The notes under the pieces: model-generated
The model's database searches: none
Seen by the model: only the letters and a program-made list of their open reading frames with translations
Told to the model about the DNA's origin: nothing
Shown here: one piece after another, positions 1-64,000 of the stretch
How positions within the stretch are numbered: the stretch's first letter is position 1
How the letters are laid out: the number at the start of each line of letters is the position of its first letter
Assembly (NCBI RefSeq): GCF_030158815.1
Contig: NZ_BPFZ01000008.1
Span: 1 to 64,000, forward strand
Direction of reading: 5' to 3'
Source: Candidatus Phycosocius spiralis
Lineage (GTDB): Bacteria; Pseudomonadota; Alphaproteobacteria; Caulobacterales; Aquidulcibacteraceae
Length of the DNA stretch: 64,000 nt
Translations under genes and position numbers: made by a program

Positions 1-2
1 CA

Positions 3-65
3 GTCATCGAATATGATGCACCACCTGTCAGGGTCAGACCGTCTAAGGGGGTACGCAACACATAA
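3..65 (+). CDS. C-terminal tail of an upstream gene (partial)
   Basis: The frame is open from the window edge to a TAA at 63-65 and encodes a short tail rich in Pro, Arg and Val. It lies 33 bases before the lipoprotein gene bamB, where related genomes often carry a tetratricopeptide (YfgM-like) gene, so it may be the end of that gene. Only about 20 codons are visible and the identity is a guess from position. Confidence 0.35.
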   Translation, partial: VIEYDAPPVRVRPSKGVRNT

Positions 66-98
66 TCGAACTCAACCCCTTGCGAAACGTCCTTAGGC

Positions 99-1463
99 TT
101 GGTGGGGTTGAGTGCAGTTTTACTTTTAGGTGCTTGTGCGTCGTCGCAAAATCGCGGTGTCAGCTTGTGGCCATTTGGCTCAAGCAAAGACAAAAGTGCG
201 GTTGCTGAAAACGATGAGCGCATTTCGGTACTTGGCTTAGAAGAGACCCTCACCAAGGATCCATCTTTGGAGAATGTGGCGATTGTCGTTCCGCCACCCC
301 AGAGGATGACGGCTTGGTCAAGTCCGGGGGGCATGCCCAATAATGCCCCACAAAATGTAGCGGGTAACGGCCCTTTAAAAGTGGTTTTGCGTAAAAAGGT
401 CGGGCAAGGTGCAGGTAAGCGCGGTGCGATTACGGCTGGGCCGATTATTGCGGATGGGCGGCTTTATGTGTTTGATGCAAAAAGCACGGTCTATGCTGTT
501 AACCCAAGCACTGGACGCGAAATATGGCGTAAATCCTTGGTACCGCCGCGGACGGGTCGGGGTAGCTTTTTTAGATCTGCTGCTTCTTCTGCCATTGGCG
601 GAGGCATTGCATGGGAGAATGGCACGGTTTATGCGGCAACAGGCTTTGGCAATCTAATCGCTCTCAATGGGCAAACGGGTCAAGAAATTTGGCGCATGGA
701 TGCAGGCTCTCCCATCCATGCCTCGCCACTGAGTGGTGGTGGACGGGTCTTTGTTACCAACAATGATAGTGAGTTGTTTGCGGTCGATGCTGTTACAGGG
801 AAAGTACAATGGACCCAATCGGCCATTTCAGAGCCTGCGCGCATATTGTCCAGCCCTAGCCCTGCTTTAGTTGGAGAGACTATCGTAGCGCCCTTTGCCT
901 CCGGGGAAGTGATTGCCTATCTGTCCGCTAATGGTCGCCGATTATGGGCCGATGCCCTCACACGCGCGGGTTCATCCAATTCACTTTCCACCATCAATGA
1001 CATTGCAGGTCGTCCGGTTGTGGCGGGCGGGATTGTGTTTGCAGCCAGCCAGTCTGGTACCTTTGCCGCCATCGAGTTACGTACGGGGACGCGTGTTTGG
1101 GAAAAACCGATAGCGTCCGTACAAACCCCTTGGGTTGCAGGTGAGTTTGTTTATGTGGTCTCAACCACTGGGGAATTGGTGGCTATGAATGTCAAAAACG
1201 GTGGTGTGAAATGGACGCGCCAATTGGCCAGCTATCGCAATGAAAAAAAGAAAAAAAATCTGATTTCTTGGAGCGGGCCTGTGATGGTTGAGGGTCGCCT
1301 TGTACTAGCATCTTCATTGGGTCGGATCGAAGTTATCAAGCCAGAAGATGGCGCAACATTGTTTCAGCGCGATGTGAAATCGCCTATTTTTGCCCCATCA
1401 GCCATAGCAGACGGGACCATCTATTATTATACACAAGATGGTTATGTTGTGGCAGTCAGATAG
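99..1463 (+). CDS. bamB: BamB-like outer-membrane assembly lipoprotein (PQQ-type beta-propeller)
   Basis: BamB is the lipoprotein partner of the BamA complex that inserts beta-barrel proteins in the outer membrane. The N-terminus has a hydrophobic stretch ending in a lipobox (LLLGAC, Cys about residue 13). The rest carries repeated propeller blades with signatures such as VYAVNPSTGREIWR, LIALNGQTGQEIWR and LFAVDAVTGKVQW. The length of 454 aa is somewhat longer than the E. coli protein (about 390 aa). It sits directly upstream of der, a common bamB-der order. The only in-frame starts are TTG 99, GTG 102 and TTG 108, and none gives the usual basic n-region; a one-base shift upstream would supply one (see findings). 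Confidence 0.85.
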   Translation: MVGLSAVLLLGACASSQNRGVSLWPFGSSKDKSAVAENDERISVLGLEETLTKDPSLENVAIVVPPPQRMTAWSSPGGMPNNAPQNVAGNGPLKVVLRKKVGQGAGKRGAITAGPIIADGRLYVFDAKSTVYAVNPSTGREIWRKSLVPPRTGRGSFFRSAASSAIGGGIAWENGTVYAATGFGNLIALNGQTGQEIWRMDAGSPIHASPLSGGGRVFVTNNDSELFAVDAVTGKVQWTQSAISEPARILSSPSPALVGETIVAPFASGEVIAYLSANGRRLWADALTRAGSSNSLSTINDIAGRPVVAGGIVFAASQSGTFAAIELRTGTRVWEKPIASVQTPWVAGEFVYVVSTTGELVAMNVKNGGVKWTRQLASYRNEKKKKNLISWSGPVMVEGRLVLASSLGRIEVIKPEDGATLFQRDVKSPIFAPSAIADGTIYYYTQDGYVVAVR

Positions 1464-1466
1464 TCC

Positions 1467-3116
1467 GTGACAGAGCCGATCAAAATTGCGGTTGTCGGTC
1501 GTCCTAATGTTGGTAAATCGACTTTGTTTAACCGTTTGGCGGGGCGTAAGTTGGCCATTGTTGACGACACGCCGGGTGTTACGCGCGATCGCCGTGAAGC
1601 CAGCGGCCGTCTAGGCGATTTGGATCTCATCTTGATTGATACCGCAGGTTTTGAAACAGCAGCGGATGAAAGCTTGGAAGCCCGCATGCGGCTCCAGACT
1701 GAAGCGGGCATCCAAGAATCAGATTTGTGTTTGTTTTTGATGGATGCCCGCGCAGGTGTGACCCCGATTGATGAGGTTTTTGCTGATATTTTGCGCCGTT
1801 CAGGCAAACCCGTCATTCTTGCGGCCAATAAAGCAGAGGGGCAATGCGGTGACACTGGGATCTTAGAGGCCTATGCCTTGGGATTGGGGGAGCCAATACC
1901 TATTTCGGGTGAGCATGGGGAGGGGATGTCCGATCTTTTTTCTGCGATCGTCACTATCATGGGGGATCGGGCCGCCGGTCCGTCGCTTGATGCGTTTGAT
2001 GGGCGGGCTCAGAAAATAAAAAATACTCAAATCAATGAATTTATTGAGGAAAATAGTGAGCATGGTGAATGTGGTATATTAAAGCCACTAAGCTCTGAAC
2101 TGACAGTACCGCTGCGCATTGCTGTCATTGGGCGACCCAATGCTGGAAAATCAACCCTCGTTAATGCCTTGATCGGCGAAGAGCGTTTACTCACTGGCCC
2201 TGAGGCGGGGATCACGCGCGATTCAATTGGTGTAGATTGGGTCTGGGATGGTAGGCCCGTTCGATTAGTAGATACAGCAGGGATGCGGCGAAAAACCAAG
2301 ATTCAAGAAAGGCTCGAATCCCTATCGGTTGCCGATACCTTGCGCGCCATCCGTTTTGCCGAAATCTGCCTTTTGGTAATGGATGCCGAAGAAGCTTTTG
2401 AAAAGCAGGATCTGCAAATCGCAGATTTAGTTGCGCGTGAAGGTCGCGGTCTGATCTACGTCCTCGCCAAATGGGATCGCATAAAAGACACTCAAGCGCG
2501 GTTGGCGCTTTTGCAGGAACGCGCTGACAAAGTGCTGCCTCAAACACGTGGTGCACCTTTGATTCCGATTTCATCGCTTTCTGGCCGTGGTCTTGATCAA
2601 ATCATGCCTTTGGTTATTGAGGTGCATGAAGATTGGAACGCACGGGTTAAAACCCGCGATCTTAATGATTGGCTGCGTGAAGTCGTGACCAAGCAACCCC
2701 CGCCTGCTGTGGAAGGTCGTCGGGTAAAGCCGCGTTATATCGCCCAGATTAAAGCGAGACCGCCGACTTTTGTTTTGTTGGCCAGCCGTGCAGAGCAATT
2801 ACCTGACACCTATGTGCGCTATTTGGTGAATGGCATTCGTAAAGCCTTTGATATGCCCGCTGTCCCTATACGCTTTATGGTTCGCGCACCCAAAAATCCC
2901 TATGCTGGAGTTGAAAGCGGGCGGCCCAAAGTGTCGCACAAAACCCGGGGGGGGGTGGCACAACTCGAACAATCCGGCGGAGGGGCACCAAAAGCGGGCG
3001 CTAATTCAAAGTCCACCAAACCAAATAGTGCACGTTTTACGCCCAAGTCTCGTATCGCAAGAGCGGGAAAAAGACTTGGCAAGAATGCATCAAGGGTTAA
3101 CAAAAAGCCACGATAG
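1467..3116 (+). CDS. der: GTPase Der (EngA), ribosome assembly
   Basis: Der is an essential tandem GTPase that acts in 50S subunit maturation. Two complete G domains are visible: P-loop GRPNVGKST at about residue 11 and GRPNAGKST at about 222, each followed by a DTAG switch motif. The G4 motifs read NKAE and AKWD rather than strict NKxD. A charged linker of about 45 residues separates the domains. The C-terminal KH-like domain ends in a long Lys/Arg-rich tail, which makes the protein 549 aa against about 490 in E. coli. The GTG start lies 3 bases after the bamB stop, so co-transcription is likely. Confidence 0.96.
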   Translation: MTEPIKIAVVGRPNVGKSTLFNRLAGRKLAIVDDTPGVTRDRREASGRLGDLDLILIDTAGFETAADESLEARMRLQTEAGIQESDLCLFLMDARAGVTPIDEVFADILRRSGKPVILAANKAEGQCGDTGILEAYALGLGEPIPISGEHGEGMSDLFSAIVTIMGDRAAGPSLDAFDGRAQKIKNTQINEFIEENSEHGECGILKPLSSELTVPLRIAVIGRPNAGKSTLVNALIGEERLLTGPEAGITRDSIGVDWVWDGRPVRLVDTAGMRRKTKIQERLESLSVADTLRAIRFAEICLLVMDAEEAFEKQDLQIADLVAREGRGLIYVLAKWDRIKDTQARLALLQERADKVLPQTRGAPLIPISSLSGRGLDQIMPLVIEVHEDWNARVKTRDLNDWLREVVTKQPPPAVEGRRVKPRYIAQIKARPPTFVLLASRAEQLPDTYVRYLVNGIRKAFDMPAVPIRFMVRAPKNPYAGVESGRPKVSHKTRGGVAQLEQSGGGAPKAGANSKSTKPNSARFTPKSRIARAGKRLGKNASRVNKKPR

Positions 3117-3877
3117 AATTGGAATCATTGTATTTTATGTTCTAGTTGACTACCGGCTTTGTTAGATATTCTAGGGTTGGCATTACCACCCTTAAAGCGG
3201 GCTTAAAGGCGCAATACATATTACTGCCATGATGGTGACCTATCCATGTGCAGCGGTGATCAAGGCCTGCGTTTCCCTTTGCCGCGCAGGTGTCAGAAGC
3301 ATTATTGCTGGTCTTGCAATCGCTCACTTCATAACCGCCGTTGCGGCCTACCCTAAAGCAGGTAAAGCAAGCTCGCTTATCTTGTAGCTGGATGGTTGTT
3401 TCTTTTCACCTTCACGCTCTATGTTAGCCCCATTTTTGAAGGGCCAGCCATTGAGAAGTTTTAACCAAGTCCAGATTATGGCCACTGTGTCATATCAGGT
3501 GCGTTCATGATGGTTCAGGCGAATTGATACTATACCATTGGCTGCTTTGATGGAATTTATTTGGTTTACAAAGATGATGACTTGTGTTGCTTAGGGGAAA
3601 AAGTAGGTTGCGCGATAATCTTTATGCGCCCATGCATTGTCTTTCATTGCTACGGGCGAACGCTCACACGAAGTCTGAGGGTGGCATGGATGATGCGGGC
3701 CTGCTAAGCTTGGTTGCCTAGCTTCATCTGTGCTAAAATGCATTCAAGAACCATCCATTGCCACCAAAGTGATCTAAAGATTAAAGCTGGATTGTGCCGT
3801 TTTGACTTTCATTAGTCACCGCGTTACGCGACATGCAGGAATTCTGGTAGGAAAGGTCCGCGAACTCAAGCACTGGT
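3117..3877. other. Gap of 761 bp without a confident gene
   Basis: This stretch separates convergent der and the SDR gene. On the minus strand an open frame of about 87 codons (3142-3405) encodes a Cys-rich sequence with CFTC, HHHGSNMYC and several other Cys. It has no good start codon, and an overlapping frame upstream (about 3360-3490) also reads like protein. This could be a decayed gene or chance. No tRNA, terminator or repeat was recognised. Confidence 0.5.
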
Positions 3878-4627
3878 CTAACCTGAGTTAGCTTGCCCAT
3901 CTTGCCAAGCTCTGAAATGGGCGGTTTCACGAAAATGCACAATTGTTCCGGTTTGGGTGTGCGCCTCACTCATCAATTCTAGAATCATACTTGAGAGGTG
4001 CTCGGGTCTGGGAAGGGTGGATTGGTCCTCACCTGGAAAGGCATTTTTGCGCATGAGGGTGGCAACCGGGCCGGGGTTAAGGATGCTGACCACCACATGC
4101 TTAAATGCAATCTCATCGGCCCAGCATTTGGCCATGGTTTCCACACCCGCCTTCGTCGCCGCATATAGCCCCCAATGGGCGCGCGGATGATGGGCGACAC
4201 CGGAGGTAAAGAAGATCACGCGCGCTCTGTGTGCTTGGATCAGTAAGGGCTCCATAGACCGGATGAGTCGCCAGCTCGCTGTAAGATTGGTCGCGATCAT
4301 ATGTTCTCCCATACGCGGTGTGGCATGTGCGACGGGGGTCAATTCACCCAAATGGGCCGCAGCATGAATGAGGCCATCCAAGCGGCCAAAGCGCTGAAAC
4401 AAAGCGCCACCCAAGCGGTCAATGGCGTCGTAATCGGTTAGATCCATCGGGACAATCGTCGCAGGCAACCCCTGGAAGCTTCGGATTTCATCATCTAGGG
4501 TTTCCAACGCTTTTTGTGCCCGCCCTGTTGCAACCACCTGCATGCCTGCCCGCGCGCAAGCAAGCGCTGCTGCCTTACCAATACCACGACTAGCCCCGGT
4601 GATCAGGACGACTTTTTCCTGCTTCAT
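3878..4627 (-). CDS. SDR-family oxidoreductase (YciK-like)
   Basis: This is a classical short-chain dehydrogenase/reductase of 249 aa. The NAD(P)-binding motif TGASRGIG is at residues 10-17, and the YAATKAG active-site motif with its Tyr and Lys lies near residue 155. Central text such as RFGRLDGLIHAAAHLGELTP resembles the E. coli YciK subgroup, whose substrate is not well established. It lies 21 bases downstream of purF on the same strand and may be transcribed with it. The start ATG at 4627 fits the family N-terminus. The enzyme class is secure and the substrate is unknown. Confidence 0.85.
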   Translation of the reverse strand: MKQEKVVLITGASRGIGKAAALACARAGMQVVATGRAQKALETLDDEIRSFQGLPATIVPMDLTDYDAIDRLGGALFQRFGRLDGLIHAAAHLGELTPVAHATPRMGEHMIATNLTASWRLIRSMEPLLIQAHRARVIFFTSGVAHHPRAHWGLYAATKAGVETMAKCWADEIAFKHVVVSILNPGPVATLMRKNAFPGEDQSTLPRPEHLSSMILELMSEAHTQTGTIVHFRETAHFRAWQDGQANSG

Positions 4628-4648
4628 ATCGTTTAACTTTACCTTGAC

Positions 4649-6151
4649 TTAAGCATCCACCAGAAAAGAGAGTTGGTGATCTTTGTCCGATTGTGCGCGG
4701 TCCAAATCAATTAAGCGCGTTGGATAATCGCCCGTGAAAAGATGATCAGAATAGCGCGGCATGTGCGGATCACGCTTTTCTTCACCTAAGGCCCAATAGA
4801 GTCCGTCAACCGATAAAAAACCCAACGAATCAACCCCTAAAATTTTGGTCATATCCAATACACTCATTTGCCCGGCTATGAGTTGATCCCGATCAGGCAT
4901 GTCGATGCCGTAAAAGTCAGGCCATTGAATGGCGGGGGAGGCAGAGCGAAGATGAACCTCACGGGCCCCAGCATCTCGGACCATTTGCACGATTTTGCGC
5001 GACGTTGTGCCCCGTACGATGGAATCATCGACCAAAACCACCCGTTTGCCATACAAAACACCGCGATTGGCCGAATGCTTGCGCCTGACGCCTAGGGTGC
5101 GGATCAATTGGGTGGGCTCAATAAAGGTTCGCCCCACATAATGGTTGCGGATAATGCCCAGTTCATAAGGTATGCCCGAAGCTTCAGTATAGCCAAGTGC
5201 AGCGGGTACTCCCGAATCAGGCACGGGGACCACAACATCAGCCTCGATTTGAGTTTCTTGTGCTAAGCGTATCCCCATGCGTTTACGGACATCATAAACG
5301 GACTTGCCGCCAACTATGGAATCTGGACGCGAAAAATAGACAAATTCAAACACGCATGGACGCGAAGGTTGATCGACAAATGGTTTCAGACTTTCGACCC
5401 CATCTTCAGAGCAAATAACCACTTCACCATGACCGATTTCGCGCACAAAGGTTGCGCCAATCATATCCAATGCACAGGTTTCTGAAGCCAGAACTGGACA
5501 GCCGTTGAGATCACCCAATACCAAAGGACGTATACCTAACGGATCGCGGACCCCAATTAAAGTTTTATTGGTCAAAGCAACTAGCGCATAAGCGCCTTCA
5601 ATCTGATGCAAGGCCTCAACAAAGCGATCCATCATACGAGGAGCCCGCGAACGTGCGATAAGATGCAAAATGACTTCAGTATCAGAGGTCGATTGGAAAA
5701 TCGCACCATCTTCAACCAATTGTTCGCGGAGTTTACGGGCATTGGTGAGATTGCCATTATGCGCAACACCTATACCCCCCCCAGACAGATCAGCAAACAA
5801 AGGCTGGACATTGCGCATGATCGTCCCGCCTTGGGTAGCATAGCGAACATGCCCAATGGCATGCTTGCCGGGCAATCGAGTCATCAGGTCAGGCCCTGTA
5901 AAATGGTCACCTACCAGACCCATGTGACGCTCATGGTGGAACAAAGCGCCGTCAAACGTGACAATGCCACAGCCTTCCTGACCCCGATGCTGCAGCGCGT
6001 GCAGCCCTAGGGCGGTCAAGACCGCAGCTTCACCATTTCCGACAATGCCAAACACCCCGCACTCTTCGCGTAAGCGATCCTCATCGGGGTCAAACCAAGC
6101 TGTGATTTCGTCCAAATCTGGTGGAATTTGCATCGGGGCGGGAACGGTCAT
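4649..6151 (-). CDS. purF: Amidophosphoribosyltransferase
   Basis: PurF makes 5-phosphoribosylamine from PRPP and glutamine, the first committed step of purine synthesis. The glutaminase nucleophile is Cys31 in EECGVFGI, preceded by a 30-residue propeptide that would be removed. The PRPP-binding loop VVLVDDSIVRGTTS is present. The C-terminal region ends in FTGDYPTRL and lacks the Cys ligands that carry the iron-sulfur cluster in the Bacillus enzyme. Length is 500 aa. The gene overlaps cvpA by 4 bases (ATGA), the same cvpA-purF pairing as in enterobacteria, so translational coupling is likely. Confidence 0.97.
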   Translation of the reverse strand: MTVPAPMQIPPDLDEITAWFDPDEDRLREECGVFGIVGNGEAAVLTALGLHALQHRGQEGCGIVTFDGALFHHERHMGLVGDHFTGPDLMTRLPGKHAIGHVRYATQGGTIMRNVQPLFADLSGGGIGVAHNGNLTNARKLREQLVEDGAIFQSTSDTEVILHLIARSRAPRMMDRFVEALHQIEGAYALVALTNKTLIGVRDPLGIRPLVLGDLNGCPVLASETCALDMIGATFVREIGHGEVVICSEDGVESLKPFVDQPSRPCVFEFVYFSRPDSIVGGKSVYDVRKRMGIRLAQETQIEADVVVPVPDSGVPAALGYTEASGIPYELGIIRNHYVGRTFIEPTQLIRTLGVRRKHSANRGVLYGKRVVLVDDSIVRGTTSRKIVQMVRDAGAREVHLRSASPAIQWPDFYGIDMPDRDQLIAGQMSVLDMTKILGVDSLGFLSVDGLYWALGEEKRDPHMPRYSDHLFTGDYPTRLIDLDRAQSDKDHQLSFLVDA

Positions 6152-6822
6152 TTTTCGCTTTCCCTCTCAGATCTGGTGGTGGGGGTGGCTGAGTGCACTC
6201 TAGACCCGCTGTCTGGGGTCTTTTGAGCCTTAAAGGGCCCGCCGTCTATGGATGAATCCATCGTTTCTGCTCTATCCCTTTGTTGGGTCTGCGCAAGCCC
6301 TTCACCAGCTGCGGCTGCACCTCTGGCCATGTCGGTAGCGGCTTGACCAGCTTGAGGGGCTAAATGCTTGAGCGCATCGGCAGTGAGCATAACCATGGGG
6401 TAAAATCGGGCTTCCAGAAAGGCTTTTGGCATCATGCTCGGCGGTGCAATGCTGGTCACAATCAGGCAAGCTACACCAACCAGTGCAAATCCGCGCGCTA
6501 CCCCAAACAAAAGACCTGCTGTGCGGTCCAAAATACCCAAAGGTTCTGAATCATGAATCCATTCATGGATGCGCCCTGTTGCCAAGCGCACAGCGATATA
6601 AACAAGGATAAAAATTCCACCCACATTGATCGCATCGGCCAACCATCCAGTTGTAATCAGGGTGCGCAAGGGTCCACGAAACAAAGGAAATCCCCATAAA
6701 ACAGCTAAGACAGCAACAAACATAGCGGCCATGGATAAAGCCTCACGTACAAAGCCGCGCGCGAATGCCAATAGTGCTGAGATCGCCACAATCGCTAAAA
6801 TGGCGATGTCAAATCCATTCAT
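6148..6822 (-). CDS. cvpA: CvpA-family membrane protein
   Basis: This inner-membrane protein has about four hydrophobic segments in its first 160 residues and the typical opening MNGFDIAILAIVAIS. A polar, probably cytoplasmic C-terminal tail of about 65 residues follows. CvpA is named for colicin V production in E. coli, and its molecular role is not firmly known. It is immediately upstream of purF with a 4-base overlap. Its 224 aa exceed the roughly 160 of the E. coli protein because of the tail. Confidence 0.9.
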   Translation of the reverse strand: MNGFDIAILAIVAISALLAFARGFVREALSMAAMFVAVLAVLWGFPLFRGPLRTLITTGWLADAINVGGIFILVYIAVRLATGRIHEWIHDSEPLGILDRTAGLLFGVARGFALVGVACLIVTSIAPPSMMPKAFLEARFYPMVMLTADALKHLAPQAGQAATDMARGAAAAGEGLAQTQQRDRAETMDSSIDGGPFKAQKTPDSGSRVHSATPTTRSERESEK

Positions 6823-6840
6823 ACAATACTCCTGATGAGG

Positions 6841-8280
6841 TTATTGCCCTTGTATTTGGACTTGGCCTGTTATGGAAGTCACAAGGTCGGCAGCGGTTGC
6901 GATCACGTGTTGGGCCATTCCAAATTGCCCTGACACGAGTCGGGTGACTTGAGTTGATTTACTTGCTGTCATCCCCGTAGCGCCTGCCCGGGGAAGATAG
7001 ACTTTGTTAAAGCCCAGCTTCAGGGCTTCCTTAAGGCGTGCCTCTGCGCGAGTAACGGGACGTACATCGCCTGATAAAGCTATTTCGCCAAACACCACGC
7101 ATTCCTCAGGCAAAGCGATGTCAAAAAGTGCAGAGATTAGGGCCGCTGCAACGGCTAAATCGGCTGCAGGTTCGGTAATCCTTAAACCGCCTGCAACATT
7201 GAGATAAACATCGCGTCCGCCAAAAGCAATGCCACAACGTGTTTCTAAGACCGCCAGGATCATGGCCAAGCGGGTGGCGTCCCACCCAACGACTGCCCGC
7301 CGTGGTGCCCCAAAAGCCGTGGGGGCAGCGAGGGCTTGAATTTCCACCAATAAAGGGCGTGTGCCTTCAATACCTGCAAACACCACACTACCCGGACGAG
7401 AGTGTCCACGATTGTCTAAGAAAAGCTGGCTGGGATTGCTAACCTCGCGTAGGCCTGTATCGCCCATTTCAAACACGCCGATTTCGTCAGTTGGTCCAAA
7501 TCGATTCTTCAGGCCGCGCAGGATACGAAAATGGTGTCCACGTTCACCTTCAAATTGCAGCACCCCATCAACCAAATGCTCAACCACGCGCGGCCCAGCG
7601 ATTTGGCCATCCTTGGTGACATGGCCGACCAAGATAATGATGGTGCCCGCTTTTTTAGCAAAGCTCACCAATTCATGCGCGCAGGCGCGAACTTGTGCAA
7701 CCGTACCTGGCGCAGCAGTTAATGTGTCGGTCCAGACTGTTTGGATCGAATCGATAATCACCAAGTGCGGTTTTTCGCGTTTGAGGCCGTCTAAAATGGT
7801 TTCTAAATGGGTTTCGGCAGCCAATTGAACCGAGGCTTTTTCCAGTCCCATCCGTTTTGCACGTTCTTGAATCTGGGCGACGGCTTCTTCTCCGGAGACA
7901 TAGACTGATTTTACATCCAAGAGCGCTGCCCCAGCCACAGCCTGAAGTAACAAAGTCGACTTACCGATTCCAGGGTCCCCTCCAACCAAAATGGAGGAAG
8001 CTGCAACCAAACCACCCCCACATACCCGGTCAAACTCTCCGATACCAGTGGCTAAACGTGGCGGGGTGCTTTCCACCCCGTCCATGGTTTGAAAAGTCAA
8101 GCCCAATCCTTTGCCCAAGCCTTTTCCACGCGCCCGCATGCCAGGGCTTGAAGGATTTGGACCCGCGTGGGCTTCTTCGACAATCGTATTCCACGCGCTA
8201 CAGGCTTCGCATCGACCCAACCAGCGGGCGTGTGTTGTTCCACACGACTGACAGACAAAGAGGGATTGTACTTTAGCCAT
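6841..8280 (-). CDS. radA: DNA repair protein RadA
   Basis: RadA is a RecA-like branch-migration ATPase in recombinational repair. A four-Cys zinc finger occupies residues 10-27 (CQSCG and CEACS). The Walker A motif GDPGIGKST is at about 101-109. The RadA-specific KNRFGPT motif lies in the middle, and a Lon-protease-like domain forms the C-terminal third. Length is 479 aa, normal being about 455-460. It lies 18 bases upstream of cvpA on the same strand, suggesting a radA-cvpA-purF transcription unit. Confidence 0.97.
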   Translation of the reverse strand: MAKVQSLFVCQSCGTTHARWLGRCEACSAWNTIVEEAHAGPNPSSPGMRARGKGLGKGLGLTFQTMDGVESTPPRLATGIGEFDRVCGGGLVAASSILVGGDPGIGKSTLLLQAVAGAALLDVKSVYVSGEEAVAQIQERAKRMGLEKASVQLAAETHLETILDGLKREKPHLVIIDSIQTVWTDTLTAAPGTVAQVRACAHELVSFAKKAGTIIILVGHVTKDGQIAGPRVVEHLVDGVLQFEGERGHHFRILRGLKNRFGPTDEIGVFEMGDTGLREVSNPSQLFLDNRGHSRPGSVVFAGIEGTRPLLVEIQALAAPTAFGAPRRAVVGWDATRLAMILAVLETRCGIAFGGRDVYLNVAGGLRITEPAADLAVAAALISALFDIALPEECVVFGEIALSGDVRPVTRAEARLKEALKLGFNKVYLPRAGATGMTASKSTQVTRLVSGQFGMAQHVIATAADLVTSITGQVQIQGQ

Positions 8281-8315
8281 GCTAGCGGGCTACCTTGTTA
8301 TGAAGCTTTTGCCAA

Positions 8316-9392
8316 TCAACTTTGGCTATAGGTGCGCTCAAATCGATCCCCCAAACGGGTCAAGATTTCATAAGAAAGCGTATCAAGGGCTTGGGCTTGA
8401 GCATCTAAGGGGGCGTCGCGGCCTAAAAACTGTGCCATCGCACCAATTTTCGCGCCTGATCCTGCCCCAGTGACATCTAAGCTGATCAAATCCATCGAGA
8501 CCCGCCCTAAAATCGGGCACACCGCACCCGCCACGATGGCAAAGCCACGGTTCGAGCCTGATCGTAAATAGCCATCGCCATAACCTAATCCGATTGTAGC
8601 AACGATCCGACGACGATCGGCTTGCCAAGTTGCCCCATAGCCAATTGTATCTCCAGGTCCAACGCTGCGAAGTTGCAGGATGGGCGATTCAAGCGTCACC
8701 ACAGGTTCCAAGGCGACGCTATGCCTATCAAACGGGGAACCACCATAAAGTCCAATACCGGGGCGAACCATGTCCAAGCAATACTGACTACCCATTAAGG
8801 TACCCCCTGACGCTGCTAAGGATAAGGGGGCTTCGGGCATTTGGGTAGCCAAGGTCAAAAAGGCCTTGCGCTGCATATCATTTTTGGGGTGATCAGGATC
8901 GGACGCACAAGCAAGATGGCTCATGATCACGGCAATTTGGATTGACTTTAACGGCCCAAGGGCTTGATCCAGCTCCTCTTCGCTCAAACCCAATCGGTTC
9001 ATACCAGTATCAAGATGTACACCAGCTGGGCAACATAAACCACGCTTCTGCCACAGGGTGATCTGTTCAAGACTATTGAGAACAGGCGTTAGGTCGTGTT
9101 CTAGAAATAACTCACATTCTTGGGGTGCCACACCATTGAGTACAAAAATAAGGGCTTTTGGCCCCAAAACTTGGCGGGCTTGATACCCTTCCAATCCGTG
9201 CGCGACAAAAAATGTCTCACACCCAGCTTCGGCCAAGGCCGTGGCCACAGGCTTCATACCTAAACCATAAGCATTGGCCTTAATGACCGCTGCACACTGC
9301 GCACCATGAGCTTGGCCTGCAAAAAAACTCCAATTGCTGGTCAACGCCCCCAAATCAATGCGTAATTGGCTTTGATAATTCCCCAAGCTCAC
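8316..9392 (-). CDS. alr: Alanine racemase
   Basis: This PLP enzyme interconverts L- and D-alanine for peptidoglycan. The PLP Lys is K38 in VIKANAYGLG, and the second catalytic base is the Tyr in GYGATW near residue 255. Length of 358 aa is standard. The first codon is GTG at 9392, 7 bases after the dnaB stop, so dnaB and alr probably share a transcript. The order dnaB-alr-radA is familiar in alphaproteobacteria. Confidence 0.96.
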   Translation of the reverse strand: MSLGNYQSQLRIDLGALTSNWSFFAGQAHGAQCAAVIKANAYGLGMKPVATALAEAGCETFFVAHGLEGYQARQVLGPKALIFVLNGVAPQECELFLEHDLTPVLNSLEQITLWQKRGLCCPAGVHLDTGMNRLGLSEEELDQALGPLKSIQIAVIMSHLACASDPDHPKNDMQRKAFLTLATQMPEAPLSLAASGGTLMGSQYCLDMVRPGIGLYGGSPFDRHSVALEPVVTLESPILQLRSVGPGDTIGYGATWQADRRRIVATIGLGYGDGYLRSGSNRGFAIVAGAVCPILGRVSMDLISLDVTGAGSGAKIGAMAQFLGRDAPLDAQAQALDTLSYEILTRLGDRFERTYSQS

Positions 9393-9399
9393 AAGCGCA

Positions 9400-10890
9400 T
9401 CAATCCAAGCTCTCGAAGCGGCCGCTTGAGTCTAAATTGGTGAATTTGGTTAGCTCAGCTTGGAAGCCTAGGCGTATTTTGCCAATCGGGCCATGGCGTT
9501 GCTTGCCAATGATAATTTCAGCAATATTGCGCATTTCACTGACTTCTTCTTGCCATTGAAAATGCTCAGTGGTGCCGGGCTTTGGTTCCTGACGCTCTAA
9601 ATAATAGGCATGGCGGTATACAAACATTACGACGTCTGAGTCTTGCTCAATCGATCCTGATTCACGCAGATCTGCCAATTGAGGCCGTTTGTCTTCGCGG
9701 TTTTCAACTTGGCGCGACAATTGCGACAGCGCGATGACGGGCACTTGTAATTCTTTGGCGAGTGCTTTGAGCCCTTGCGTAATTTCGCTGACTTCTTGCA
9801 CCCGATTTTCAGATCGGCGCGATGAGCTGCCTGTGGTCACCAATTGCAAATAATCAACCACAATAAGATCAAGGCCATGCTGGCGTTGCAACCTTCGGGC
9901 CCGAGCCGCCAAAGCGGCAATCGACAAGCCACCTGTGTCATCGATATAAAGTGGTAAGCTTTGTAAATCGATCGCGGCCTCACGCAGTTTCGCGTATTCT
10001 TGCTTATTAAGATCGCCGCGCCGCATGCGGTCTGACCCAATACCAGTATAATCGGCCAAAAGTCGCATAGTCAGTTGCTCAGCCGACATTTCCAAGGAAT
10101 AAAAAGCCACCACAGCGCCATCGACGGTGGTATACGACCCATTGGGTTTGGCTTCGCGCCGAAAGCGCTTGGCGGCATTGAAGGCGATATTGGTGGCTAA
10201 GGCAGTTTTGCCCATGGATGGACGACCGGCCAGGATCAGAAGGTCAGATTTGTGTAAACCACCCAACATCCGGTCAATTTCATGTAATCCGGTGGGCACA
10301 CCGATCAATTTGCCGTCGCGCTTAAAAGCAGCTGCGGTGATATCGATGGTGGCAGCTAAAGACGCGGCAAAGCTTTTAAATCCTTGATTCAATTGCCCAG
10401 TTTCAGCGAGGTTATAGAGCTTTTTTTCAGTCGCTTCGATCAGGCCAGCCCCGCCCTCCATGCCATCTTCATGCTCACTGGCTTCGGCCATCATTTCTGA
10501 GCCTATCCGGATCAAATCGCGTCGAATGGCCAGGTCAAAGATCAATTTCGCATAATCGGTCGCAGCAGCGGGGTCTGCGGCTGCATCCACTAAAGTCGCA
10601 AGATAAGCGGCACCGCCAATGTCTTTGAGTGCCCCATCTTGGGAGAATTTGGCATGCAATGTAATGCCATCTGCGAGTGTGCCTTTTTGGATCATGCGTG
10701 AAATTGTGTCATAGATGCGACCATGAACCGGATCGTAAAAATGCACGGGCTTAAGCATATCCCCGATGCGGCTGGTGACTTGGTTGTCAACCAAAATTGC
10801 CCCAATCAAGGCCTGTTCGGCATCAAGATTATGAGGTGCCGGGCGCAAACTGCGGGTAGGATCAATTGGGGATAAATTACCATCAGCCAT
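9400..10890 (-). CDS. dnaB: Replicative DNA helicase DnaB
   Basis: DnaB is the hexameric 5'-3' helicase of the replication fork. The N-terminal domain begins with PHNLDAEQALIGAILVD. The RecA-like domain carries Walker A GRPSMGKTA, followed by LIVVDYLQL and LSQLSRQVE. The 496 aa length is normal and no intein is present. The ATG at 10890 has a purine-rich GAGAG upstream. It lies downstream of the ribosomal protein genes on the same strand, with a histidine kinase gene between, which interrupts the common rplI-dnaB adjacency. Confidence 0.97.
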   Translation of the reverse strand: MADGNLSPIDPTRSLRPAPHNLDAEQALIGAILVDNQVTSRIGDMLKPVHFYDPVHGRIYDTISRMIQKGTLADGITLHAKFSQDGALKDIGGAAYLATLVDAAADPAAATDYAKLIFDLAIRRDLIRIGSEMMAEASEHEDGMEGGAGLIEATEKKLYNLAETGQLNQGFKSFAASLAATIDITAAAFKRDGKLIGVPTGLHEIDRMLGGLHKSDLLILAGRPSMGKTALATNIAFNAAKRFRREAKPNGSYTTVDGAVVAFYSLEMSAEQLTMRLLADYTGIGSDRMRRGDLNKQEYAKLREAAIDLQSLPLYIDDTGGLSIAALAARARRLQRQHGLDLIVVDYLQLVTTGSSSRRSENRVQEVSEITQGLKALAKELQVPVIALSQLSRQVENREDKRPQLADLRESGSIEQDSDVVMFVYRHAYYLERQEPKPGTTEHFQWQEEVSEMRNIAEIIIGKQRHGPIGKIRLGFQAELTKFTNLDSSGRFESLD

Positions 10891-11011
10891 AAGCCACTCT
10901 CTCAGGTGTCACGGCACGAATCACCCGTGCGACGCAGAACGAGGCTAGAACATCCCCAGATGATTTTCATCTGTGGATAGATTGTAGATGCTTCTGCTAC
11001 GTCCTATGTTG

Positions 11012-12838
11012 TCATGACATACTGGCAATCGGCTGTGGATCTTGGCTCAAATCTTCTCTATCTTCGAGCAAAGCCATGATCGCCATGGTCAGGCTGGTTG
11101 GGGTAAATGGCTTGGCGAGATGGGAATCAGCACCGGCCGCTAAGGCCTGGTCGCGGTGCTGGCGCATGGCGTTGGCTGTTACCATGATGATCGGAGTAGG
11201 GTAGAGATTATGCTCACGTTCATGAGATCGGATTGCTTGTGTTGCGGTTAAGCCATCCATCACGGGCATTTGCATATCCATGAGGATGATATCATATCCA
11301 CCAGATTTGAAACTATCGAATGCAATCTGACCATTTTCACAGATTGTGACTTGTGCGCCCAGTGGTTCAAGAATGAGTTGGATTACTTTTTGATTGGTTG
11401 GATGATCTTCTGCAACTAGAATTTGGAGTGGGGTTTCGGCCATTGGGTGGGGGGTGGGAACATTAGTGGTGATCTCATTATTTGGATGGGTCACTTTGTT
11501 TGAAGCAGGTTCTTCCGCAGCGGGCAATGGGATACTCACGGTAAAGCTAGAACCAACGCCTGGAGTCGAAGCCCATTGGAGGCCACCACCCATCGTTTCA
11601 ATCAGACCACGACATATTGCCAAGCCCAGTCCAGTCCCGCCAAAACGTCTTGAAATCGAAGTATCAGCCTGTACGAAACGATTAAATAATTTTTCGCCGG
11701 TTTCTTGATCAAATCCAATCCCGGTATCGCTGACTTTGATTTCAAGGAGGTTGTTAATTTTTGACCAATTGACCCTGATTTCTATGCCCCCTTTTTCTGT
11801 GAATTTGACAGCATTGGAACTCAAATTAGCGATCACTTGCTTGATCCGGGTTGCGTCACCATAGAACCAACCCTTCACTTCTTCCCCATAAATAACTGAA
11901 AAACTTAGATTTTTTTCTGCGGCATAGGTTTGAAACAACATCGCAGAAGCATCAAGCTCATTGCGTAAATCAAATACGCTTTTTTCAAGCGCGATTTTGC
12001 CTGCTTCAATCTTAGTGAAATCTAAAATATCCGATAACAAGCTTGTCAATGTCTGGCCTGAGGCATCGATCAGATTGACCATTTCACGTTGCTTTGGATC
12101 TAACTGCGTTGCAGCCAAAGCATGAGCTATACCAAGAACCCCATTTAGGGGTGTACGTAACTCATGGCTCATATTGGCCAAAAAGTCTGTCTTTGCTCGA
12201 TTGGCGAAATTCGCTTCAGTTGCAAGATCTTGCACCCGCAAGCGTTCTTCCTCAACAATACCCAATAATTCAATGGCATGCCAGCGAAGATTCATTTGCT
12301 TTTCAACCGACCTATAGAGCAAGCTGGCAGCAGCGAAGCTTGTTGAAACGGCAGTTGCACCAGAAAAACTGTTGGTTACAATGTTTCCAGGGGGGCCGGC
12401 AATTGTCACAAATATCGCGTTAAATGCGACCAAAGCCAATGTTATGCCGACAAATCGAAGATCAGGTCCAAGAATGGCTGAACCAAAAGCGACCATCAAA
12501 AGATAGACAAATTGGCTTGGATCTTGAACCAGAAACGCATGGCTCACCACATTGGTCATTACAATTGCATTAATCAATACAACACTTAACCCAAGCGTAT
12601 GAAGCTCATTGACTTGGGCTAAAATGTTGAAGCGAAGATAATAGATCAAAGCCGCCGAAATTGCTGCAATGATTGCCATAATGGTGGCCTCATTACCCTT
12701 CAACACAGCTAAATGTGCAAAGATCATGAGTGTGTAATACACGATTAAAACAAAAGAGTATCCACGTGCAATGGGTGAATAAATCGCGATACGTTCCGAT
12801 GTTTTGGTGAAAGTGGTTGGCGATTGGTACAAGGACAT
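11012..12838 (-). CDS. Hybrid sensor histidine kinase with receiver domain
   Basis: Order of parts: about six membrane helices in residues 20-190 with no large periplasmic loop; a HisKA dimerisation domain with HELRTPLNG; a HATPase domain with NAVKFTEKG and GTGLGLAI; and a C-terminal receiver whose phospho-acceptor Asp lies in ILMDMQMPVMDG and whose conserved Lys lies in AKPF. The protein would phosphorylate itself and pass the phosphate to its own receiver, then probably to a separate phosphotransferase. The signal is unknown. The frame also opens at TTG 12856, but ATG 12838 is the better start (608 aa). Confidence 0.92.
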   Translation of the reverse strand: MSLYQSPTTFTKTSERIAIYSPIARGYSFVLIVYYTLMIFAHLAVLKGNEATIMAIIAAISAALIYYLRFNILAQVNELHTLGLSVVLINAIVMTNVVSHAFLVQDPSQFVYLLMVAFGSAILGPDLRFVGITLALVAFNAIFVTIAGPPGNIVTNSFSGATAVSTSFAAASLLYRSVEKQMNLRWHAIELLGIVEEERLRVQDLATEANFANRAKTDFLANMSHELRTPLNGVLGIAHALAATQLDPKQREMVNLIDASGQTLTSLLSDILDFTKIEAGKIALEKSVFDLRNELDASAMLFQTYAAEKNLSFSVIYGEEVKGWFYGDATRIKQVIANLSSNAVKFTEKGGIEIRVNWSKINNLLEIKVSDTGIGFDQETGEKLFNRFVQADTSISRRFGGTGLGLAICRGLIETMGGGLQWASTPGVGSSFTVSIPLPAAEEPASNKVTHPNNEITTNVPTPHPMAETPLQILVAEDHPTNQKVIQLILEPLGAQVTICENGQIAFDSFKSGGYDIILMDMQMPVMDGLTATQAIRSHEREHNLYPTPIIMVTANAMRQHRDQALAAGADSHLAKPFTPTSLTMAIMALLEDREDLSQDPQPIASMS

Positions 12839-12914
12839 GGTCTTTTTATACAACAAGTGTCTTAAAGTCTTGTTATTGGGGCATTGTTGTTTCGAAATTT
12901 AGGATTGGCACATA

Positions 12915-12946
12915 AAAGGCCTTGAGAACTCTTTCTCAAGGCCTTT
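12915..12946 (-). terminator. Intrinsic terminator of the rpsF-rpsR-rplI operon
   Basis: A perfect 14-bp stem (12915-12928 with 12933-12946) closes a 4-base loop. On the minus strand it is followed by TTTT. It lies 49 bases beyond the rplI stop. The U-tract is short but the stem is strong and well placed. Confidence 0.85.
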
Positions 12947-12994
12947 GAGCAACCAAATAACAGACCAATAAAGCTTGACGCCTCAATTTGACGA

Positions 12995-13570
12995 TCAGGG
13001 CTCATAACCATCTAATTGGACGGCATTTTCTGCAATCTCAGCCGCTTGTTCGGCAGCGGCAAGACGGTCTTCGTCAAATTGGGAATTGATGACATTTTCG
13101 CCCTTAGCTTGGCGTTCTGCTTCATCGGGTGTACGAGCCACATTGACGAAGACTTCGACTTCTACTTCGGGGTGCAGGCGGATTTTGATACCTTGAAATC
13201 CTATGGTTTTGATCGGTGCATCCAACTGCACTTGGTTGCGCCCAATGGTAAAGCCCGCTGCAGCTGCAGCTTCTGCAATGTCACGAGCTGCAACTGAGCC
13301 ATATAATTGGCCACTTTCGCCCGCTGCGCGGATCAAAAGGAATATCTGGCCTGTCAGCGTTTTAGCAGCAGATTCCGCAGCACTGCGTGCTTCTGCATTA
13401 CGTGTTTCTAAGGTTACGCGTTGCAGTTCAAACAATTTCTTGTTGGCTTCTGTTGCACGAAGAGCCTTTTTTTGCGGCAACAAAAAATTACGCGCATAAC
13501 CAGGCTTAACAGATACAATGTCGCCAATACCGCCTAAGCGGCCAACGCGTTCGAGCAGGATAATGTCCAT
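12995..13570 (-). CDS. rplI: 50S ribosomal protein L9
   Basis: L9 binds 23S rRNA at the base of the L1 stalk. The N-terminal domain is typical: MDIILLERVGRLGGIGD, then VKPGYARNFLLP. The connecting helix and C-terminal RNA-binding domain follow. It is 191 aa, longer than the E. coli protein (149 aa), with an acidic Ala/Glu-rich tail as in other alphaproteobacteria. GGAGA lies just upstream of ATG 13570. Last gene of the rpsF-rpsR-rplI operon. Confidence 0.97.
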   Translation of the reverse strand: MDIILLERVGRLGGIGDIVSVKPGYARNFLLPQKKALRATEANKKLFELQRVTLETRNAEARSAAESAAKTLTGQIFLLIRAAGESGQLYGSVAARDIAEAAAAAGFTIGRNQVQLDAPIKTIGFQGIKIRLHPEVEVEVFVNVARTPDEAERQAKGENVINSQFDEDRLAAAEQAAEIAENAVQLDGYEP

Positions 13571-13582
13571 GTCGGCGTCTCC

Positions 13583-13843
13583 TTAGACGACGTGATAAGG
13601 GAGAAGGGCCAATACCCGCGCACGTTTGATCGCCTTGGCGAGCTCACGTTGCTTCTTTTGGCTGACGGCGGTGATGCGCGATGGTACGATTTTGCCCTTT
13701 TCAGATAAATAACGTTGCAAGAGCTTCACGTCTTTAAAGTCAATCTTTGGCGGTTGATCGCCAGAGAAAGGGCAAACCTTACGGCGGCGCGCAAATGGGC
13801 GGCGCGAAGGTAGGTTTGAGATGGTGAATTTAGAGGTCATCAT
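13583..13843 (-). CDS. rpsR: 30S ribosomal protein S18
   Basis: S18 pairs with S6 on the platform of the 30S subunit. The 86-aa sequence contains [19 protein letters not shown] and the family block [12 protein letters not shown] followed by [12 protein letters not shown]. Two ATG codons are adjacent at the start. The start touches the rpsF stop by one base, so coupling is likely. Confidence 0.97.
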
Positions 13844-14220
13844 CAGTATTCCATCTCGTTGGATTCGGCGCGTGCGCGCTGTTTCTTCTCATCGCGCTCA
13901 CGCCGGGCTAGAATGGGCGAAGGGCTTTCGTCAAGCTCATCAACCGCAATGGTCATATAAAGCATGACATTTTCATTGATGCGTTGCAGACGCTCCATCT
14001 CATGAACGGCCGGTGCAGGTGCATCGATATTGATCAAAGAATAATGACCCTTACGGGTTTTATTGATGCGGTATGCGAGATTGCGCAAACCCCAATATTC
14101 AACCTTACCAACTTTTCCACCCTTTTGTGTGATCAAGGTGGTGACGCCCTCAACCAGTTCATCGACTTGTTGGGGCGAGATATCTGGTCGAGAAATTATG
14201 ATATGTTCGTAGAACGGCAT
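13843..14220 (-). CDS. rpsF: 30S ribosomal protein S6
   Basis: S6 binds S18 and 16S rRNA. The family start [20 protein letters not shown] and the motif [17 protein letters not shown] are clear. The C-terminus is a charged tail ending in SNEMEY. First gene of the ribosomal operon; the 246 bp upstream should hold the operon promoter, but no convincing -35/-10 pair was picked out. Confidence 0.97.
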
Positions 14221-14466
14221 GAGTACCTAATTCCGATAAAAGCACCCCATAGCGATTGCGGCAAATGGCTCAGCGGGGACCAAGCCACCTGATGGTTCCG
14301 CGTCGCAGTTCCCCCCTATCAATCGGCTGGTGAGCCACAAGGAGTTCGCTCATGCGGGCGGACCGCAATCAGTGAAGCGGCGCGTAAAGCACTTATCTGT
14401 GGAAAAGGGAAGGGGTGGGGTGCAGTTTGGGTGGCTTTGATGGAGCGTTCATTTTAGCGTGTCACT

Positions 14467-15108
14467 ATGCCTTATACACTTTTTTACTCTCCTTCTACTG
14501 CCAGTTTTGTCATTCACTGGCTGCTCATTCACCTTGGTGTTCCGTTTGAAACCGTGCTGGTTGATTTTGAAAAAGGCGCGCAAAAGGGAGCCGATTATCT
14601 GGCCCTTAATCCAGCAGGCAGGGTGCCAACCCTGATGGTGGATGGCAAACCCTATAGCGAATGCACTGCTTTGACGATGTTATTGGCAGAGCGTCATCCA
14701 GACGCTTATCTTTCTCCGGCACCCACAGCACCAGAACGTGCTAATTACCTCATGTGGATGGTGCTTTTGGCGAATGGCTTATTGCCGCCATTTCGCGATT
14801 GGTTTTACGCGGATCGGGATAGTGGTGCTTTAGATCCTCAAGCTTTAAAAGAATTTGTGCGCCCTCGTATCGAAGCCATGTTTAATAGGCTAGATGCGCA
14901 GTTGAATGATGGACGACCCTATCTCATCGGGGCAAAATTGACGGCGGTGGACTTTCTGGCCACTATGTTGATGCGTTGGTCTCGCAACATGCCAAAACCC
15001 GCAACAACATGGACTTTCATTGCCCCATACGTGCAACGTATGCGTGCCTTGGATAGTTTTTTGGAAGTGAACCGCCGCGAAGGGCTGGTGGATTGGTTGA
15101 ACCCTTAA
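14467..15108 (+). CDS. Glutathione S-transferase family protein
   Basis: A cytosolic GST-type protein of 213 aa. The thioredoxin-like N-terminal domain reads YTLFYSPSTASF, with the cis-Pro motif GRVPTLMVDG at about residue 55 and a Ser-Glu-Cys pair (YSECTAL) where glutathione normally binds. An all-helical C-terminal domain follows with AVDFLATML. It is transcribed away from the rpsF operon and stands alone. The substrate cannot be told from sequence. Confidence 0.85.
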   Translation: MPYTLFYSPSTASFVIHWLLIHLGVPFETVLVDFEKGAQKGADYLALNPAGRVPTLMVDGKPYSECTALTMLLAERHPDAYLSPAPTAPERANYLMWMVLLANGLLPPFRDWFYADRDSGALDPQALKEFVRPRIEAMFNRLDAQLNDGRPYLIGAKLTAVDFLATMLMRWSRNMPKPATTWTFIAPYVQRMRALDSFLEVNRREGLVDWLNP

Positions 15109-15362
15109 TGTGTTTCAGCCATCTTTGTTTCCACCCTATTAGGGTCAGGTCAAGCCTTTCTCATGCTTCCTTTTTTGGCTCTATTGGGCTAGTCTTGGGG
15201 CATTCATCTGTTCTTGTTGATACCTGGTCCTGATAATTCTTGGCCCCAGTCTAATATCATTTGCATAGCATGACTTTAAAGCAATAGTAAAACATACTAA
15301 TTCCTAGTGTTGGGTTGAATAATAATTAAGCTAAATTATAAAATTAAGAAAGATATTTAAGC

Positions 15363-16007
15363 ATGGCATGGATGTGGTTTGAATTTTTACTTGTTGTGGC
15401 TTTATTAGAACTGACACCAGGGCCCAATATGGCGTGGCTAGCAACTTTGACACTTGATCGAGGCAAGTCCGTCGGCTTGCAGGCAGTTTTGGGTATTTCC
15501 CTTGGTTTTTGTCTCTATTTGGCTGCTGCTTTAGCTGGTCTGGGTGTTCTGATGGCCAGTAATCCACGATTATTGGCTGTTTTGAGGTGGTTGGGTGTTA
15601 TGTTTCTCTTCTACATGGCGATAGAGCCTTGGTGGGAGCGCGCCAAACAACATGAGCAGGTAGGCACCTCCGCTGGTGCCAAACGTTCGCTAGAAGCTGG
15701 ACGTTATATAATACAAGGTCTTACCCTTAATATATTCAACCCAAAGGTCGCCCTTTTTTATGTGACTTTGCTGCCCCGTTTTGTGGTGGAAGAGCGCGGC
15801 CTAGTTTGGGCGCAGAGTTTGTGGTTAGGCCTCATCCATATTGGGGTTGCTACAGGGGTGCATGTGGCCATCGTCCTTGCCGCTGGTCGTCTCCGCCCAT
15901 GGTTAGGAGAAGGGCGCAGAGGTACTGAATTGAAGATTTTTTTCACCGTAGCGCTGGTACTGATTGCGGTTTGGCTGGCTTGGGATGGACTAGGTGGCCA
16001 GTTTTAG
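15363..16007 (+). CDS. LysE/RhtB-family amino-acid exporter
   Basis: A 214-aa inner-membrane protein with about six helices. The family motif ELTPGPNMAWL lies at residues 15-25 and the second conserved block LNIFNPKVALFY lies near residue 120. Members export basic amino acids, homoserine or threonine; the substrate here is unknown. The 254 bp upstream is AT-rich and probably holds its own promoter. Confidence 0.88.
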   Translation: MAWMWFEFLLVVALLELTPGPNMAWLATLTLDRGKSVGLQAVLGISLGFCLYLAAALAGLGVLMASNPRLLAVLRWLGVMFLFYMAIEPWWERAKQHEQVGTSAGAKRSLEAGRYIIQGLTLNIFNPKVALFYVTLLPRFVVEERGLVWAQSLWLGLIHIGVATGVHVAIVLAAGRLRPWLGEGRRGTELKIFFTVALVLIAVWLAWDGLGGQF

Positions 16008-16059
16008 CCCTAACCATGCCCCACTTGCTTTGCGCAGTTTACAGGGCTAACGCGAAACC

Positions 16060-17001
16060 ATGCTGATTTTTCAATTTCCTGGCCAAGGTAGCCAAAGTGT
16101 TGGCATGGGTGTAGCCCTTGCCGACGCTTTTCCGGTCGCAAAGCAAGTCTTTGCTCAAATTGATGATGCGCTTGAATTAAAGCTTTCCGCCTTGATGGCG
16201 TATGGCCCGATTGAAACGCTCACTTTGACTGAAAATGCGCAACCCGCATTGATGGCCGTCAGTATGGCGGTTGTAGAGGTCTTACGTGCAGAGTTTGGAG
16301 TGGGGGTTGAGCGCGCTTCTTTTGTTGCTGGCCATTCCTTGGGTGAGTATAGTGCCCTTACAGCAGCGGGCGCTTTTACGATTGGTGATGCGGCCCGCTT
16401 GTTGCGCTTGCGCGGTCAGGCGATGCAGCGCGCGGTTGCCCCGGGTCTTGGGGCCATGGCGTCTCTGATTGGCCCTAAGGTTGATTTAGATCTCGCCGAG
16501 GCCATAGCGGCCGAAGGAGCCAAAGTTGACGTTTGTGTTGTCGCAAATGACAATAATGCTGGCAATATCGTGATCTCTGGCACCAAAGCTGGGGTAGACG
16601 CTGCCATTGCCGCAGCCAAGGACATGGGGGCTCGCGCCATCCCTTTAGCAGTTTCAGCTCCCTTCCATTGCCCCTTGATGGGACCTGCTGGTGAAGAAAT
16701 GGCTGCTGCATTGGCACAGACCAAGATATTGCCACCCCGTGTGCCCGTGATCTCCAATGTAACAGTTGAGCCAACCCAAGATCCAGTAATGATCGCCAAA
16801 CTGTTGGTAGAACAAGTAACTGGGCGGGTGCGCTGGCGTGAAACGATCGGGTGGCTCGTAAGCCAAGGTGCCACTCAATTTATTGAATTGGGCGCAGGCA
16901 GTGTCTTAACCGGCATGTCCAAACGGATCGCGCCTGAGGCGTCCTCCATCGCCCTTTCGGGTGTTGATGAAATTGCAGCTTTTGCGGCTTCCTTGCCATA
17001 A
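16060..17001 (+). CDS. fabD: Malonyl-CoA:ACP transacylase
   Basis: FabD loads malonate on ACP for fatty-acid elongation. The GQGSQ motif is at residues 9-13, the nucleophile Ser93 lies in GHSLGE, and the His of the dyad is His203 in APFHCPLM. Length of 313 aa is standard. First gene of the fabD-fabG-acpP-fabF cluster, with 18 bases to fabG. Confidence 0.96.
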   Translation: MLIFQFPGQGSQSVGMGVALADAFPVAKQVFAQIDDALELKLSALMAYGPIETLTLTENAQPALMAVSMAVVEVLRAEFGVGVERASFVAGHSLGEYSALTAAGAFTIGDAARLLRLRGQAMQRAVAPGLGAMASLIGPKVDLDLAEAIAAEGAKVDVCVVANDNNAGNIVISGTKAGVDAAIAAAKDMGARAIPLAVSAPFHCPLMGPAGEEMAAALAQTKILPPRVPVISNVTVEPTQDPVMIAKLLVEQVTGRVRWRETIGWLVSQGATQFIELGAGSVLTGMSKRIAPEASSIALSGVDEIAAFAASLP

Positions 17002-17019
17002 GCGAATAAGGAAAACTCG

Positions 17020-17754
17020 ATGTTTGATTTAACTGGTAACAAAGCACTTGTGACGGGTGCTACAGGTGGAATTGGTGGAGCGATTGCACGCGCATTGCAT
17101 GGGGCCGGCGCTCATGTGGCGTTGTCGGGTACGCGTCAAGATGCACTCGATAAGTTAAGTGCGCAATTGCCCACTAGTATCGCCTTGGCATGCGATTTAT
17201 CCAACCCTGAACAAACCGATGGATTGGTGATACGCGCCGAACAGGCCCTTGGCGGCTTGGATATTCTGGTTGCCAATGCTGGCATCACCAAGGACGGCCT
17301 ACTCTTACGCATGAAGGATGAGGATTTTGAACGCGTCCTTGACGTCAATCTTGGCTCCTACTTTCGCCTCGCGCGAGCAGCCGCCAAAGGCATGATGAAA
17401 CAGCGTATGGGTCGGATTATTGGGATCACCTCGGTTGTCGGGGTAACGGGAAATTCAGGCCAGGCCAATTATGCAGCTTCCAAAGCCGGCATGATCGGCT
17501 TTACTAAATCCATCGCGCAAGAGCTTGCCTCACGCGGTATTACGGTCAATTGCATTGCACCGGGTTTTATTGTGTCGCCGATGACTGATGCGCTCCATGA
17601 CACCCAAAAAGAGGCGATTACCAAGTCAATTCCTGCGGCGCGACTCGGTCACCCTGATGACATTGCCGCCGCAGTTGTCTATCTTGCATCCGACCAAGCC
17701 AGTTATGTTACAGGGCAGACTTTGCATGTGAATGGCGGTATGGCGATGATTTAG
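17020..17754 (+). CDS. fabG: 3-oxoacyl-ACP reductase
   Basis: FabG carries out the NADPH-dependent reduction of 3-oxoacyl-ACP. TGATGGIGG binds the cofactor near residues 11-19. NAG, the catalytic Ser in ITSVVG and YAASKAG follow in the usual SDR order. The C-terminus NGGMAMI is typical of FabG. 244 aa. A run of purines (AAGGAAAA) precedes the ATG. Confidence 0.96.
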   Translation: MFDLTGNKALVTGATGGIGGAIARALHGAGAHVALSGTRQDALDKLSAQLPTSIALACDLSNPEQTDGLVIRAEQALGGLDILVANAGITKDGLLLRMKDEDFERVLDVNLGSYFRLARAAAKGMMKQRMGRIIGITSVVGVTGNSGQANYAASKAGMIGFTKSIAQELASRGITVNCIAPGFIVSPMTDALHDTQKEAITKSIPAARLGHPDDIAAAVVYLASDQASYVTGQTLHVNGGMAMI

Positions 17755-17880
17755 GTGATGCTTTGGCGCTAGCGGCCCAATAGCAAAGATGCTAATTCGA
17801 TAAGCTTCCGTTGAGCTATTGTGGCGAAACGGTAATTATAACAACGCCGAAGCGACTTCGGCAGGACCCGAGGACCTAAT

Positions 17881-18117
17881 ATGTCTGACGTTTTCGACCG
17901 CGTAAAAAAAATCGTCATTGAGCACTTGGACGCTGATGCGGACAAAGTTGTTGAAAATGCGAGTTTCATTGATGATTTGGGTGCAGACAGCCTCGATACA
18001 GTGGAACTCGTTATGGCTTTTGAAGAAGAATTTGGCGTTGAAATCCCAGATGATGCCGCCGAAAAAATCCAAACAGTCGGTGACGCGGTGAAGTTCATCT
18101 CTGCCAACGCTGGCTGA
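17881..18117 (+). CDS. acpP: Acyl carrier protein
   Basis: A small acidic carrier of 78 aa. The phosphopantetheine attachment site is Ser37 in [10 protein letters not shown]. The helix II/III text [15 protein letters not shown] is typical. The 126-bp spacer from fabG could hold a separate promoter, since ACP is usually made in excess. GAGGAC lies just upstream of the ATG. Confidence 0.97.
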
Positions 18118-18124
18118 TCAGAAC

Positions 18125-19405
18125 ATGCGTCGCGTTGTCGTGACGGGCATCGGCCTCGTTACCCCAATTGGGGTCGGGGCCGAATTCGTTTGGAAGAGTT
18201 TGCTGGCGGGGAAATCCGGGGCAGGCACCATCAGTGCATTTGACGCATCCGATCTACCCGTACGTTATGCTTGTGAAGTCCCCTGGACCACGGGACGCGG
18301 GGGAGGTGGTGAGGCGATACCAGGGTCGTTTGATCCTGAAATCGCTATGTCGTCGCGAGAGCGTCGTCGGGTGGATGAGTTTATCCTCTATGGGGTCGCA
18401 GCCGCCAATGAGGCTATTGAAGATTCTGGTTGGGTCGCACAAACCGAACAACAACAAGAACGCACTGGGGTTATGATTGGCGCAGGCATTGGTGGGTTGT
18501 CCACCATCGCAGAAACTGCCCTATTGTTGGAAAAAGAGGGCTACCGAAAAGTCAGTCCGTTCTTTGTGCCATCGGCCCTGATTAATCTCACCTCCGGCCA
18601 TGTATCGATTAAACATGGTTTTCGCGGACCTAACCATTCTGTGGTGACAGCATGTGCGACTGGTGCACATGCGATTGGTGATGCGGCGCGTATCATCAAA
18701 TATGGCGATGCTGATGTGATGGTCGCGGGGGGGTGTGAAGCTGCGGTGTGTAAAATTGGTATTGCCGGTTTTGCTGCTGCGCGTGCATTGTCTAACGGAT
18801 TTAATGACGATCCAATGTCGGCTTCGCGCCCTTATGATAAAGACCGTGATGGGTTTGTCCTGGGTGAAGGTGCTGGCATAGTGGTGCTGGAAGACTATCA
18901 ACATGCCAAGGCGCGTGGTGCCAAAATTTATGCCGAGATTGCAGGCTATGGTATGTCAGGTGACGCCTATCACATTACGGCACCGGCGGAGGACGGCAAT
19001 GGTGGTTTCCGTGCCATGCGCTCAGCCATCAAAGACGCAGGCCTGACAACTTCAGACATTGGTTATGTCAACGCGCATGGTACTTCGACGCCGTTGGGGG
19101 ATGAGATTGAACTGCGCGCAGTAGAGCGGTTGTTTGGCGATGATGCAGCCTACCTCACTTTATCATCAACCAAATCCGCCATCGGCCATTTGTTAGGGGC
19201 TGCCGGTAGTGTTGAGGCGATTTTTTCAATCCTAGCCCTACGCGATCAAATCGTACCGCCAACCTTAAACCTGCATACGCCATCGGTTGAAACCAAGATC
19301 GATCTGGTACCCCTGGTAGCTAAGGAACTTACATTTAAAGCTGCCTTATCCAATTCATTTGGCTTTGGTGGCACCAACGCGGCACTTGTTATGAAAGCGG
19401 TCTGA
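18125..19405 (+). CDS. fabF: 3-oxoacyl-ACP synthase II
   Basis: FabF is the elongating condensing enzyme. The catalytic Cys177 lies in VVTACATGAHA, and the two His lie in NAHGTSTPLGD and AIGHLLGAAGS. The 426 aa include a small insert of Gly and acidic residues near positions 55-70. The last base of its TGA is the first base of the mltG ATG. Confidence 0.97.
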   Translation: MRRVVVTGIGLVTPIGVGAEFVWKSLLAGKSGAGTISAFDASDLPVRYACEVPWTTGRGGGGEAIPGSFDPEIAMSSRERRRVDEFILYGVAAANEAIEDSGWVAQTEQQQERTGVMIGAGIGGLSTIAETALLLEKEGYRKVSPFFVPSALINLTSGHVSIKHGFRGPNHSVVTACATGAHAIGDAARIIKYGDADVMVAGGCEAAVCKIGIAGFAAARALSNGFNDDPMSASRPYDKDRDGFVLGEGAGIVVLEDYQHAKARGAKIYAEIAGYGMSGDAYHITAPAEDGNGGFRAMRSAIKDAGLTTSDIGYVNAHGTSTPLGDEIELRAVERLFGDDAAYLTLSSTKSAIGHLLGAAGSVEAIFSILALRDQIVPPTLNLHTPSVETKIDLVPLVAKELTFKAALSNSFGFGGTNAALVMKAV

Positions 19406-20472
19406 TGGCGGGCCATGTCGCCAAACCCCGGACGAAGCAAGCAGCCAAAGATCAAGCGGCTAAAGCAAAATCACGGCGTAAGTTGATCCATTTTGGGGTA
19501 GCTTTTGTTGTTCTCGTAACCACGATTTGGGCTATGGTCTTTCTATTAGGGCCAGGACCCAATTCAGACACGGGTGAAACGCGGTATTTTATGGTTGAAG
19601 ATGGCGATGTAATGAGCCGGATCGGGGGGCGCCTAAAAGAAGAAGGGCTTGTTAACTCTGCTGTGGGTTTTCGACTTGCAGTTCTGTTGAGTGGCACTTC
19701 TGGTACCCTCAAAACTGGTGAATATGAAATCCCGTCAAGGGCAACTCCGGGTCAAATTGTCAAAATCCTTATCCGGGGTGAAGGCGTTAAGCGGATGATT
19801 GTGTTTCCAGAAGGATGGAGCGTGAACCAAATCTATACGCGGCTTAATGCCAATCCTTATCTGACAGGTGAGCTGCCCCCCCCGCCACCTGAAGGAAGTC
19901 TGAACCCCAGCACCTATCCGTTTCAACGTGGGGATAGCCGTGCCAGCCTCGTTAAACAAATGCAGGCAAGCCATAAAACATTGCTGGATGCCCTGTGGCT
20001 ACAACGGGCCCCAGACTTGCCATTTAATAATAAAAATGAAGCCTTAATACTTGCTTCTATTGTAGAAAAAGAAACAGGGCTTACTGAGGAGAGACCCCGG
20101 GTTGCTGCCGTCTTTGTCAATCGATTACGGGCTGGAATGAAGCTGCAATCTGATCCCACTATTATTTATGGCATCACCAAAGGCGCGCCTTTGGGACGAA
20201 AAATCTTTAAAAGCGATCTCGAAAATCCCCATGCATGGAATACTTATGTGATCTCTGGTCTGCCCCCGACGCCGATTGCCAATCCTGGCAAGGATGCGAT
20301 CAAGGCTGTGTTAAATCCCCCCAAAACGCGAGAATTGTTTTTTGTTGCCGATGGTACAGGTGGACATGCATTTGCTGAAACCTATGGGGAGCACCAAAAA
20401 AATGTTGCGCGCTGGCGGGCATGGCGCGCATACCAAGAAAGCAATAAGGCCATTACCCAAGGGGGCAAGTGA
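19405..20472 (+). CDS. mltG: Endolytic murein transglycosylase MltG
   Basis: MltG cuts nascent glycan strands and helps set their length. One N-terminal membrane anchor spans about residues 27-50 after a Lys/Arg-rich cytoplasmic stretch. The LysM-like region and YceG domain follow, with the catalytic Glu in ASIVEKETG and the conserved block LQSDPTIIYG. 355 aa. Overlaps fabF by one base (TGATG), so the two are translationally coupled. The pairing with fab genes is common in alphaproteobacteria. Confidence 0.95.
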   Translation: MAGHVAKPRTKQAAKDQAAKAKSRRKLIHFGVAFVVLVTTIWAMVFLLGPGPNSDTGETRYFMVEDGDVMSRIGGRLKEEGLVNSAVGFRLAVLLSGTSGTLKTGEYEIPSRATPGQIVKILIRGEGVKRMIVFPEGWSVNQIYTRLNANPYLTGELPPPPPEGSLNPSTYPFQRGDSRASLVKQMQASHKTLLDALWLQRAPDLPFNNKNEALILASIVEKETGLTEERPRVAAVFVNRLRAGMKLQSDPTIIYGITKGAPLGRKIFKSDLENPHAWNTYVISGLPPTPIANPGKDAIKAVLNPPKTRELFFVADGTGGHAFAETYGEHQKNVARWRAWRAYQESNKAITQGGK

Positions 20473-20475
20473 GTC

Positions 20476-21378
20476 ATGGTGAGGCCTCCCTCCCTATTAA
20501 GCATGACTGGCTTTGGACGTGCTGAGGGTCAAGTGGGAGATATGACCTGGGTTTGGGAAGCACGCAGTGTCAATGGCCGTAATCTCGACATAAAGCATAA
20601 ACTTCCGCCAGGCCACGATGGTTTTGAACCCCGAATACGGGAAGCGTGCACCAAGAGATTTAAGCGTGGCTCTCTTCAGGTGTCTTTAAGCGTTAAACGC
20701 AATACCGTGAACCAAAATCCCAGTGTTCGGATTAATCTGGATATGATTGACTTTTACTTGGCCGAAGGAAGTGCACTGATCGCGGCTGGCCAAGTGTTGC
20801 CGCCACGTTTGGACGGCTTGTTGCATCTTCGTGGCGTCCTTGAAGCGGCGGATACATGTGAAGCTGTTGAGGTTAAAGCAAGCCGTGACGCAGCCATTCT
20901 AGAGGGTTTAGAAGCTGCCTTGGATCAGCTTTTAGCCGAAAGGCAACGCGAAGGAGATGGGCTTTTTGATGTTTTTACCCAAAATTTCTCTCGGATTGAT
21001 GAGTTAATTCGCCAAGCAGACACCGCAGCGGAGGCCCAAGTTTTGGCCATTCGTGACCGGGTGCACAAGCGCGCTGTAGAATTGTTGGGCGAAGTACCAT
21101 TTGATCCCCAGCGCCTAGCCCAAGAAGCAGCAGCTTTAGCGCTCAAATCTGATGTGCGTGAGGAATTAGACCGCTTGGCTGCGCACCTGACTTCGGCACG
21201 TACTCTGTTAAACCATGGCGGGGATATCGGGCGAAAACTTGATTTTCTGGCGCAAGAATTTCATCGTGAATCAAATACCTTAACCACTAAAGCTGCCACC
21301 ATTGCGCTGACCAACATCGGGCTAGAGCTCAAAGCACTCGTGGATCAATTGAAAGAGCAAGCCGCCAATGTCGAATGA
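20476..21378 (+). CDS. yicC: YicC-family endoribonuclease-like protein
   Basis: The N-terminal signature SMTGFGRAEG and the C-terminal block ELKALVDQLKEQAANVE define the YicC/YloC family, whose E. coli member has been linked to RNA turnover. 300 aa, close to the usual 290. It starts 3 bases after the mltG stop and overlaps gmk by 11 bases. The yicC-gmk pairing is widespread. Confidence 0.93.
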   Translation: MVRPPSLLSMTGFGRAEGQVGDMTWVWEARSVNGRNLDIKHKLPPGHDGFEPRIREACTKRFKRGSLQVSLSVKRNTVNQNPSVRINLDMIDFYLAEGSALIAAGQVLPPRLDGLLHLRGVLEAADTCEAVEVKASRDAAILEGLEAALDQLLAERQREGDGLFDVFTQNFSRIDELIRQADTAAEAQVLAIRDRVHKRAVELLGEVPFDPQRLAQEAAALALKSDVREELDRLAAHLTSARTLLNHGGDIGRKLDFLAQEFHRESNTLTTKAATIALTNIGLELKALVDQLKEQAANVE

Positions 21379-22015
21379 TGTGAATGAACCTCACCGCCGT
21401 GGTCTTATGCTAGCATTGGTCAGCCCTTCTGGGGCTGGTAAAACCACCTTGTCGCGCCGACTGGTGGACGAGGATCCCAATATTACTTTGTCGGTTTCTT
21501 GGACCACAAGGTCGCCACGTCCGGGCGAAGTAGATGGCATTCACTATCATTTTGTCGATAAGGATCAATTTCGTACCCACCGGGCCCACGATGGCTTTTT
21601 AGAATGGGCTGAAGTTCATGACCATTATTATGGCAGCCCCAGGGATAGTGCGTTTGCTCAATTGCGATCGGGCCACGATTTGATGTTTGATGTCGATTGG
21701 CAAGGTGCGCTGCAATTGCGTACCTCGGCCCCCGGGGATGTGGTTAAAGTCTTCATATTGCCGCCCAATATGGCTGAGCTTAAGCGGCGCTTAATCCTAC
21801 GTGGACAAGATAGCCCCGCAGTGATCAAAAAGCGGATGACCAATGCTTATGGGGAAATCAGTCGTTGGGAAAACTTTGATTATGTCTTGGTGAATGATGA
21901 CTTAGATCTAAGTTATGCGCGCTTAAAAACCATCCTCGAAGCAGAGCGGATGCGCCGAACTAGACAGCCCTGGCTTGGTGTCTTTGTACAGAGTCTGTTG
22001 CGTGAAGATACGTGA
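21368..22015 (+). CDS. gmk: Guanylate kinase
   Basis: Gmk phosphorylates GMP to GDP. The P-loop SPSGAGKTT lies near residue 19, followed by the GMP-binding text SWTTRSPRPGEVDGIHYHF. 215 aa. Its ATG is inside the end of yicC. Last gene of the fabD-to-gmk run; no terminator hairpin was seen in the following bases. Confidence 0.97.
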   Translation: MSNDVNEPHRRGLMLALVSPSGAGKTTLSRRLVDEDPNITLSVSWTTRSPRPGEVDGIHYHFVDKDQFRTHRAHDGFLEWAEVHDHYYGSPRDSAFAQLRSGHDLMFDVDWQGALQLRTSAPGDVVKVFILPPNMAELKRRLILRGQDSPAVIKKRMTNAYGEISRWENFDYVLVNDDLDLSYARLKTILEAERMRRTRQPWLGVFVQSLLREDT

Positions 22016-22441
22016 GCGCCGGCATACCTATTTGGCTGCCCCTTCATCGTTTGCTTTTTAGGGAGGTGCATTCAGGGCAAAAATTCTGAAACACTATGTA
22101 ACTCCGCACATACAATATCTGAGCATTGGTACGGGGAAGATTGGATGTCACGGCACCCATTTCGCACGTCGGGGGATGGCGAAGTTGACATCAAATGATA
22201 CGCAAAGCATCTTTCATTGGCAATCATGGAGGTGCATCGAAGCTTCAGGTCTTCCTGTGCACTCTACTGGTGCGGCCCGTAACTGTGTTATACTTCTTTT
22301 TGATTGACTGACGTGTATTGCGAAGGTATAATTTTCAATTTTTGGTTGTAATCTCGGTATGCTTTCCTAGCAAGCCTTCCACCCCTCATATGAAGGTTGG
22401 CATCAACCGAGGGAGTGTGGACAACAAAGTGGGGATAGCTG
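22016..22441. other. Gap of 426 bp with no recognised feature
   Basis: The stretch between gmk and the secreted unknown holds no open frame with protein-like text, no tRNA and no strong hairpin. A purine-rich ribosome-binding stretch (GTGGGGAT) lies just upstream of ATG 22442. Confidence 0.5.
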
Positions 22442-23041
22442 ATGAGGCGTTTAGCTCTATTTTTTTTGTTATCAATTAGTTTTGAGGCACCAGCAGCTAG
22501 TGCCCAAAATGTTGAGGCACGGAAAAATGGAATTATCACTAACTACGTAACGAAGGGCAGTTTAGAGGCAACTAGAAATATTGGTTGCATTAAGATTGCT
22601 AAAGCCAAAAGCGATTTTACACCACCAGATCTCCTTAAAGGTATGATTGCGTGCGTGCGGCGAAATGATTATGAGACTGCTGGCTATTTATACTATCTCG
22701 CACGCATTTATGCGGCGTTTGATTCCCTTCGCGTTTCTGATGTATCGGCTAGACAGGCAGGGACTGTCTTGTTGATCCAAACCTATGAAGAGTTGCAAGA
22801 AGATCAAAAGACACGACTTTCCGAAATGCTAGATAAAATCATGGGAACGCCGGAGCTTGAAAAGAGGCTTTGCGGTGATCTTCAGAAAGTTGGTATGCCA
22901 ACTTACCATCCCAAGTATATGATTTTACACGGAATGGGCGCTTTTTTTGGCGCCTCTGCTGAAGGGGGTTTAGTTGAGGACTTCGATGGCGCGAGTAACT
23001 GGAAGCAACTACTTGGAAGTCTCAAGGACTGTCCTGGTTAA
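22442..23041 (+). CDS. Secreted protein of unknown function
   Basis: 199 aa with a clear signal peptide: a basic start MRRLALFFLLS, a hydrophobic core, and a likely cut after ASA at about residue 21. The mature part is mostly helical in appearance, with four Cys (in IGCIK, IACVR, RLCGD and KDCPG) that could form two disulfides in the periplasm. I do not recognise the family. It stands alone between gmk and a convergent TM2 gene. Confidence 0.7.
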   Translation: MRRLALFFLLSISFEAPAASAQNVEARKNGIITNYVTKGSLEATRNIGCIKIAKAKSDFTPPDLLKGMIACVRRNDYETAGYLYYLARIYAAFDSLRVSDVSARQAGTVLLIQTYEELQEDQKTRLSEMLDKIMGTPELEKRLCGDLQKVGMPTYHPKYMILHGMGAFFGASAEGGLVEDFDGASNWKQLLGSLKDCPG

Positions 23042-23263
23042 ACGACTAGTATAGACTTCGTCGCTTTGTTTTAGGCATACATTAAGATAGCATTGAAATG
23101 GTCTTGAAAGAGGGGTCTCTTCCCTTCATGCTCCCCCACCCACGAAAATCCTGAAAGTCCCCACCTTTACTGGAGTCCCTCCCAACCAAAATTGGGTTAC
23201 CTTGAGATTCTGCTGCTCGCTGAACAGGCTTAGAGCTGCTCCAAGCGCACCCCGTGGACGCGT

Positions 23264-23569
23264 CTAATCCACTTGCAGCAGCTCCAAGGTCTCACGCGCG
23301 ATCCGGTCGCGCACCCGTTCACGGTCCTCCTGTAACATGCCCCCAAGCAGCACGCTATCGGCTAACCACCAAAGAAAGGAGATTGGTAAGCCTATTACGC
23401 TACAGGTCAACACCACCATGGCTAGTCCAGACTTTCCCCGCCCGACATAAAAGCGGTGGGCTCCAAGCCAGCCAAGAAAGAACCACATAACATAAGCTTG
23501 AAAGGGCGATTTGGTCTCTTCATCGACGCGTAAATCGATTGCGATCATTTCTGCTTCGGTGATTTCCAC
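23264..23569 (-). CDS. TM2-domain membrane protein
   Basis: 101 aa with two membrane helices and the TM2 signature: FFLGWLGAHRFYVGRGKSGLAM followed by a second helix ending in WWLADSVLL. TM2 proteins are small membrane proteins of mostly unknown role. The frame opens at GTG 23569; ATG 23548 (residue 8) is an alternative start. It lies 30 bases downstream of the region containing the pentapeptide gene's end, on the same strand order reversed, so it may be independently expressed. Confidence 0.8.
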   Translation of the reverse strand: MEITEAEMIAIDLRVDEETKSPFQAYVMWFFLGWLGAHRFYVGRGKSGLAMVVLTCSVIGLPISFLWWLADSVLLGGMLQEDRERVRDRIARETLELLQVD

Positions 23570-23599
23570 GATCCTTGGCTCCTAAGAAGCTAAATGAAT

Positions 23600-24403
23600 T
23601 TAGCGCGGACGTCGTGCCTTACAAGCGCGAATGGTCACACCGGGGGGAAGCACTGTTCCTTCATCACCGCATGCATCCTCCAATTGACGGGTTGTTAGGC
23701 CAAGAGCGGAAGCAAAATTGGCACCAGAAAGGTTGGCACCCGTAAAATCTGCGCCACCAAATCGGGTGCGACTGGCGCGGGCTTCGCGCAAAACAGTGCC
23801 GGTCAAATCAGCGCGCGATAGATCAGCCCCTTCAAACGTTGTGCGGACCATGGTCGCGCCGGTAAAATCAGCATTTACAAAGCTTACCCCCATCAACATC
23901 GCCCCGCTCAAGTTTGCGCCGCTGAAATCAGGGTTGGTGCCGCGCGTGCCTACAAATTTTGCCCCAACAAAATTAGCACCAATAAGCTCAGCATTAGAGA
24001 CATCAGCCCCGCCAAAATCTGCACCGCCAAAATTGGCCCCTGCCGCCTCAATCGAACGCATACCCGCGCCAACAAAACTAGCACCACGAAAAGTTGAGCC
24101 ATTCATTTCCGCACGGCTCAAATCGCCGCGATCAAAGCGGGATCCTGCAAAATTTCCTGCGGTCATTTCGGCGCTACGCAAAACTGACCCTGTGAAGTTA
24201 GCGCCGGCAAAATTACCAGTTGACATACGGGCATTCTCCATCCGTCGATCGGAGAGATCACAGCCCGTACAAAGGCCAGAAAACCGTCCGGCAAAGGTAA
24301 CTGTGTTTGGCTTGCCCCGCTGGTCCCACGCCAATGCCAAAACCGGCTGGGCAATTGGGGTTAGTACAAAAGCCAATAATAAAGATAATGCTCTTGAAGT
24401 CAT
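23600..24403 (-). CDS. Exported pentapeptide-repeat protein
   Basis: 267 aa. An N-terminal signal peptide (about residues 1-23, ending LALA) is followed by roughly 35 tandem A(N/D)(F/L)xx pentapeptides such as ANFTG, ADFGG and ADLSR, which fold into a right-handed square beta-helix. The C-terminal cap contains a Cys pair (ACGD and RACK) that could form a disulfide. Function is unknown; such proteins are often structural or binding scaffolds. Export to the periplasm is inferred from the signal peptide. Confidence 0.85.
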   Translation of the reverse strand: MTSRALSLLLAFVLTPIAQPVLALAWDQRGKPNTVTFAGRFSGLCTGCDLSDRRMENARMSTGNFAGANFTGSVLRSAEMTAGNFAGSRFDRGDLSRAEMNGSTFRGASFVGAGMRSIEAAGANFGGADFGGADVSNAELIGANFVGAKFVGTRGTNPDFSGANLSGAMLMGVSFVNADFTGATMVRTTFEGADLSRADLTGTVLREARASRTRFGGADFTGANLSGANFASALGLTTRQLEDACGDEGTVLPPGVTIRACKARRPR

Positions 24404-24555
24404 GGGTCTAGTTTAAGCAAGTTGCAGGAATTATCCACTTAAATGGTTGTAACAATCATGTCACAGATACCTATATACCACATTACCCTTTGAACAGGCG
24501 AATTTTCTTAACTTTACGATAGAAATCTACCTAATGACCATCCATTCTAACTTAA

Positions 24556-27327
24556 TCATGGGCCAACCCCGGTCTCTGATTGTTTGAGGCCCACCCAACC
24601 GCATGCATCACAGGCATAGCCATTCGGGCGATTGATCAGGGTAAAGTGCCCACAATCTGGACAAGGATCGCCTTCATACTGGGGCCCTATTTGGCTTGAG
24701 GTGGCCAATGGTGATGACACACCAACCGTACCTTCCGATGAGGATGAGCCTCTACGTCTAACCCGCTCTGCAGGGCTTGGTAAACGCACCAAATTATCAA
24801 TAAAGCTGCCGCGTGCGAAGCCTTTAGAAATAAAGCGCACAGGATCATGGGGATCATGATCAAGGCAACTCAAGTCTCCTAAGCTGGGATTTCCTGTGTC
24901 TGTTATATCTTCGTCACTATGCGTGTCACCTACGATGGCTAGGTCGTCACGTCCAAGATAGGAAACCGCTAATTCGCGGAACAAATAATCGAGAATAGAT
25001 GTCGCACGTGTGATGGAATCATTGCCCTCAACCTCGCCAGCAGGTTCAAACCTTGTACCAACAAAGGCATCGACGAATTCTTCAAGTGGGACGCCATATT
25101 GCAGGCCGATGGAGGTTGCGATGGCGAAATTATTCATCAAGGAGCGAAATGCTGCCCCTTCTTTATGCATATCAATAAAAATCTCACCAATTTCACCATC
25201 ATCAAACTCACCAGTATGTAAATAGACTTTGTGGCCCCCAACTGATGCCTTTTGGATATAACCTTTGCGACGATCGGGCAGACGACGCCTGGCTGTGGGC
25301 TGGGGGATCAAACGTTCCACCACGCGCTCAACTTGAACTTCAACGCGTTCGGATTTCACATCTTCTGGTATATTTTCAAATGCGCTCAACGCGTAAATTG
25401 GGGCATCAAATCTTGCTTGTTTGAAATCTAAACGAAAGCCGGCAAAGCCAATCAGGCCCAGATGTTTTGCAAGCTCTGCTGCGACTTCCCGACCATTTTC
25501 TTGGCGCAGGAGACAAAGGTTTAAGCGGATATGTCGACGCACATGCCCTTCTTGAGCAGCGGCGAGGCGAATGATGTCTTCGCGCTTGACCTCTGTAAAC
25601 ACTTCTCGATCGCCTAAGGGCTCCCAATGTTCCATCTGTCCTAAGGCCCAATGTTGCGCGCTAGCAATGTCTTGTGATGTAAATCCCAAGGCAGTGAGCA
25701 CATCAAAACCTGGCCGTAAAACTGCATCTAATGTGCATCCACACCATCGAGCCGTCTCTTCAGGACCCAAAATCCAAGGCGTGATGGCTGCACGTAAAGA
25801 GCGCGCACCAATCAAGGCTTCAGAAATCGCATGAAGACCTGCTTCATCAACACCCCGCGATGCCAAGGCTTCAAACGAAACACCAGGGGCTTGAGCCAAA
25901 GTCCTTGTACCTAATAAATGCTTGGCAATTTGGGCAGTGTCGCGGCCTAGGGTTTCAAGGCCCCGCTTCACATTGGGACGAAGTGCAAATGTAGTCTCCT
26001 CCCCGCCACAAGCTGTTTCAAAGGTTGGGCTTGATATAGGTTCAAGACCGCCCGCATCCGCTCCCAATAAGCTCAAGATCGTGGGCTGATCAACTGGGCG
26101 TAAATTGGTTACAAAACGGCCAGCAAACCTCTCATTATCTTGCAGGTTTGCTCGGTATAAACCTTCGCATGCCCGTTCAGCACCACGTGAGAGGGCACTT
26201 AACGCTGATTTGATCAACTCATGCCCTTCAAGGCTGCCATAGGCTTGCCCTCTCGCCATAATCAGGCCAGCACCATCACAATAGCCCAATTCACCAATAC
26301 GGTCTTTCGCCCATTCCTGCGCGCTTTTTTTGCTTGGGAATGCACTGACAAGTCCTAAACAATCCAGTGCAAGCCGCCATGCGGCTGCAACTGTCTCTAA
26401 ATCTCTAAACTGCATGTCTTGATAGAATGCAGAAAGGCAAAAGGTGACCATTGGACCACCAAAGGGCTGGGCAATAGTGTCGAAATCAAACTTGCAACCT
26501 GTTCTTGCAGCCTGCAATAGAAGATCACCATCCAAGTTTTCCCCCACAGGCAATAAAATGGTTGCAGGCCTTAAGGCTGGCGCGTCGTTAAAATCGACCT
26601 GCACGGGGTCCCCGAAATAGCCGTGCTTGGCATCGGCGATCGCTTCACCGATTGCCCCAGCAGGAACACCAACCCGAAAGGCTGCAGCGATGGCGCGTCC
26701 TAAAACTGGATTTTCGTGTGGATCGTCATGGCCAACCCCCTGCGCGCGACCAACTGCTGCACGCACACCCGATAAAGCATCGTTCATATGCTGTCTGCCG
26801 ACCGTCAGCGCCGATGCATCAAACTGGCGCTGCCGACGATGACATATACTATCTTGCGCATCACAATAGGCGATCACATCCTCTTGGCTATGTTCGCTAA
26901 GCCAAGGTGATGCAACCCCATGATCCTTGTAAGATCCAACATGGGTGTTAGAGACATAGAAACTTTGGTTGTGTTGATGTGAATGCGTTTGGGTTCCGAG
27001 TAAACCGCGAAAATAAGACGGGTCCAATGCGACTTGTCTGGCAAGCAAACTATTGGCTAATAAAGCTTCAAAACTTGTGCGCGCTTGCGTATCGAGCAAC
27101 AGACCAGCTGCCCAAGCCAAATTACCAATCCGACCCGCCACTTCAATGATTGCATCCCTGATAGAGCTATGATCGCTCAAACCCATCACTTCGCCAAAGG
27201 CTAGTACATGATCCAGGGTCCAACTGGGTGGAGCAAATAAGTGGCCAACCTCTAAGCCTGCTTCCCGCAGCATATCAGCATGGGATGCAAGACAAGCATG
27301 GTTGAAAAATCGCGAATCAAAGGTCAA
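24556..27327 (-). CDS. Degenerate class II ribonucleotide reductase-like protein (NrdJ paralogue)
   Basis: 923 aa from a TTG start. It is collinear with alphaproteobacterial B12-dependent NrdJ (about 1200 aa) over several blocks: [10 protein letters not shown] near 204, FPSKKSAQ at 330-337, a [19 protein letters not shown] block at 347-369, [11 protein letters not shown] at 462-472, and a very well kept C-terminal block from about 689 to 793 ([20 protein letters not shown], then [18 protein letters not shown]). A CPDC...CDAC zinc ribbon ends the protein. The catalytic NPCxE loop expected near 288-295 reads FGGPM, and the PTGTIG loop near 413-420 is not preserved. It is therefore probably not a reductase itself. 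Known family facts are the NrdJ motifs; loss of activity is inferred. Confidence 0.8.
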
Positions 27328-27580
27328 AGTTGCACCCTAGCGAATCAGAAACTCAATCATCGGCTGGAATAGGCTGACCGACTAGTCCTGAAACCAAAAA
27401 TTCTGCACCCAAAAGCTTTTTCTTTGGCCTGCCGCTTTCACTTGAAGGAATGGGCTTAGGAGGGCATAGTCAGATCATCATTGAACGGTCCGATTTACAT
27501 CTGGTCGGCCAAGTAGGTCTATGCTTGACGTGCCTTTATCTTACTGGGCGGAGCTGGGCAGGCCTTGAAAAGGAATAGCG

Positions 27581-27970
27581 GTGTTTGCAAAAGTTTTTAC
27601 ATGGTGGAATGGTGCAACGCTTGGTACCCTTTATGATATTGCAAAGCGGGCTGATTTGATCGGGGAAGACGATCAGGGCAATCGCTATTTTGAAGAGCGT
27701 AAAGCGACTTTAGAGGGGCGCAAAAGGCGCTATGTGATCTATAAGGGCTATGCTGAACCCTCTCGTGTACCCGTGGAATGGCATGGTTGGTTGCATCATA
27801 CGTTTGAGCATCCCCCAACTGTGGAGCCTTTTTTACTCAAGTCATGGGAAAAATCCCATCTGCCCAATTTAACCGGTACCGTTTTTGCTTATCGTCCAAA
27901 AGGCAGCTTAGGAGCTCTAGCGCGACGGGCTAGAGCTTCAAGCGATTATGAGGCGTGGTCGCCAAAGTGA
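27581..27970 (+). CDS. NDUFA12-family NADH:ubiquinone oxidoreductase accessory subunit
   Basis: A 129-aa homologue of the mitochondrial complex I accessory subunit NDUFA12 (B17.2), found in alphaproteobacteria. Key text: GNRYFEERK, RRYVIYKGYAEPSRVPVEWHGWLHH and PNLTGTVFAYRP. It is soluble and expected at the peripheral arm of complex I. Start is GTG 27581 with AAAAGGAA upstream. The TGA overlaps the next gene's ATG (TGATG). Encoded about 25 kb from the nuoDEF fragment in this window. Confidence 0.92.
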   Translation: MFAKVFTWWNGATLGTLYDIAKRADLIGEDDQGNRYFEERKATLEGRKRRYVIYKGYAEPSRVPVEWHGWLHHTFEHPPTVEPFLLKSWEKSHLPNLTGTVFAYRPKGSLGALARRARASSDYEAWSPK

Positions 27971-29034
27971 TGGAAGCTGTTAAACGCACGGGGGCGTTAA
28001 TCGGTGGCTCGATACTGATTGCCTTGGTTGGCGGTGGGGTTATTGCCAGGCAAGCAAATCCGGAGACTTCTAATGTTCGCTCTGCCAGCGGTGCGCAATC
28101 AGGGGGTGATCCCCAAAAACCTGAACCCACATCCCCCATTGCACCGCCTGTTTCCACGGGGGGTATCGACCCTGAATTAGGGCCAGTTGGGGAACCTGAA
28201 GCAGCCGATCTACCACCGGCGATGCGCCAAAATGGGGGTGGTGGTTGGCTCAGTCCAACCGATGAAATGCGCGCACGTATCCGCCGCGAGGCCAAGGAAC
28301 GGGCGGCAGAAGAACAGCGCGCTCTATCAAGTAGCGGATATGTGATGCCCCGATTGGTTGGGCCTACGATCCCCTTTGTTCCTCTGGAATTATTATTTCC
28401 ACCTGAAAGCGTTGAACAGGGCCCAAAGCCGGTAAGGGAACTTCGTGGAACAAGCATAGTTTTGGGTGCTTTAGATCGCGAAAAGGGAACCAATGTTCGC
28501 CTTAAGGTCTCGGTTGGAAGTCAGGTTACATATGGTTCGCTGCGTATGCGGGTGATGGCGTGTTATACCTCACACCCCGAAGACAGGTTGGAATCATGGG
28601 CCTATGTTGAAGTGACCGATATTGGACCGCAAAAGCTGAACCAATTGGCGGTATTACCACAAAGAAATAGTCGTTCAAACAGGGACGCTAATGCCCTACG
28701 CGTTATTCGTAAAGGGTGGATCATCGCCTCAAGTCCTGCTGTGACGCCTATTGATCATCCAACTTACGATATGTGGTTGGTTGCTTGTGATGGGGCAGAA
28801 CTACCCCCAGCAAGTGCGCTTCAATCCGCATCAGACATAACTCCCCCACGCTCACAGGCCAAACAGGCTGCGGCTCAAGATGAGGCCCTTCGTTCTTCGG
28901 TAGAGGCGCAGGTTCAAGATAAAGGTGCGATAAATCAAGGTGACAGTCCCTTGCCACTGGATGAACCTGTCTTAGATGCTGCCCCATCCCCGTTACCATC
29001 AAATCAGGTGCAGGAAAAGTCGACGCGCAATTAA
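27970..29034 (+). CDS. DUF2155-domain protein, membrane-anchored
   Basis: 354 aa. One N-terminal hydrophobic segment (about residues 8-25) is followed by a Pro-rich linker and a DUF2155 domain running from GTSIVLGALDREKGT to [21 protein letters not shown] low-complexity tail of about 85 residues follows. The function of DUF2155 is not known; the gene is often next to the NDUFA12 gene. ATG 27970 (TGATG overlap) is preferred to the in-frame GTG at 27955. Its last 287 bases overlap the convergent aat frame. Confidence 0.85.
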   Translation: MEAVKRTGALIGGSILIALVGGGVIARQANPETSNVRSASGAQSGGDPQKPEPTSPIAPPVSTGGIDPELGPVGEPEAADLPPAMRQNGGGGWLSPTDEMRARIRREAKERAAEEQRALSSSGYVMPRLVGPTIPFVPLELLFPPESVEQGPKPVRELRGTSIVLGALDREKGTNVRLKVSVGSQVTYGSLRMRVMACYTSHPEDRLESWAYVEVTDIGPQKLNQLAVLPQRNSRSNRDANALRVIRKGWIIASSPAVTPIDHPTYDMWLVACDGAELPPASALQSASDITPPRSQAKQAAAQDEALRSSVEAQVQDKGAINQGDSPLPLDEPVLDAAPSPLPSNQVQEKSTRN

Positions 29035-29605
29035 TGGCGTCTTTTAGCAAGATTTGATAGTCGGCGCGCGCCACTTCTGTTGCACCAAATTGTTTGAGAT
29101 GTTGTGTTAGAAATTGTGTGTCGAGCAGTCTAAACCCACCGCTGATCAAATGGCCAAGTAAATGAACAAGGGCTATTTTACTGGCATCGCGCGCACGTGT
29201 GAACATGCTTTCGCCAAAAAAGGCCGCCCCAAGTCTGACCCCATAAAGCCCGCCTACCAGCTGATCGCCCAGCCAAGTTTCTACGCTAACGCCATGTCCA
29301 CGCCGGTATAAGCCATCATAAAGCTCAAGAATCGGCTGATTAATCCATGTCTCTTCGCGCGATTCTTGTGGTGCTGCGCAATTCTCCACGACCTTGCGAA
29401 ATGCACGATTGATCGTCACGCGATAGGGTTCGTTGCGCACACTCCGTTTGAGGCGACGGGGGATGTGGATATTCTCAAACGCTAAGATCCCACGTTGCTC
29501 TGGATCGACAAGGAAAAGGCGTGGATCATCACGCCCATCAGCCATCGGAAAAATCCCGCGTGCATAACATGCCAAAAGCTCTTCGGGGCCAAAGCCCATG
29601 CTCAT
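28748..29605 (-). CDS. aat: Leucyl/phenylalanyl-tRNA-protein transferase
   Basis: Aat attaches Leu or Phe to N-terminal Arg/Lys of proteins and marks them for ClpAP. The opening [23 protein letters not shown] and the motif [20 protein letters not shown] with [16 protein letters not shown] are diagnostic. The family usually ends near 210-230 residues. Here the frame continues to 285, and everything after about residue 190 is antisense to the DUF2155 gene. The start overlaps the accC stop by 4 bases (ATGA). Confidence 0.92.
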
Positions 29606-30960
29606 GCAGGCTTATCCTCCCCATGCTCATTGAGCCATTGTTCAAGCCAATGGATGTTATAATTACCATCGATAATGTCGCGCTCTTGCACCAAGCGCAA
29701 AAACAAGGGGATAGTGGTTTTAACCCCGCCTATCACCATTTCGGCTAAAGAGCGCCGCAGACGCATTAAGCACTCGTTCCGGTTGCGGCCATGGACAATA
29801 AGCTTGCCGATCAGACTGTCGTAATAAGGAGGGATTTTATAGCCCGTATAAATAGCCGAATCCAATCGAACTCCAAGGCCACCAGGCGCGTGGAAGTCGG
29901 TAATGGTGCCAGGTGAAGGTACAAAGCTAACAGGATCTTCGGCATTAACCCGGCATTCAATTGCGACGCCCTCAAAAATCACTTCGTCTTGGGTAAAGGA
30001 TAAGGGCATACCCGCGGCAATACGGATCTGTTCGCGTACCAAATCCACGCCCGTGATCATTTCGGTGACAGGATGCTCAACTTGCAGGCGCGTATTCATT
30101 TCAATGAAGTAGAATTGACCATCCTCATATAAAAACTCAATGGTACCAACGCCCAGATAACCCAGCGCCTTAATGGCCTTAACAACCACATCGCCTATTT
30201 GGCTGCGCTCTCTTGCATTGAGTGCTGGGGAGGGGGCCTCTTCCCAGACTTTCTGGTGACGGCGCTGGAGTGAGCAATCGCGTTCGCCTAAATGGACAAC
30301 ATTGCCATATTCATCTGCAATTACTTGAATTTCAATATGGCGAGGTTGGCCTAAGTATTTTTCAAGATAGACCGTATCATCGCCAAATGCGTTCTTGGCT
30401 TCGCTGCGCGCTGTGGATAAAGCAACGGACAACTCTTCCTTGCTATGGGCCACTTTCATGCCACGCCCGCCGCCGCCAGCCGAAGCTTTAACCAAGACGG
30501 GATAGCCAATTTCTTGAGCAATTGCTAAAGCCGTCACATCATCATTAATGCCGCCATCCGAGCCTGGAACCACAGGAATACCAGCAGCCTTCACTGCAGT
30601 TTTGGCAGCAATTTTATCGCCCATCATCCGTATATGTTCAGCGCGCGGCCCGATGAATACAAGCCCGTGCGCGTTGATTATTTCTGCAAACTTAGCATTT
30701 TCGGACAAGAATCCATAACCTGGGTGAATGGCTTGCGCGCCAGTGATTTCGCATGCAGCGATCAAAGCTGGGATATTAAGATAAGATTTCGCGGCAGCAG
30801 GAGGACCCAAGCAAACGCTTTCGTCGGCGAGGCGAACATGCATGGCATCTGCATCGGCTGTGGAATGGACGGCGACCGTGTTAATGCCCATCTCTTTGCA
30901 AGCGCGATGGATCCGCAGGGCAATTTCACCCCGATTGGCAATGAGAACTTTATCAAACAC
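29602..30960 (-). CDS. accC: Acetyl-CoA carboxylase, biotin carboxylase subunit
   Basis: AccC carboxylates biotin on AccB using ATP and bicarbonate, the first step of malonyl-CoA formation. The N-terminal [20 protein letters not shown], the Gly-rich ATP loop [13 protein letters not shown] and the catalytic [13 protein letters not shown] are all present. 452 aa is standard. It follows accB by 15 bases and runs into aat, so accB-accC-aat form an operon. Confidence 0.97.
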
Positions 30961-30975
30961 CTGTGTGTTACCCCC

Positions 30976-31473
30976 TTATTCGATCACGCAGAGTGCTTCA
31001 CCATATTCAACGGGTTGGGCATCATGTACCAAGATAGCAGTAACAATGCCGGCACATGGGGCTAAAACAGGGTTCATGGTTTTCATCGCTTCGATAATGA
31101 ATAATTGTTGACCTTCCTTCACACTATCACCAACCGTGACAAAGGCAGACGCACCAGGCTCTGGCTGGGTATAGACGGTACCGACCATGGGCGAAGGGAC
31201 CGCACCTTGATGTTTGTTTAAACCGGTGCTTGACGCAGTGGCGGGTGCAGACAGGTGGGGCGAGGGTGGTATTTGGGTCACGCTGGGCTGCTTTGCCACC
31301 GGTACAGGGAGTTGGATTGGTTGAGGTGCAGGAACTATGGGCGTAACATTGGCTTGGCGGACAACGCGCACGCGTACCCCTTGGTTTTCGACTTCGATCT
31401 CGCTCAGATCCGTATCGCGTAGAATGCGCGCAAGGTCCTTGACCAATTTGGTGTCAAATCCTGATTGCGTCAT
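30976..31473 (-). CDS. accB: Acetyl-CoA carboxylase, biotin carboxyl carrier protein
   Basis: The C-terminal biotinyl domain carries the biotin Lys131 in EAMKTMNP (KTM in place of the common KMM/KLM). A Pro/Ala-rich hinge covers about residues 45-85. 165 aa. Start ATG 31473 with GGAGAC nearby upstream. It lies 52 bases downstream of aroQ, the usual aroQ-accB-accC order. Confidence 0.96.
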   Translation of the reverse strand: MTQSGFDTKLVKDLARILRDTDLSEIEVENQGVRVRVVRQANVTPIVPAPQPIQLPVPVAKQPSVTQIPPSPHLSAPATASSTGLNKHQGAVPSPMVGTVYTQPEPGASAFVTVGDSVKEGQQLFIIEAMKTMNPVLAPCAGIVTAILVHDAQPVEYGEALCVIE

Positions 31474-31525
31474 GCATGTCTCCTTGTGACCAGTGTGCGC
31501 GCTGTGATGAAAAAGGCGCTAGGCA

Positions 31526-31972
31526 TCATCTTTTGTGGGTAAGTTTGATATGAAGTGCTTCTATTCCAAGTAGATAAGAGTGCAGGCCGAATCCAGCAAT
31601 CGTTCCAGTGGCAGCCATTCCAACATAGCTTTGATGGCGAAAAGATTCCCTGCGTAGGGGATTAGAAAGATGAATTTCAACCACGGGAATTATGATCGAT
31701 TTCAGGCAATCATAGAGCGCAATGGAGCTATGGGTCAAACCGCCAGCATTTAACAAGATACCAGATGCTTGCACGCGGCCTTCTTGTAGCCAGTCGATCA
31801 AAACGCCTTCATGATTGGTTTGTCGGAAAACGAATGTACGAGATAATTGAGCTATTTTCTCAGCACAAGCGGCCTCAATATCGGTCAATGTGTCAGTTCC
31901 GTAGATTTCAGGTTCACGGCTACCTGATAGGTTCAGATTAGGCCCATTGAGCACGAAGATCGGTTTTTCCAT
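31526..31972 (-). CDS. aroQ: Type II 3-dehydroquinate dehydratase
   Basis: Third step of the shikimate pathway. Family markers: VLNGPNLNLSGSREPEIYG (catalytic Tyr in EIYG), QTNHEGVLIDWL, LLNAGGLTHSSIAL, VVEIHLSNP and GFGLHSYLLG. 148 aa is standard for the type II dodecameric enzyme. First gene of the aroQ-accB-accC-aat transcription unit; divergent from thiS, with 138 bp between. Confidence 0.96.
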   Translation of the reverse strand: MEKPIFVLNGPNLNLSGSREPEIYGTDTLTDIEAACAEKIAQLSRTFVFRQTNHEGVLIDWLQEGRVQASGILLNAGGLTHSSIALYDCLKSIIIPVVEIHLSNPLRRESFRHQSYVGMAATGTIAGFGLHSYLLGIEALHIKLTHKR

Positions 31973-32110
31973 GCCGCAGATGTAGCCCCGCTTCCATCAA
32001 AGGGGAAGGTGGCCCTGCTGAATTGGTTGCATGAGCACATTCATTTCCTGCATCGCGATCTTGATCATCAGGGCTAAGGCCGCCCATATCGGGGATGAAA
32101 CGAGGGTTTG

Positions 32111-32314
32111 ATGAAAATCTTTTTTAACGGCGAAGAAATGCATGTGGAGGACGGCGTGACACTAACCGACTTGGTTGCGGGCTTGATCGTTGACACGCGC
32201 GGGGTGGCCATAGAGCGCAATTTAGCCATCGTCATGAAGTCGAAGTGGGACCAAACCATTTTAGCCGACGGCGACCGGCTTGAATGTGTGCAATTTGTTG
32301 GCGGAGGATTTTGA
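32111..32314 (+). CDS. thiS: Sulfur carrier protein ThiS
   Basis: ThiS is a ubiquitin-fold protein whose C-terminal Gly-Gly is adenylated and thiocarboxylated to donate sulfur for the thiazole ring. The 67-aa sequence has the family pattern [19 protein letters not shown] and ends VQFVGGGF. The final Phe after the glycines is unusual. ATG 32111 is chosen because GAGGG lies at 32102-32106; the frame also opens one codon earlier at TTG. It lies 2 bases before thiG. Confidence 0.88.
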
Positions 32315-32316
32315 GC

Positions 32317-33114
32317 ATGGGCGAGCCTACAAGCACTTTAGCCCTAGATGATAGCTGGCAAGTTGCCGGAAGGCGTTTTTCATCACGATTGATCATCGGG
32401 ACTGGCAAATACAAGGATTATGCGCAAAATGCAGCGGCTGCAGAGGCTGCAGGGGCCGAAATAGTCACCGTTGCCCTTCGCCGTATCAATCTGTCCGATC
32501 CCACCCAACCGCGCCTAACTGACTTTATAGACCCCAAACGCTACACATTTTTGCCCAATACTGCCGGGTGCTTCACCGCAGAAGACGCGCTTCGTACATT
32601 GCGCTTGGCACGAGAAGCAGGTGGTTGGAGCTTAGTCAAGCTTGAAGTCCTTTCGGATCAAAAGACCCTATATCCTGATATGATCGAAACCTTGGCCGCT
32701 ACTCAGGTCTTGGTGAAAGAGGGTTTTGATGTTATGGTTTATTGTTCGGACGATCCTGTTTTCGCGCGGCGTTTAGAAGATGCAGGGGCTTGCGCGATTA
32801 TGCCTTTGGGTGCGCCCATTGGCTCAGGTCTTGGCATACAAAACCCCGTCAATATCAGACTGATCGTGGAAGCCGCCCGTGTGCCTGTTTTGGTGGATGC
32901 AGGGGTTGGCACAGCCTCAGACGCCGCTGTGGCGATGGAGTTGGGTTGTGATGGTGTTTTGATGAACACAGCCATCGCCGAAGCCAAAAACCCTGTGCGC
33001 ATGGCGCGCGCGATGAAATATGCCGTTCAAGCCGGGCGCGACGCCTACCTGGCTGGGCGCATGGGTAAAAAGCGCTATGCCGACCCTTCAAGCCCCTTGG
33101 CCGGGCTGATTTAA
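32317..33114 (+). CDS. thiG: Thiazole synthase ThiG
   Basis: ThiG builds the thiamine thiazole phosphate from deoxyxylulose phosphate, dehydroglycine and ThiS thiocarboxylate. The (beta/alpha)8 signature is clear: [12 protein letters not shown], the Schiff-base Lys in [19 protein letters not shown] and [18 protein letters not shown]. 265 aa from ATG 32317; the frame opens earlier at 32284 but that part overlaps thiS. Likely one transcript with thiS. No riboswitch was seen upstream of thiS. Confidence 0.95.
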
Positions 33115-33167
33115 TCGCTCTGTATCAACGTCTTGACGCTTGTGCGTAACCCCCTTACGCCCACAAT

Positions 33168-33277
33168 ATCACCGGGGAGCCCTGCAAGCAGGGGCTGAGA
33201 GGCTGCATATGACCCAAGGGTTGTTGCGCAGCGACCCGCATAACCTGCTCCGGATCATGCCGGCGAAGGGAGGGGAT
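33168..33277 (+). promoter_or_regulatory. TPP (THI-box) riboswitch
   Basis: The conserved THI-box segments are in order: GGGGAGCC at 33174-33181, CTGAGA at 33195-33200, GACCC followed by ACCTG at 33243-33247, then CGGATCATGCCGGCGAAGGG at 33251-33270. Closing stem P1 can form between 33168-33173 and 33272-33277. The purine-rich ribosome-binding site (about 33266-33275) lies within the 3' strand, five bases before ATG 33280. TPP binding would therefore be expected to hide the ribosome-binding site and lower translation of the receptor gene; this mode is inferred. Confidence 0.95.
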
Positions 33278-33279
33278 TT

Positions 33280-35388
33280 ATGTTGATTGCATTAACATGG
33301 TTGAGTGCTGCTTATGCTAATTCGATTTCAGCTGTGCCCGTAGGTGGTCTTCCAAATCCTGCTGAAATCATTGTGGTGCGAGGGCGTAAAGAGCGGGAAT
33401 TTTCAGCACCCGCGTCTGTGGTAACGTTAAACCCAGCTTCGCGAGCGACGTTGGATGAAGTTGCCGATGCAGTTCCAGGCGTGTGGATGGTCAATGATCA
33501 AGATCCCGGCACCAATATTCTCTCGATACGCGGTGCGACCACCGATCGGCTGCAACAGGCCTCAGTCGCCGTGGTGTTAGATGGTGTGGCTTTAGCTGAT
33601 ACAGAGCTTTTTACGCCAAGGCTTTATGATTTAAGCGGCATCGAAGTTCTCAAAGGGCCGCAAGGGGCGCTCTTTGGTAAAAATGCGGCTGGTGGTGTGA
33701 TTGGTGTTAGCACGCAGATGAGCGGCCCTTCTTATGTCACCACGCGTGTGGGTAACGGCGGTTTAAAAGAGCTTGAGCTGGCAAAGGAGATCAATTTGGC
33801 GTCTGGTTGGGCCTTGCGTGGTTCGGGCCTGTGGTCTTCAGCAGATGGCTGGATCAAGAATAGCACACTGGACAAAATCGTCGATCAAGTCGAAACCAAG
33901 AGCGCGCGGCTGCGTCTGACTGGGTCGGCATATGGATGGGATTTTGACTTTAAATTTCAATGGCTTGAAGAAGAAGGTGGGGCCGCATGGGCCAGTTCCA
34001 ATAATGTGACGGGTAAAGCTGGCGGGCGACTATCGGGTGCAATTCTGATCAATCCGATCGGCGATTACCCAGGCTCATCCAAGCGGCGTTGGGGGCATGG
34101 TTTTATCAAGGCCAGCCGCCCGCTTTGGGGTGGAACGCTGTCGGGATTGGTGGCGCGGGACTCCTATGCCAAGCGCTTTGATGAGGAGCTGGATTATCGT
34201 CCTGGTGCATTAACTTTTTTTGGATTTCCAGCCTTCCCGAACGGCATTCAGCCCATCCGCCAGCCCATCGATATTCGTGCCACCACCTCCCAAATCCGCT
34301 GGGTTTCGCAAGATGATACCCGCCTCACGCATCAATGGGGTGCTTTTGTCCAAGAGACAGGCAAGAATCGCACCGATGACTTTGGCCCCTTATTGTTTGG
34401 CGTACCAGCCCCGCGTTATTTGACCCATGCCTTGCAAACCTCGGTTTTTGGCGGCGTCGGTTATGCGGCAACCCCTAACATCAAGCTGGAAGTGCAGGGT
34501 CGCTTTGACCAAGATGAGCGTACCCAGATCATTCTCGCTTCTGTTGGCGGCCCACAAATCGAGCGGCGTCAGGAGACGTTTGAGCACTTCCAACCCCGCC
34601 TAACCGCGCAATGGCTCAAAGGCGATAGCAATGCCTTTGTGACCTACGGCGAAGCCTTTCGCCCGGGCGGCTTCAATCCAAGCCCTGCCGCTAATTCCAT
34701 CTGGCAAGCGACCTATCGGCCCGAAATCACGACTTCTCTGGAAGCGGGTTTAAAACGGAGATTTGGGCCTTGGGCCAGTCGTCTTGAGCTGGCTGCTTTT
34801 TCTAACGAAGTTGAGCATTATCAAAATTATACGTTCATCGACAACCAATCGGTGACGCTTAATGTCGATACAGTAACCGTGCGTGGCTTTGAGGCTAGTT
34901 TAAATGTCCAACCGATGCGGGGGCTTGATCTGGGCACGTCTTACGCTTTGGCCGAAACTAAGATTAAGCGCTTTATCGCGACCGACCCTTTGCTTGGCTC
35001 ACCCGCAATCCGTGATTATAGCGGCAAGGCCATTCCCAATACGCCCCGCGATACGGGCAAGATCTGGGGGCACTATGGCCATCAATTGGGAGAGAGCTTT
35101 GTGTCCGCGCGGCTAGACTTAAACTATGCCGGCAAAACCTTTTATGAGATCGACAATGTGCTTTATTCGCCAGCGCGCTGGTGGTCTGATTTCACAGCGA
35201 CGGCACAATGGGCTAGCTGGACGCTTTGGGTAAATGTGCAAAACCTCACCGATGAACGTTGGGCGATTTCGGCTTTTGGTCAGGGTATGACTGGCCTATT
35301 AGCGGGGCTTGGACCTGATGGCCCGTTTGATACGTTTACAATCAATCGTGGCCGCAAACTGAACATTAGCTTGCGCAAGGAGTATTAA
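33280..35388 (+). CDS. TonB-dependent receptor, probably for thiamine or a thiamine precursor
   Basis: A 702-aa outer-membrane active transporter. A short signal peptide ends near AYA (residue 13). A TonB-box-like EIIVVRGRK is at about 29-37, the plug domain contains EVLKGPQGALFGKNAAGGVI, and a 22-strand barrel ends in ISLRKEY. Substrate is inferred from context: the gene is directly under a TPP riboswitch and is followed 3 bases later by tenA. Thiamine-regulated TonB receptors are known in proteobacteria. Confidence 0.9.
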   Translation: MLIALTWLSAAYANSISAVPVGGLPNPAEIIVVRGRKEREFSAPASVVTLNPASRATLDEVADAVPGVWMVNDQDPGTNILSIRGATTDRLQQASVAVVLDGVALADTELFTPRLYDLSGIEVLKGPQGALFGKNAAGGVIGVSTQMSGPSYVTTRVGNGGLKELELAKEINLASGWALRGSGLWSSADGWIKNSTLDKIVDQVETKSARLRLTGSAYGWDFDFKFQWLEEEGGAAWASSNNVTGKAGGRLSGAILINPIGDYPGSSKRRWGHGFIKASRPLWGGTLSGLVARDSYAKRFDEELDYRPGALTFFGFPAFPNGIQPIRQPIDIRATTSQIRWVSQDDTRLTHQWGAFVQETGKNRTDDFGPLLFGVPAPRYLTHALQTSVFGGVGYAATPNIKLEVQGRFDQDERTQIILASVGGPQIERRQETFEHFQPRLTAQWLKGDSNAFVTYGEAFRPGGFNPSPAANSIWQATYRPEITTSLEAGLKRRFGPWASRLELAAFSNEVEHYQNYTFIDNQSVTLNVDTVTVRGFEASLNVQPMRGLDLGTSYALAETKIKRFIATDPLLGSPAIRDYSGKAIPNTPRDTGKIWGHYGHQLGESFVSARLDLNYAGKTFYEIDNVLYSPARWWSDFTATAQWASWTLWVNVQNLTDERWAISAFGQGMTGLLAGLGPDGPFDTFTINRGRKLNISLRKEY

Positions 35389-35391
35389 GCC

Positions 35392-36054
35392 ATGGCCTTC
35401 ACCAACCAGCTTTGGCGAGATGCAGCCCAGCTACGGCGTGCGATCCATGCCCATCCTTTCAATAAAGAGCTTGCGGCAGGTACGCTTAGCCGCGATGCTT
35501 TTGCCCATTATATGATCCAAGATAGTCTCTATTTGCAGGGCTATGCGCGTGTTCTGGCATTGGGGGCAGCCAAGGCACCAGCGGCCGATGAGATTTTGGA
35601 GTTTTCAAAAGCGGCGGAAGTCGCCATTTTGGTGGAGCGCGCCCTCCATGCTGGCTATCTTACCCAATTTGGCATTGATGCTCGGGAGGCAGAGGCGGCC
35701 AACCCGACGCCAGCGTGTGAAGCCTATGTTAATTTCATGCTCGCCACAGCGATAACAGACAGTTTTTCGGTTTTGGCGGCTGCCATCCTGCCCTGCTTTT
35801 GGCTCTATTTAGATGTCGGGCGGGCGATAGGGGCCAAAAGCAAGCCTGGTAATTTCTATCAAGCCTGGATAAACACTTACGCGGACGAAAGCTTTGCTGC
35901 GGCCACACAGCGGATGAAAGACATCGTTGACTTAGCGGCCAAACGGGCAGGCCCCAAAGAGCAAGCAAGCATGAAAGCCGCATTTTTGCGTTGCGCCCAG
36001 TATGAATGGATGTTTTGGGACAGCGCGTATCATAGAAGGGGTTGGCCGATTTAG
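35392..36054 (+). CDS. tenA: TenA-family thiaminase II / aminopyrimidine aminohydrolase
   Basis: TenA hydrolyses degraded thiamine or its aminopyrimidine so that the pyrimidine can be re-used. 220 aa. The active-site residues known from Bacillus TenA are matched at the same positions: Asp44 in MIQDSLYLQGY and Cys135 in LPCFWLY. The C-terminal EWMFWDSAY supplies the expected Glu. It lies 3 bases after the receptor gene and is presumably also controlled by the TPP riboswitch. Role: salvage of imported thiamine breakdown products. Confidence 0.93.
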   Translation: MAFTNQLWRDAAQLRRAIHAHPFNKELAAGTLSRDAFAHYMIQDSLYLQGYARVLALGAAKAPAADEILEFSKAAEVAILVERALHAGYLTQFGIDAREAEAANPTPACEAYVNFMLATAITDSFSVLAAAILPCFWLYLDVGRAIGAKSKPGNFYQAWINTYADESFAAATQRMKDIVDLAAKRAGPKEQASMKAAFLRCAQYEWMFWDSAYHRRGWPI

Positions 36055-36265
36055 GCTTCAAACCTAACCCACATACGAATTGACTTTACCGTAATGTGTC
36101 ACTTCAAATCCTTGGAACCAAGCCTATTTTATGTGACATTTTAGGTGAAACTATTCAGAACCATACCGGTTAACCAATTGATTGTGAGAATCGCCGCAAA
36201 AGTGAGCGTTCTGACTTGATGTAGGCGCACGACTGAGCATAAGAGCTCAAAGAGGTATTCAAGCG

Positions 36266-38059
36266 ATGGGTTTATTTAGCAGTATTCAACGTGAATTGAC
36301 TTATATATCCACTTTGCGGCGAACCAATGAATGGATCAAGGATTTATCACCCGAAAGTACCACTTTGCTACCTGACCATTGGGAATCAATCTGCGATCAA
36401 AACAATCCCAGACCTGCAATTATTTTTGAGGGAAAAACTTGGACTTATGGCCAATTAGATGGTCGCGCTAATCTTTACGCCCATTGGGCTATCTCCATAG
36501 GCCTCAAGACAGGTGATGTTGTGGCTTTGTTCATGCAAAATCGGCCAGATTATTTGGCGGCATGGTATGGGTTGGCTAAGGTGGGTGTGATTGTCGCACT
36601 CATTAATCACAATTTACAAGGCCCTTCCTTGTTACATTGTATCACCATCGCTAAATCAAAAGCGGCGATTATTGGTTTTGAATTAGCCGATCTTTGGGCC
36701 AGTGTAGACGGACAATTGCCGGATGTATCTATTTGGTCGTCTGGCGGCGTCTTGCCTCATTCCAATGATTTGGATCGGGCCTTGAATGCGCAAAGTAACA
36801 AGCGCCCCTCTCGGGCCTATCGTGAAATGCTGTTGGCAAAAGATCCATGTCTTTATGTTTATACCTCAGGTACGACTGGCAATCCCAAGGCGGCGTGCCT
36901 ATCGCATGCACGAACACAAGCCCTGTCGCGCTCGTTCATTGCAGCTACGAAATCAGGCCCGAATGATCGAGTTTATTGTCCGTTGCCAATCTATCACGCA
37001 ACTGGGGGCATTTGTGCAGTAGGTTTAGCCTTCAATACAGGTGCGACTTTACTCTTGCGACGCAGGTTTTCAGCGACCCAGTTTTGGGATGATATCGTGG
37101 ATCAAGAGTGTACCATTTTTGCTTATATTGGTGAAATGTTTCGCTATTTGGTCAGCGCACCAATTCATCCAAAGGAGCGCTCTCATAAACTCAAATCCTG
37201 CTTCGGTAATGGGTTACGCCAAGACGTGTGGGCTCGCGCCCAGGAACGTTTCAAAATTCCATTAATTGTTGAGTTTTATGGCTCAACAGAAGGCAATGTT
37301 GGGATGGCCAATATAGATGGCAAATTAGGTGCTGTTGGCCGCATACCTTCCTATCTAAAAAAGAAATTCAATGTTGAGCTTGTGCGTTTTGATTTTGAAC
37401 ATGAAAAGCCTTTACGAAACGAGGATGGATTTTGCGAACGCTGTGGTGTGGATGAAGTTGGTGAAGCTATTGGAAGAATTGATGATGATAATATTCGTGC
37501 CCGCTTTGATGGCTATGCCAATGATCGGGCAGGGTCGGATAAAAAACTGCTGCGCGATGTGTTTGAATATGGCGATTTGTGGTTTCGGACCGGTGACCTC
37601 TTGCGCCAAGACAAATTGGGATATTTCTATTTTGTGGACCGGATAGGTGACACATATCGTTGGAAATCTGAAAATGTCTCAACCAATGAAGTTGGTGAGG
37701 TGCTTTGTATGTTTCCTGGCATCGACCAAGCAAACGTCTATGGGGTGGATGTGCCCCACACCGATGGCCGGGCAGGCATGGCTGTGATTCTTGCCTCAGA
37801 ATTGTTAGATTTAGAAGCACTATCCACTTATGTGCGATCGGAATTACCTGGTTTTGCTGTACCGGTTTTTTTACGGTTCCAACCAGAAATGGATATTACA
37901 GGTACGTTCAAGTACCGAAAACTCGAGCTTGTGAATGAGGGCTTTAATCCGTCTCAAATCCACGATCCAATCGTATGGATGAACCCGGACACCCAGCTTT
38001 ATGAGCCTCTGACAGCTCAAGTATACGACGCCATACAATCGGGGCACATACGCTTTTAG
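36266..38059 (+). CDS. Long-chain acyl-CoA synthetase (FATP-like)
   Basis: An AMP-forming acyl-CoA synthetase of 597 aa. The P-loop-like YTSGTTGNPKAA lies near residue 197, FYGSTEGN is the adenine-binding block, and FRTGDLLRQDKLGYFYFVDR with TYRWKSENVST is the hinge region. The WKSENVST text places it with the fatty-acid transport protein / very-long-chain group rather than classic FadD. It probably activates imported fatty acids at the inner membrane. AAAGAGG lies upstream of ATG 36266. Expressed alone. Confidence 0.88.
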   Translation: MGLFSSIQRELTYISTLRRTNEWIKDLSPESTTLLPDHWESICDQNNPRPAIIFEGKTWTYGQLDGRANLYAHWAISIGLKTGDVVALFMQNRPDYLAAWYGLAKVGVIVALINHNLQGPSLLHCITIAKSKAAIIGFELADLWASVDGQLPDVSIWSSGGVLPHSNDLDRALNAQSNKRPSRAYREMLLAKDPCLYVYTSGTTGNPKAACLSHARTQALSRSFIAATKSGPNDRVYCPLPIYHATGGICAVGLAFNTGATLLLRRRFSATQFWDDIVDQECTIFAYIGEMFRYLVSAPIHPKERSHKLKSCFGNGLRQDVWARAQERFKIPLIVEFYGSTEGNVGMANIDGKLGAVGRIPSYLKKKFNVELVRFDFEHEKPLRNEDGFCERCGVDEVGEAIGRIDDDNIRARFDGYANDRAGSDKKLLRDVFEYGDLWFRTGDLLRQDKLGYFYFVDRIGDTYRWKSENVSTNEVGEVLCMFPGIDQANVYGVDVPHTDGRAGMAVILASELLDLEALSTYVRSELPGFAVPVFLRFQPEMDITGTFKYRKLELVNEGFNPSQIHDPIVWMNPDTQLYEPLTAQVYDAIQSGHIRF

Positions 38060-38523
38060 GACCTATCATGATGAAGAGGCAGGATGTTTATTCTAACGAC
38101 CCTAATGCGTACGTGAGCATGTCCATCGCTGTGAACTTCGAGAAGTTGATACCACCCAACCCAAAACAGCTCTAATCACATTGGCCTTTCAAGGATAAAA
38201 ATAGGTCCATCATCTCTTGGCCTACAAGCCAACTTGCCTTGACGCTATACTTGCAATCAAAAGGCGTGAGTTTGTTTCAGCTTGTGAAAAAGGGGGGGAT
38301 ACTTGAGCGCACTCCTTTTTGACCCCAAGCACAGATTAAGGCATGTGCTTGCTTCACCTGAATGACAGCCCAATGCTCTAGTAAGCCTAAGTCATTGTGC
38401 TCGTGAATGAATCTGGTTACTCTTGGTCAAGGATGAAGCTAAGTCAGTTCCAAACATCCTGACACAAAATGATGAGTTATAAGGTAAAAGGAAATATTGA
38501 CTTTTTGTGTTTAGGTTCTGCTA
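38060..38523. other. Gap of 464 bp; no confident gene
   Basis: A 35-codon frame (38068-38175) begins 9 bases after the synthetase stop, but it has no recognisable similarity and only a weak ribosome-binding site. The remainder shows no RNA gene. A TTGACT at about 38497 could be a -35 element for the next gene, but no matching -10 was evident. Confidence 0.45.
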
Positions 38524-39024
38524 ATGTCCGACCAGCAAGTTTGCCTCTCAAATCATGCCGATCTAAAAGACTTAGATCCAAGTGTATTAGCTGCGGCCAA
38601 CATTAACCCTAAAACGGGACTTGCTACAGACTATCTCAATGTTTTCAATGAAGCAGTTATGTTGTTTGGGCTTTTGGCAGAAATGCCAGATATGCTTGAA
38701 GAATTGAAGAATTGGGAACCTCTATCCTACGAGGAACATTTTGCGCGGTCGGGATTTATGGCCAAGGATCTTGCCATAGTGTCCTATTTGCGGTGTGATC
38801 CTACCATCAAAGCTGGGTTCGATGCCTTAAGCACAGATTTGGGCCATATGGTGCAAGAGGCGATTGCACAGGCCGAAATCGCAATCACTCAGGGTGAGGA
38901 TATAGTCGATTTTATTGCGATAACCAGTGGTAGTTTACGATCGCAAATCATGTTGCTTGATCGAATGGTTCACGGCGGAGATCCAGGTGGGGCGCAAGAC
39001 GATATAGACGCATTGTTTAGCTGA
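38524..39024 (+). CDS. Conserved alphaproteobacterial protein of unknown function
   Basis: 166 aa, soluble, acidic and mostly helical. Recognisable text includes NPKTGLATDYLNVFNEAVMLFGLLAEMPDMLEEL and YEEHFARSGF. I have the impression that similar proteins occur in Caulobacter-like and rhizobial genomes, but I cannot name a family. It is convergent with the PleC-like kinase gene, with 5 bases between the stops. No membrane segment or catalytic motif is visible. Confidence 0.75.
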   Translation: MSDQQVCLSNHADLKDLDPSVLAAANINPKTGLATDYLNVFNEAVMLFGLLAEMPDMLEELKNWEPLSYEEHFARSGFMAKDLAIVSYLRCDPTIKAGFDALSTDLGHMVQEAIAQAEIAITQGEDIVDFIAITSGSLRSQIMLLDRMVHGGDPGGAQDDIDALFS

Positions 39025-39029
39025 AAGGA

Positions 39030-41513
39030 TTAAGCGGCTTCTTGTTCGGCTACCGCTAGGCGGGGCAGCGAAACAATCACCATGGTCCCAACCCCGACTT
39101 CGGAGGCAATGGATAAAGAGCCACCGTGCAATTCTGCAAATGAACGAGATAAGGCTAGACCTAATCCGCTGCCTTGATTGGAACGTGCATGTTCATTTTC
39201 AACTTGCTCAAATGGGCGCGTTAAACGGGGCAAATCTTCTTGGTTGATGCCCACGCCATTATCAATCACTCTGATGATCACTTCATCTAAATTGTTCTTG
39301 ATCTGCACCAATATCTTGCCATTGGGTGCTGTAAATTTGATGGCATTGGTGAGCAAATTGATCATGATTTGCTTGATCGCCCGTGCATCACCTATCATTT
39401 CCCCATCCTCATTGAGTTCGGTGACGAGGGAGATACGCTTTTCTTCTGCCCGACCGCGCACAAGCCGGATCGCCTGCTCAATGCTTTCATGGAGATCCAT
39501 CGGCTTGGGGTAAATTTTGAACTTGCCCGCTTCAACCTTTGCCATATCCAGTACATCATTGATCAGTTCGAGTAAGTGTTTGCCACTGTTGAGAATATCA
39601 GTTGCATAAGTCAAATAGCGTCGATCCCCCAGTGGCCCATAAAGCTGCTGCACCATGATTTCTGAAAATCCATTAATGGCATTGAGCGGAGTGCGCAATT
39701 CGTGGCTCATATTGGCCAAAAACCCGCTTTTGGCATTGGATGCCTCTTCGGCGCGTTGGCGTTCAATATTGTATTTTTCAGCCAGTTCTGAAGCTTTATG
39801 TTCAGAGCGCTCCAATTCAACGACCACAGAGCGCATTTGGCGTTCTGAACGGCGAATATTTTCTTCGATTTCTTTGAGTGGGGTGATATCAATACCTATG
39901 GACACCAACCCACCATCAAAGGTTTCACGCTCTACAAGTTGAATCCAAACACCATTATCAAGTTCGATTTCTTGGGCTAATTCATCATAGCGATCTGGAC
40001 GTTGTGATTTGACACATTTTGCCGCCGCCGCAGAGACCTGATGATAGCTGGCACCTTGTTGTAAAACCGCGGCACTCAATCCGAATGTTTTTGCAAATCC
40101 ATCATTCCATAAAACCAATCTTCGCTCTTTTGACCACAGAGCAAAAGGCCCAGAAATAGAACTAATTGTATCGTTTAGTCTACGCTCGGTTTGTATCAGT
40201 CTTTCTTCGGTTCTGCGCGCGTCTGAGACGTCGATTGAGACCCCAATGGCACGAGTCAACGCCGGGTTTTGTCGATCCTTGACTGCACGCCCGCGGAGTT
40301 GGACATGCTTGACCCCTTTGGCCCACTTAACTTGGAGGACAACATCTAGCACACCTTTTTGAGCCGATGCAGCAAGGGCAGCACGCAAGCAAGCTTGATC
40401 TTTGCTATCGAGGGCGTTGAAGATCGATTGGGCGGCAAACCGCCCCGCACCTGGTAACCCAAAGATGTGGGCGAGACGCTTGGAAAGAAATACTTGATCG
40501 TGCGTGATGTCCCAATCCCAAACGCCGCAGCGCGCCCCTTCGATTGCCACGCGCAGCCGTTGTTCAACTTCACGTAATTGGCTGCGGTTTGTTGCAAACC
40601 TTAAAGCTTGTCTTTGGGTTATGATCCAGATACCAGCCCCAGCAATCACTGGCCCAAGGAATAAAAGTCCAAACAAAATGGCACTTCGCAATATCGCCAA
40701 ATCCATGGGACCACGATCACGGGCAACATAAGAAATCATCCCGCTTTGGGAGGAGGCAATTCCTAAAATAATGGATTGCCCATCTAAATCTTGGCCGAAA
40801 AGTGCAAGACTCGAGCCCTTGGGCGGAAGGTGCTTGATTCCAAATGCACTGGCTGTGAGTTTTGTCTGCGGCGATTTAAACATCGGTTGAACGCGCAGGA
40901 GGGCACCTGTAGAATTCCCAATCCCAATACGGCTGCCAAGTCCAAATACTTCAAGATTGGGTAAGGTGACAAAGGCCGCAATAGTACCACCATCTGCTGT
41001 TTTGACCGCTATAGCATTCACAGAGGCTGAGGCCTCGCTGGCAAGGGCTCCACGCCACGAGTCTTGCTTGGTTAATGGCGATACTGTCGCTAAAGCACCA
41101 ATATCACCTGAAGCCGCCGTGCCTTGCGCAATCAATGCCCCAGAGGCATCAAATCCAGCAATGGCTTGTATTCCTGGTGCTGCCGCTGCCGTCTCTATCG
41201 CTTTCATCACGCCTAATTGCTGCACAGCATTTAGACTTGCTTGGGCAATGCTGGTTGAAGTATCCAACCTTTCCAAAATCAGTTTAGCTTCTAGAGCTGC
41301 ATTTTGCTTGGCTTGGTTTCGGATCGCGTCATAGTCGCGCTTAGCCAATAACAAGACTAAAGCCGCAAAAATCCCACATAGGCATAAACAGATGACCGTA
41401 GGCCATTGCTGATCTATTACATGGTTTTTTGCATGCTTAGCGACCATTGTGGTTTCCGAATCAGGATGGGCGAATTTCGACACCAAAAACGGTAAAGGAA
41501 TTATTAACGACAC
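39030..41513 (-). CDS. pleC: PleC/DivJ/PdhS-family sensor histidine kinase, probably PleC
   Basis: 827 aa. A first membrane helix near residues 40-58 is followed by a periplasmic region to about 265, a second helix, two PAS-type domains (IEGARCGVWDWDI and SSISGPFALWSKERRLVLWN), a short coiled coil, then HisKA with HELRTPLNAINGFSEIM and HATPase ending in RPFEQVE and GLGLALSRSFAELHGG. The HisKA text with GPLGDRRYLTYATDILNSG is the hallmark of kinases that act on DivK and PleD. The periplasmic domain favours PleC over DivJ. Start uncertain; ATG 41447 (residue 23) is an alternative. Predicted role: polar kinase/phosphatase in asymmetric division. Confidence 0.7.
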   Translation of the reverse strand: MSLIIPLPFLVSKFAHPDSETTMVAKHAKNHVIDQQWPTVICLCLCGIFAALVLLLAKRDYDAIRNQAKQNAALEAKLILERLDTSTSIAQASLNAVQQLGVMKAIETAAAAPGIQAIAGFDASGALIAQGTAASGDIGALATVSPLTKQDSWRGALASEASASVNAIAVKTADGGTIAAFVTLPNLEVFGLGSRIGIGNSTGALLRVQPMFKSPQTKLTASAFGIKHLPPKGSSLALFGQDLDGQSIILGIASSQSGMISYVARDRGPMDLAILRSAILFGLLFLGPVIAGAGIWIITQRQALRFATNRSQLREVEQRLRVAIEGARCGVWDWDITHDQVFLSKRLAHIFGLPGAGRFAAQSIFNALDSKDQACLRAALAASAQKGVLDVVLQVKWAKGVKHVQLRGRAVKDRQNPALTRAIGVSIDVSDARRTEERLIQTERRLNDTISSISGPFALWSKERRLVLWNDGFAKTFGLSAAVLQQGASYHQVSAAAAKCVKSQRPDRYDELAQEIELDNGVWIQLVERETFDGGLVSIGIDITPLKEIEENIRRSERQMRSVVVELERSEHKASELAEKYNIERQRAEEASNAKSGFLANMSHELRTPLNAINGFSEIMVQQLYGPLGDRRYLTYATDILNSGKHLLELINDVLDMAKVEAGKFKIYPKPMDLHESIEQAIRLVRGRAEEKRISLVTELNEDGEMIGDARAIKQIMINLLTNAIKFTAPNGKILVQIKNNLDEVIIRVIDNGVGINQEDLPRLTRPFEQVENEHARSNQGSGLGLALSRSFAELHGGSLSIASEVGVGTMVIVSLPRLAVAEQEAA

Positions 41514-42155
41514 GTCTAGCTCTGGATGTGACCTTCTTGTCGAACCTCAACAATATTCCGCAGCACGTACATAAAAAGGAGGCTAAGCTGATTACTAGAG
41601 TCGATATCAGTTGATGGGATGGTAAAAGCCAATCGCACCTATAAAGATTGCCACAACTTGATCATGCATCATTGGAAGGTCTAGAAGCTTGGATCCATGC
41701 CTCATGACCGCTCCCCTTAAGCCGTGGGACACATCACCCATCGATCGCAACCCTTCGATCGCATGGGTCAGTGGACAGATTGGGTGAAGTGCCTGTTTCT
41801 AAGTTCAAAGGTCGGGGAGTGCATTTTTTATCCTTTCTGGCACAAACTGGTCATGAATGATGACCGGGCGTTTTGCAGCTTTAGTCTGCCACCATTAGGG
41901 TTAACACCTATGGGGTAGCCAAGGTCTCAATCCTATGCGTCCCAATGATGATAAGCTTTGATCATAATCTTTGGCCATCGGGTTTACACCAAAGGCCGCA
42001 TGGGATCCCACAATCGGTTCTATCGGCCGCCATCGTTTTGGCGATACGATTAAGTTTCCAAAGATTTTTTGAATGCGCGCATCTGAATACACGAGGCCAT
42101 CAAATCACCCAAGAATGGATAGAATGAGCCAGAACTTCCCTACAAACCATTTGGT
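41514..42155. other. Gap of 642 bp with no recognised feature
   Basis: Between the kinase gene and pepN, both on the minus strand. Short frames occur on both strands but none has protein-like composition or a ribosome-binding site. No tRNA fold or repeated motif was seen. It should hold the promoter of the kinase gene. Confidence 0.5.
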
Positions 42156-44810
42156 TCAAGCGGTAAGGCCGCTGATGATTTTGGTAAGGATTTCACGCGT
42201 ATTGGCAGAGAGGCTGTTGTTGGCGAGCAATCCTTCAATCGTCCTAAAGGCTGCTAATCGACGCGCCTCATCCACACGGACACATGAGTCAAAAAATGTT
42301 GCCAATCGGGCTGCTAGGGCGCTGTTGAGCCGATCAACATCGCTGATTAGGGTGCCCATAAGAGCGTAGCCTTCGCCGTCATCGCGGTGGAATGCCGCTG
42401 GATTGCCCTGTGCAAAAGCGCCACCCAATGCCCGTACTCGGTTTGGGTTGGTTAAGGTAAAAAGTGGGTCGCTACGCAGCGTAGCATAGGTAGTCAGCGG
42501 ATCCCCACACAGCGCCATGGCTTGAACACGAAACCATTTATCCATGACCAAAGCATTGTCCTGATAGTGATTTCTGAAAGCATTGAGGGCAGCATCATAA
42601 CGAGGACCACCAAACTGGGATAAGGCAGAAAGAGCGGCCATTGTATCGGTCATATTGCGTGCAGCTGCGAATAGATTGGCTGCGCGCAATGCGGCACGGT
42701 CAGTGCCGGTCGCACTTAATAGGTCAAGACAAGCTGCCATGAGGGCGCGTCGACCAGCCGCAGCTGCACCGGTCGAAAATTCTTGTGCAGGATCATATGT
42801 CGCAAAGCAGGCGCTTAACGGGCCATCGAGTTGTTGGGCTATGACTGAGCGTACATAAACGCGCGCCGCCACCAAATTGCTTGGGTTACAATTGGCTTGC
42901 AGCTGCATCAAGTCAGGCACTTCGGGAAGGCGTAGCAATAAAGCAGCGAAGGCTGGATCGCGGCCAGCTTCACCTAGCGAACCTTGAAAAACGCGATGAA
43001 GATCATCGGGAATCTCTGGCTCTTCCCCCTTGGCCAGTGCGCGCGAGACCAACAACAAGCTTGATCGAAAAATCGTTTGTGCCGATTCCCAGCGTACAAA
43101 AGGATCGGTATCACAGGCTGCAAGGAGCGCCAAATCGGCACTCGTTTGGTCAGCACGCAAACGGACAGGGGCTGAAAAGCCACGCAAATAAGAGGCTACA
43201 GGTTGCCGACTGGCCCCTTCAAATTCTATAACCAAGCGATCACTTGCCATCGGAATCAGCCATTCATCTGCAGCTGCCTCTGTACCAGCAAGGGTCAAGC
43301 GCAGCATCGCACCATTGTGATCAAAAAAGGCGAGCTTAATTGGAATCGGCACCCAAGATTTGGTGGTCTGACCAGGCGTATCGGGGGTGGCTTGGCGGAA
43401 AAACAGGCGAAGGCGCTGGGTCCCTTCGTCAAAACTGGAGCTAACCGTCAGGAGGGGAGTGCCTGCTTGATCATACCAGCGCTCGATACCTGTGAGGGGA
43501 TTGTCGGAAGCCATACGCATGGCATGGAGCCAATCTTCAATCGTAGCAGCGGTGCCATCGTAATCGTCAAAATACAAGTTTAACCCGTCTTTAAAGGCTT
43601 GTTCGCCAATTAAAGTCTGGATAATTCGGACAATTTCCGCCCCTTTTTCGTAAATTGTTGTGGTATAGAAGTTTTCGATCTTAACATAGCTGCTTGGACG
43701 AACGGGGTGAGCTAGTGGGCCTGAATCTTCGGAAAATTGCCGACCACGCAACGCTTTTGAATCTTGGATACGCTTAACAGCACGTGAGCGTTGATCGGCC
43801 GAAAATTCCTGATCACGAAACACCGTCAAGCCCTCTTTAAGCGAGAGTTGAAACCAATCGCGACAGGTGACGCGGTTACCTGACCAATTGTGAAAATATT
43901 CATGCGCCACAACTGCTTCAATGGCTTCATAGTCTGTATCTGTGGCCGTCGTTTCATCGGCGAGCACTAATGCAGAGTTAAAAATGTTTAGGCCTTTGTT
44001 TTCCATGGCACCAAAGTTAAAATCGGCTACGGCCACTATATTAAACACATCGAGATCATATTCGCGGTCGAAAGTCTTTTCGTCCCATGCCATCGCTCGT
44101 TTAAGAGCATCCATGGCATAGCTGGCACGAGGAGAAACACCGTGGTCTACATAAATGCACAAACTGACTTCGCGCCCTGATCGGGTGGTAAAATGGTCGG
44201 TCCATGTGTCAAAGCTTCCCGCCACCAGTGCGAATAAGTAGGATGGTTTGGGATAGGGGTCGTCCCAGGATGCCCAATGCCGACCATCCCCATATTGACC
44301 TATGGCCACACAATTCCCATTCGATAAAAGGGTTGGAAATTGATCTTGTGGGGCTTCAATCCGTACATGGAAACGGCTCATCACGTCGGGTCGATCCGGC
44401 CAGAAGGTGATGTGTCGAAACCCTTCGGCTTCGCACTGGGTACAAAAACGTCCCGCAGATATGTAAAGGCCCGACAAAGCCGTGTTGGCCGCCGGATTAA
44501 TCGCAACTTTGGTTTCAAGTTTGAAGGCGTCAGGAACCATTGGAATGATTAATCCGACCTCGTCCAAATGATAGTCATTGGGGTCAAGCTTCTGACCGTT
44601 TAGGGATAATTCCAATAGCTCTAGACCCACACCATCAAGCTGAAATGGCGCTTCTTTTGCTCCATCATATACGCGCCGCTCAACCGTCATCATAGTGGTA
44701 ACCACCGTATGCTCTTGGTTCAAATCAAAAACCAAGGAAACGTGGGTGATGGTGAATGGAAAGGGGCAATAGTCCATAAGTTGGACGGCGATTTGAGAAA
44801 TAGTGCGCAT
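42156..44810 (-). CDS. pepN: Aminopeptidase N (M1 family)
   Basis: A zinc metallo-aminopeptidase of 884 aa from ATG 44810 (two GTG codons lie just upstream in frame). The substrate-binding GAMEN motif and the zinc site HEYFHNWSGNR, with the third ligand in LKEGLTVF, are intact. The N-terminus DYCPFPFTITHVSLVFDL and the total length match the E. coli PepN type rather than short M1 enzymes. It removes N-terminal residues in peptide turnover. Neighbouring position to the PleC-like gene may be ancestral. Confidence 0.96.
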   Translation of the reverse strand: MRTISQIAVQLMDYCPFPFTITHVSLVFDLNQEHTVVTTMMTVERRVYDGAKEAPFQLDGVGLELLELSLNGQKLDPNDYHLDEVGLIIPMVPDAFKLETKVAINPAANTALSGLYISAGRFCTQCEAEGFRHITFWPDRPDVMSRFHVRIEAPQDQFPTLLSNGNCVAIGQYGDGRHWASWDDPYPKPSYLFALVAGSFDTWTDHFTTRSGREVSLCIYVDHGVSPRASYAMDALKRAMAWDEKTFDREYDLDVFNIVAVADFNFGAMENKGLNIFNSALVLADETTATDTDYEAIEAVVAHEYFHNWSGNRVTCRDWFQLSLKEGLTVFRDQEFSADQRSRAVKRIQDSKALRGRQFSEDSGPLAHPVRPSSYVKIENFYTTTIYEKGAEIVRIIQTLIGEQAFKDGLNLYFDDYDGTAATIEDWLHAMRMASDNPLTGIERWYDQAGTPLLTVSSSFDEGTQRLRLFFRQATPDTPGQTTKSWVPIPIKLAFFDHNGAMLRLTLAGTEAAADEWLIPMASDRLVIEFEGASRQPVASYLRGFSAPVRLRADQTSADLALLAACDTDPFVRWESAQTIFRSSLLLVSRALAKGEEPEIPDDLHRVFQGSLGEAGRDPAFAALLLRLPEVPDLMQLQANCNPSNLVAARVYVRSVIAQQLDGPLSACFATYDPAQEFSTGAAAAGRRALMAACLDLLSATGTDRAALRAANLFAAARNMTDTMAALSALSQFGGPRYDAALNAFRNHYQDNALVMDKWFRVQAMALCGDPLTTYATLRSDPLFTLTNPNRVRALGGAFAQGNPAAFHRDDGEGYALMGTLISDVDRLNSALAARLATFFDSCVRVDEARRLAAFRTIEGLLANNSLSANTREILTKIISGLTA

Positions 44811-45084
44811 CACCACGGCTTAGCCCCAAATAAGGCCCCTTGTCTAAGCCTTTTGTGGATTGAAATAACAAGCCATGATCTACAATGGGTTAGTCTCTTA
44901 CGCTAAGTGTTCAGAATTGGACTTTGTGGGCCCAATCAAAAGTCAACATCTAAGCAAATCTCATTAGAAGAGTGGGATTAGCGAACAGGATTGAAGCAAG
45001 AATTGCCTATGTTCCATTTGCATGAGTTCAATGATCGAAAAAACTATGGTTCAAGGCTCCGTTTACAATCGAAACAAATCCATT

Positions 45085-45834
45085 TTATGTTTTAGTTACG
45101 GCGGCGGTTTGTCCAAAGAGGGCTTTGGCAGCTTCTTTGATGTCAGCTTGAGATTGTTGTTGTGCTGGTTTGCGCAACATCTCACCCACACCAAGGCCAG
45201 CTTTAACGCACGGGCGCGCATCGATACGATCAAACCAGACCAGCAGATTTGGAAACTCTGATAAATCTTGACCAAATAACTTAGCCCCGCGTATCCAAGG
45301 ATAACAGGCCATATCGGCAATCGAATAATCCCCTGCCAAATAGTCATTGTGCTGGAGTTGACGCTCCATCACACCATATAACCGGTTGACTTCATTGGTA
45401 TAGCGGGTTTGACCATATTCAATCAGTTTGGGGTCATCGACAAGATTGGGTGCATACAGTCGGAAGTGACTGGCTTGGCCTGACATAGGCCCAAGGCCTG
45501 CCATTTGCCACATCAACCATTCGTCTATTTTAACGCGGGCGCGCTCATCTTGTGGGTAATACTGGCCTGTCTTACGACCCAGGTACATTAGGATAGCTCC
45601 ACTTTCAAATACCGAAATGGGCTTTCCATCAGGCCCCTCAGGATCGATGATCGCTGGCATACGATTATTTGGGCTGATGGCCAAAAAACCTGGCTCAAAC
45701 TGCTCGCCTTTACCGATGTTAACCGGCTTCATTTCATAAGGAAGGCCCATTTCTTCAAGCGCTATGGAGATTTTCCAGCCATTAGGGGTAGGCCAGTAGT
45801 AAAGTTCAATCGGTCTTGGATTTGGCGTGGTCAT
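45085..45834 (-). CDS. Nu-class-like glutathione S-transferase (YghU/YfcG/Ure2-like)
   Basis: 249 aa. The N-terminal thioredoxin fold reads ELYYWPTPNGWKISIALEEMG, with the N-(x)-K/R glutathione-site text SPNNRMPAIID and FESGAILMYLG. The helical domain contains LVDDPKLIEYGQTRY and DYSIADMACYPW. These patterns are those of bacterial YghU/YfcG, which show disulfide-reductase activity with glutathione. Stands alone. The exact substrate is not known. Confidence 0.88.
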   Translation of the reverse strand: MTTPNPRPIELYYWPTPNGWKISIALEEMGLPYEMKPVNIGKGEQFEPGFLAISPNNRMPAIIDPEGPDGKPISVFESGAILMYLGRKTGQYYPQDERARVKIDEWLMWQMAGLGPMSGQASHFRLYAPNLVDDPKLIEYGQTRYTNEVNRLYGVMERQLQHNDYLAGDYSIADMACYPWIRGAKLFGQDLSEFPNLLVWFDRIDARPCVKAGLGVGEMLRKPAQQQSQADIKEAAKALFGQTAAVTKT

Positions 45835-45951
45835 GCTTGTTTCCTATGTACTGCTAGGCACGCGCCCTAGATATGCTTAAGTCGGGTGTGATCAGCTTAA
45901 AGGCAAGTATAAAAATCATATAGGCTGAAATTGAACCTTTAATGGATTGAC

Positions 45952-46188
45952 TCAAAGTCTAGGTTTAACTTCTTCATCTTTAAACTGGAAAACGGTTTCA
46001 AATGGGACCCCTAAGACGCGGGCGATCCTAAACGCAAGTTCCAAAGAAGGCGCATATTTCTCAGCTTCTACCGCGACAATGGTTTGACGGGTGGCCCCAA
46101 CCAGGCTTGCAAATTCTTGTTGAGTCAAACCATGTTGTGTCCGCAACATACGAAGTTGATTGAGCACACGGCCTTTTCCAACATTCAT
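45952..46188 (-). CDS. XRE-family helix-turn-helix regulator
   Basis: A 78-aa DNA-binding protein consisting almost only of a Cro/C1-type HTH: LRMLRTQHGLTQQEFASLVGATRQTIVAVEAEKYAPSLELAFRIA with a short tail. Its ATG overlaps the stop of the membrane-protein gene by 4 bases. Such HTH plus small membrane protein pairs are common, and the regulator usually controls its own operon; that is an inference here. Confidence 0.88.
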   Translation of the reverse strand: MNVGKGRVLNQLRMLRTQHGLTQQEFASLVGATRQTIVAVEAEKYAPSLELAFRIARVLGVPFETVFQFKDEEVKPRL

Positions 46189-46640
46189 GTGGACAACAGG
46201 CTCAACAGGAGGATAAAAAATTGCTTAACCCCATGACAAAGAAACAAGATCGACATCAATACAAAAAATAGAGTTGGAAGGTGCTGCACGTCTAAAGTCG
46301 TAATGATCGGGTGCGAAAATGTGGCTTGCCATAAGATTTGCCATATCAATACGTTTATCCCGCAAAAGCCAGAAACCAGCGCCAAACGTTCGGCACGGGC
46401 GATGATGGCCTCGTCTCTATCGTCTTCCAATTCGCCCCGTTTGCGCTGCCAAGCACTCCAGGCACCCACACTTACTTCCCCCATCATTCCAAAACCTAGG
46501 ACAATAATCCATGTACTCCAAAGGTGCTGTGCGCTCTGATCAGGTATGGTCCAAGCATCGGCCAAATTCACACTAAGGTAGCTATATATTAACGCACTAA
46601 CTAACAGCGAAGCCATTGCCTTTTTTTCGGTTAACGTCAT
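46185..46640 (-). CDS. Four-helix membrane protein of unknown function
   Basis: 151 aa with four likely membrane helices, near residues 10-28, 45-65, 90-110 and 120-145. The loop between helices two and three is charged (WQRKRGELEDDRDEAIIARAERLA). This layout, with an acidic-basic central loop and a downstream XRE gene, resembles small membrane proteins paired with HTH regulators in other bacteria. No catalytic motif is seen. Confidence 0.7.
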   Translation of the reverse strand: MTLTEKKAMASLLVSALIYSYLSVNLADAWTIPDQSAQHLWSTWIIVLGFGMMGEVSVGAWSAWQRKRGELEDDRDEAIIARAERLALVSGFCGINVLIWQILWQATFSHPIITTLDVQHLPTLFFVLMSILFLCHGVKQFFILLLSLLST

Positions 46641-46841
46641 GCCCTAGATCCTTTATGTTCTTTTGAAGCGCCTTAAATTGACAAAGATGTTTTACATTTC
46701 GACAGGTAGGGTCCGGATCGCGTAAAGTCAAATATTTTTTACATTTTATGAATTGTACATTGCCTAAGGATGCGAGTTTGCACTCTCGACTTGAGGTTTG
46801 AGTTCGCCTCTCTTAAAACCAAAGTCACCTTGGAGTCCCAT

Positions 46842-47771
46842 GTGTCAAATTCCGTGATCAACCCTGTATCAATGAAGCTTTATAAAGAAGATTTTGCAGG
46901 ATTCTCTCAAGAATTGGGTAGCTGGTTTGTGGGATTTGGTTTTGCCATTGTCTCCGATCATGGTGTCGAAAAATCCATAATTGACCATGCATTAGATCAG
47001 GCAAAGGCTTTTTTTGCTCTACCCCTTGAGACCAAAGCCAGATACACTGTCAAAGGCGGGAGTGGTCAGCGCGGTTATACCGGCCTTGGTGTTGAGACCG
47101 CCAAGGATCACACATTTGCTGACTTGAAAGAGTTCTGGCACCATGGCCGCACTTTACCCGACGGACATAGGTATAACGCCATGATGCCAGCCAATGTCGC
47201 TATGCCTGAAATTCCGGGTTTTGATGCAAGCCAACAAGCCATGTTTGAGGCTTTTGATGCTCTAGGCAAACAGATTTTGCGCGCCATTGCCATGTTTTTG
47301 GCTTTACCTATCGATTATTTTGACGAAAAAGTGGCGCTAGGCAATTCGGTTTTACGCACCCTCCATTATCCTGCACTAGAAGCTGGCGTAACACCTGGCG
47401 CTATTCGGGCTGGCGCGCACGGGGACATCAACGTCATCACTTTGTTGTTAGGTGCGCAAGAACCAGGACTTCAATTGCTGGATAAGGAGGGAAACTGGCA
47501 GTCTGTTACAGCACCTGAAGGCTGCGTGGTCATCAATATTGGCGATATGTTGGCGCGCCTGACCAATGATCTGTTACCTTCAACCATTCATCGGGTTATC
47601 AACCCAATGCCCGAACGAGCGGGAATTGCCCGCTATTCAGCGCCATTTTTCTTGCATTTTTCGCCTGATGTATTGATTAAAACTTTGCCGATGAATGGAC
47701 CTCCCAATTATAAACCCATTCGTGCACAAGATTTCTTAGAAGAGCGCTTACGCGAAATAAAACTCGCTTGA
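46842..47771 (+). CDS. 2-oxoglutarate/Fe(II)-dependent oxygenase, isopenicillin N synthase family
   Basis: 309 aa. Iron ligands are in AHGDINVITLLL (His and Asp) and STIHRVINP (His), and the 2-oxoglutarate Arg is in ARYSAPFF. The N-terminal DIOX_N region contains GFAIVSDHGVEKSIID. The frame opens at 46770, but GTG 46842 has GGAG six bases upstream and matches the family start, so it is preferred. Substrate unknown. It precedes a TonB-dependent receptor gene by 257 bp; a shared pathway is possible but not shown. Confidence 0.88.
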   Translation: MSNSVINPVSMKLYKEDFAGFSQELGSWFVGFGFAIVSDHGVEKSIIDHALDQAKAFFALPLETKARYTVKGGSGQRGYTGLGVETAKDHTFADLKEFWHHGRTLPDGHRYNAMMPANVAMPEIPGFDASQQAMFEAFDALGKQILRAIAMFLALPIDYFDEKVALGNSVLRTLHYPALEAGVTPGAIRAGAHGDINVITLLLGAQEPGLQLLDKEGNWQSVTAPEGCVVINIGDMLARLTNDLLPSTIHRVINPMPERAGIARYSAPFFLHFSPDVLIKTLPMNGPPNYKPIRAQDFLEERLREIKLA

Positions 47772-48028
47772 GATATATGCTTAAAAACCAGATCTGGGTG
47801 AATTCATTCAATAATAACTACCTGCCATTTTTAAAATTGTCGTGCAACTTTGCACAAGGGATACCATAAAGTGTGGCTAAATTGTTTTGACTGTATTGCA
47901 GGTTGAAACAGCGCGGTCTAATCCTATTATGATCGGTTTAGGAAAGTCTTGACACAAAAGTTCGGACACAAACAGCTAAACGTGCCATAAACTTAATTTA
48001 AACCATAAATAATCTTAGGGAAACATGC

Positions 48029-50587
48029 ATGCGTTCAATCTCTTTTTTCACAACCGGTAAGGTCGGTTTGCTAACTTCTGTTTGTCTTGTGGCTTTGAGT
48101 GCCACATCTCTAGCGCATGCTCAATCTGCCGCTGAGCCCGAAGAGGAGAGTGATGTCATTATCGTTACGGCAACCAAGCGTGAAACCACCCTACAATCAA
48201 TTCCTGTAGCCGTTTCTGTTACTTCGGCTGATACCATCAATCAGGCGCAAGTTCGCGATTTGAACGATTTGCAGACTTTGGTCCCTTCTTTGCGGGTCAA
48301 TACCAATCAAACCTCTTCCAACGCAACCTTCATCATCCGGGGCTTTGGCAACGGCGCAAACAACGCAGGTATTGAGCCTTCGGTGGCAATCTTTATAGAT
48401 GGGGTCTATCGCTCTCGTGCAGCTGCTGGAATTGGCGATTTGCCGAATGTGCAGCGTGTGGAGGTGTTGCGCGGTCCACAATCCACTTTGTTTGGTAAAA
48501 ATGCATCTGCAGGTGTGATCTCGATTATCACGCGTGAGCCCAAATTTGAATATGGCGGCAGTGCTGAAGTCAGCTATGGTAATTTCAATGCATTAGTTGC
48601 CAAGGCCGATATTACAGGTCCGATAGGGGATATAGCTGCAGGCGCTTTGGCGTTTGGCATCAATAAACGCGATGGTTTTGTTAGAAATTTAGCGATCAAT
48701 AAAAAGATAAATGATCGTGATCGTTATTTTGTGCGTGGCGATCTTTTGATCAATCCAATTGATGAACTCAAAGTCCGTGCAATTGTTGATTATGACCATT
48801 TAAACGAGTTGTGCTGCGCAGTCGCTAACGTGAAAGACGGTTTTACTGGTGATTACATCCGTGCCATTGGTGGCAAGATTGCTTCCAACAACCGGTTTGG
48901 GGATAAGGTATATTCCGACATAGCCCCAATCAACAAAATCTCAAACCAGGGGGCCTCATTACAAATCGATTATGATTTCGGTTTATGGCAATTCACATCC
49001 ATCTCAGCGCTTCGTCAGTCAAAAAACTTTTCAGATGGGGATATTGATTTTACAAGTGCCGCCTTAGCAAGCGCCTATAATGATTTTAAAATCGATACCT
49101 TGACCCAAGAGTTCCGATTAGCTTCCGACTATGACGGCCCACTTAATTTCTTGCTTGGTGGTTATTATTTCAATGAGAAAATTGATCAAAAACAAGGTGT
49201 TGTTTATCAAAAAGACTTCCGCGCCTATACGAATGCGCTAACAGGTGGCGCTACATCTGCTTTGGCATTGATTGAACGGGCTTTAGGCTTGCCCGTTGGT
49301 ACCACTTTCCAAAAACAGGGAACGGGCACTTCAGAAACGATGGGTATGAAGAATGATGCAACATCGATTTTTGGTACCATTGATTATCATTTGACCGAAA
49401 GTCTGACCTTGACTGCCGGATTCAATTATACCGACGACATCAAAAAGGCTCGGATCAATATAGTGAGCACGGATAGTTTTTCTGCCCTTGATCTCAATGC
49501 ATTTGGTGCTGGTTATTTGACCAATCTTTTGACCCCACTTATTGGACCTGTAAATGCCAATGCCGTGGCGGTTAAGGTGGCAGGAGTTCGGTGTCCAGCA
49601 GAACAACCTAAGGGCTTGCCGATTTGTAATCCGTTTTTGGGCTTGTCGGTTCTCCAATTTCAGCCCCCGTTCTTGAATATTCCAAATGCCGTGGAGTCTG
49701 GGAAAACCCATGATTCTAAGACCACATATTCCTTTCGTCTGGCTTGGGAAATCAACGACACCTTTAATGCTTATGCGAGCTATGCGACCGGCTTTAAAGC
49801 GTCTTCCTTCAATTTGTCGCGTGATTCTCGTCCATTTGCGGCAGATTTTATTCCAGGTAATCCAATCTTGAACCCTCCACCCTCTAAAATTCGTAGCGCT
49901 GGTTTGGCTTTAATCAATCTCAACACAGGCACCCGTTATGCCGGCCCCGAAGAAGCCACGGTGTCTGAAATTGGCCTTAAGGCCCGCTTCCCTGATGGTG
50001 CCTTTAACCTGACCTTGTTTGATCAGAAAATAGACGGTTTCCAGTCTAATATTTTTGTTGGTACTGGATTCCAATTGGCCAATGCTGGTTCCCAATCCTC
50101 CAAAGGGGTTGAATTGGACGCGACTTATAGGCCGATTACGCCTTTGACCTTGACCTTTGCGACTACCTATTTAGATCCTAAATATGATTCCTTTAAACAA
50201 AGTGCTTTTGGTGATTTGTCTGGAGTCAAGCCTGCCGGGATTGCAAAATTGACCTTAAATGCATCGGCCTCTTATGTTGTGACTTTAGGCAATGATCAAA
50301 GTTTGACTTTCCGTACGGATGTTTATTATCAAGACAAGACCCAAATCTTGGATGGTTTAGAAGGTAGTCGGGCTGCAGCAATCCCCTATACCAATGAAAT
50401 CAACACATGGAATGGTGGAATCATTTATAGCCTCAACAATGGCTGGGAACTAACCGCTTGGGGCCGTAACCTTAACAATGATCGCTATTTGACGACGATT
50501 TTCCCAAGTGTAGCTCAAGCTGATTCTGTGTCAGGCTATCCAAGCCAGCCACGCACCTTTGGTGTTTCGGCCAAATATAACTGGTAA
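48029..50587 (+). CDS. TonB-dependent receptor
   Basis: 852 aa outer-membrane transporter. The signal peptide is cut after AHA near residue 31. A TonB-box-like DVIIVTATKR is at about 42-51. The plug has VEVLRGPQSTLFGKNASAGVISIITREP, and the barrel ends with an aromatic Trp (SAKYNW). It belongs to the large group of alphaproteobacterial receptors with unknown, often sugar- or aromatic-type, substrates. The 257-bp leader contains TTGACA at 47949 but no clear -10. No regulator is adjacent. Confidence 0.92.
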   Translation: MRSISFFTTGKVGLLTSVCLVALSATSLAHAQSAAEPEEESDVIIVTATKRETTLQSIPVAVSVTSADTINQAQVRDLNDLQTLVPSLRVNTNQTSSNATFIIRGFGNGANNAGIEPSVAIFIDGVYRSRAAAGIGDLPNVQRVEVLRGPQSTLFGKNASAGVISIITREPKFEYGGSAEVSYGNFNALVAKADITGPIGDIAAGALAFGINKRDGFVRNLAINKKINDRDRYFVRGDLLINPIDELKVRAIVDYDHLNELCCAVANVKDGFTGDYIRAIGGKIASNNRFGDKVYSDIAPINKISNQGASLQIDYDFGLWQFTSISALRQSKNFSDGDIDFTSAALASAYNDFKIDTLTQEFRLASDYDGPLNFLLGGYYFNEKIDQKQGVVYQKDFRAYTNALTGGATSALALIERALGLPVGTTFQKQGTGTSETMGMKNDATSIFGTIDYHLTESLTLTAGFNYTDDIKKARINIVSTDSFSALDLNAFGAGYLTNLLTPLIGPVNANAVAVKVAGVRCPAEQPKGLPICNPFLGLSVLQFQPPFLNIPNAVESGKTHDSKTTYSFRLAWEINDTFNAYASYATGFKASSFNLSRDSRPFAADFIPGNPILNPPPSKIRSAGLALINLNTGTRYAGPEEATVSEIGLKARFPDGAFNLTLFDQKIDGFQSNIFVGTGFQLANAGSQSSKGVELDATYRPITPLTLTFATTYLDPKYDSFKQSAFGDLSGVKPAGIAKLTLNASASYVVTLGNDQSLTFRTDVYYQDKTQILDGLEGSRAAAIPYTNEINTWNGGIIYSLNNGWELTAWGRNLNNDRYLTTIFPSVAQADSVSGYPSQPRTFGVSAKYNW

Positions 50588-50611
50588 GATTTTCCCTTCC
50601 CACTCTCATCG

Positions 50612-50636
50612 AGGCCCCCGCCATGGTTGGGGGCCT
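50612..50636 (+). terminator. Possible terminator hairpin after the TonB receptor gene
   Basis: AGGCCCCC at 50612-50619 can pair with GGGGGCCT at 50629-50636 around a 9-base loop. It lies 25 bases after the receptor stop. There is no U-tract, so it may be a weak or factor-assisted terminator. Confidence 0.45.
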
Positions 50637-50767
50637 TGACCATCTCAAGCCAATTAGCCCAAAGCCATTTAGAGCAGAGAAAGTCTTGACCTTTTTCTCA
50701 GAGTGAGGTCTAAGCGCCGCCTCAGTTTCACCCATACCCAGTGCGGGCATAGTGCGGGAGAATAATT

Positions 50768-50935
50768 ATGGCCAAACCGGCCTCCATCAAAATCCGTCTC
50801 AACTCCTCAGCGGGCACGGGCTTCTTTTATGTTACCAAGAAGAATGCACGCACAAAGACCGAAAAACTGCGCATGAATAAGTATGATCCAGTCGTACGTA
50901 AACATGTTGAGTTTGTTGAAGGCAAAATTAAGTAG
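50768..50935 (+). CDS. rpmG: 50S ribosomal protein L33
   Basis: A 55-aa ribosomal protein beginning [20 protein letters not shown] and continuing [14 protein letters not shown], then [18 protein letters not shown]. This is the Cys-free form of L33. GGGAG lies about 8 bases before ATG 50768. It is followed by a hairpin. The text is diagnostic despite the small size. Confidence 0.96.
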
Positions 50936-51239
50936 CTCTTTTTTTATGAGAGTTCAGTCTTATGGCGCGCTTTGGGTATCCGAAGCGCGCTATTACTTTT
51001 GGTCGTACCTTCTTTGCATTATTACCCATCACCACCTTAGTCAGACTGAAACGGTTAACCAAATCGAACACACTCATTTTGGAACCTCGCCACTTGTGTG
51101 GATGTTGGCAGCGAGGCGATCTGCGGATTAAATCCCAACCCCTAACACCAGACTTCAGTCTCCAAGCTTCCGATTCAATGGCCTTCGTGAGAAAGTGATA
51201 TTACGTGACGATTGATCTCTAAATCGCTAACTATGACCT
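50936..51239. other. Gap of 304 bp after rpmG
   Basis: It holds the hairpin at 50965-50990 and otherwise nothing recognised. A 78-codon frame at 50962-51198 overlaps the hairpin and has no protein-like character. Confidence 0.5.
50965..50990 (+). terminator. Likely terminator of rpmG
   Basis: A perfect 8-bp stem (GCGCGCTT at 50965-50972 with AAGCGCGC at 50983-50990) with a 10-base loop lies 29 bases beyond the rpmG stop. It is followed by a moderately T-rich TATTACTTTT. Confidence 0.6.
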
Positions 51240-51836
51240 ATGAACCAAAATCAGATCTTCACCATGGCTGCTGCCGACGTCTGGACCGCAACCCAGTCTG
51301 ATGGGCCCGCACTGGCCATGTTTTGCCAGTTAAACCCAGAGTATGATCTGTTTTTGACCGGGGAGATGCCGAAGGTGGCCTTATGGGTTGAGGAATTTTT
51401 GACAAGCCAGCCGCCTGCCCTTTTTCACTGGACCCAAACCCATAAATTGATCGCACGCACCCACCAACACCCAGACACCATCGCCGCAGTGTTGGACGTG
51501 ACAGAGGACATGATCGCACCTGGCGTGGGACATATCAGCCTGTTTCAAGTGGCGACAGCTTTGCAAGGCTCAGGTTTTGCCCATGTCCTCTATCAAGCCT
51601 TGGAGGATTGGCTGGCCAGTCGCGGCATGGATGTTTTGCGTTTAGGCGTCCTTGAAGGTAATCCCCGCGGTATGGCGTTTTGGACGCGCCAAGGCTATTT
51701 AAAAACCCGAGAACGGGTCGGCACCGCGCCCAGCGGTAAGACCCATCAAAGCTATGTCATGTATAAGCCGCTCAAACCACTCACCTTAGACGCTTATCGG
51801 CAACGCGTGCCGCGCGACGATCCAAAGAGCCCGTGA
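51240..51836 (+). CDS. GNAT-family N-acetyltransferase
   Basis: 198 aa. The acetyl-CoA-binding motif A is seen as VGHISLFQVATALQGSGFAHVLYQALEDWL near residues 95-125, followed by the motif B text LGVLEGNPRGMAFWTRQGYL. The N-terminal 40 residues look like the substrate-side region. The target is unknown. It lies 62 bases upstream of the vapB start and is on the same strand. Confidence 0.85.
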   Translation: MNQNQIFTMAAADVWTATQSDGPALAMFCQLNPEYDLFLTGEMPKVALWVEEFLTSQPPALFHWTQTHKLIARTHQHPDTIAAVLDVTEDMIAPGVGHISLFQVATALQGSGFAHVLYQALEDWLASRGMDVLRLGVLEGNPRGMAFWTRQGYLKTRERVGTAPSGKTHQSYVMYKPLKPLTLDAYRQRVPRDDPKSP

Positions 51837-51897
51837 TCAATGATCTTTGATGAAACCCTGCGAGCAATGTGTATAATTCCCAGTGAGGAGACACATC

Positions 51898-52113
51898 ATG
51901 CGCACAAATATCGAAATTGACGACGAATTGATGGCCGCCGCTATGGTTGAGGGTGGTTTTTCGACCGAGCAAGAAGCTGTAGAGTCCCCGTTGCGCGAAA
52001 TGCTGGATCGGCTCAAGCGATGGCGAGGGTTAAGGGCGTTGCGCGGGAAAGTGGAATGGATTGGTGACTTAGACGCGATGCGGCGTGATCCGCCCAAATC
52101 GCCATGGTCTTAG
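51898..52113 (+). CDS. vapB: VapB-like antitoxin
   Basis: 71 aa. The N-terminal ribbon-helix-helix type text MRTNIEIDDELMAAAMVEGG is typical of VapB antitoxins of the DUF2191 group; the C-terminal part should wrap the toxin. ATG 51898 is chosen because GAGGAG lies at 51884-51889; the frame opens at GTG 51883. It overlaps vapC by 10 bases. One oddity is a Pro in the second helix (EAVESPLREML) where relatives usually have Ala. Confidence 0.85.
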   Translation: MRTNIEIDDELMAAAMVEGGFSTEQEAVESPLREMLDRLKRWRGLRALRGKVEWIGDLDAMRRDPPKSPWS

Positions 52114-52505
52114 TCGATACCAGTGTTCTGATTGATTATTTCAAGGCAGCGGATACCAAAGAGACCGCGCTTCTGGATGCGCTTTTAGACGCTGGCGTTT
52201 CGATTTTGATTGGCGATTTGGTTTTGATGGAGCTTCTCCAAGGTGTGCGTAGCGATGAGCAGGTCAGGTTGGTGCTTCAAGAATTGAGTGTCTACCCCAC
52301 GATTACGATTGGCGGTCCAGAATGCACTATCCAAGCCGCACACCATAATCGGCAATTGCGCGGAATTGGGATCACGCCGCGCAAATGCATCGATACTCTC
52401 ATTGCAACCCGCTGCATTTTAGAGGATATACCGCTACATTTTAGCGATCGCGACTTTGAGCCTTTTGTGCAGCATTTGGGGTTGGCGCGCGCCACACTTT
52501 CTTAA
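52104..52505 (+). CDS. vapC: VapC-like PIN-domain toxin (RNase)
   Basis: 133 aa PIN-domain ribonuclease. The acidic metal-binding residues are in place: Asp5 in VDTSVLIDYF, Glu43 in LMELLQGVR, Asp97 in CIDTLIATR, and Asp115 or Asp117 in FSDRDFEPF. Family toxins cut tRNA or rRNA until neutralised by VapB. The residues needed for activity look complete, so the toxin is probably functional. Overlap with vapB implies coupled translation and co-regulation by the VapBC complex. Confidence 0.9.
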   Translation: MVLVDTSVLIDYFKAADTKETALLDALLDAGVSILIGDLVLMELLQGVRSDEQVRLVLQELSVYPTITIGGPECTIQAAHHNRQLRGIGITPRKCIDTLIATRCILEDIPLHFSDRDFEPFVQHLGLARATLS

Positions 52506-52619
52506 GGGCAAGCCCCTTAAATCCGCAGGTAAAACTATTGATCCTTGCGCCATCTTGGCCCACAAGCATTAGGTGATTCGGGCTTCAAATCAGGCGTAGT
52601 ACAGGCTAAGATCTAACCC

Positions 52620-53849
52620 ATGGCAGACGGCACCCAAACCCTCGATACCAATCCTTCCGCCGACCTGTTGCCAGGCGAGACCGCCATGCGCAATTTCAAC
52701 ATCAATTTCGGACCCCAACACCCCGCAGCGCACGGCGTTTTGCGCTTGGTCTTGGAGCTAGATGGCGAAATCGTGGAGCGGGTAGACCCCCATATCGGCC
52801 TGTTGCATCGGGGTACTGAAAAGCTGATCGAATATAAGACCTATCTTCAAGCCTTGCCCTATTTTGACCGGCTTGATTATGTTGCACCGATGAACCAAGA
52901 ACACGCGTGGTGTTTGGCGATTGAGCGCTTGGCCAAGATTGACGTGCCGCGCCGCGCGCAATTCATCCGGGTAATTTTCTCTGAAATAGGCCGCATTTTA
53001 TCGCATCTTCTCAATGTCACCACCCAAGCCATGGATGTGGGCGCGCTGACCCCGCCTCTGTGGGGCTTTGAAGAGCGCGAGAAGCTGATGGGGTTTTATG
53101 AGCGTGCGTCGGGCTCACGCATGCATGCGGCTTTTTTCCGCCCCGGTGGTGTACACCAAGACCTGCCCGACGCTTTGGTGGCCGATATCTATGCGTGGTG
53201 CGACCCGTTTTTAAAATTGTGCGATGATATCGAGACTTTGTTGACCGATAATCGCATCTTTAAGCAACGCAATGTCGATATTGGGGTCGTCGATCAAAAG
53301 ACGATTTTGGACTGGGGCTTTTCGGGCGTGATGGTCCGTGGCTCAGGCATCCCTTGGGATTTGCGCCGCAGCCAGCCCTATGAAGTCTATTCGGAACTGA
53401 AGTTCAAAGTGCCAGTGGGCAAGAATGGTGATTGCTATGACCGCTATTTGTGCCGCATGGATGAGATGCGCGAAAGTGCTAGCATTATCAAGCAATGTAT
53501 TGAGATGATGCCCAAGGGCCCCGTTTTGGCCGAGAACACCAAAGTGACCCCGCCGCGCCGTGCCGATATGAAAGGCTCGATGGAAGCTTTGATCCACCAC
53601 TTCAAGCTTTATACCGAAGGTTTCCATGTGCCTGCGGGTGAGGTTTATGCGGCGGTGGAAGCACCCAAGGGTGAGTTTGGCGTCTATCTGGTCGCCGATG
53701 GTACCAATAAGCCATACCGCGCCAAAATCCGCGCCCCGGGCTTTGCCCATTTGGCGGCGATGAGCCATTTGAATAAGGGCCATATGCTGGCCGACGTGTC
53801 TGCGATCTTGGGCTCACTCGATATCGTGTTTGGCGAGGTGGATCGGTGA
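52620..53849 (+). CDS. nuoD: NADH-quinone oxidoreductase subunit D
   Basis: The 49-kDa subunit of complex I, which lines the quinone site. Markers include [55 protein letters not shown] and the C-terminal [16 protein letters not shown]. 409 aa. Unlike in most genomes it is not preceded by nuoABC; vapC is upstream instead. Its TGA overlaps the next ATG (TGATG), linking it to three unrelated small genes before nuoE. Confidence 0.97.
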
Positions 53850-54190
53850 TGGCGGAGGAAGAGAAAACCTCGTCAGACTGGCTTTCAATGTTTGACGATC
53901 TGACTGGTTTACCCAGGGCGCGTCTAGCGGTTTTTGTCTTTATGCTGTTGTCGGCCATTGCCTTTCTCAGCTCAGTCGCTCTTGCTTTATCCGCCTACGA
54001 TTTAGCTTTGACATATTTCCCAAGCTTAGGGACAGTTCTGAGTGTAACTCGATTTGGTGCAACCTTCAAAGCAGATCTTGGTGGACTGATCTTGACAGCG
54101 CTTGTCTGTTTTTTCTGCGTTCAAACCATACCAGTCATCGGCAAGATTGCAGTCTGGGTTGGCGGCAAAACGAAGATAGTCTCGAAATGA
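53849..54190 (+). CDS. Small membrane protein embedded in the nuo fragment
   Basis: 113 aa from ATG 53849, which overlaps the nuoD stop. Two membrane helices are likely, at about residues 28-52 and 75-95. The N-terminus is acidic and the C-terminus basic. No family recognised. It overlaps the following gene by 4 bases, so its translation is tied to both neighbours. A role around complex I is suggested only by position. Confidence 0.65.
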   Translation: MAEEEKTSSDWLSMFDDLTGLPRARLAVFVFMLLSAIAFLSSVALALSAYDLALTYFPSLGTVLSVTRFGATFKADLGGLILTALVCFFCVQTIPVIGKIAVWVGGKTKIVSK

Positions 54191-54864
54191 CTGCGATCGT
54201 TGACAAAAATTACGCCGCCTATGCCGCCAATGACCTTGAAGGCATATTGGCGACTTTGGCCGAGGATTATACGGTTTTGCCATTTGGTGGCGCGCCTTGG
54301 GTGACCAGTCGTGAGGGTGCGCGCAAAATCTATGCCCGCCATTTAGTCGATTATCCGATGGCCCGTACGCAAGTTCTGGGCCGGATTGACTTGGGAAAGG
54401 TTACGATCAAGCGGGAGCATTCTGAGCCAGCCGAGGGCTCAAAAGCCCCGACCGTTGATGTTATGATGATCTATACCGTTCGCGATGGCTTGATTGCCCG
54501 CTGCGAGTCCATCACCCGCGCGGGCGATGAGGAGGCAGCTGTCGGCGTCATTGCCGCACAGCTTGATGCCTATAATGTCCAAGACCTTGATGCCCATGTG
54601 GCCTGCTTCGCCGAAGATGTGGTAATTGCAGACTTGAACGGCGCGGAAAATTTGCATGGCATTACTGATTATCGTGCGCGCTATCAAGGTGTGTTTGAGC
54701 AATTTCCCGCCAATCACGCGCATTTGGACCAACGCCTGGCGTGCGGCAATGTGGTTGTCGATCATGAGCGTGTGCGCCGCAGCCCAGATAGCGAACCGTT
54801 TGAAGTCTTGGCGATTTACACCGTGCGCGATGGAAAGATCGCGCGTGTGGACTTTGTGAAATGA
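54187..54864 (+). CDS. Tandem SnoaL/NTF2-like domain protein
   Basis: 225 aa made of two homologous halves. Each half has the cone-shaped NTF2-like pattern and each ends in a near-identical IYTVRDGLIARCESI / IYTVRDGKIARVDFVK motif, which shows an internal duplication. SnoaL-like proteins are small-molecule binders or isomerases; no specific substrate can be given. Its start overlaps the upstream gene by 4 bases and its stop overlaps the downstream gene by 4 bases. Soluble and without a signal peptide. Confidence 0.78.
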   Translation: MTAIVDKNYAAYAANDLEGILATLAEDYTVLPFGGAPWVTSREGARKIYARHLVDYPMARTQVLGRIDLGKVTIKREHSEPAEGSKAPTVDVMMIYTVRDGLIARCESITRAGDEEAAVGVIAAQLDAYNVQDLDAHVACFAEDVVIADLNGAENLHGITDYRARYQGVFEQFPANHAHLDQRLACGNVVVDHERVRRSPDSEPFEVLAIYTVRDGKIARVDFVK

Positions 54865-55250
54865 TGGACTTGGTCGCAAAGATGGCTGTACTGTTGACTA
54901 TATCGATTGTTGTATTGGTCGCCAGTTTTCTGCCCCCGTTTAACAACCGCTTCAAACGACTGAAAGGGTATTTCAAGAGCGGTGACGTCGCATTGAAACG
55001 TATATTGTATCTTGAGGGCGTGCTCTCCAGCCTTGCTATCGGCGTTGCCTTCTTTGGATTGGCAGCGGCGCAAGCACTTAACAATTCGATATGGTCTTGG
55101 GTAGTCGGCTTCACATGCCTCTTTTTGTCAGCAGGTTTATTGGCACTCCGGTACACTGGCCCGCTCTATAAGCTCTTTGCTGAGCTAGAGGATGCTGAAA
55201 CCAGCGCAAAGAGGTCAAATAAAATTCACTCTTCTAATCAAGGCAGTTAA
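54861..55250 (+). CDS. Small membrane protein embedded in the nuo fragment
   Basis: 129 aa. Likely membrane helices are at about residues 6-26, 51-70 and 75-97, with a basic loop between the first two (NNRFKRLKGYFKSGD). The C-terminal tail is charged. No family recognised and no obvious similarity to the 113-aa membrane protein two genes upstream. It ends 2 bases before nuoE, so it is translated as part of the same message. Confidence 0.65.
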   Translation: MMDLVAKMAVLLTISIVVLVASFLPPFNNRFKRLKGYFKSGDVALKRILYLEGVLSSLAIGVAFFGLAAAQALNNSIWSWVVGFTCLFLSAGLLALRYTGPLYKLFAELEDAETSAKRSNKIHSSNQGS

Positions 55251-55252
55251 TC

Positions 55253-55912
55253 ATGGCCACACGTCGCCTCGCACCCCCTGAAGTTCAACCCAAGTCGTTT
55301 GACTGGTCGGCTGATAGCGCCGAAAAGGTCGCGTTTTGGATGGGCAAGTACCCAGAAGCCCGCAAGCAATCTGCCGTTATCCCGCTTTTATGGCTGGCGC
55401 AAAAGCAAGAAGGTTGGGTGAGTGAGCCTGCATTACGTAAGATCGCGCTTGACCTTCGAATGGCCTATATCCGCGTCTATGAAGTTGCGACATTTTACAC
55501 GATGTTCCACCTCTCGCCCGTAGGCAAACACCATCTCCAAGTTTGTGGCACGACGCCTTGTATGTTGCGCGGCTCTGGTGATTTGATTGAAGTGTGTAAG
55601 AGCCGGATTGGCCCCCACCACCATGTGACAGCGGATGGCTTGTTCTCGTGGGAGGAAATGGAATGCATGGGTGCCTGCGCCAACGCCCCTATCGTCGCCA
55701 TCCATGATTATTATCATGAGGATTTGACTGCCCAGAGCTTCACCGCCCTTATCGATGACCTTGCCGCTGGCAAAGATGTAACCCCAGGTTCTGCCACCGG
55801 CCGCATAACCAGCGCACCTGATGGCGGCCCCAATGTCCTAAATGATGAGACCTTGTTTGATGGGCGTTTGGCCAAAAAGATCAAATTGCCCAATCTTCCG
55901 CACAAGGCTTGA
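55253..55912 (+). CDS. nuoE: NADH-quinone oxidoreductase subunit E
   Basis: The 24-kDa subunit with a [2Fe-2S] cluster. The four Cys are in CGTTPCMLRG and ECMGACANAP. The first half carries the thioredoxin-like leading helix region AVIPLLWLAQKQEGWVSE. 219 aa, with the extended C-terminus usual in alphaproteobacteria. ATG 55253 lies 2 bases after the preceding gene; a 133-bp spacer separates it from nuoF. Confidence 0.96.
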   Translation: MATRRLAPPEVQPKSFDWSADSAEKVAFWMGKYPEARKQSAVIPLLWLAQKQEGWVSEPALRKIALDLRMAYIRVYEVATFYTMFHLSPVGKHHLQVCGTTPCMLRGSGDLIEVCKSRIGPHHHVTADGLFSWEEMECMGACANAPIVAIHDYYHEDLTAQSFTALIDDLAAGKDVTPGSATGRITSAPDGGPNVLNDETLFDGRLAKKIKLPNLPHKA

Positions 55913-56045
55913 ACCCTCGGGGCGGGCTCTAGTGGCCCGGTCGCCTATTTTCTTGATCCAGCGCCTGTAATTGCATTTGGCAGGCTGGATGAAGCCTTGT
56001 AGAAGTCTATGATCGAACGACCCCGTTTAGCTGATCGAGTGTATT

Positions 56046-57350
56046 ATGATTGACGATAAAGACCGCATCTTCCTCAATCTCTATGGCCGCAATGATTGGC
56101 GCTTGGAGGGGGCGAAAAAGCGTGGTGCGTGGAATGCGACCAAGGATATGATCGACGCGGGGCGCGATTGGATCATTCAACAGGTCAAGGATTCGGGGTT
56201 GCGCGGGCGCGGTGGCGCTGGCTTCCCTACCGGCCTTAAATGGTCCTTCATGCCCAAGGAAGTCAAAGATCGGCCCCATTATCTGGTGGTTAATGCCGAC
56301 GAGTCAGAGCCTGGAACTTGTAAAGACCGCGACATGATGCGCCACGATCCCCACTTGTTGATCGAAGGCTGCTTGATCGCTTCTTATGCCATGCAGGCGC
56401 ACACGGCCTATATCTATATTCGCGGCGAATATGTGTTGGAGCGTGAGCATTTAGAAACGGCGATCAAAGAAGCTTATGAAGCCAAACTGATTGGCAAAAA
56501 TAACGTCCATGGCTGGGACTTTGACCTCTACGTCCACCACGGTGCCGGCGCTTATATTTGTGGCGAAGAAACCGCCCTTCTTGAAAGTCTTGAAGGCAAA
56601 AAGGGCCAACCCCGCCTCAAGCCGCCATTCCCCGCAAATACCGGGCTTTATGGCTGCCCGACGACTGTCAATAATGTCGAGTCGATTGCGGTTGTGCCCA
56701 CGATTTTGCGGCGCGGCGCCCAGTGGTTTGCTGGATTTGGTCGTCCAAATAATACGGGCACCAAGGTTTTTTGCGTATCTGGCCATGTAAATAATCCGTG
56801 CAATATCGAAGATGCGATGTCGATCCCGCTCAAATATTTGCTAGAAACCCATTGCGGTGGCGTGCGCGGCGGTTGGTCGAACTTGAAAGCGGTGATCCCC
56901 GGTGGCTCTTCGGTGCGGATGATCACCCAAGAAATGGCCGAAGATGCGCTTATGGATTTTGACAGCTTGTCGGCTTTGCAGTCTGGGCTTGGTACTGCGG
57001 GCGTGATCGTGATGGACAAATCCACCGATCTGATCAAAGCCATCGCACGGCTTGCTTATTTTTATAAGCACGAAAGCTGTGGCCAATGTACGCCGTGCCG
57101 CGAAGGTACTGGTTGGATGTGGCGGGTGCTTGAACGCATGGCTGTTGGCCAGGCAGAGCACCGTGAGATTGATCTGTTATTAGATGTTGCAAGCCAAGTA
57201 GAAGGCCACACCATTTGTGCACTAGGTGATGCAGCCGCATGGCCAGTCCAAGGCCTGATTTGGCGCTTCCGGGGTGAGATTGAAGAGCGAATTGACCGTT
57301 ATCGCTTGGGCAAGCCCCATGTGATGGGTGCCGCTATTGCTGCCGAGTAA
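56046..57350 (+). CDS. nuoF: NADH-quinone oxidoreductase subunit F
   Basis: The 51-kDa subunit that binds FMN and NADH and holds the N3 [4Fe-4S] cluster. FMN/NADH loops are seen as [20 protein letters not shown] and [13 protein letters not shown]. Cluster Cys are in [12 protein letters not shown] and [12 protein letters not shown]. 434 aa, complete. It is the last nuo gene here: a broken AEC transporter on the other strand follows, not nuoG. Confidence 0.97.
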
Positions 57351-57359
57351 GGCGGGATT

Positions 57360-58290
57360 CTAGGCTAAAGGGGGCTGCTGAACTAAACCCAAGGTTAGCG
57401 TTTGCCAAAGTGGGATGGTGACCAAAGCCAAAAGAGTTGTGAGCGTCACAATGCCTGCCATTAAGGGGGCATCGCCATCCAATTCTCGCGCAAGAACGTA
57501 TGATGCTGGCGTACTGTGCATTGTCGCCGCACCAACGACTAAGACGCTAGCAAAGGGGTTGAGGCCAAAAACGCTGATCACACCCAACATGATCAAGGGT
57601 GCCATGACGAGCTTATACGCCGTACTAAGCGCGAGCGGTTGTGGGCGGTTTTTGAGTCCATCTAACCGCAGCGCTGCGACTACACTGATCAATGCGATTG
57701 GCATCGCTGCATGCCCAACCCGATCAAGGGCTGGTGCCAAGGGCCAGATGAACTTTGAAAATCGGATCAGATTAGCGGCTAGGTAAATGATACTGGCTAA
57801 CACAAGCCGGTTACGGATCGCTTAAACGTACCCGCGACCTAGGGTGGGTAGGATATCTTTATCAGCCCATTTGGCCAACACAAACACACGCATCACAATC
57901 ATCACAATCATCACAATCACAAGGGTCACAATGGGACCATAGGCAAGAACCACAAGTGCCAGTCCTTGCGCGCCATAAAGGGCTGAGGCGGACGCCAGCA
58001 CAATAAAGCCATTCCAGCGAACACTGCTTTGAAACACGCTGGTAAATGCGGGGCCGTCGTCTTTGAGCCAGACGCGCAAACTCAAACCTCAAAGGCCTGC
58101 CAATACAAAACCGATTATAAGACAGAATAAGAATTGGCTGGTATCTGGGCCTGAAAAATCAGCACCCACAATGGTTGGAAACAAAAAGGCTGGATACAGT
58201 AAGGTATAGCCAAAGGAATTTACCGACACCCAAGCGCTTGGCTATACAGCCCAAGCCAATCACTAAAACACCGGCAAAATGGTTTTGAGC
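57360..58290 (-). pseudogene. Broken AEC-family (auxin efflux/malate-type) transporter
   Basis: Fragments of one permease can be joined in order on the minus strand. An N-terminal piece (AGVLVIGLGCIAKRLGVG, about 58265-58190) is followed by a frame change near 58197. The next piece (YPAFLFPTIVGADFSG...) is interrupted by an in-frame TGA at 58089-58091. The long middle piece to 57825 (SVRWNGFIVLASASALYGAQ) ends in an in-frame TAA at 57822-57824, after which the same frame continues as the C-terminal part (VGHAAMPIALISVV, TMHSTPASYVLA). Total span fits the roughly 310-aa family. At least three lesions make it non-functional as read. Confidence 0.85.
57891..57922. repeat. Short tandem repeat, period 9, in the AEC pseudogene
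   Basis: The unit CATCACAAT occurs three times in a row from 57891 to 57917 and a partial fourth follows. On the minus strand it encodes repeated Ile-Val-Met triplets inside a membrane helix. Likely slippage product in a gene no longer under selection. Confidence 0.75.
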
Positions 58291-58296
58291 TTGGAG

Positions 58297-58782
58297 TTAT
58301 GAAGATGCACCATAGAGGTCAGTGGTCTTGAGACGGTCCAAAAGTCCTTGCAGAATAAAAGCCGCTGCAGCAGCATCCACCGCTTTTGCACGTTTAGCGC
58401 GCGTCATATCCGCCGCAACCATCTGACGCTGAACCGCCGCTGTCGAAAGACGTTCGTCCCACATTAAAACGGGTACATCGCGAATGACCACTAAATTGCG
58501 GGCGAATGCTCGCGCCGATTGTGCGGATGGGCCGTGTGAACCATCCATATTGAGGGGGTGGCCAATAACCAAGCCACAAGCACCACGATCATCATAGAGG
58601 TCAAAGATCGCTTTTGCATCGGTTGCCATTTTAGCGCGGCGCAACCCCATTGCAGGGCTTGCAATTAGACGCGTCAGATCCGATACCGCCACCCCAATTG
58701 TGTTAGTGCCAGGATCGAGACCAATCAACGGACCTTTTTCAGGTATAGCGGCCAGAAAACAATCATAAGCTAGGATCGACAT
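58297..58782 (-). CDS. ruvX: Holliday-junction resolvase-like RuvX (YqgF)
   Basis: An RNase H-fold nuclease linked to pre-16S rRNA processing. Acidic residues lie in GLDPGTNTIGVAVSD, and the second and third sites in VLMWDERLST and AVDAAAAAFILQG. Motif VIGHPLNMDGSHGPSA is typical. 161 aa. On the same strand as the popA-like gene, 58 bases downstream. Confidence 0.93.
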   Translation of the reverse strand: MSILAYDCFLAAIPEKGPLIGLDPGTNTIGVAVSDLTRLIASPAMGLRRAKMATDAKAIFDLYDDRGACGLVIGHPLNMDGSHGPSAQSARAFARNLVVIRDVPVLMWDERLSTAAVQRQMVAADMTRAKRAKAVDAAAAAFILQGLLDRLKTTDLYGASS

Positions 58783-58840
58783 GTTCCGCCATGCATCATG
58801 GAATGCAACAAATACTCTATGGAATCAAGTGGAATACGGT

Positions 58841-60133
58841 TCAAGTCTTAAAGCCTTCGATGGCCCGGGTCAGAAGATCTGAGGCAGTCTCATTCAGGTT
58901 GAGGCTGGCATAAGATATGCTTAAGCTCACTTGCACAGGGTGATCGTGGTTCAAACCTGTGTGATCGGTTTGTACGTCAAAGGCCGTACATTCTAGAACA
59001 GCAGCGATCCTTGTAGCTGCGATGGTGGCGGCTTCCATGTCCGAGCTCGGAAAGGCCACGCCAAAGGTGCACCCATCCAGACGGGCTGCAATATCTTCCG
59101 TACGCACCAAACGCGCGAGCATCGAGCCAGCCTGAGCGATAAGACGCTCCATCGCTTGATCCGAAATGAGCATGTCGTCATGGGCTTTGACCGCCACTTG
59201 CGCCACACAGACCGATAAAGGGCGGTCCGTTTCATGTGCTCTCCGGGTTAGGCTTTCTAAATGGTCTGAAAAAAAAGCCGATGAATATAAGCCAGTGCTG
59301 GCTTCTATGGCGGCGGGGGAACGTGCGGCTGCAAAGGCAAGATTAAGCGCATCGCGGCTGCGTTTCTCATCAATATAGGTAAGCAAGCGATCACAGGCAG
59401 CCACATCATTATCGCCTGCAACCCCATAGTCAGTGGCCCCAAGTTCAATCGCTTCATCTGGGTTATCAAAATCGGGTGAACCCAAAATGAGGCAGGGTAA
59501 GTGGAACATACGGGCATTGCGCCGCATTGCCGCACAAAAACTCAATGCAAGTTGACGATCATCTCCAGCTAAGATCACGACTGCATCAAACTCACTATCA
59601 TGGAGATAATCAAAAGCTGTAAAAGAGGTGAATGCCGCGACATGCTCCGCTCCTAACTCAACCAACACCGCCGAGAATCGTAACAAATCCGGTCCAGGTT
59701 GTCCAAAAAGTAAGATACGGGGAATAGTCTTCGCGCTGATCACAGGGGGTAGAGCAGACCCACCGAAGCGGGCTAAGGTATTAAATCGCAGTTTAGCTTC
59801 ATCAGCCATTACTGCGATGCGTAAAGTTGAACCCAGTCGGGCGGATAAAGCATGGGGGGTGGCCGTAGCGTCTAAAACGCCGTCAAAAGCTTGAGTCTCA
59901 AAGTCTGATGATCCATCGCTCCATGCCATAAACAAGCCAGCTCGCGGGCCAAGGGCAGACTTTAAGGATCGAACCAAATCACCTGCGCGTGCGCCATGAT
60001 CCCCACGTGTATCAATGACTATAGCGGCAGTCTGGCGACGTTCCATATCATCGCCGGCAATAGCAAAGCCGGCTTGTGCCAGCGCTAAACTTGCATCTTC
60101 GTCTGCTAATACCAGAATATTTGGCTTTGCCAT
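58841..60133 (-). CDS. popA: PopA-like protein: two receiver-like domains plus degenerate GGDEF
   Basis: 430 aa from ATG 60133 (the frame opens 43 codons earlier but that part does not look translated). Two receiver-like folds occupy about residues 4-125 and 138-255. The C-terminal GGDEF-family domain (about 265-430) has DGCTF at 353-357 in place of GGDEF, so cyclase activity is unlikely, while the c-di-GMP inhibitory-site motif RxxD is kept as RTED at 344-347, exactly five residues upstream. This is the architecture of Caulobacter PopA, which binds c-di-GMP and helps deliver CtrA to ClpXP. The ortholog call is an inference from architecture. Confidence 0.65.
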   Translation of the reverse strand: MAKPNILVLADEDASLALAQAGFAIAGDDMERRQTAAIVIDTRGDHGARAGDLVRSLKSALGPRAGLFMAWSDGSSDFETQAFDGVLDATATPHALSARLGSTLRIAVMADEAKLRFNTLARFGGSALPPVISAKTIPRILLFGQPGPDLLRFSAVLVELGAEHVAAFTSFTAFDYLHDSEFDAVVILAGDDRQLALSFCAAMRRNARMFHLPCLILGSPDFDNPDEAIELGATDYGVAGDNDVAACDRLLTYIDEKRSRDALNLAFAAARSPAAIEASTGLYSSAFFSDHLESLTRRAHETDRPLSVCVAQVAVKAHDDMLISDQAMERLIAQAGSMLARLVRTEDIAARLDGCTFGVAFPSSDMEAATIAATRIAAVLECTAFDVQTDHTGLNHDHPVQVSLSISYASLNLNETASDLLTRAIEGFKT

Positions 60134-60520
60134 AAAATACCTTAATGATGATGAGTGCCCAAAATAAGTGCCCAGAATAGGTAAACACAATAAGCCTGCA
60201 TAGGGTTTAACAAGCTTTTTCGTCTGTACACTACTATAAAGGGAAAAGGAATTGACTTTCACCCCACCTTTCTTGCGAACCTCATTTCGCCATGATTGAG
60301 AAACCCGTCGTGATTACCTGCACTGCTTCTGGTACGGGCGCACATTTTGCCTAACTTTTGGCAGAGTTTGATGCCACTATATAAGTTGTGCGCGCAATAA
60401 AACTGATGCGATCTTAAGTGCCAGTGATGGTCGGAGATTAAGATGATTGGCGCAATCCTGCGCTAAAATTGGCAAGACTGGTTGCGTGTGGGATAGCTTG
60501 GGCATTATGCATCAGGTGTC
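60134..60520. other. Gap of 387 bp between divergent popA-like and glyQ genes
   Basis: It should contain both promoters, but no pair of boxes was convincing. A 20-codon frame starting at 60292 reads like the start of a protein (MIEKPVVITCTASGTG) and stops at once. No RNA gene was recognised. Confidence 0.45.
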
Positions 60521-61462
60521 ATGACCGAATCCTTAACTCCAAAGGTGCAACAGCACGAAACGGCGTGCTCGCGTGCTTTAGCGGCAGGCAAAGCGCCTAG
60601 CTTTCAGGATATCATCCTAACCCTGTCTGATTATTGGGCTCGGCAGGGTTGCGTGATTCTTCAGCCCTATGACACCGAAGTGGGGGCAGGCACCTTGCAC
60701 CCGGCCACGACGTTGCGCGCTTTAGGTCCAAAGGAATGGCGCGCCGCTTATGTGCAACCATCGCGGCGCCCAAAAGATGGGCGCTATGGGCAAAACCCCA
60801 ATCGCTTGGGCCATTATTATCAATATCAAGTCATCTTGAAGCCAAACCCGCCCAATCTTCAGGAGCTTTATCTCTATTCGCTTTATGAAATCGGCATCGA
60901 TCCCACTTTGCATGATATCCGATTTGTGGAGGATGATTGGGAAAATCCAACCGTTGGGGCGTGGGGCTTGGGCTGGGAGATTTGGTGCGACGGGATGGAA
61001 GTGTCCCAATTCACTTATTTCCAACAAGTCGGCGGGCTCGATTGTAAGCCCGTGTCTGGTGAGCTGACCTATGGATTAGAACGTTTGGCCATGTATGTGC
61101 AGGGCGTACAAAACGTCTATGACCTTGATTTTAATGGTCAAGGTGTGAGCTATGGCGATGTGTTTTTGGAAAATGAGCGCCAGCAATCGGTGTTTAACTT
61201 TGAAGAATCCGATCCCGCGATGCTCAAGCGCTGGTTTGAAGATGCAGAGCGGATGTGTACGCATCTGCGCGAAAAGAATTTAGCCTTGCCCGCCTTTGAC
61301 TGGGCACTCAAATGCTCCCATTTATTCAATCTCTTGGATGCGCGCGGCGTGGTGTCCCCTACCGAGCGGCAAAGCTATATCGCCCGTGTGCGCGAGCAAG
61401 CTAAGGGTTGCGCGGTTTTGTGGGCGCAGAGCCAATCGCCTGCGCAGGAAGTGGCCCACTAG
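60521..61462 (+). CDS. glyQ: Glycyl-tRNA synthetase alpha subunit
   Basis: The catalytic subunit of the alpha2-beta2 glycyl-tRNA synthetase. The N-terminal [20 protein letters not shown], motif 2 text [25 protein letters not shown] and the C-terminal [12 protein letters not shown] are diagnostic. 313 aa, close to the usual 300. The stop lies 2 bases before glyS. Confidence 0.97.
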
Positions 61463-61464
61463 TC

Positions 61465-63594
61465 ATGCCCCAATTCCTGCTCGAGCTTTTCAGTGAAGAA
61501 ATCCCCGCCCGTATGCAAAAGCGCGCGGCTGAGGATTTGAAGAAATTATTGATGGACGCTTTGTCCAAAGCGGGCTTTTTGCCCACCGATATGGCCAGCT
61601 TTAGCGCGCCGCGCCGCTTGGTCGCGGTGGTGGAGGGCTTGCCCGTTCGCACTGCCGATGTGCGCGAAGAGCGTAAAGGCCCAAAGCTTGATGCGCCGCT
61701 GCCCGCGATTGAAGGCTTTGTACGCGCGGCAGGTCTAACCAATATCAGCGAAGCACGTGTGGTGTCTGACCCCAAAAAGGGCGATTATTACGTTGCTGAC
61801 CTTGTTAAGCTTGGCCGCGCGACCGCTGAAGCCTTGACTGAGATTATACCTGATCTGATCCGCAATTTTCCTTGGCCTAAAAGCATGCGCTGGGGCGAGG
61901 GTAGCTTGCGTTGGGTGCGGCCGTTGCACCGCATTTTAGCGGTGTTTGATGGCGAAGTGGTTCCTTGTGCAATTGATGGCATTGTGGCCGATCGGATCAG
62001 CGAAGGCCATCGCTTTCATGGTACGGGCCCCTTTGCGGTCAAGAATTTTGAGGATTATCAAGACCAGCTCGCCAAAGCCCATGTGGTCTTGGACCGTGAG
62101 CACCGCAAAGCTTTGATCAAGGCCGAAGCCCAAACCCTGTGCCAAGCGCGTAATCTTGAGCTGATTGAGGATGAAGTCCTGCTGGAAGAAGTATGCGGCT
62201 TGGTGGATGAGCCCCATGTAATCTTGGGCGATATGGACCCATCCTTTTTGGATTTGCCACCTGAAGTTATTCGGCTGACGCTGCGGGTCAATCAAAAATA
62301 CTTCGTAGTTCGCGACCCCAAAACGGGTGGTCTTGCACCGCATTTCATTGTGGTCTCCAACGTAAAAGCAACCGATGGCGGCAAGCTGATTGCGCTGGGT
62401 AATGCGCGCGTTCTTGCCGCGCGGCTCAATGACGCGCGCTATTTCTGGGACTTGGACCGAAAAGTGAGCTTAGAGAGCCGTGTTCCGAAGCTCGACACCT
62501 TGGTGTTCCATGAGAAGCTGGGCAGTGTCGGCGATAAAGTGCGCCGCATGATCGAACTCGCTGGCGAAATCGCGCCTTTGGTGGGCGCGGATGTGGCGCA
62601 GGCCCAGCATGCGGCCTTACTAGCGAAAGCTGACCTCACAACCGAAATGGTCGGCGAATTCCCTGAACTTCAAGGGGTGATGGGGCGGTATTATCAGCTA
62701 AATGAGATTGTCCTCTCCCGTCCTACGGGGGAGGGGGACCCTGCGCAGCAGGGTGGAGGGGGAACGCCCCCCTCAGTCGGCTCCGTCGACAGCTCCCCCG
62801 CGCCGCAGGGGAGCACAAACAACCAAGTCATCGCCGACGCCATCCGCGATCATTACAAGCCGGTAGGCCCATCCGACAGCGTCCCGTCAGAGCCCGTCGC
62901 CATAGCAGTGGCCTTGGCCGATAAGCTTGACAGCTTGACCGGCTTCTTTGCCATTGGGGAAAAGCCAACTGGTTCTGGCGATCCTTACGCCCTGCGGCGT
63001 GCGGCACTGGGGGTGATACGGATTTTGCGTGATCGTTGCATCCACTTTCAACTCACCCATTGGGTGCCTAACCATAGTTTGTTTGACTTTATCCTCGAAC
63101 GCCTCCGCGTAGCCCTTCGCGACGAGGGTTTTGCTCCCGATGTGCTCGAAGCCGCTTTTGCTATTCCAGATGATGATATCGTGCGAATCGTTGCCCGCGT
63201 CGCGGCACTCGCCAAGGTGTTGAAGACTGAAGACGGGGCTAATCTCGTTGCTGGCCTCAAACGCGGGGCCAATATCTTACGCGCGGAAGAGAAAAAGGCC
63301 GAATGGTCAAAGGATGTAGCGGTCGATGCAGCGTTGTTGGCGGCTGAGGCAGAGCAGGGGCTTTATCAGGGCTTAGAAGTCGCCAAAGCGGCGGTAACCA
63401 AAGCGCTTGGCGCTGATGATTATGATGCGGCGATGGTGGCGCTTGCGAATTTGCGCCAACCCGTGGATGCTTTTTTTGACACCGTGCTAATCAATGATCC
63501 TAACCCAGCCATCAGGCTCAATCGGCTTGCTCTATTGGTTGATTTGCAAAATACGAGCGAACAAATCGCTGATTTTTCAAAGCTTGCGGGCTGA
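61465..63594 (+). CDS. glyS: Glycyl-tRNA synthetase beta subunit
   Basis: The tRNA-binding subunit. 709 aa from ATG 61465; the frame opens at 61408 but MPQFLLELFSEEIPARM is the family start. Conserved blocks: FPWPKSMRWGEGSLRWVRPLH, TLRVNQKYF, ELQGVMGRYY, ADAIRDHYKPVGPSD and EKPTGSGDPYALRRAALGV. Between ELQGVMGRYY and ADAIRDHYKP there is an extra segment of about 36 residues rich in Gly, Pro and Ser (around 415-451) that the family does not have; its DNA is a palindromic element. Confidence 0.95.
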   Translation: MPQFLLELFSEEIPARMQKRAAEDLKKLLMDALSKAGFLPTDMASFSAPRRLVAVVEGLPVRTADVREERKGPKLDAPLPAIEGFVRAAGLTNISEARVVSDPKKGDYYVADLVKLGRATAEALTEIIPDLIRNFPWPKSMRWGEGSLRWVRPLHRILAVFDGEVVPCAIDGIVADRISEGHRFHGTGPFAVKNFEDYQDQLAKAHVVLDREHRKALIKAEAQTLCQARNLELIEDEVLLEEVCGLVDEPHVILGDMDPSFLDLPPEVIRLTLRVNQKYFVVRDPKTGGLAPHFIVVSNVKATDGGKLIALGNARVLAARLNDARYFWDLDRKVSLESRVPKLDTLVFHEKLGSVGDKVRRMIELAGEIAPLVGADVAQAQHAALLAKADLTTEMVGEFPELQGVMGRYYQLNEIVLSRPTGEGDPAQQGGGGTPPSVGSVDSSPAPQGSTNNQVIADAIRDHYKPVGPSDSVPSEPVAIAVALADKLDSLTGFFAIGEKPTGSGDPYALRRAALGVIRILRDRCIHFQLTHWVPNHSLFDFILERLRVALRDEGFAPDVLEAAFAIPDDDIVRIVARVAALAKVLKTEDGANLVAGLKRGANILRAEEKKAEWSKDVAVDAALLAAEAEQGLYQGLEVAKAAVTKALGADDYDAAMVALANLRQPVDAFFDTVLINDPNPAIRLNRLALLVDLQNTSEQIADFSKLAG
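62707..62816. repeat. Palindromic repeat element inserted in frame in glyS
   Basis: About 105-110 bp of locally GC-rich DNA built of several hairpins: CTCCCGTCCTACGGGGGAG near 62713-62731, CCCTGCGCAGCAGGG near 62739-62753, and GCTCCCC near 62792 with GGGGAGC near 62808. Its sequence style (CTCCCCCG...GGGGGAG, with AGTCGGCTCCGTCGACAGC inside) resembles dispersed palindromic elements that are frequent between genes in alphaproteobacteria. Length is a multiple of three with no stop, so glyS stays open. Confidence 0.8.
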
Positions 63595-63749
63595 TTTTTG
63601 GCTGTAGGCGCCACGCTGTGGCTGGCGTGCCACGCCGTTCATGAAACCCCCGTTAAGCACAAGTCCACGGCTTGATACTTGACTTGTCTTGCTTAGAAGG
63701 GCCCAAGCACACAGCACAGCTGAACACCTTCATGTCAGGGACCTATGGA

Positions 63750-64000
63750 ATGAATAAACTGGTTTATAGTTTCGGAGCAGGCCAGGCAGATGGCGATGCC
63801 AGCTTAAAAAATCTGTTGGGCGGCAAAGGTGCAAATCTTGCCGAAATGAATAAAATTGGGTTGCCTGTTCCACCGGGCTTTACGATCACTACAGAAGTTT
63901 GCACAGCCTTTTATGCTTTAGGGCAAAAATACCCAGAGGGCTTAGCCGACCAAGTCCGCGTTGCTTTGGCCCAAATTGAGCAAAGTGTCGGCAGAGGATT
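63750..64000 (+). CDS. ppdK: Pyruvate, phosphate dikinase (N-terminal part)
   Basis: The window ends 83 codons into this gene. [11 protein letters not shown], then [30 protein letters not shown], is the diagnostic start of the PPDK nucleotide-binding domain. PPDK interconverts pyruvate and PEP with ATP and phosphate. ATG 63750 is chosen by similarity to the family start; an out-of-frame ATG at 63745 precedes it. Confidence 0.95.

Follow-up and report, generated by a model that had tools for sequence, protein, structure and literature searches.

A degenerate nrdJ orthologue with a conserved TSCPD domain in Candidatus Phycosocius spiralis and other Alphaproteobacteria

The window analysed here is a stretch of 64,000 nucleotides from the alphaproteobacterium Candidatus Phycosocius spiralis (contig NZ_BPFZ01000008.1, positions 1 to 64,000). 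On its reverse strand lies a degenerate orthologue of nrdJ, the gene for the class II ribonucleotide reductase (RNR), between a pentapeptide-repeat gene and a divergently oriented NDUFA12 homologue. The features discussed below are as follows.

23600..24403, (-): pentapeptide-repeat gene, downstream of the window gene (PF00805)
24556..27327, (-): degenerate NrdJ orthologue, whole gene, 923 aa, TTG start at 27325-27327
24601..24663, (-): zinc ribbon, residues 889-909, four cysteines (C889, C892, C906, C909), redox pair lost
24931..25290, (-): TSCPD (IscU-like, Cys-free) domain, conserved core, residues 680-799 (PF12637, E 1.7e-12)
25348..27327, (-): pseudo-barrel, residues 1-660, predicted RNR fold without catalytic residues (fold match and motif loss)
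25618..25977, (-): helical insert after the phosphate loop, residues 451-570 (identity among degenerate proteins 0.29-0.36)
26425..26466, (-): second active-site Cys strand, residues 288-301, the preceding finger loop NPCxE being deleted in the alignment
27581..27970, (+): NDUFA12 homologue, divergent neighbour marking the ancestral nrdJ locus (PF05071, synteny)
27955..31972, both strands: conserved flank of DUF2155 (+), Aat (-), AccC (-), AccB (-) and AroQ (-) (families and synteny)

The TTG start is supported by seven genomes of the same genus, which have GTG at the aligned position; the frame from an ATG further upstream, read by eye, is closed both in the window and in locus L117. The NCBIfam model of alphaproteobacterial NrdJ, PRK07562, matches the window protein at E 2.1e-99 with 333.7 bits against a cut-off of 1737, and does so as pieces, the best of which covers residues 650-910. 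TSCPD (PF12637, residues 695-787, 45.5 bits against a gathering cut-off of 22.8) was the sole Pfam family over its cut-off, the Pfam RNR barrel model reaching only 15.4 bits, under its cut-off of 23.9. A search of Rfam over positions 22000-30000 at E<=1 gave nothing, in agreement with an earlier sequence-only reading of this DNA, which had seen no cobalamin riboswitch upstream. Among 39 regions around the frame start LexA and CtrA sites were found in none (a CtrA half-site in one), an NrdR-like site in one and GANTC in 32, the last being a raw count.

Degenerate genes of this kind, here called dead, were compared with true NrdJs in a set of 57 dead rows (the window, 40 loci from the order and 16 named loci) and 77 true rows, part of which are cut by contig ends. 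Five dead rows are partial or broken (L007, L058, L070, L122 and L141), so that not all motifs could appear in them, and 52 are whole. None of seven RNR motifs was found in any dead row, the five partial ones included, and each was found in 64-77 of the 77 true rows. The losses comprise the finger-loop thiyl Cys motif NxCxE, absent in the window protein as in all 57 dead rows, and the PTGTIG phosphate loop and the active-site Cys motifs ACFI and CNLAS, none of which any dead row carries. A caveat that must be applied is that PTGTIG served in part to sort the rows, so that its absence is not independent evidence; the other six motifs are independent of the sorting. The sequence-only reading had PTGTIG as changed and NPCxE as replaced by FGGPM. 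NPCxE is indeed lost, but in the alignment, which is uncertain in this part, the finger loop that carries it is deleted and FGGPM sits on the strand of the second active-site Cys (TACNLAS). The cysteine-rich end of NrdJ is described, in the available text of Loderer et al. (PMC5704485), as holding four cysteines predicted for zinc and two as a redox pair. Six CRD cysteines were counted in 76 of the 77 true NrdJs and four, in a CxxC...CxxC pattern, in 56 of the 57 dead rows; the exception, L058, stops before the CRD. The earlier view of a zinc ribbon almost unchanged from true NrdJ cannot be upheld, since the four zinc cysteines are kept and both redox cysteines are lost. A Brevundimonas metagenome contig (L041), in which a live barrel is joined to a dead-type tail and which is possibly an assembly chimera, was left out of the dead and true counts.

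An AlphaFold2 model of the whole protein, built with 45 rows, had a mean pLDDT of 73.2 and a pTM of 0.59, with most of TSCPD near 90 and the helical insert mostly above 90. The top Foldseek match of the model was the NrdJ of Rhodobacter sphaeroides (E 5e-18), and VIA-align against that protein (7b9q_A) gave a Z of 22.6 and an rmsd of 6.2 over 582 aligned residues. Because both methods put R. sphaeroides NrdJ first, the reductase barrel fold seems, as far as the model goes, still to be present in the dead protein. This fold match bears out the proposal that the chain can be followed along NrdJ. The window gene is a descendant of an alphaproteobacterial class II NrdJ, with its predicted fold kept and its active site gone. 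Identity in 30-residue blocks (52 dead and 67 true rows) was 0.18-0.38 among dead proteins outside residues 661-840, and 0.23-0.97, mostly above 0.5, among true ones. In the three blocks of residues 691-780 it was 0.89, 0.95 and 0.82 among dead proteins, 0.87, 0.90 and 0.82 among true ones, and still 0.81, 0.88 and 0.74 between the two, as would be expected from the claim that a segment at about 689-793 is nearly as in true NrdJ.

When TSCPD was modelled alone the pLDDT was 93.4. By sequence it has no relative in the PDB, where one chance-level match was obtained at E 0.97, and Foldseek with the model gave no match below E 0.001, all E-values being above 0.1. The VIA-align list was headed by a lipoyltransferase (Z 6.1) and contained many IscU/SufU entries at Z 3.2-5.2; the resemblance of the modelled domain to IscU is thus modest (Z 5.2 and below). 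This list agrees with an IscU-like domain named in long class II C-termini in section 2.4 of a 2022 paper (PMC9669993), where its role is stated as not reported. An IscU-type cluster appears unlikely because the window TSCPD has no cysteine (residues 683-799), and the Cys/Asp cluster ligands of the IscU scaffold have no counterpart. Several lineages drop the zinc ribbon yet retain TSCPD, so the kept unit is TSCPD and not the whole C-terminus.

Selection was estimated by the Nei-Gojobori method in seven same-genus pairs, of which the pair with the window gene was saturated and gives no estimate, leaving six usable. In these dN/dS was 0.02-0.18 in the barrel and insert and at most 0.018 in TSCPD. 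The two pairs that are mostly below saturation, L116/L120 and L123/L121, had values of 0.03-0.16 for the barrel and insert; for TSCPD the values were 0.014 and 0. Since the same-genus values in the barrel are far below 1, it too is, on these substitution counts, under purifying selection within the genus, though it diverges fast between genera, and the barrel may be more than a scaffold. The comparison of relatives by dN/dS that the sequence-only reading had called for, together with the motif loss, upholds its central idea of a pseudoenzyme with a dead barrel and a preserved tail under selection. An overlapping gene or a constraint at the DNA level was considered as a source of the tail conservation and rejected: there is no overlapping ORF of 90 aa or more across the window gene, and in the distant pair L118/L116 the pS of the tail (0.69) is like that elsewhere (0.70-0.75). 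In the two close pairs pS was lower in the tail (0.19-0.23 against 0.28-0.64), an observation that runs against excluding DNA-level constraint.

Dead genes adjoin a divergent NDUFA12 and DUF2155; further out there usually follow Aat, AccC, AccB and AroQ, and on the other side a pentapeptide-repeat gene. NDUFA12 and DUF2155 were present in 39 of 40 fetched dead loci, the exception (L122) being a 3-kb contig. True NrdJ occupies the same place in L013, L014 and L019, among the loci listed (26 of 80), and in L159 and L167-L171, which are six of the 14 NrdJ loci L158-L171 of the order; in the other eight the fetched stretch contained no NDUFA12, and some of these genes may have moved. Because dead and true genes have the same neighbours, the window gene is, judged by synteny, an nrdJ orthologue that decayed in place at the ancestral locus. 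It had been taken for a reductase paralogue, but a paralogue of a working NrdJ has to be rejected: the search for a normal nrdJ elsewhere, which had been proposed along with it, found no other NrdJ with PRK07562 in the window genome (2.5 Mb, 48 contigs). Nor was a separate NrdJa barrel found in this genome (G000), where PRK07562 and PF02867 gave only the class I frame plus, with PRK07562, the dead gene. The window protein cannot here act by binding NrdJ, as had been suggested, because no other one was found in its genome. As the pseudoenzyme idea had demanded of a reductase elsewhere, class I is represented in the genome by an intact large subunit (L156:6397-8295), which scores 1038.9 bits with PRK09102, over a cut-off of 620.

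The distribution of the gene was surveyed in 200 genomes of the order, at least 90% complete and drawn evenly, the order being taken as Caulobacterales in the wide sense, with loci of Maricaulis, Caulobacter, Brevundimonas and Hyphomonas falling among the rows. NrdJ was over the cut-off in 41 genomes, and in seven more it either fell slightly short or was interrupted at the end of a contig; one genome had NrdJ without TSCPD (G198), and in one (G002) the sole TSCPD belonged to another class II type. A TSCPD gene with only pieces of the NrdJ profile was found in 140 genomes, of which 42 were read (the window, the 40 loci and one more), the remainder being known by their profile pattern. Ten genomes had neither NrdJ nor TSCPD, so the gene is not indispensable; one of 12 initially scored as without TSCPD proved to hold a dead copy. 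Where nrdJ is absent the pentapeptide-repeat gene adjoins NDUFA12, with nothing of nrdJ between, as was seen in eight of the ten genomes without the gene and at nine of 11 NDUFA12 loci in order genomes without a dead gene. G098 has another frame beside NDUFA12, G198 has its NrdJ elsewhere and G152 gave no NDUFA12 match. All 200 genomes had a PF02867 match, but class I is not evident in every one, because G169 and G184, which have live NrdJ, showed only two matches each at about 1e-106.

In a class-wide sample the tail was present in 193 of 289 genomes and missing from 96. Most of the tail-bearing frames listed were of about 1200-1360 aa, and the short ones were followed up. A dead barrel with TSCPD occurs in G383 (918 aa, four-Cys ribbon retained, redox pair gone) and, without the zinc ribbon, in G457, G490 and G491 (812-845 aa) and in G485 and G488 (1019-1089 aa); the tail occurs in eight of the 33 genomes of the order to which G457 belongs, never in a frame of full length (G489 and G492 unread). 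A more diverged TSCPD, 43-55% identical, was found in G220 and G330 (530 and 565 aa) and in G478 and G282, these two read in part. The genes comparable to the dead NrdJ are L172 (f134), L173, L177, L178, L180 and L181 (f142/f146), L189-L191 (f26) and L192 (f88), and NDUFA12 is adjacent in all of them except L172 and L178, where it was not recognised. TSCPD also stands alone beside NDUFA12, in frames of 277-301 aa, in G281, G372 and G447, which are single contigs of 1.2-1.3 Mb and lack the zinc ribbon, and in G206 and G401 (1.4 Mb, 93 and 90% complete), which have a four-Cys ribbon; in these five genomes PF02867 finds only class I. G469 has a similar stand-alone TSCPD, but also a class II frame of 854 aa, and G487 a lone TSCPD frame of 205 aa with an unrecognised flank. 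It follows from the short frames that, of the 193 genomes with a tail, at least 15 have it in something other than a full-length NrdJ. The mirror image is found in G198 (L157:5005-7710), whose NrdJ of 901 aa ends in six cysteines and carries both active-site Cys motifs as well as NPCSE and PTGTIG, with no TSCPD and, by eye and by Pfam, almost no helical insert; no TSCPD match was found in the genome by profile search, and from its motifs we infer that the reductase is active.

A tree of the four flanking genes (64 rows) implied four changes between live and dead, three of them forced by well-supported branches. The tail tree (161 rows, 117 columns) is weak, with several long rows; its best tree had seven changes, of which well-supported branches force only one. 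Alongside these trees the end products differ, with zinc ribbon, insert and barrel present or absent, and repeated independent decay of nrdJ is therefore likely from such comparisons.

The reading that we consider rather probable is that the TSCPD of alphaproteobacterial NrdJ has a second, reductase-independent job and that the dead gene is kept for its sake. Class I would make the dNTPs and would have made class II redundant, so that the barrel could degenerate to a scaffold or be lost. TSCPD would be an IscU-like, cysteine-free module for protein binding or oligomerisation whose job is unrelated to ribonucleotide reduction, and it would have been retained because its cellular partner is still present, a candidate being class I RNR or one of its redox or regulatory proteins. 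Live NrdJ would already have this role of TSCPD, probably one of protein binding, since its tail is under the same degree of constraint. On balance we also lean towards the broader view that TSCPD is an ancient and widespread alphaproteobacterial module with its own function, riding on class II RNR, and that the enzyme died or vanished around it in several lineages.

Closest to this reading is the proposal that the dead NrdJ or its TSCPD is a regulatory subunit of class I RNR, acting on NrdA, NrdB, thioredoxin or NrdR to tune the dNTP supply. Every dead-scored genome of the order except G137, which has a single weak PF02867 match at 1.1e-14, holds a match at E 3e-74 or better, beyond the reach of the dead gene itself (E 0.0074 for the window protein), and a class I-type frame was present in 17 of 17 dead or stand-alone genomes checked outside the order. 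In split class II enzymes the homologous piece, NrdJb, is moreover described in the available text of PMC4520616 as binding the catalytic subunit. The constraint on the tail is, however, just as strong in true NrdJ, and the two redox cysteines that would come into contact with an active site have been lost. Stand-alone forms of family f87 lack the zinc ribbon as well, and class I is also found in the tail-less genomes G019 and G032, all of which makes such regulation rather unlikely. Binding of DNA or RNA through the zinc ribbon and the basic leader of TSCPD (PDRRKGYxQ) would suit a leader that is mostly invariant and the presence of PURA, a PUR-repeat protein, in the fold list at Z 4.9; that value is inside the stated chance range of VIA-align, those f87, f142 and f146 forms that were read have no ribbon, and nucleic-acid binding is improbable.

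A barrel turned to a different catalytic or ligand-binding activity is quite improbable too. Its predicted fold and its same-genus dN/dS are what a neofunctionalised enzyme would have, but identity in the barrel among dead proteins is low as given above, the columns invariant in dead and true rows pooled are almost all in the tail, and other families have forms of 530-565 aa or stand-alone ones. Descent from NrdJ might suggest a partner for a true NrdJ elsewhere in the genome; this is most improbable given that none was found in G000, and that TSCPD is matched only once in each of the 48 order genomes whose NrdJ is full and of the PRK07562 type, apart from G178, where a second match lies in a class II frame of 743 aa. 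As for an ordinary pseudogene or a sequencing artefact, the frame of L141 is broken, the only such case in the 40 fetched loci, and the profile match of G093 contains one stop, yet the frame there runs uninterrupted over 1008 aa as far as the zinc ribbon. Relatives full of stop codons, the finding that would have spoken for mere decay, were not encountered: a single open frame of 776-1012 aa is present in 38 of the 40 loci, one of the other two being a 3-kb contig. With dN/dS far below 1, this idea is barely credible.

The dead gene resembles alphaproteobacterial NrdJ (PRK07562; R. sphaeroides 7b9p/7b9q) in locus, predicted fold, domain order, helical insert, TSCPD and the four zinc cysteines, and differs from true NrdJ in lacking the finger-loop Cys, the phosphate loop, the active-site Cys pair and the redox Cys pair. 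It shares with NrdJb of the split class II RNR of Pseudomonas aeruginosa an IscU-like/TSCPD domain and a zinc finger without a working barrel; NrdJb, however, works by thiol exchange with NrdJa according to the part of PMC4520616 consulted, whereas the window protein has lost its redox pair, and a class II barrel that could be its partner was not found. The IscU-like C-terminal domain of class II RNRs in PMC9669993 is the same domain as TSCPD, but in the genes described here it has been separated from catalysis and, in some genomes, is encoded alone, forms that do not appear in the available text of that paper. An analogy may be drawn with M45/UL45 of the cytomegaloviruses, an RNR large-subunit homologue called inactive and with another function in the portion of PMC5469499 at hand; that protein is viral, whereas here a bacterial class II orthologue is concerned and an accessory domain is the kept unit. 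In the open-licence literature searched neither a class II orthologue that is dead nor a bacterial TSCPD on its own was found described, and there was no paper treating TSCPD together with ribonucleotide reductase and nothing relevant on TSCPD alone.

If the reading of TSCPD as a module with its own job is right, the protein annotated as 'B12-dependent ribonucleotide reductase' in such lineages, down to the small genomes of 1.2-1.4 Mb, and in Caulobacter has a different function. A figure of the B12 pathway shows CCNA_01966 of Caulobacter crescentus as NrdJ, according to the available text of PMC6538847. In the control genome of Caulobacter vibrioides TSCPD was over its cut-off and the NrdJ model was not, and the loci L042 and L043, from two further Caulobacter genomes, were found on reading to hold dead forms; C. 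crescentus very probably has the dead form, to judge from these profiles. If CCNA_01966 is dead, B12-dependent nucleotide reduction by it should leave the pathway maps, and a conserved alphaproteobacterial function awaits discovery. The uncoupling of the IscU-like domain from catalysis in both directions, as a dead barrel with the tail and as a barrel with intact motifs without it, makes its role testable in an easy model, C. crescentus. A related phylogeny (PMC9531940) removed, as its available text states, sequences above 1100 residues, and the full alphaproteobacterial NrdJs of this analysis are longer than that.

The order sample comprised 200 genomes at least 90% complete, the order being taken as Caulobacterales in the wide sense. 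An extra class II-like frame was present in about 32 of these genomes, mostly accompanying the dead gene, and many such frames were 740-850 aa long and some had a TSCPD domain of their own. B12-dependent reduction may have been regained via another gene in the genomes with the extra frame. The search with the RNR barrel model PF02867 gave only a single weak match (E 1.1e-14) in G137, a genome of the sample whose assembly was rated 100% complete, and this search revealed no intact large subunit of RNR in that genome. At the locus of another genome (L157:5005-7710, minus strand) a NrdJ with intact catalytic motifs was found without the TSCPD domain and with the helical insert almost wholly missing.

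On a Brevundimonas metagenome contig (L041:2-2119) a barrel of the live type was fused to a Caulobacteraceae tail of the dead type, which reflects either an assembly chimera or recombination. At L141, in an assembly 92% complete and made up of a single contig, the dead gene was divided between two frames, the result of either a sequencing error or a real break. The genome with locus L172 had the tail twice: a further copy, with 100% identity across 73 aa, was located at a contig edge (G383:C13:3-221). A tail was also found in Bradyrhizobium phage BDU-MI-1 (KY940711.1:31267-31614), 67% identical to the TSCPD domain of the window, and the phage gene bearing it was annotated as a class II RNR.

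Synonymous divergence (pS) in the two closest same-genus pairs was lower in the TSCPD stretch (window 24931-25290; 0.19-0.23) than in the remainder of the gene (0.28-0.64). Inspection by eye of the sequence immediately 5' of the start codon (window 27328-27400) and of seven same-genus loci revealed a conserved block, ATGAT-N8-TGATTCGC, in all eight genomes. By the same inspection the ATG of this block was in frame with the gene in six of the eight, and the frame running from it was closed in two, the window and the same-genus locus L117.
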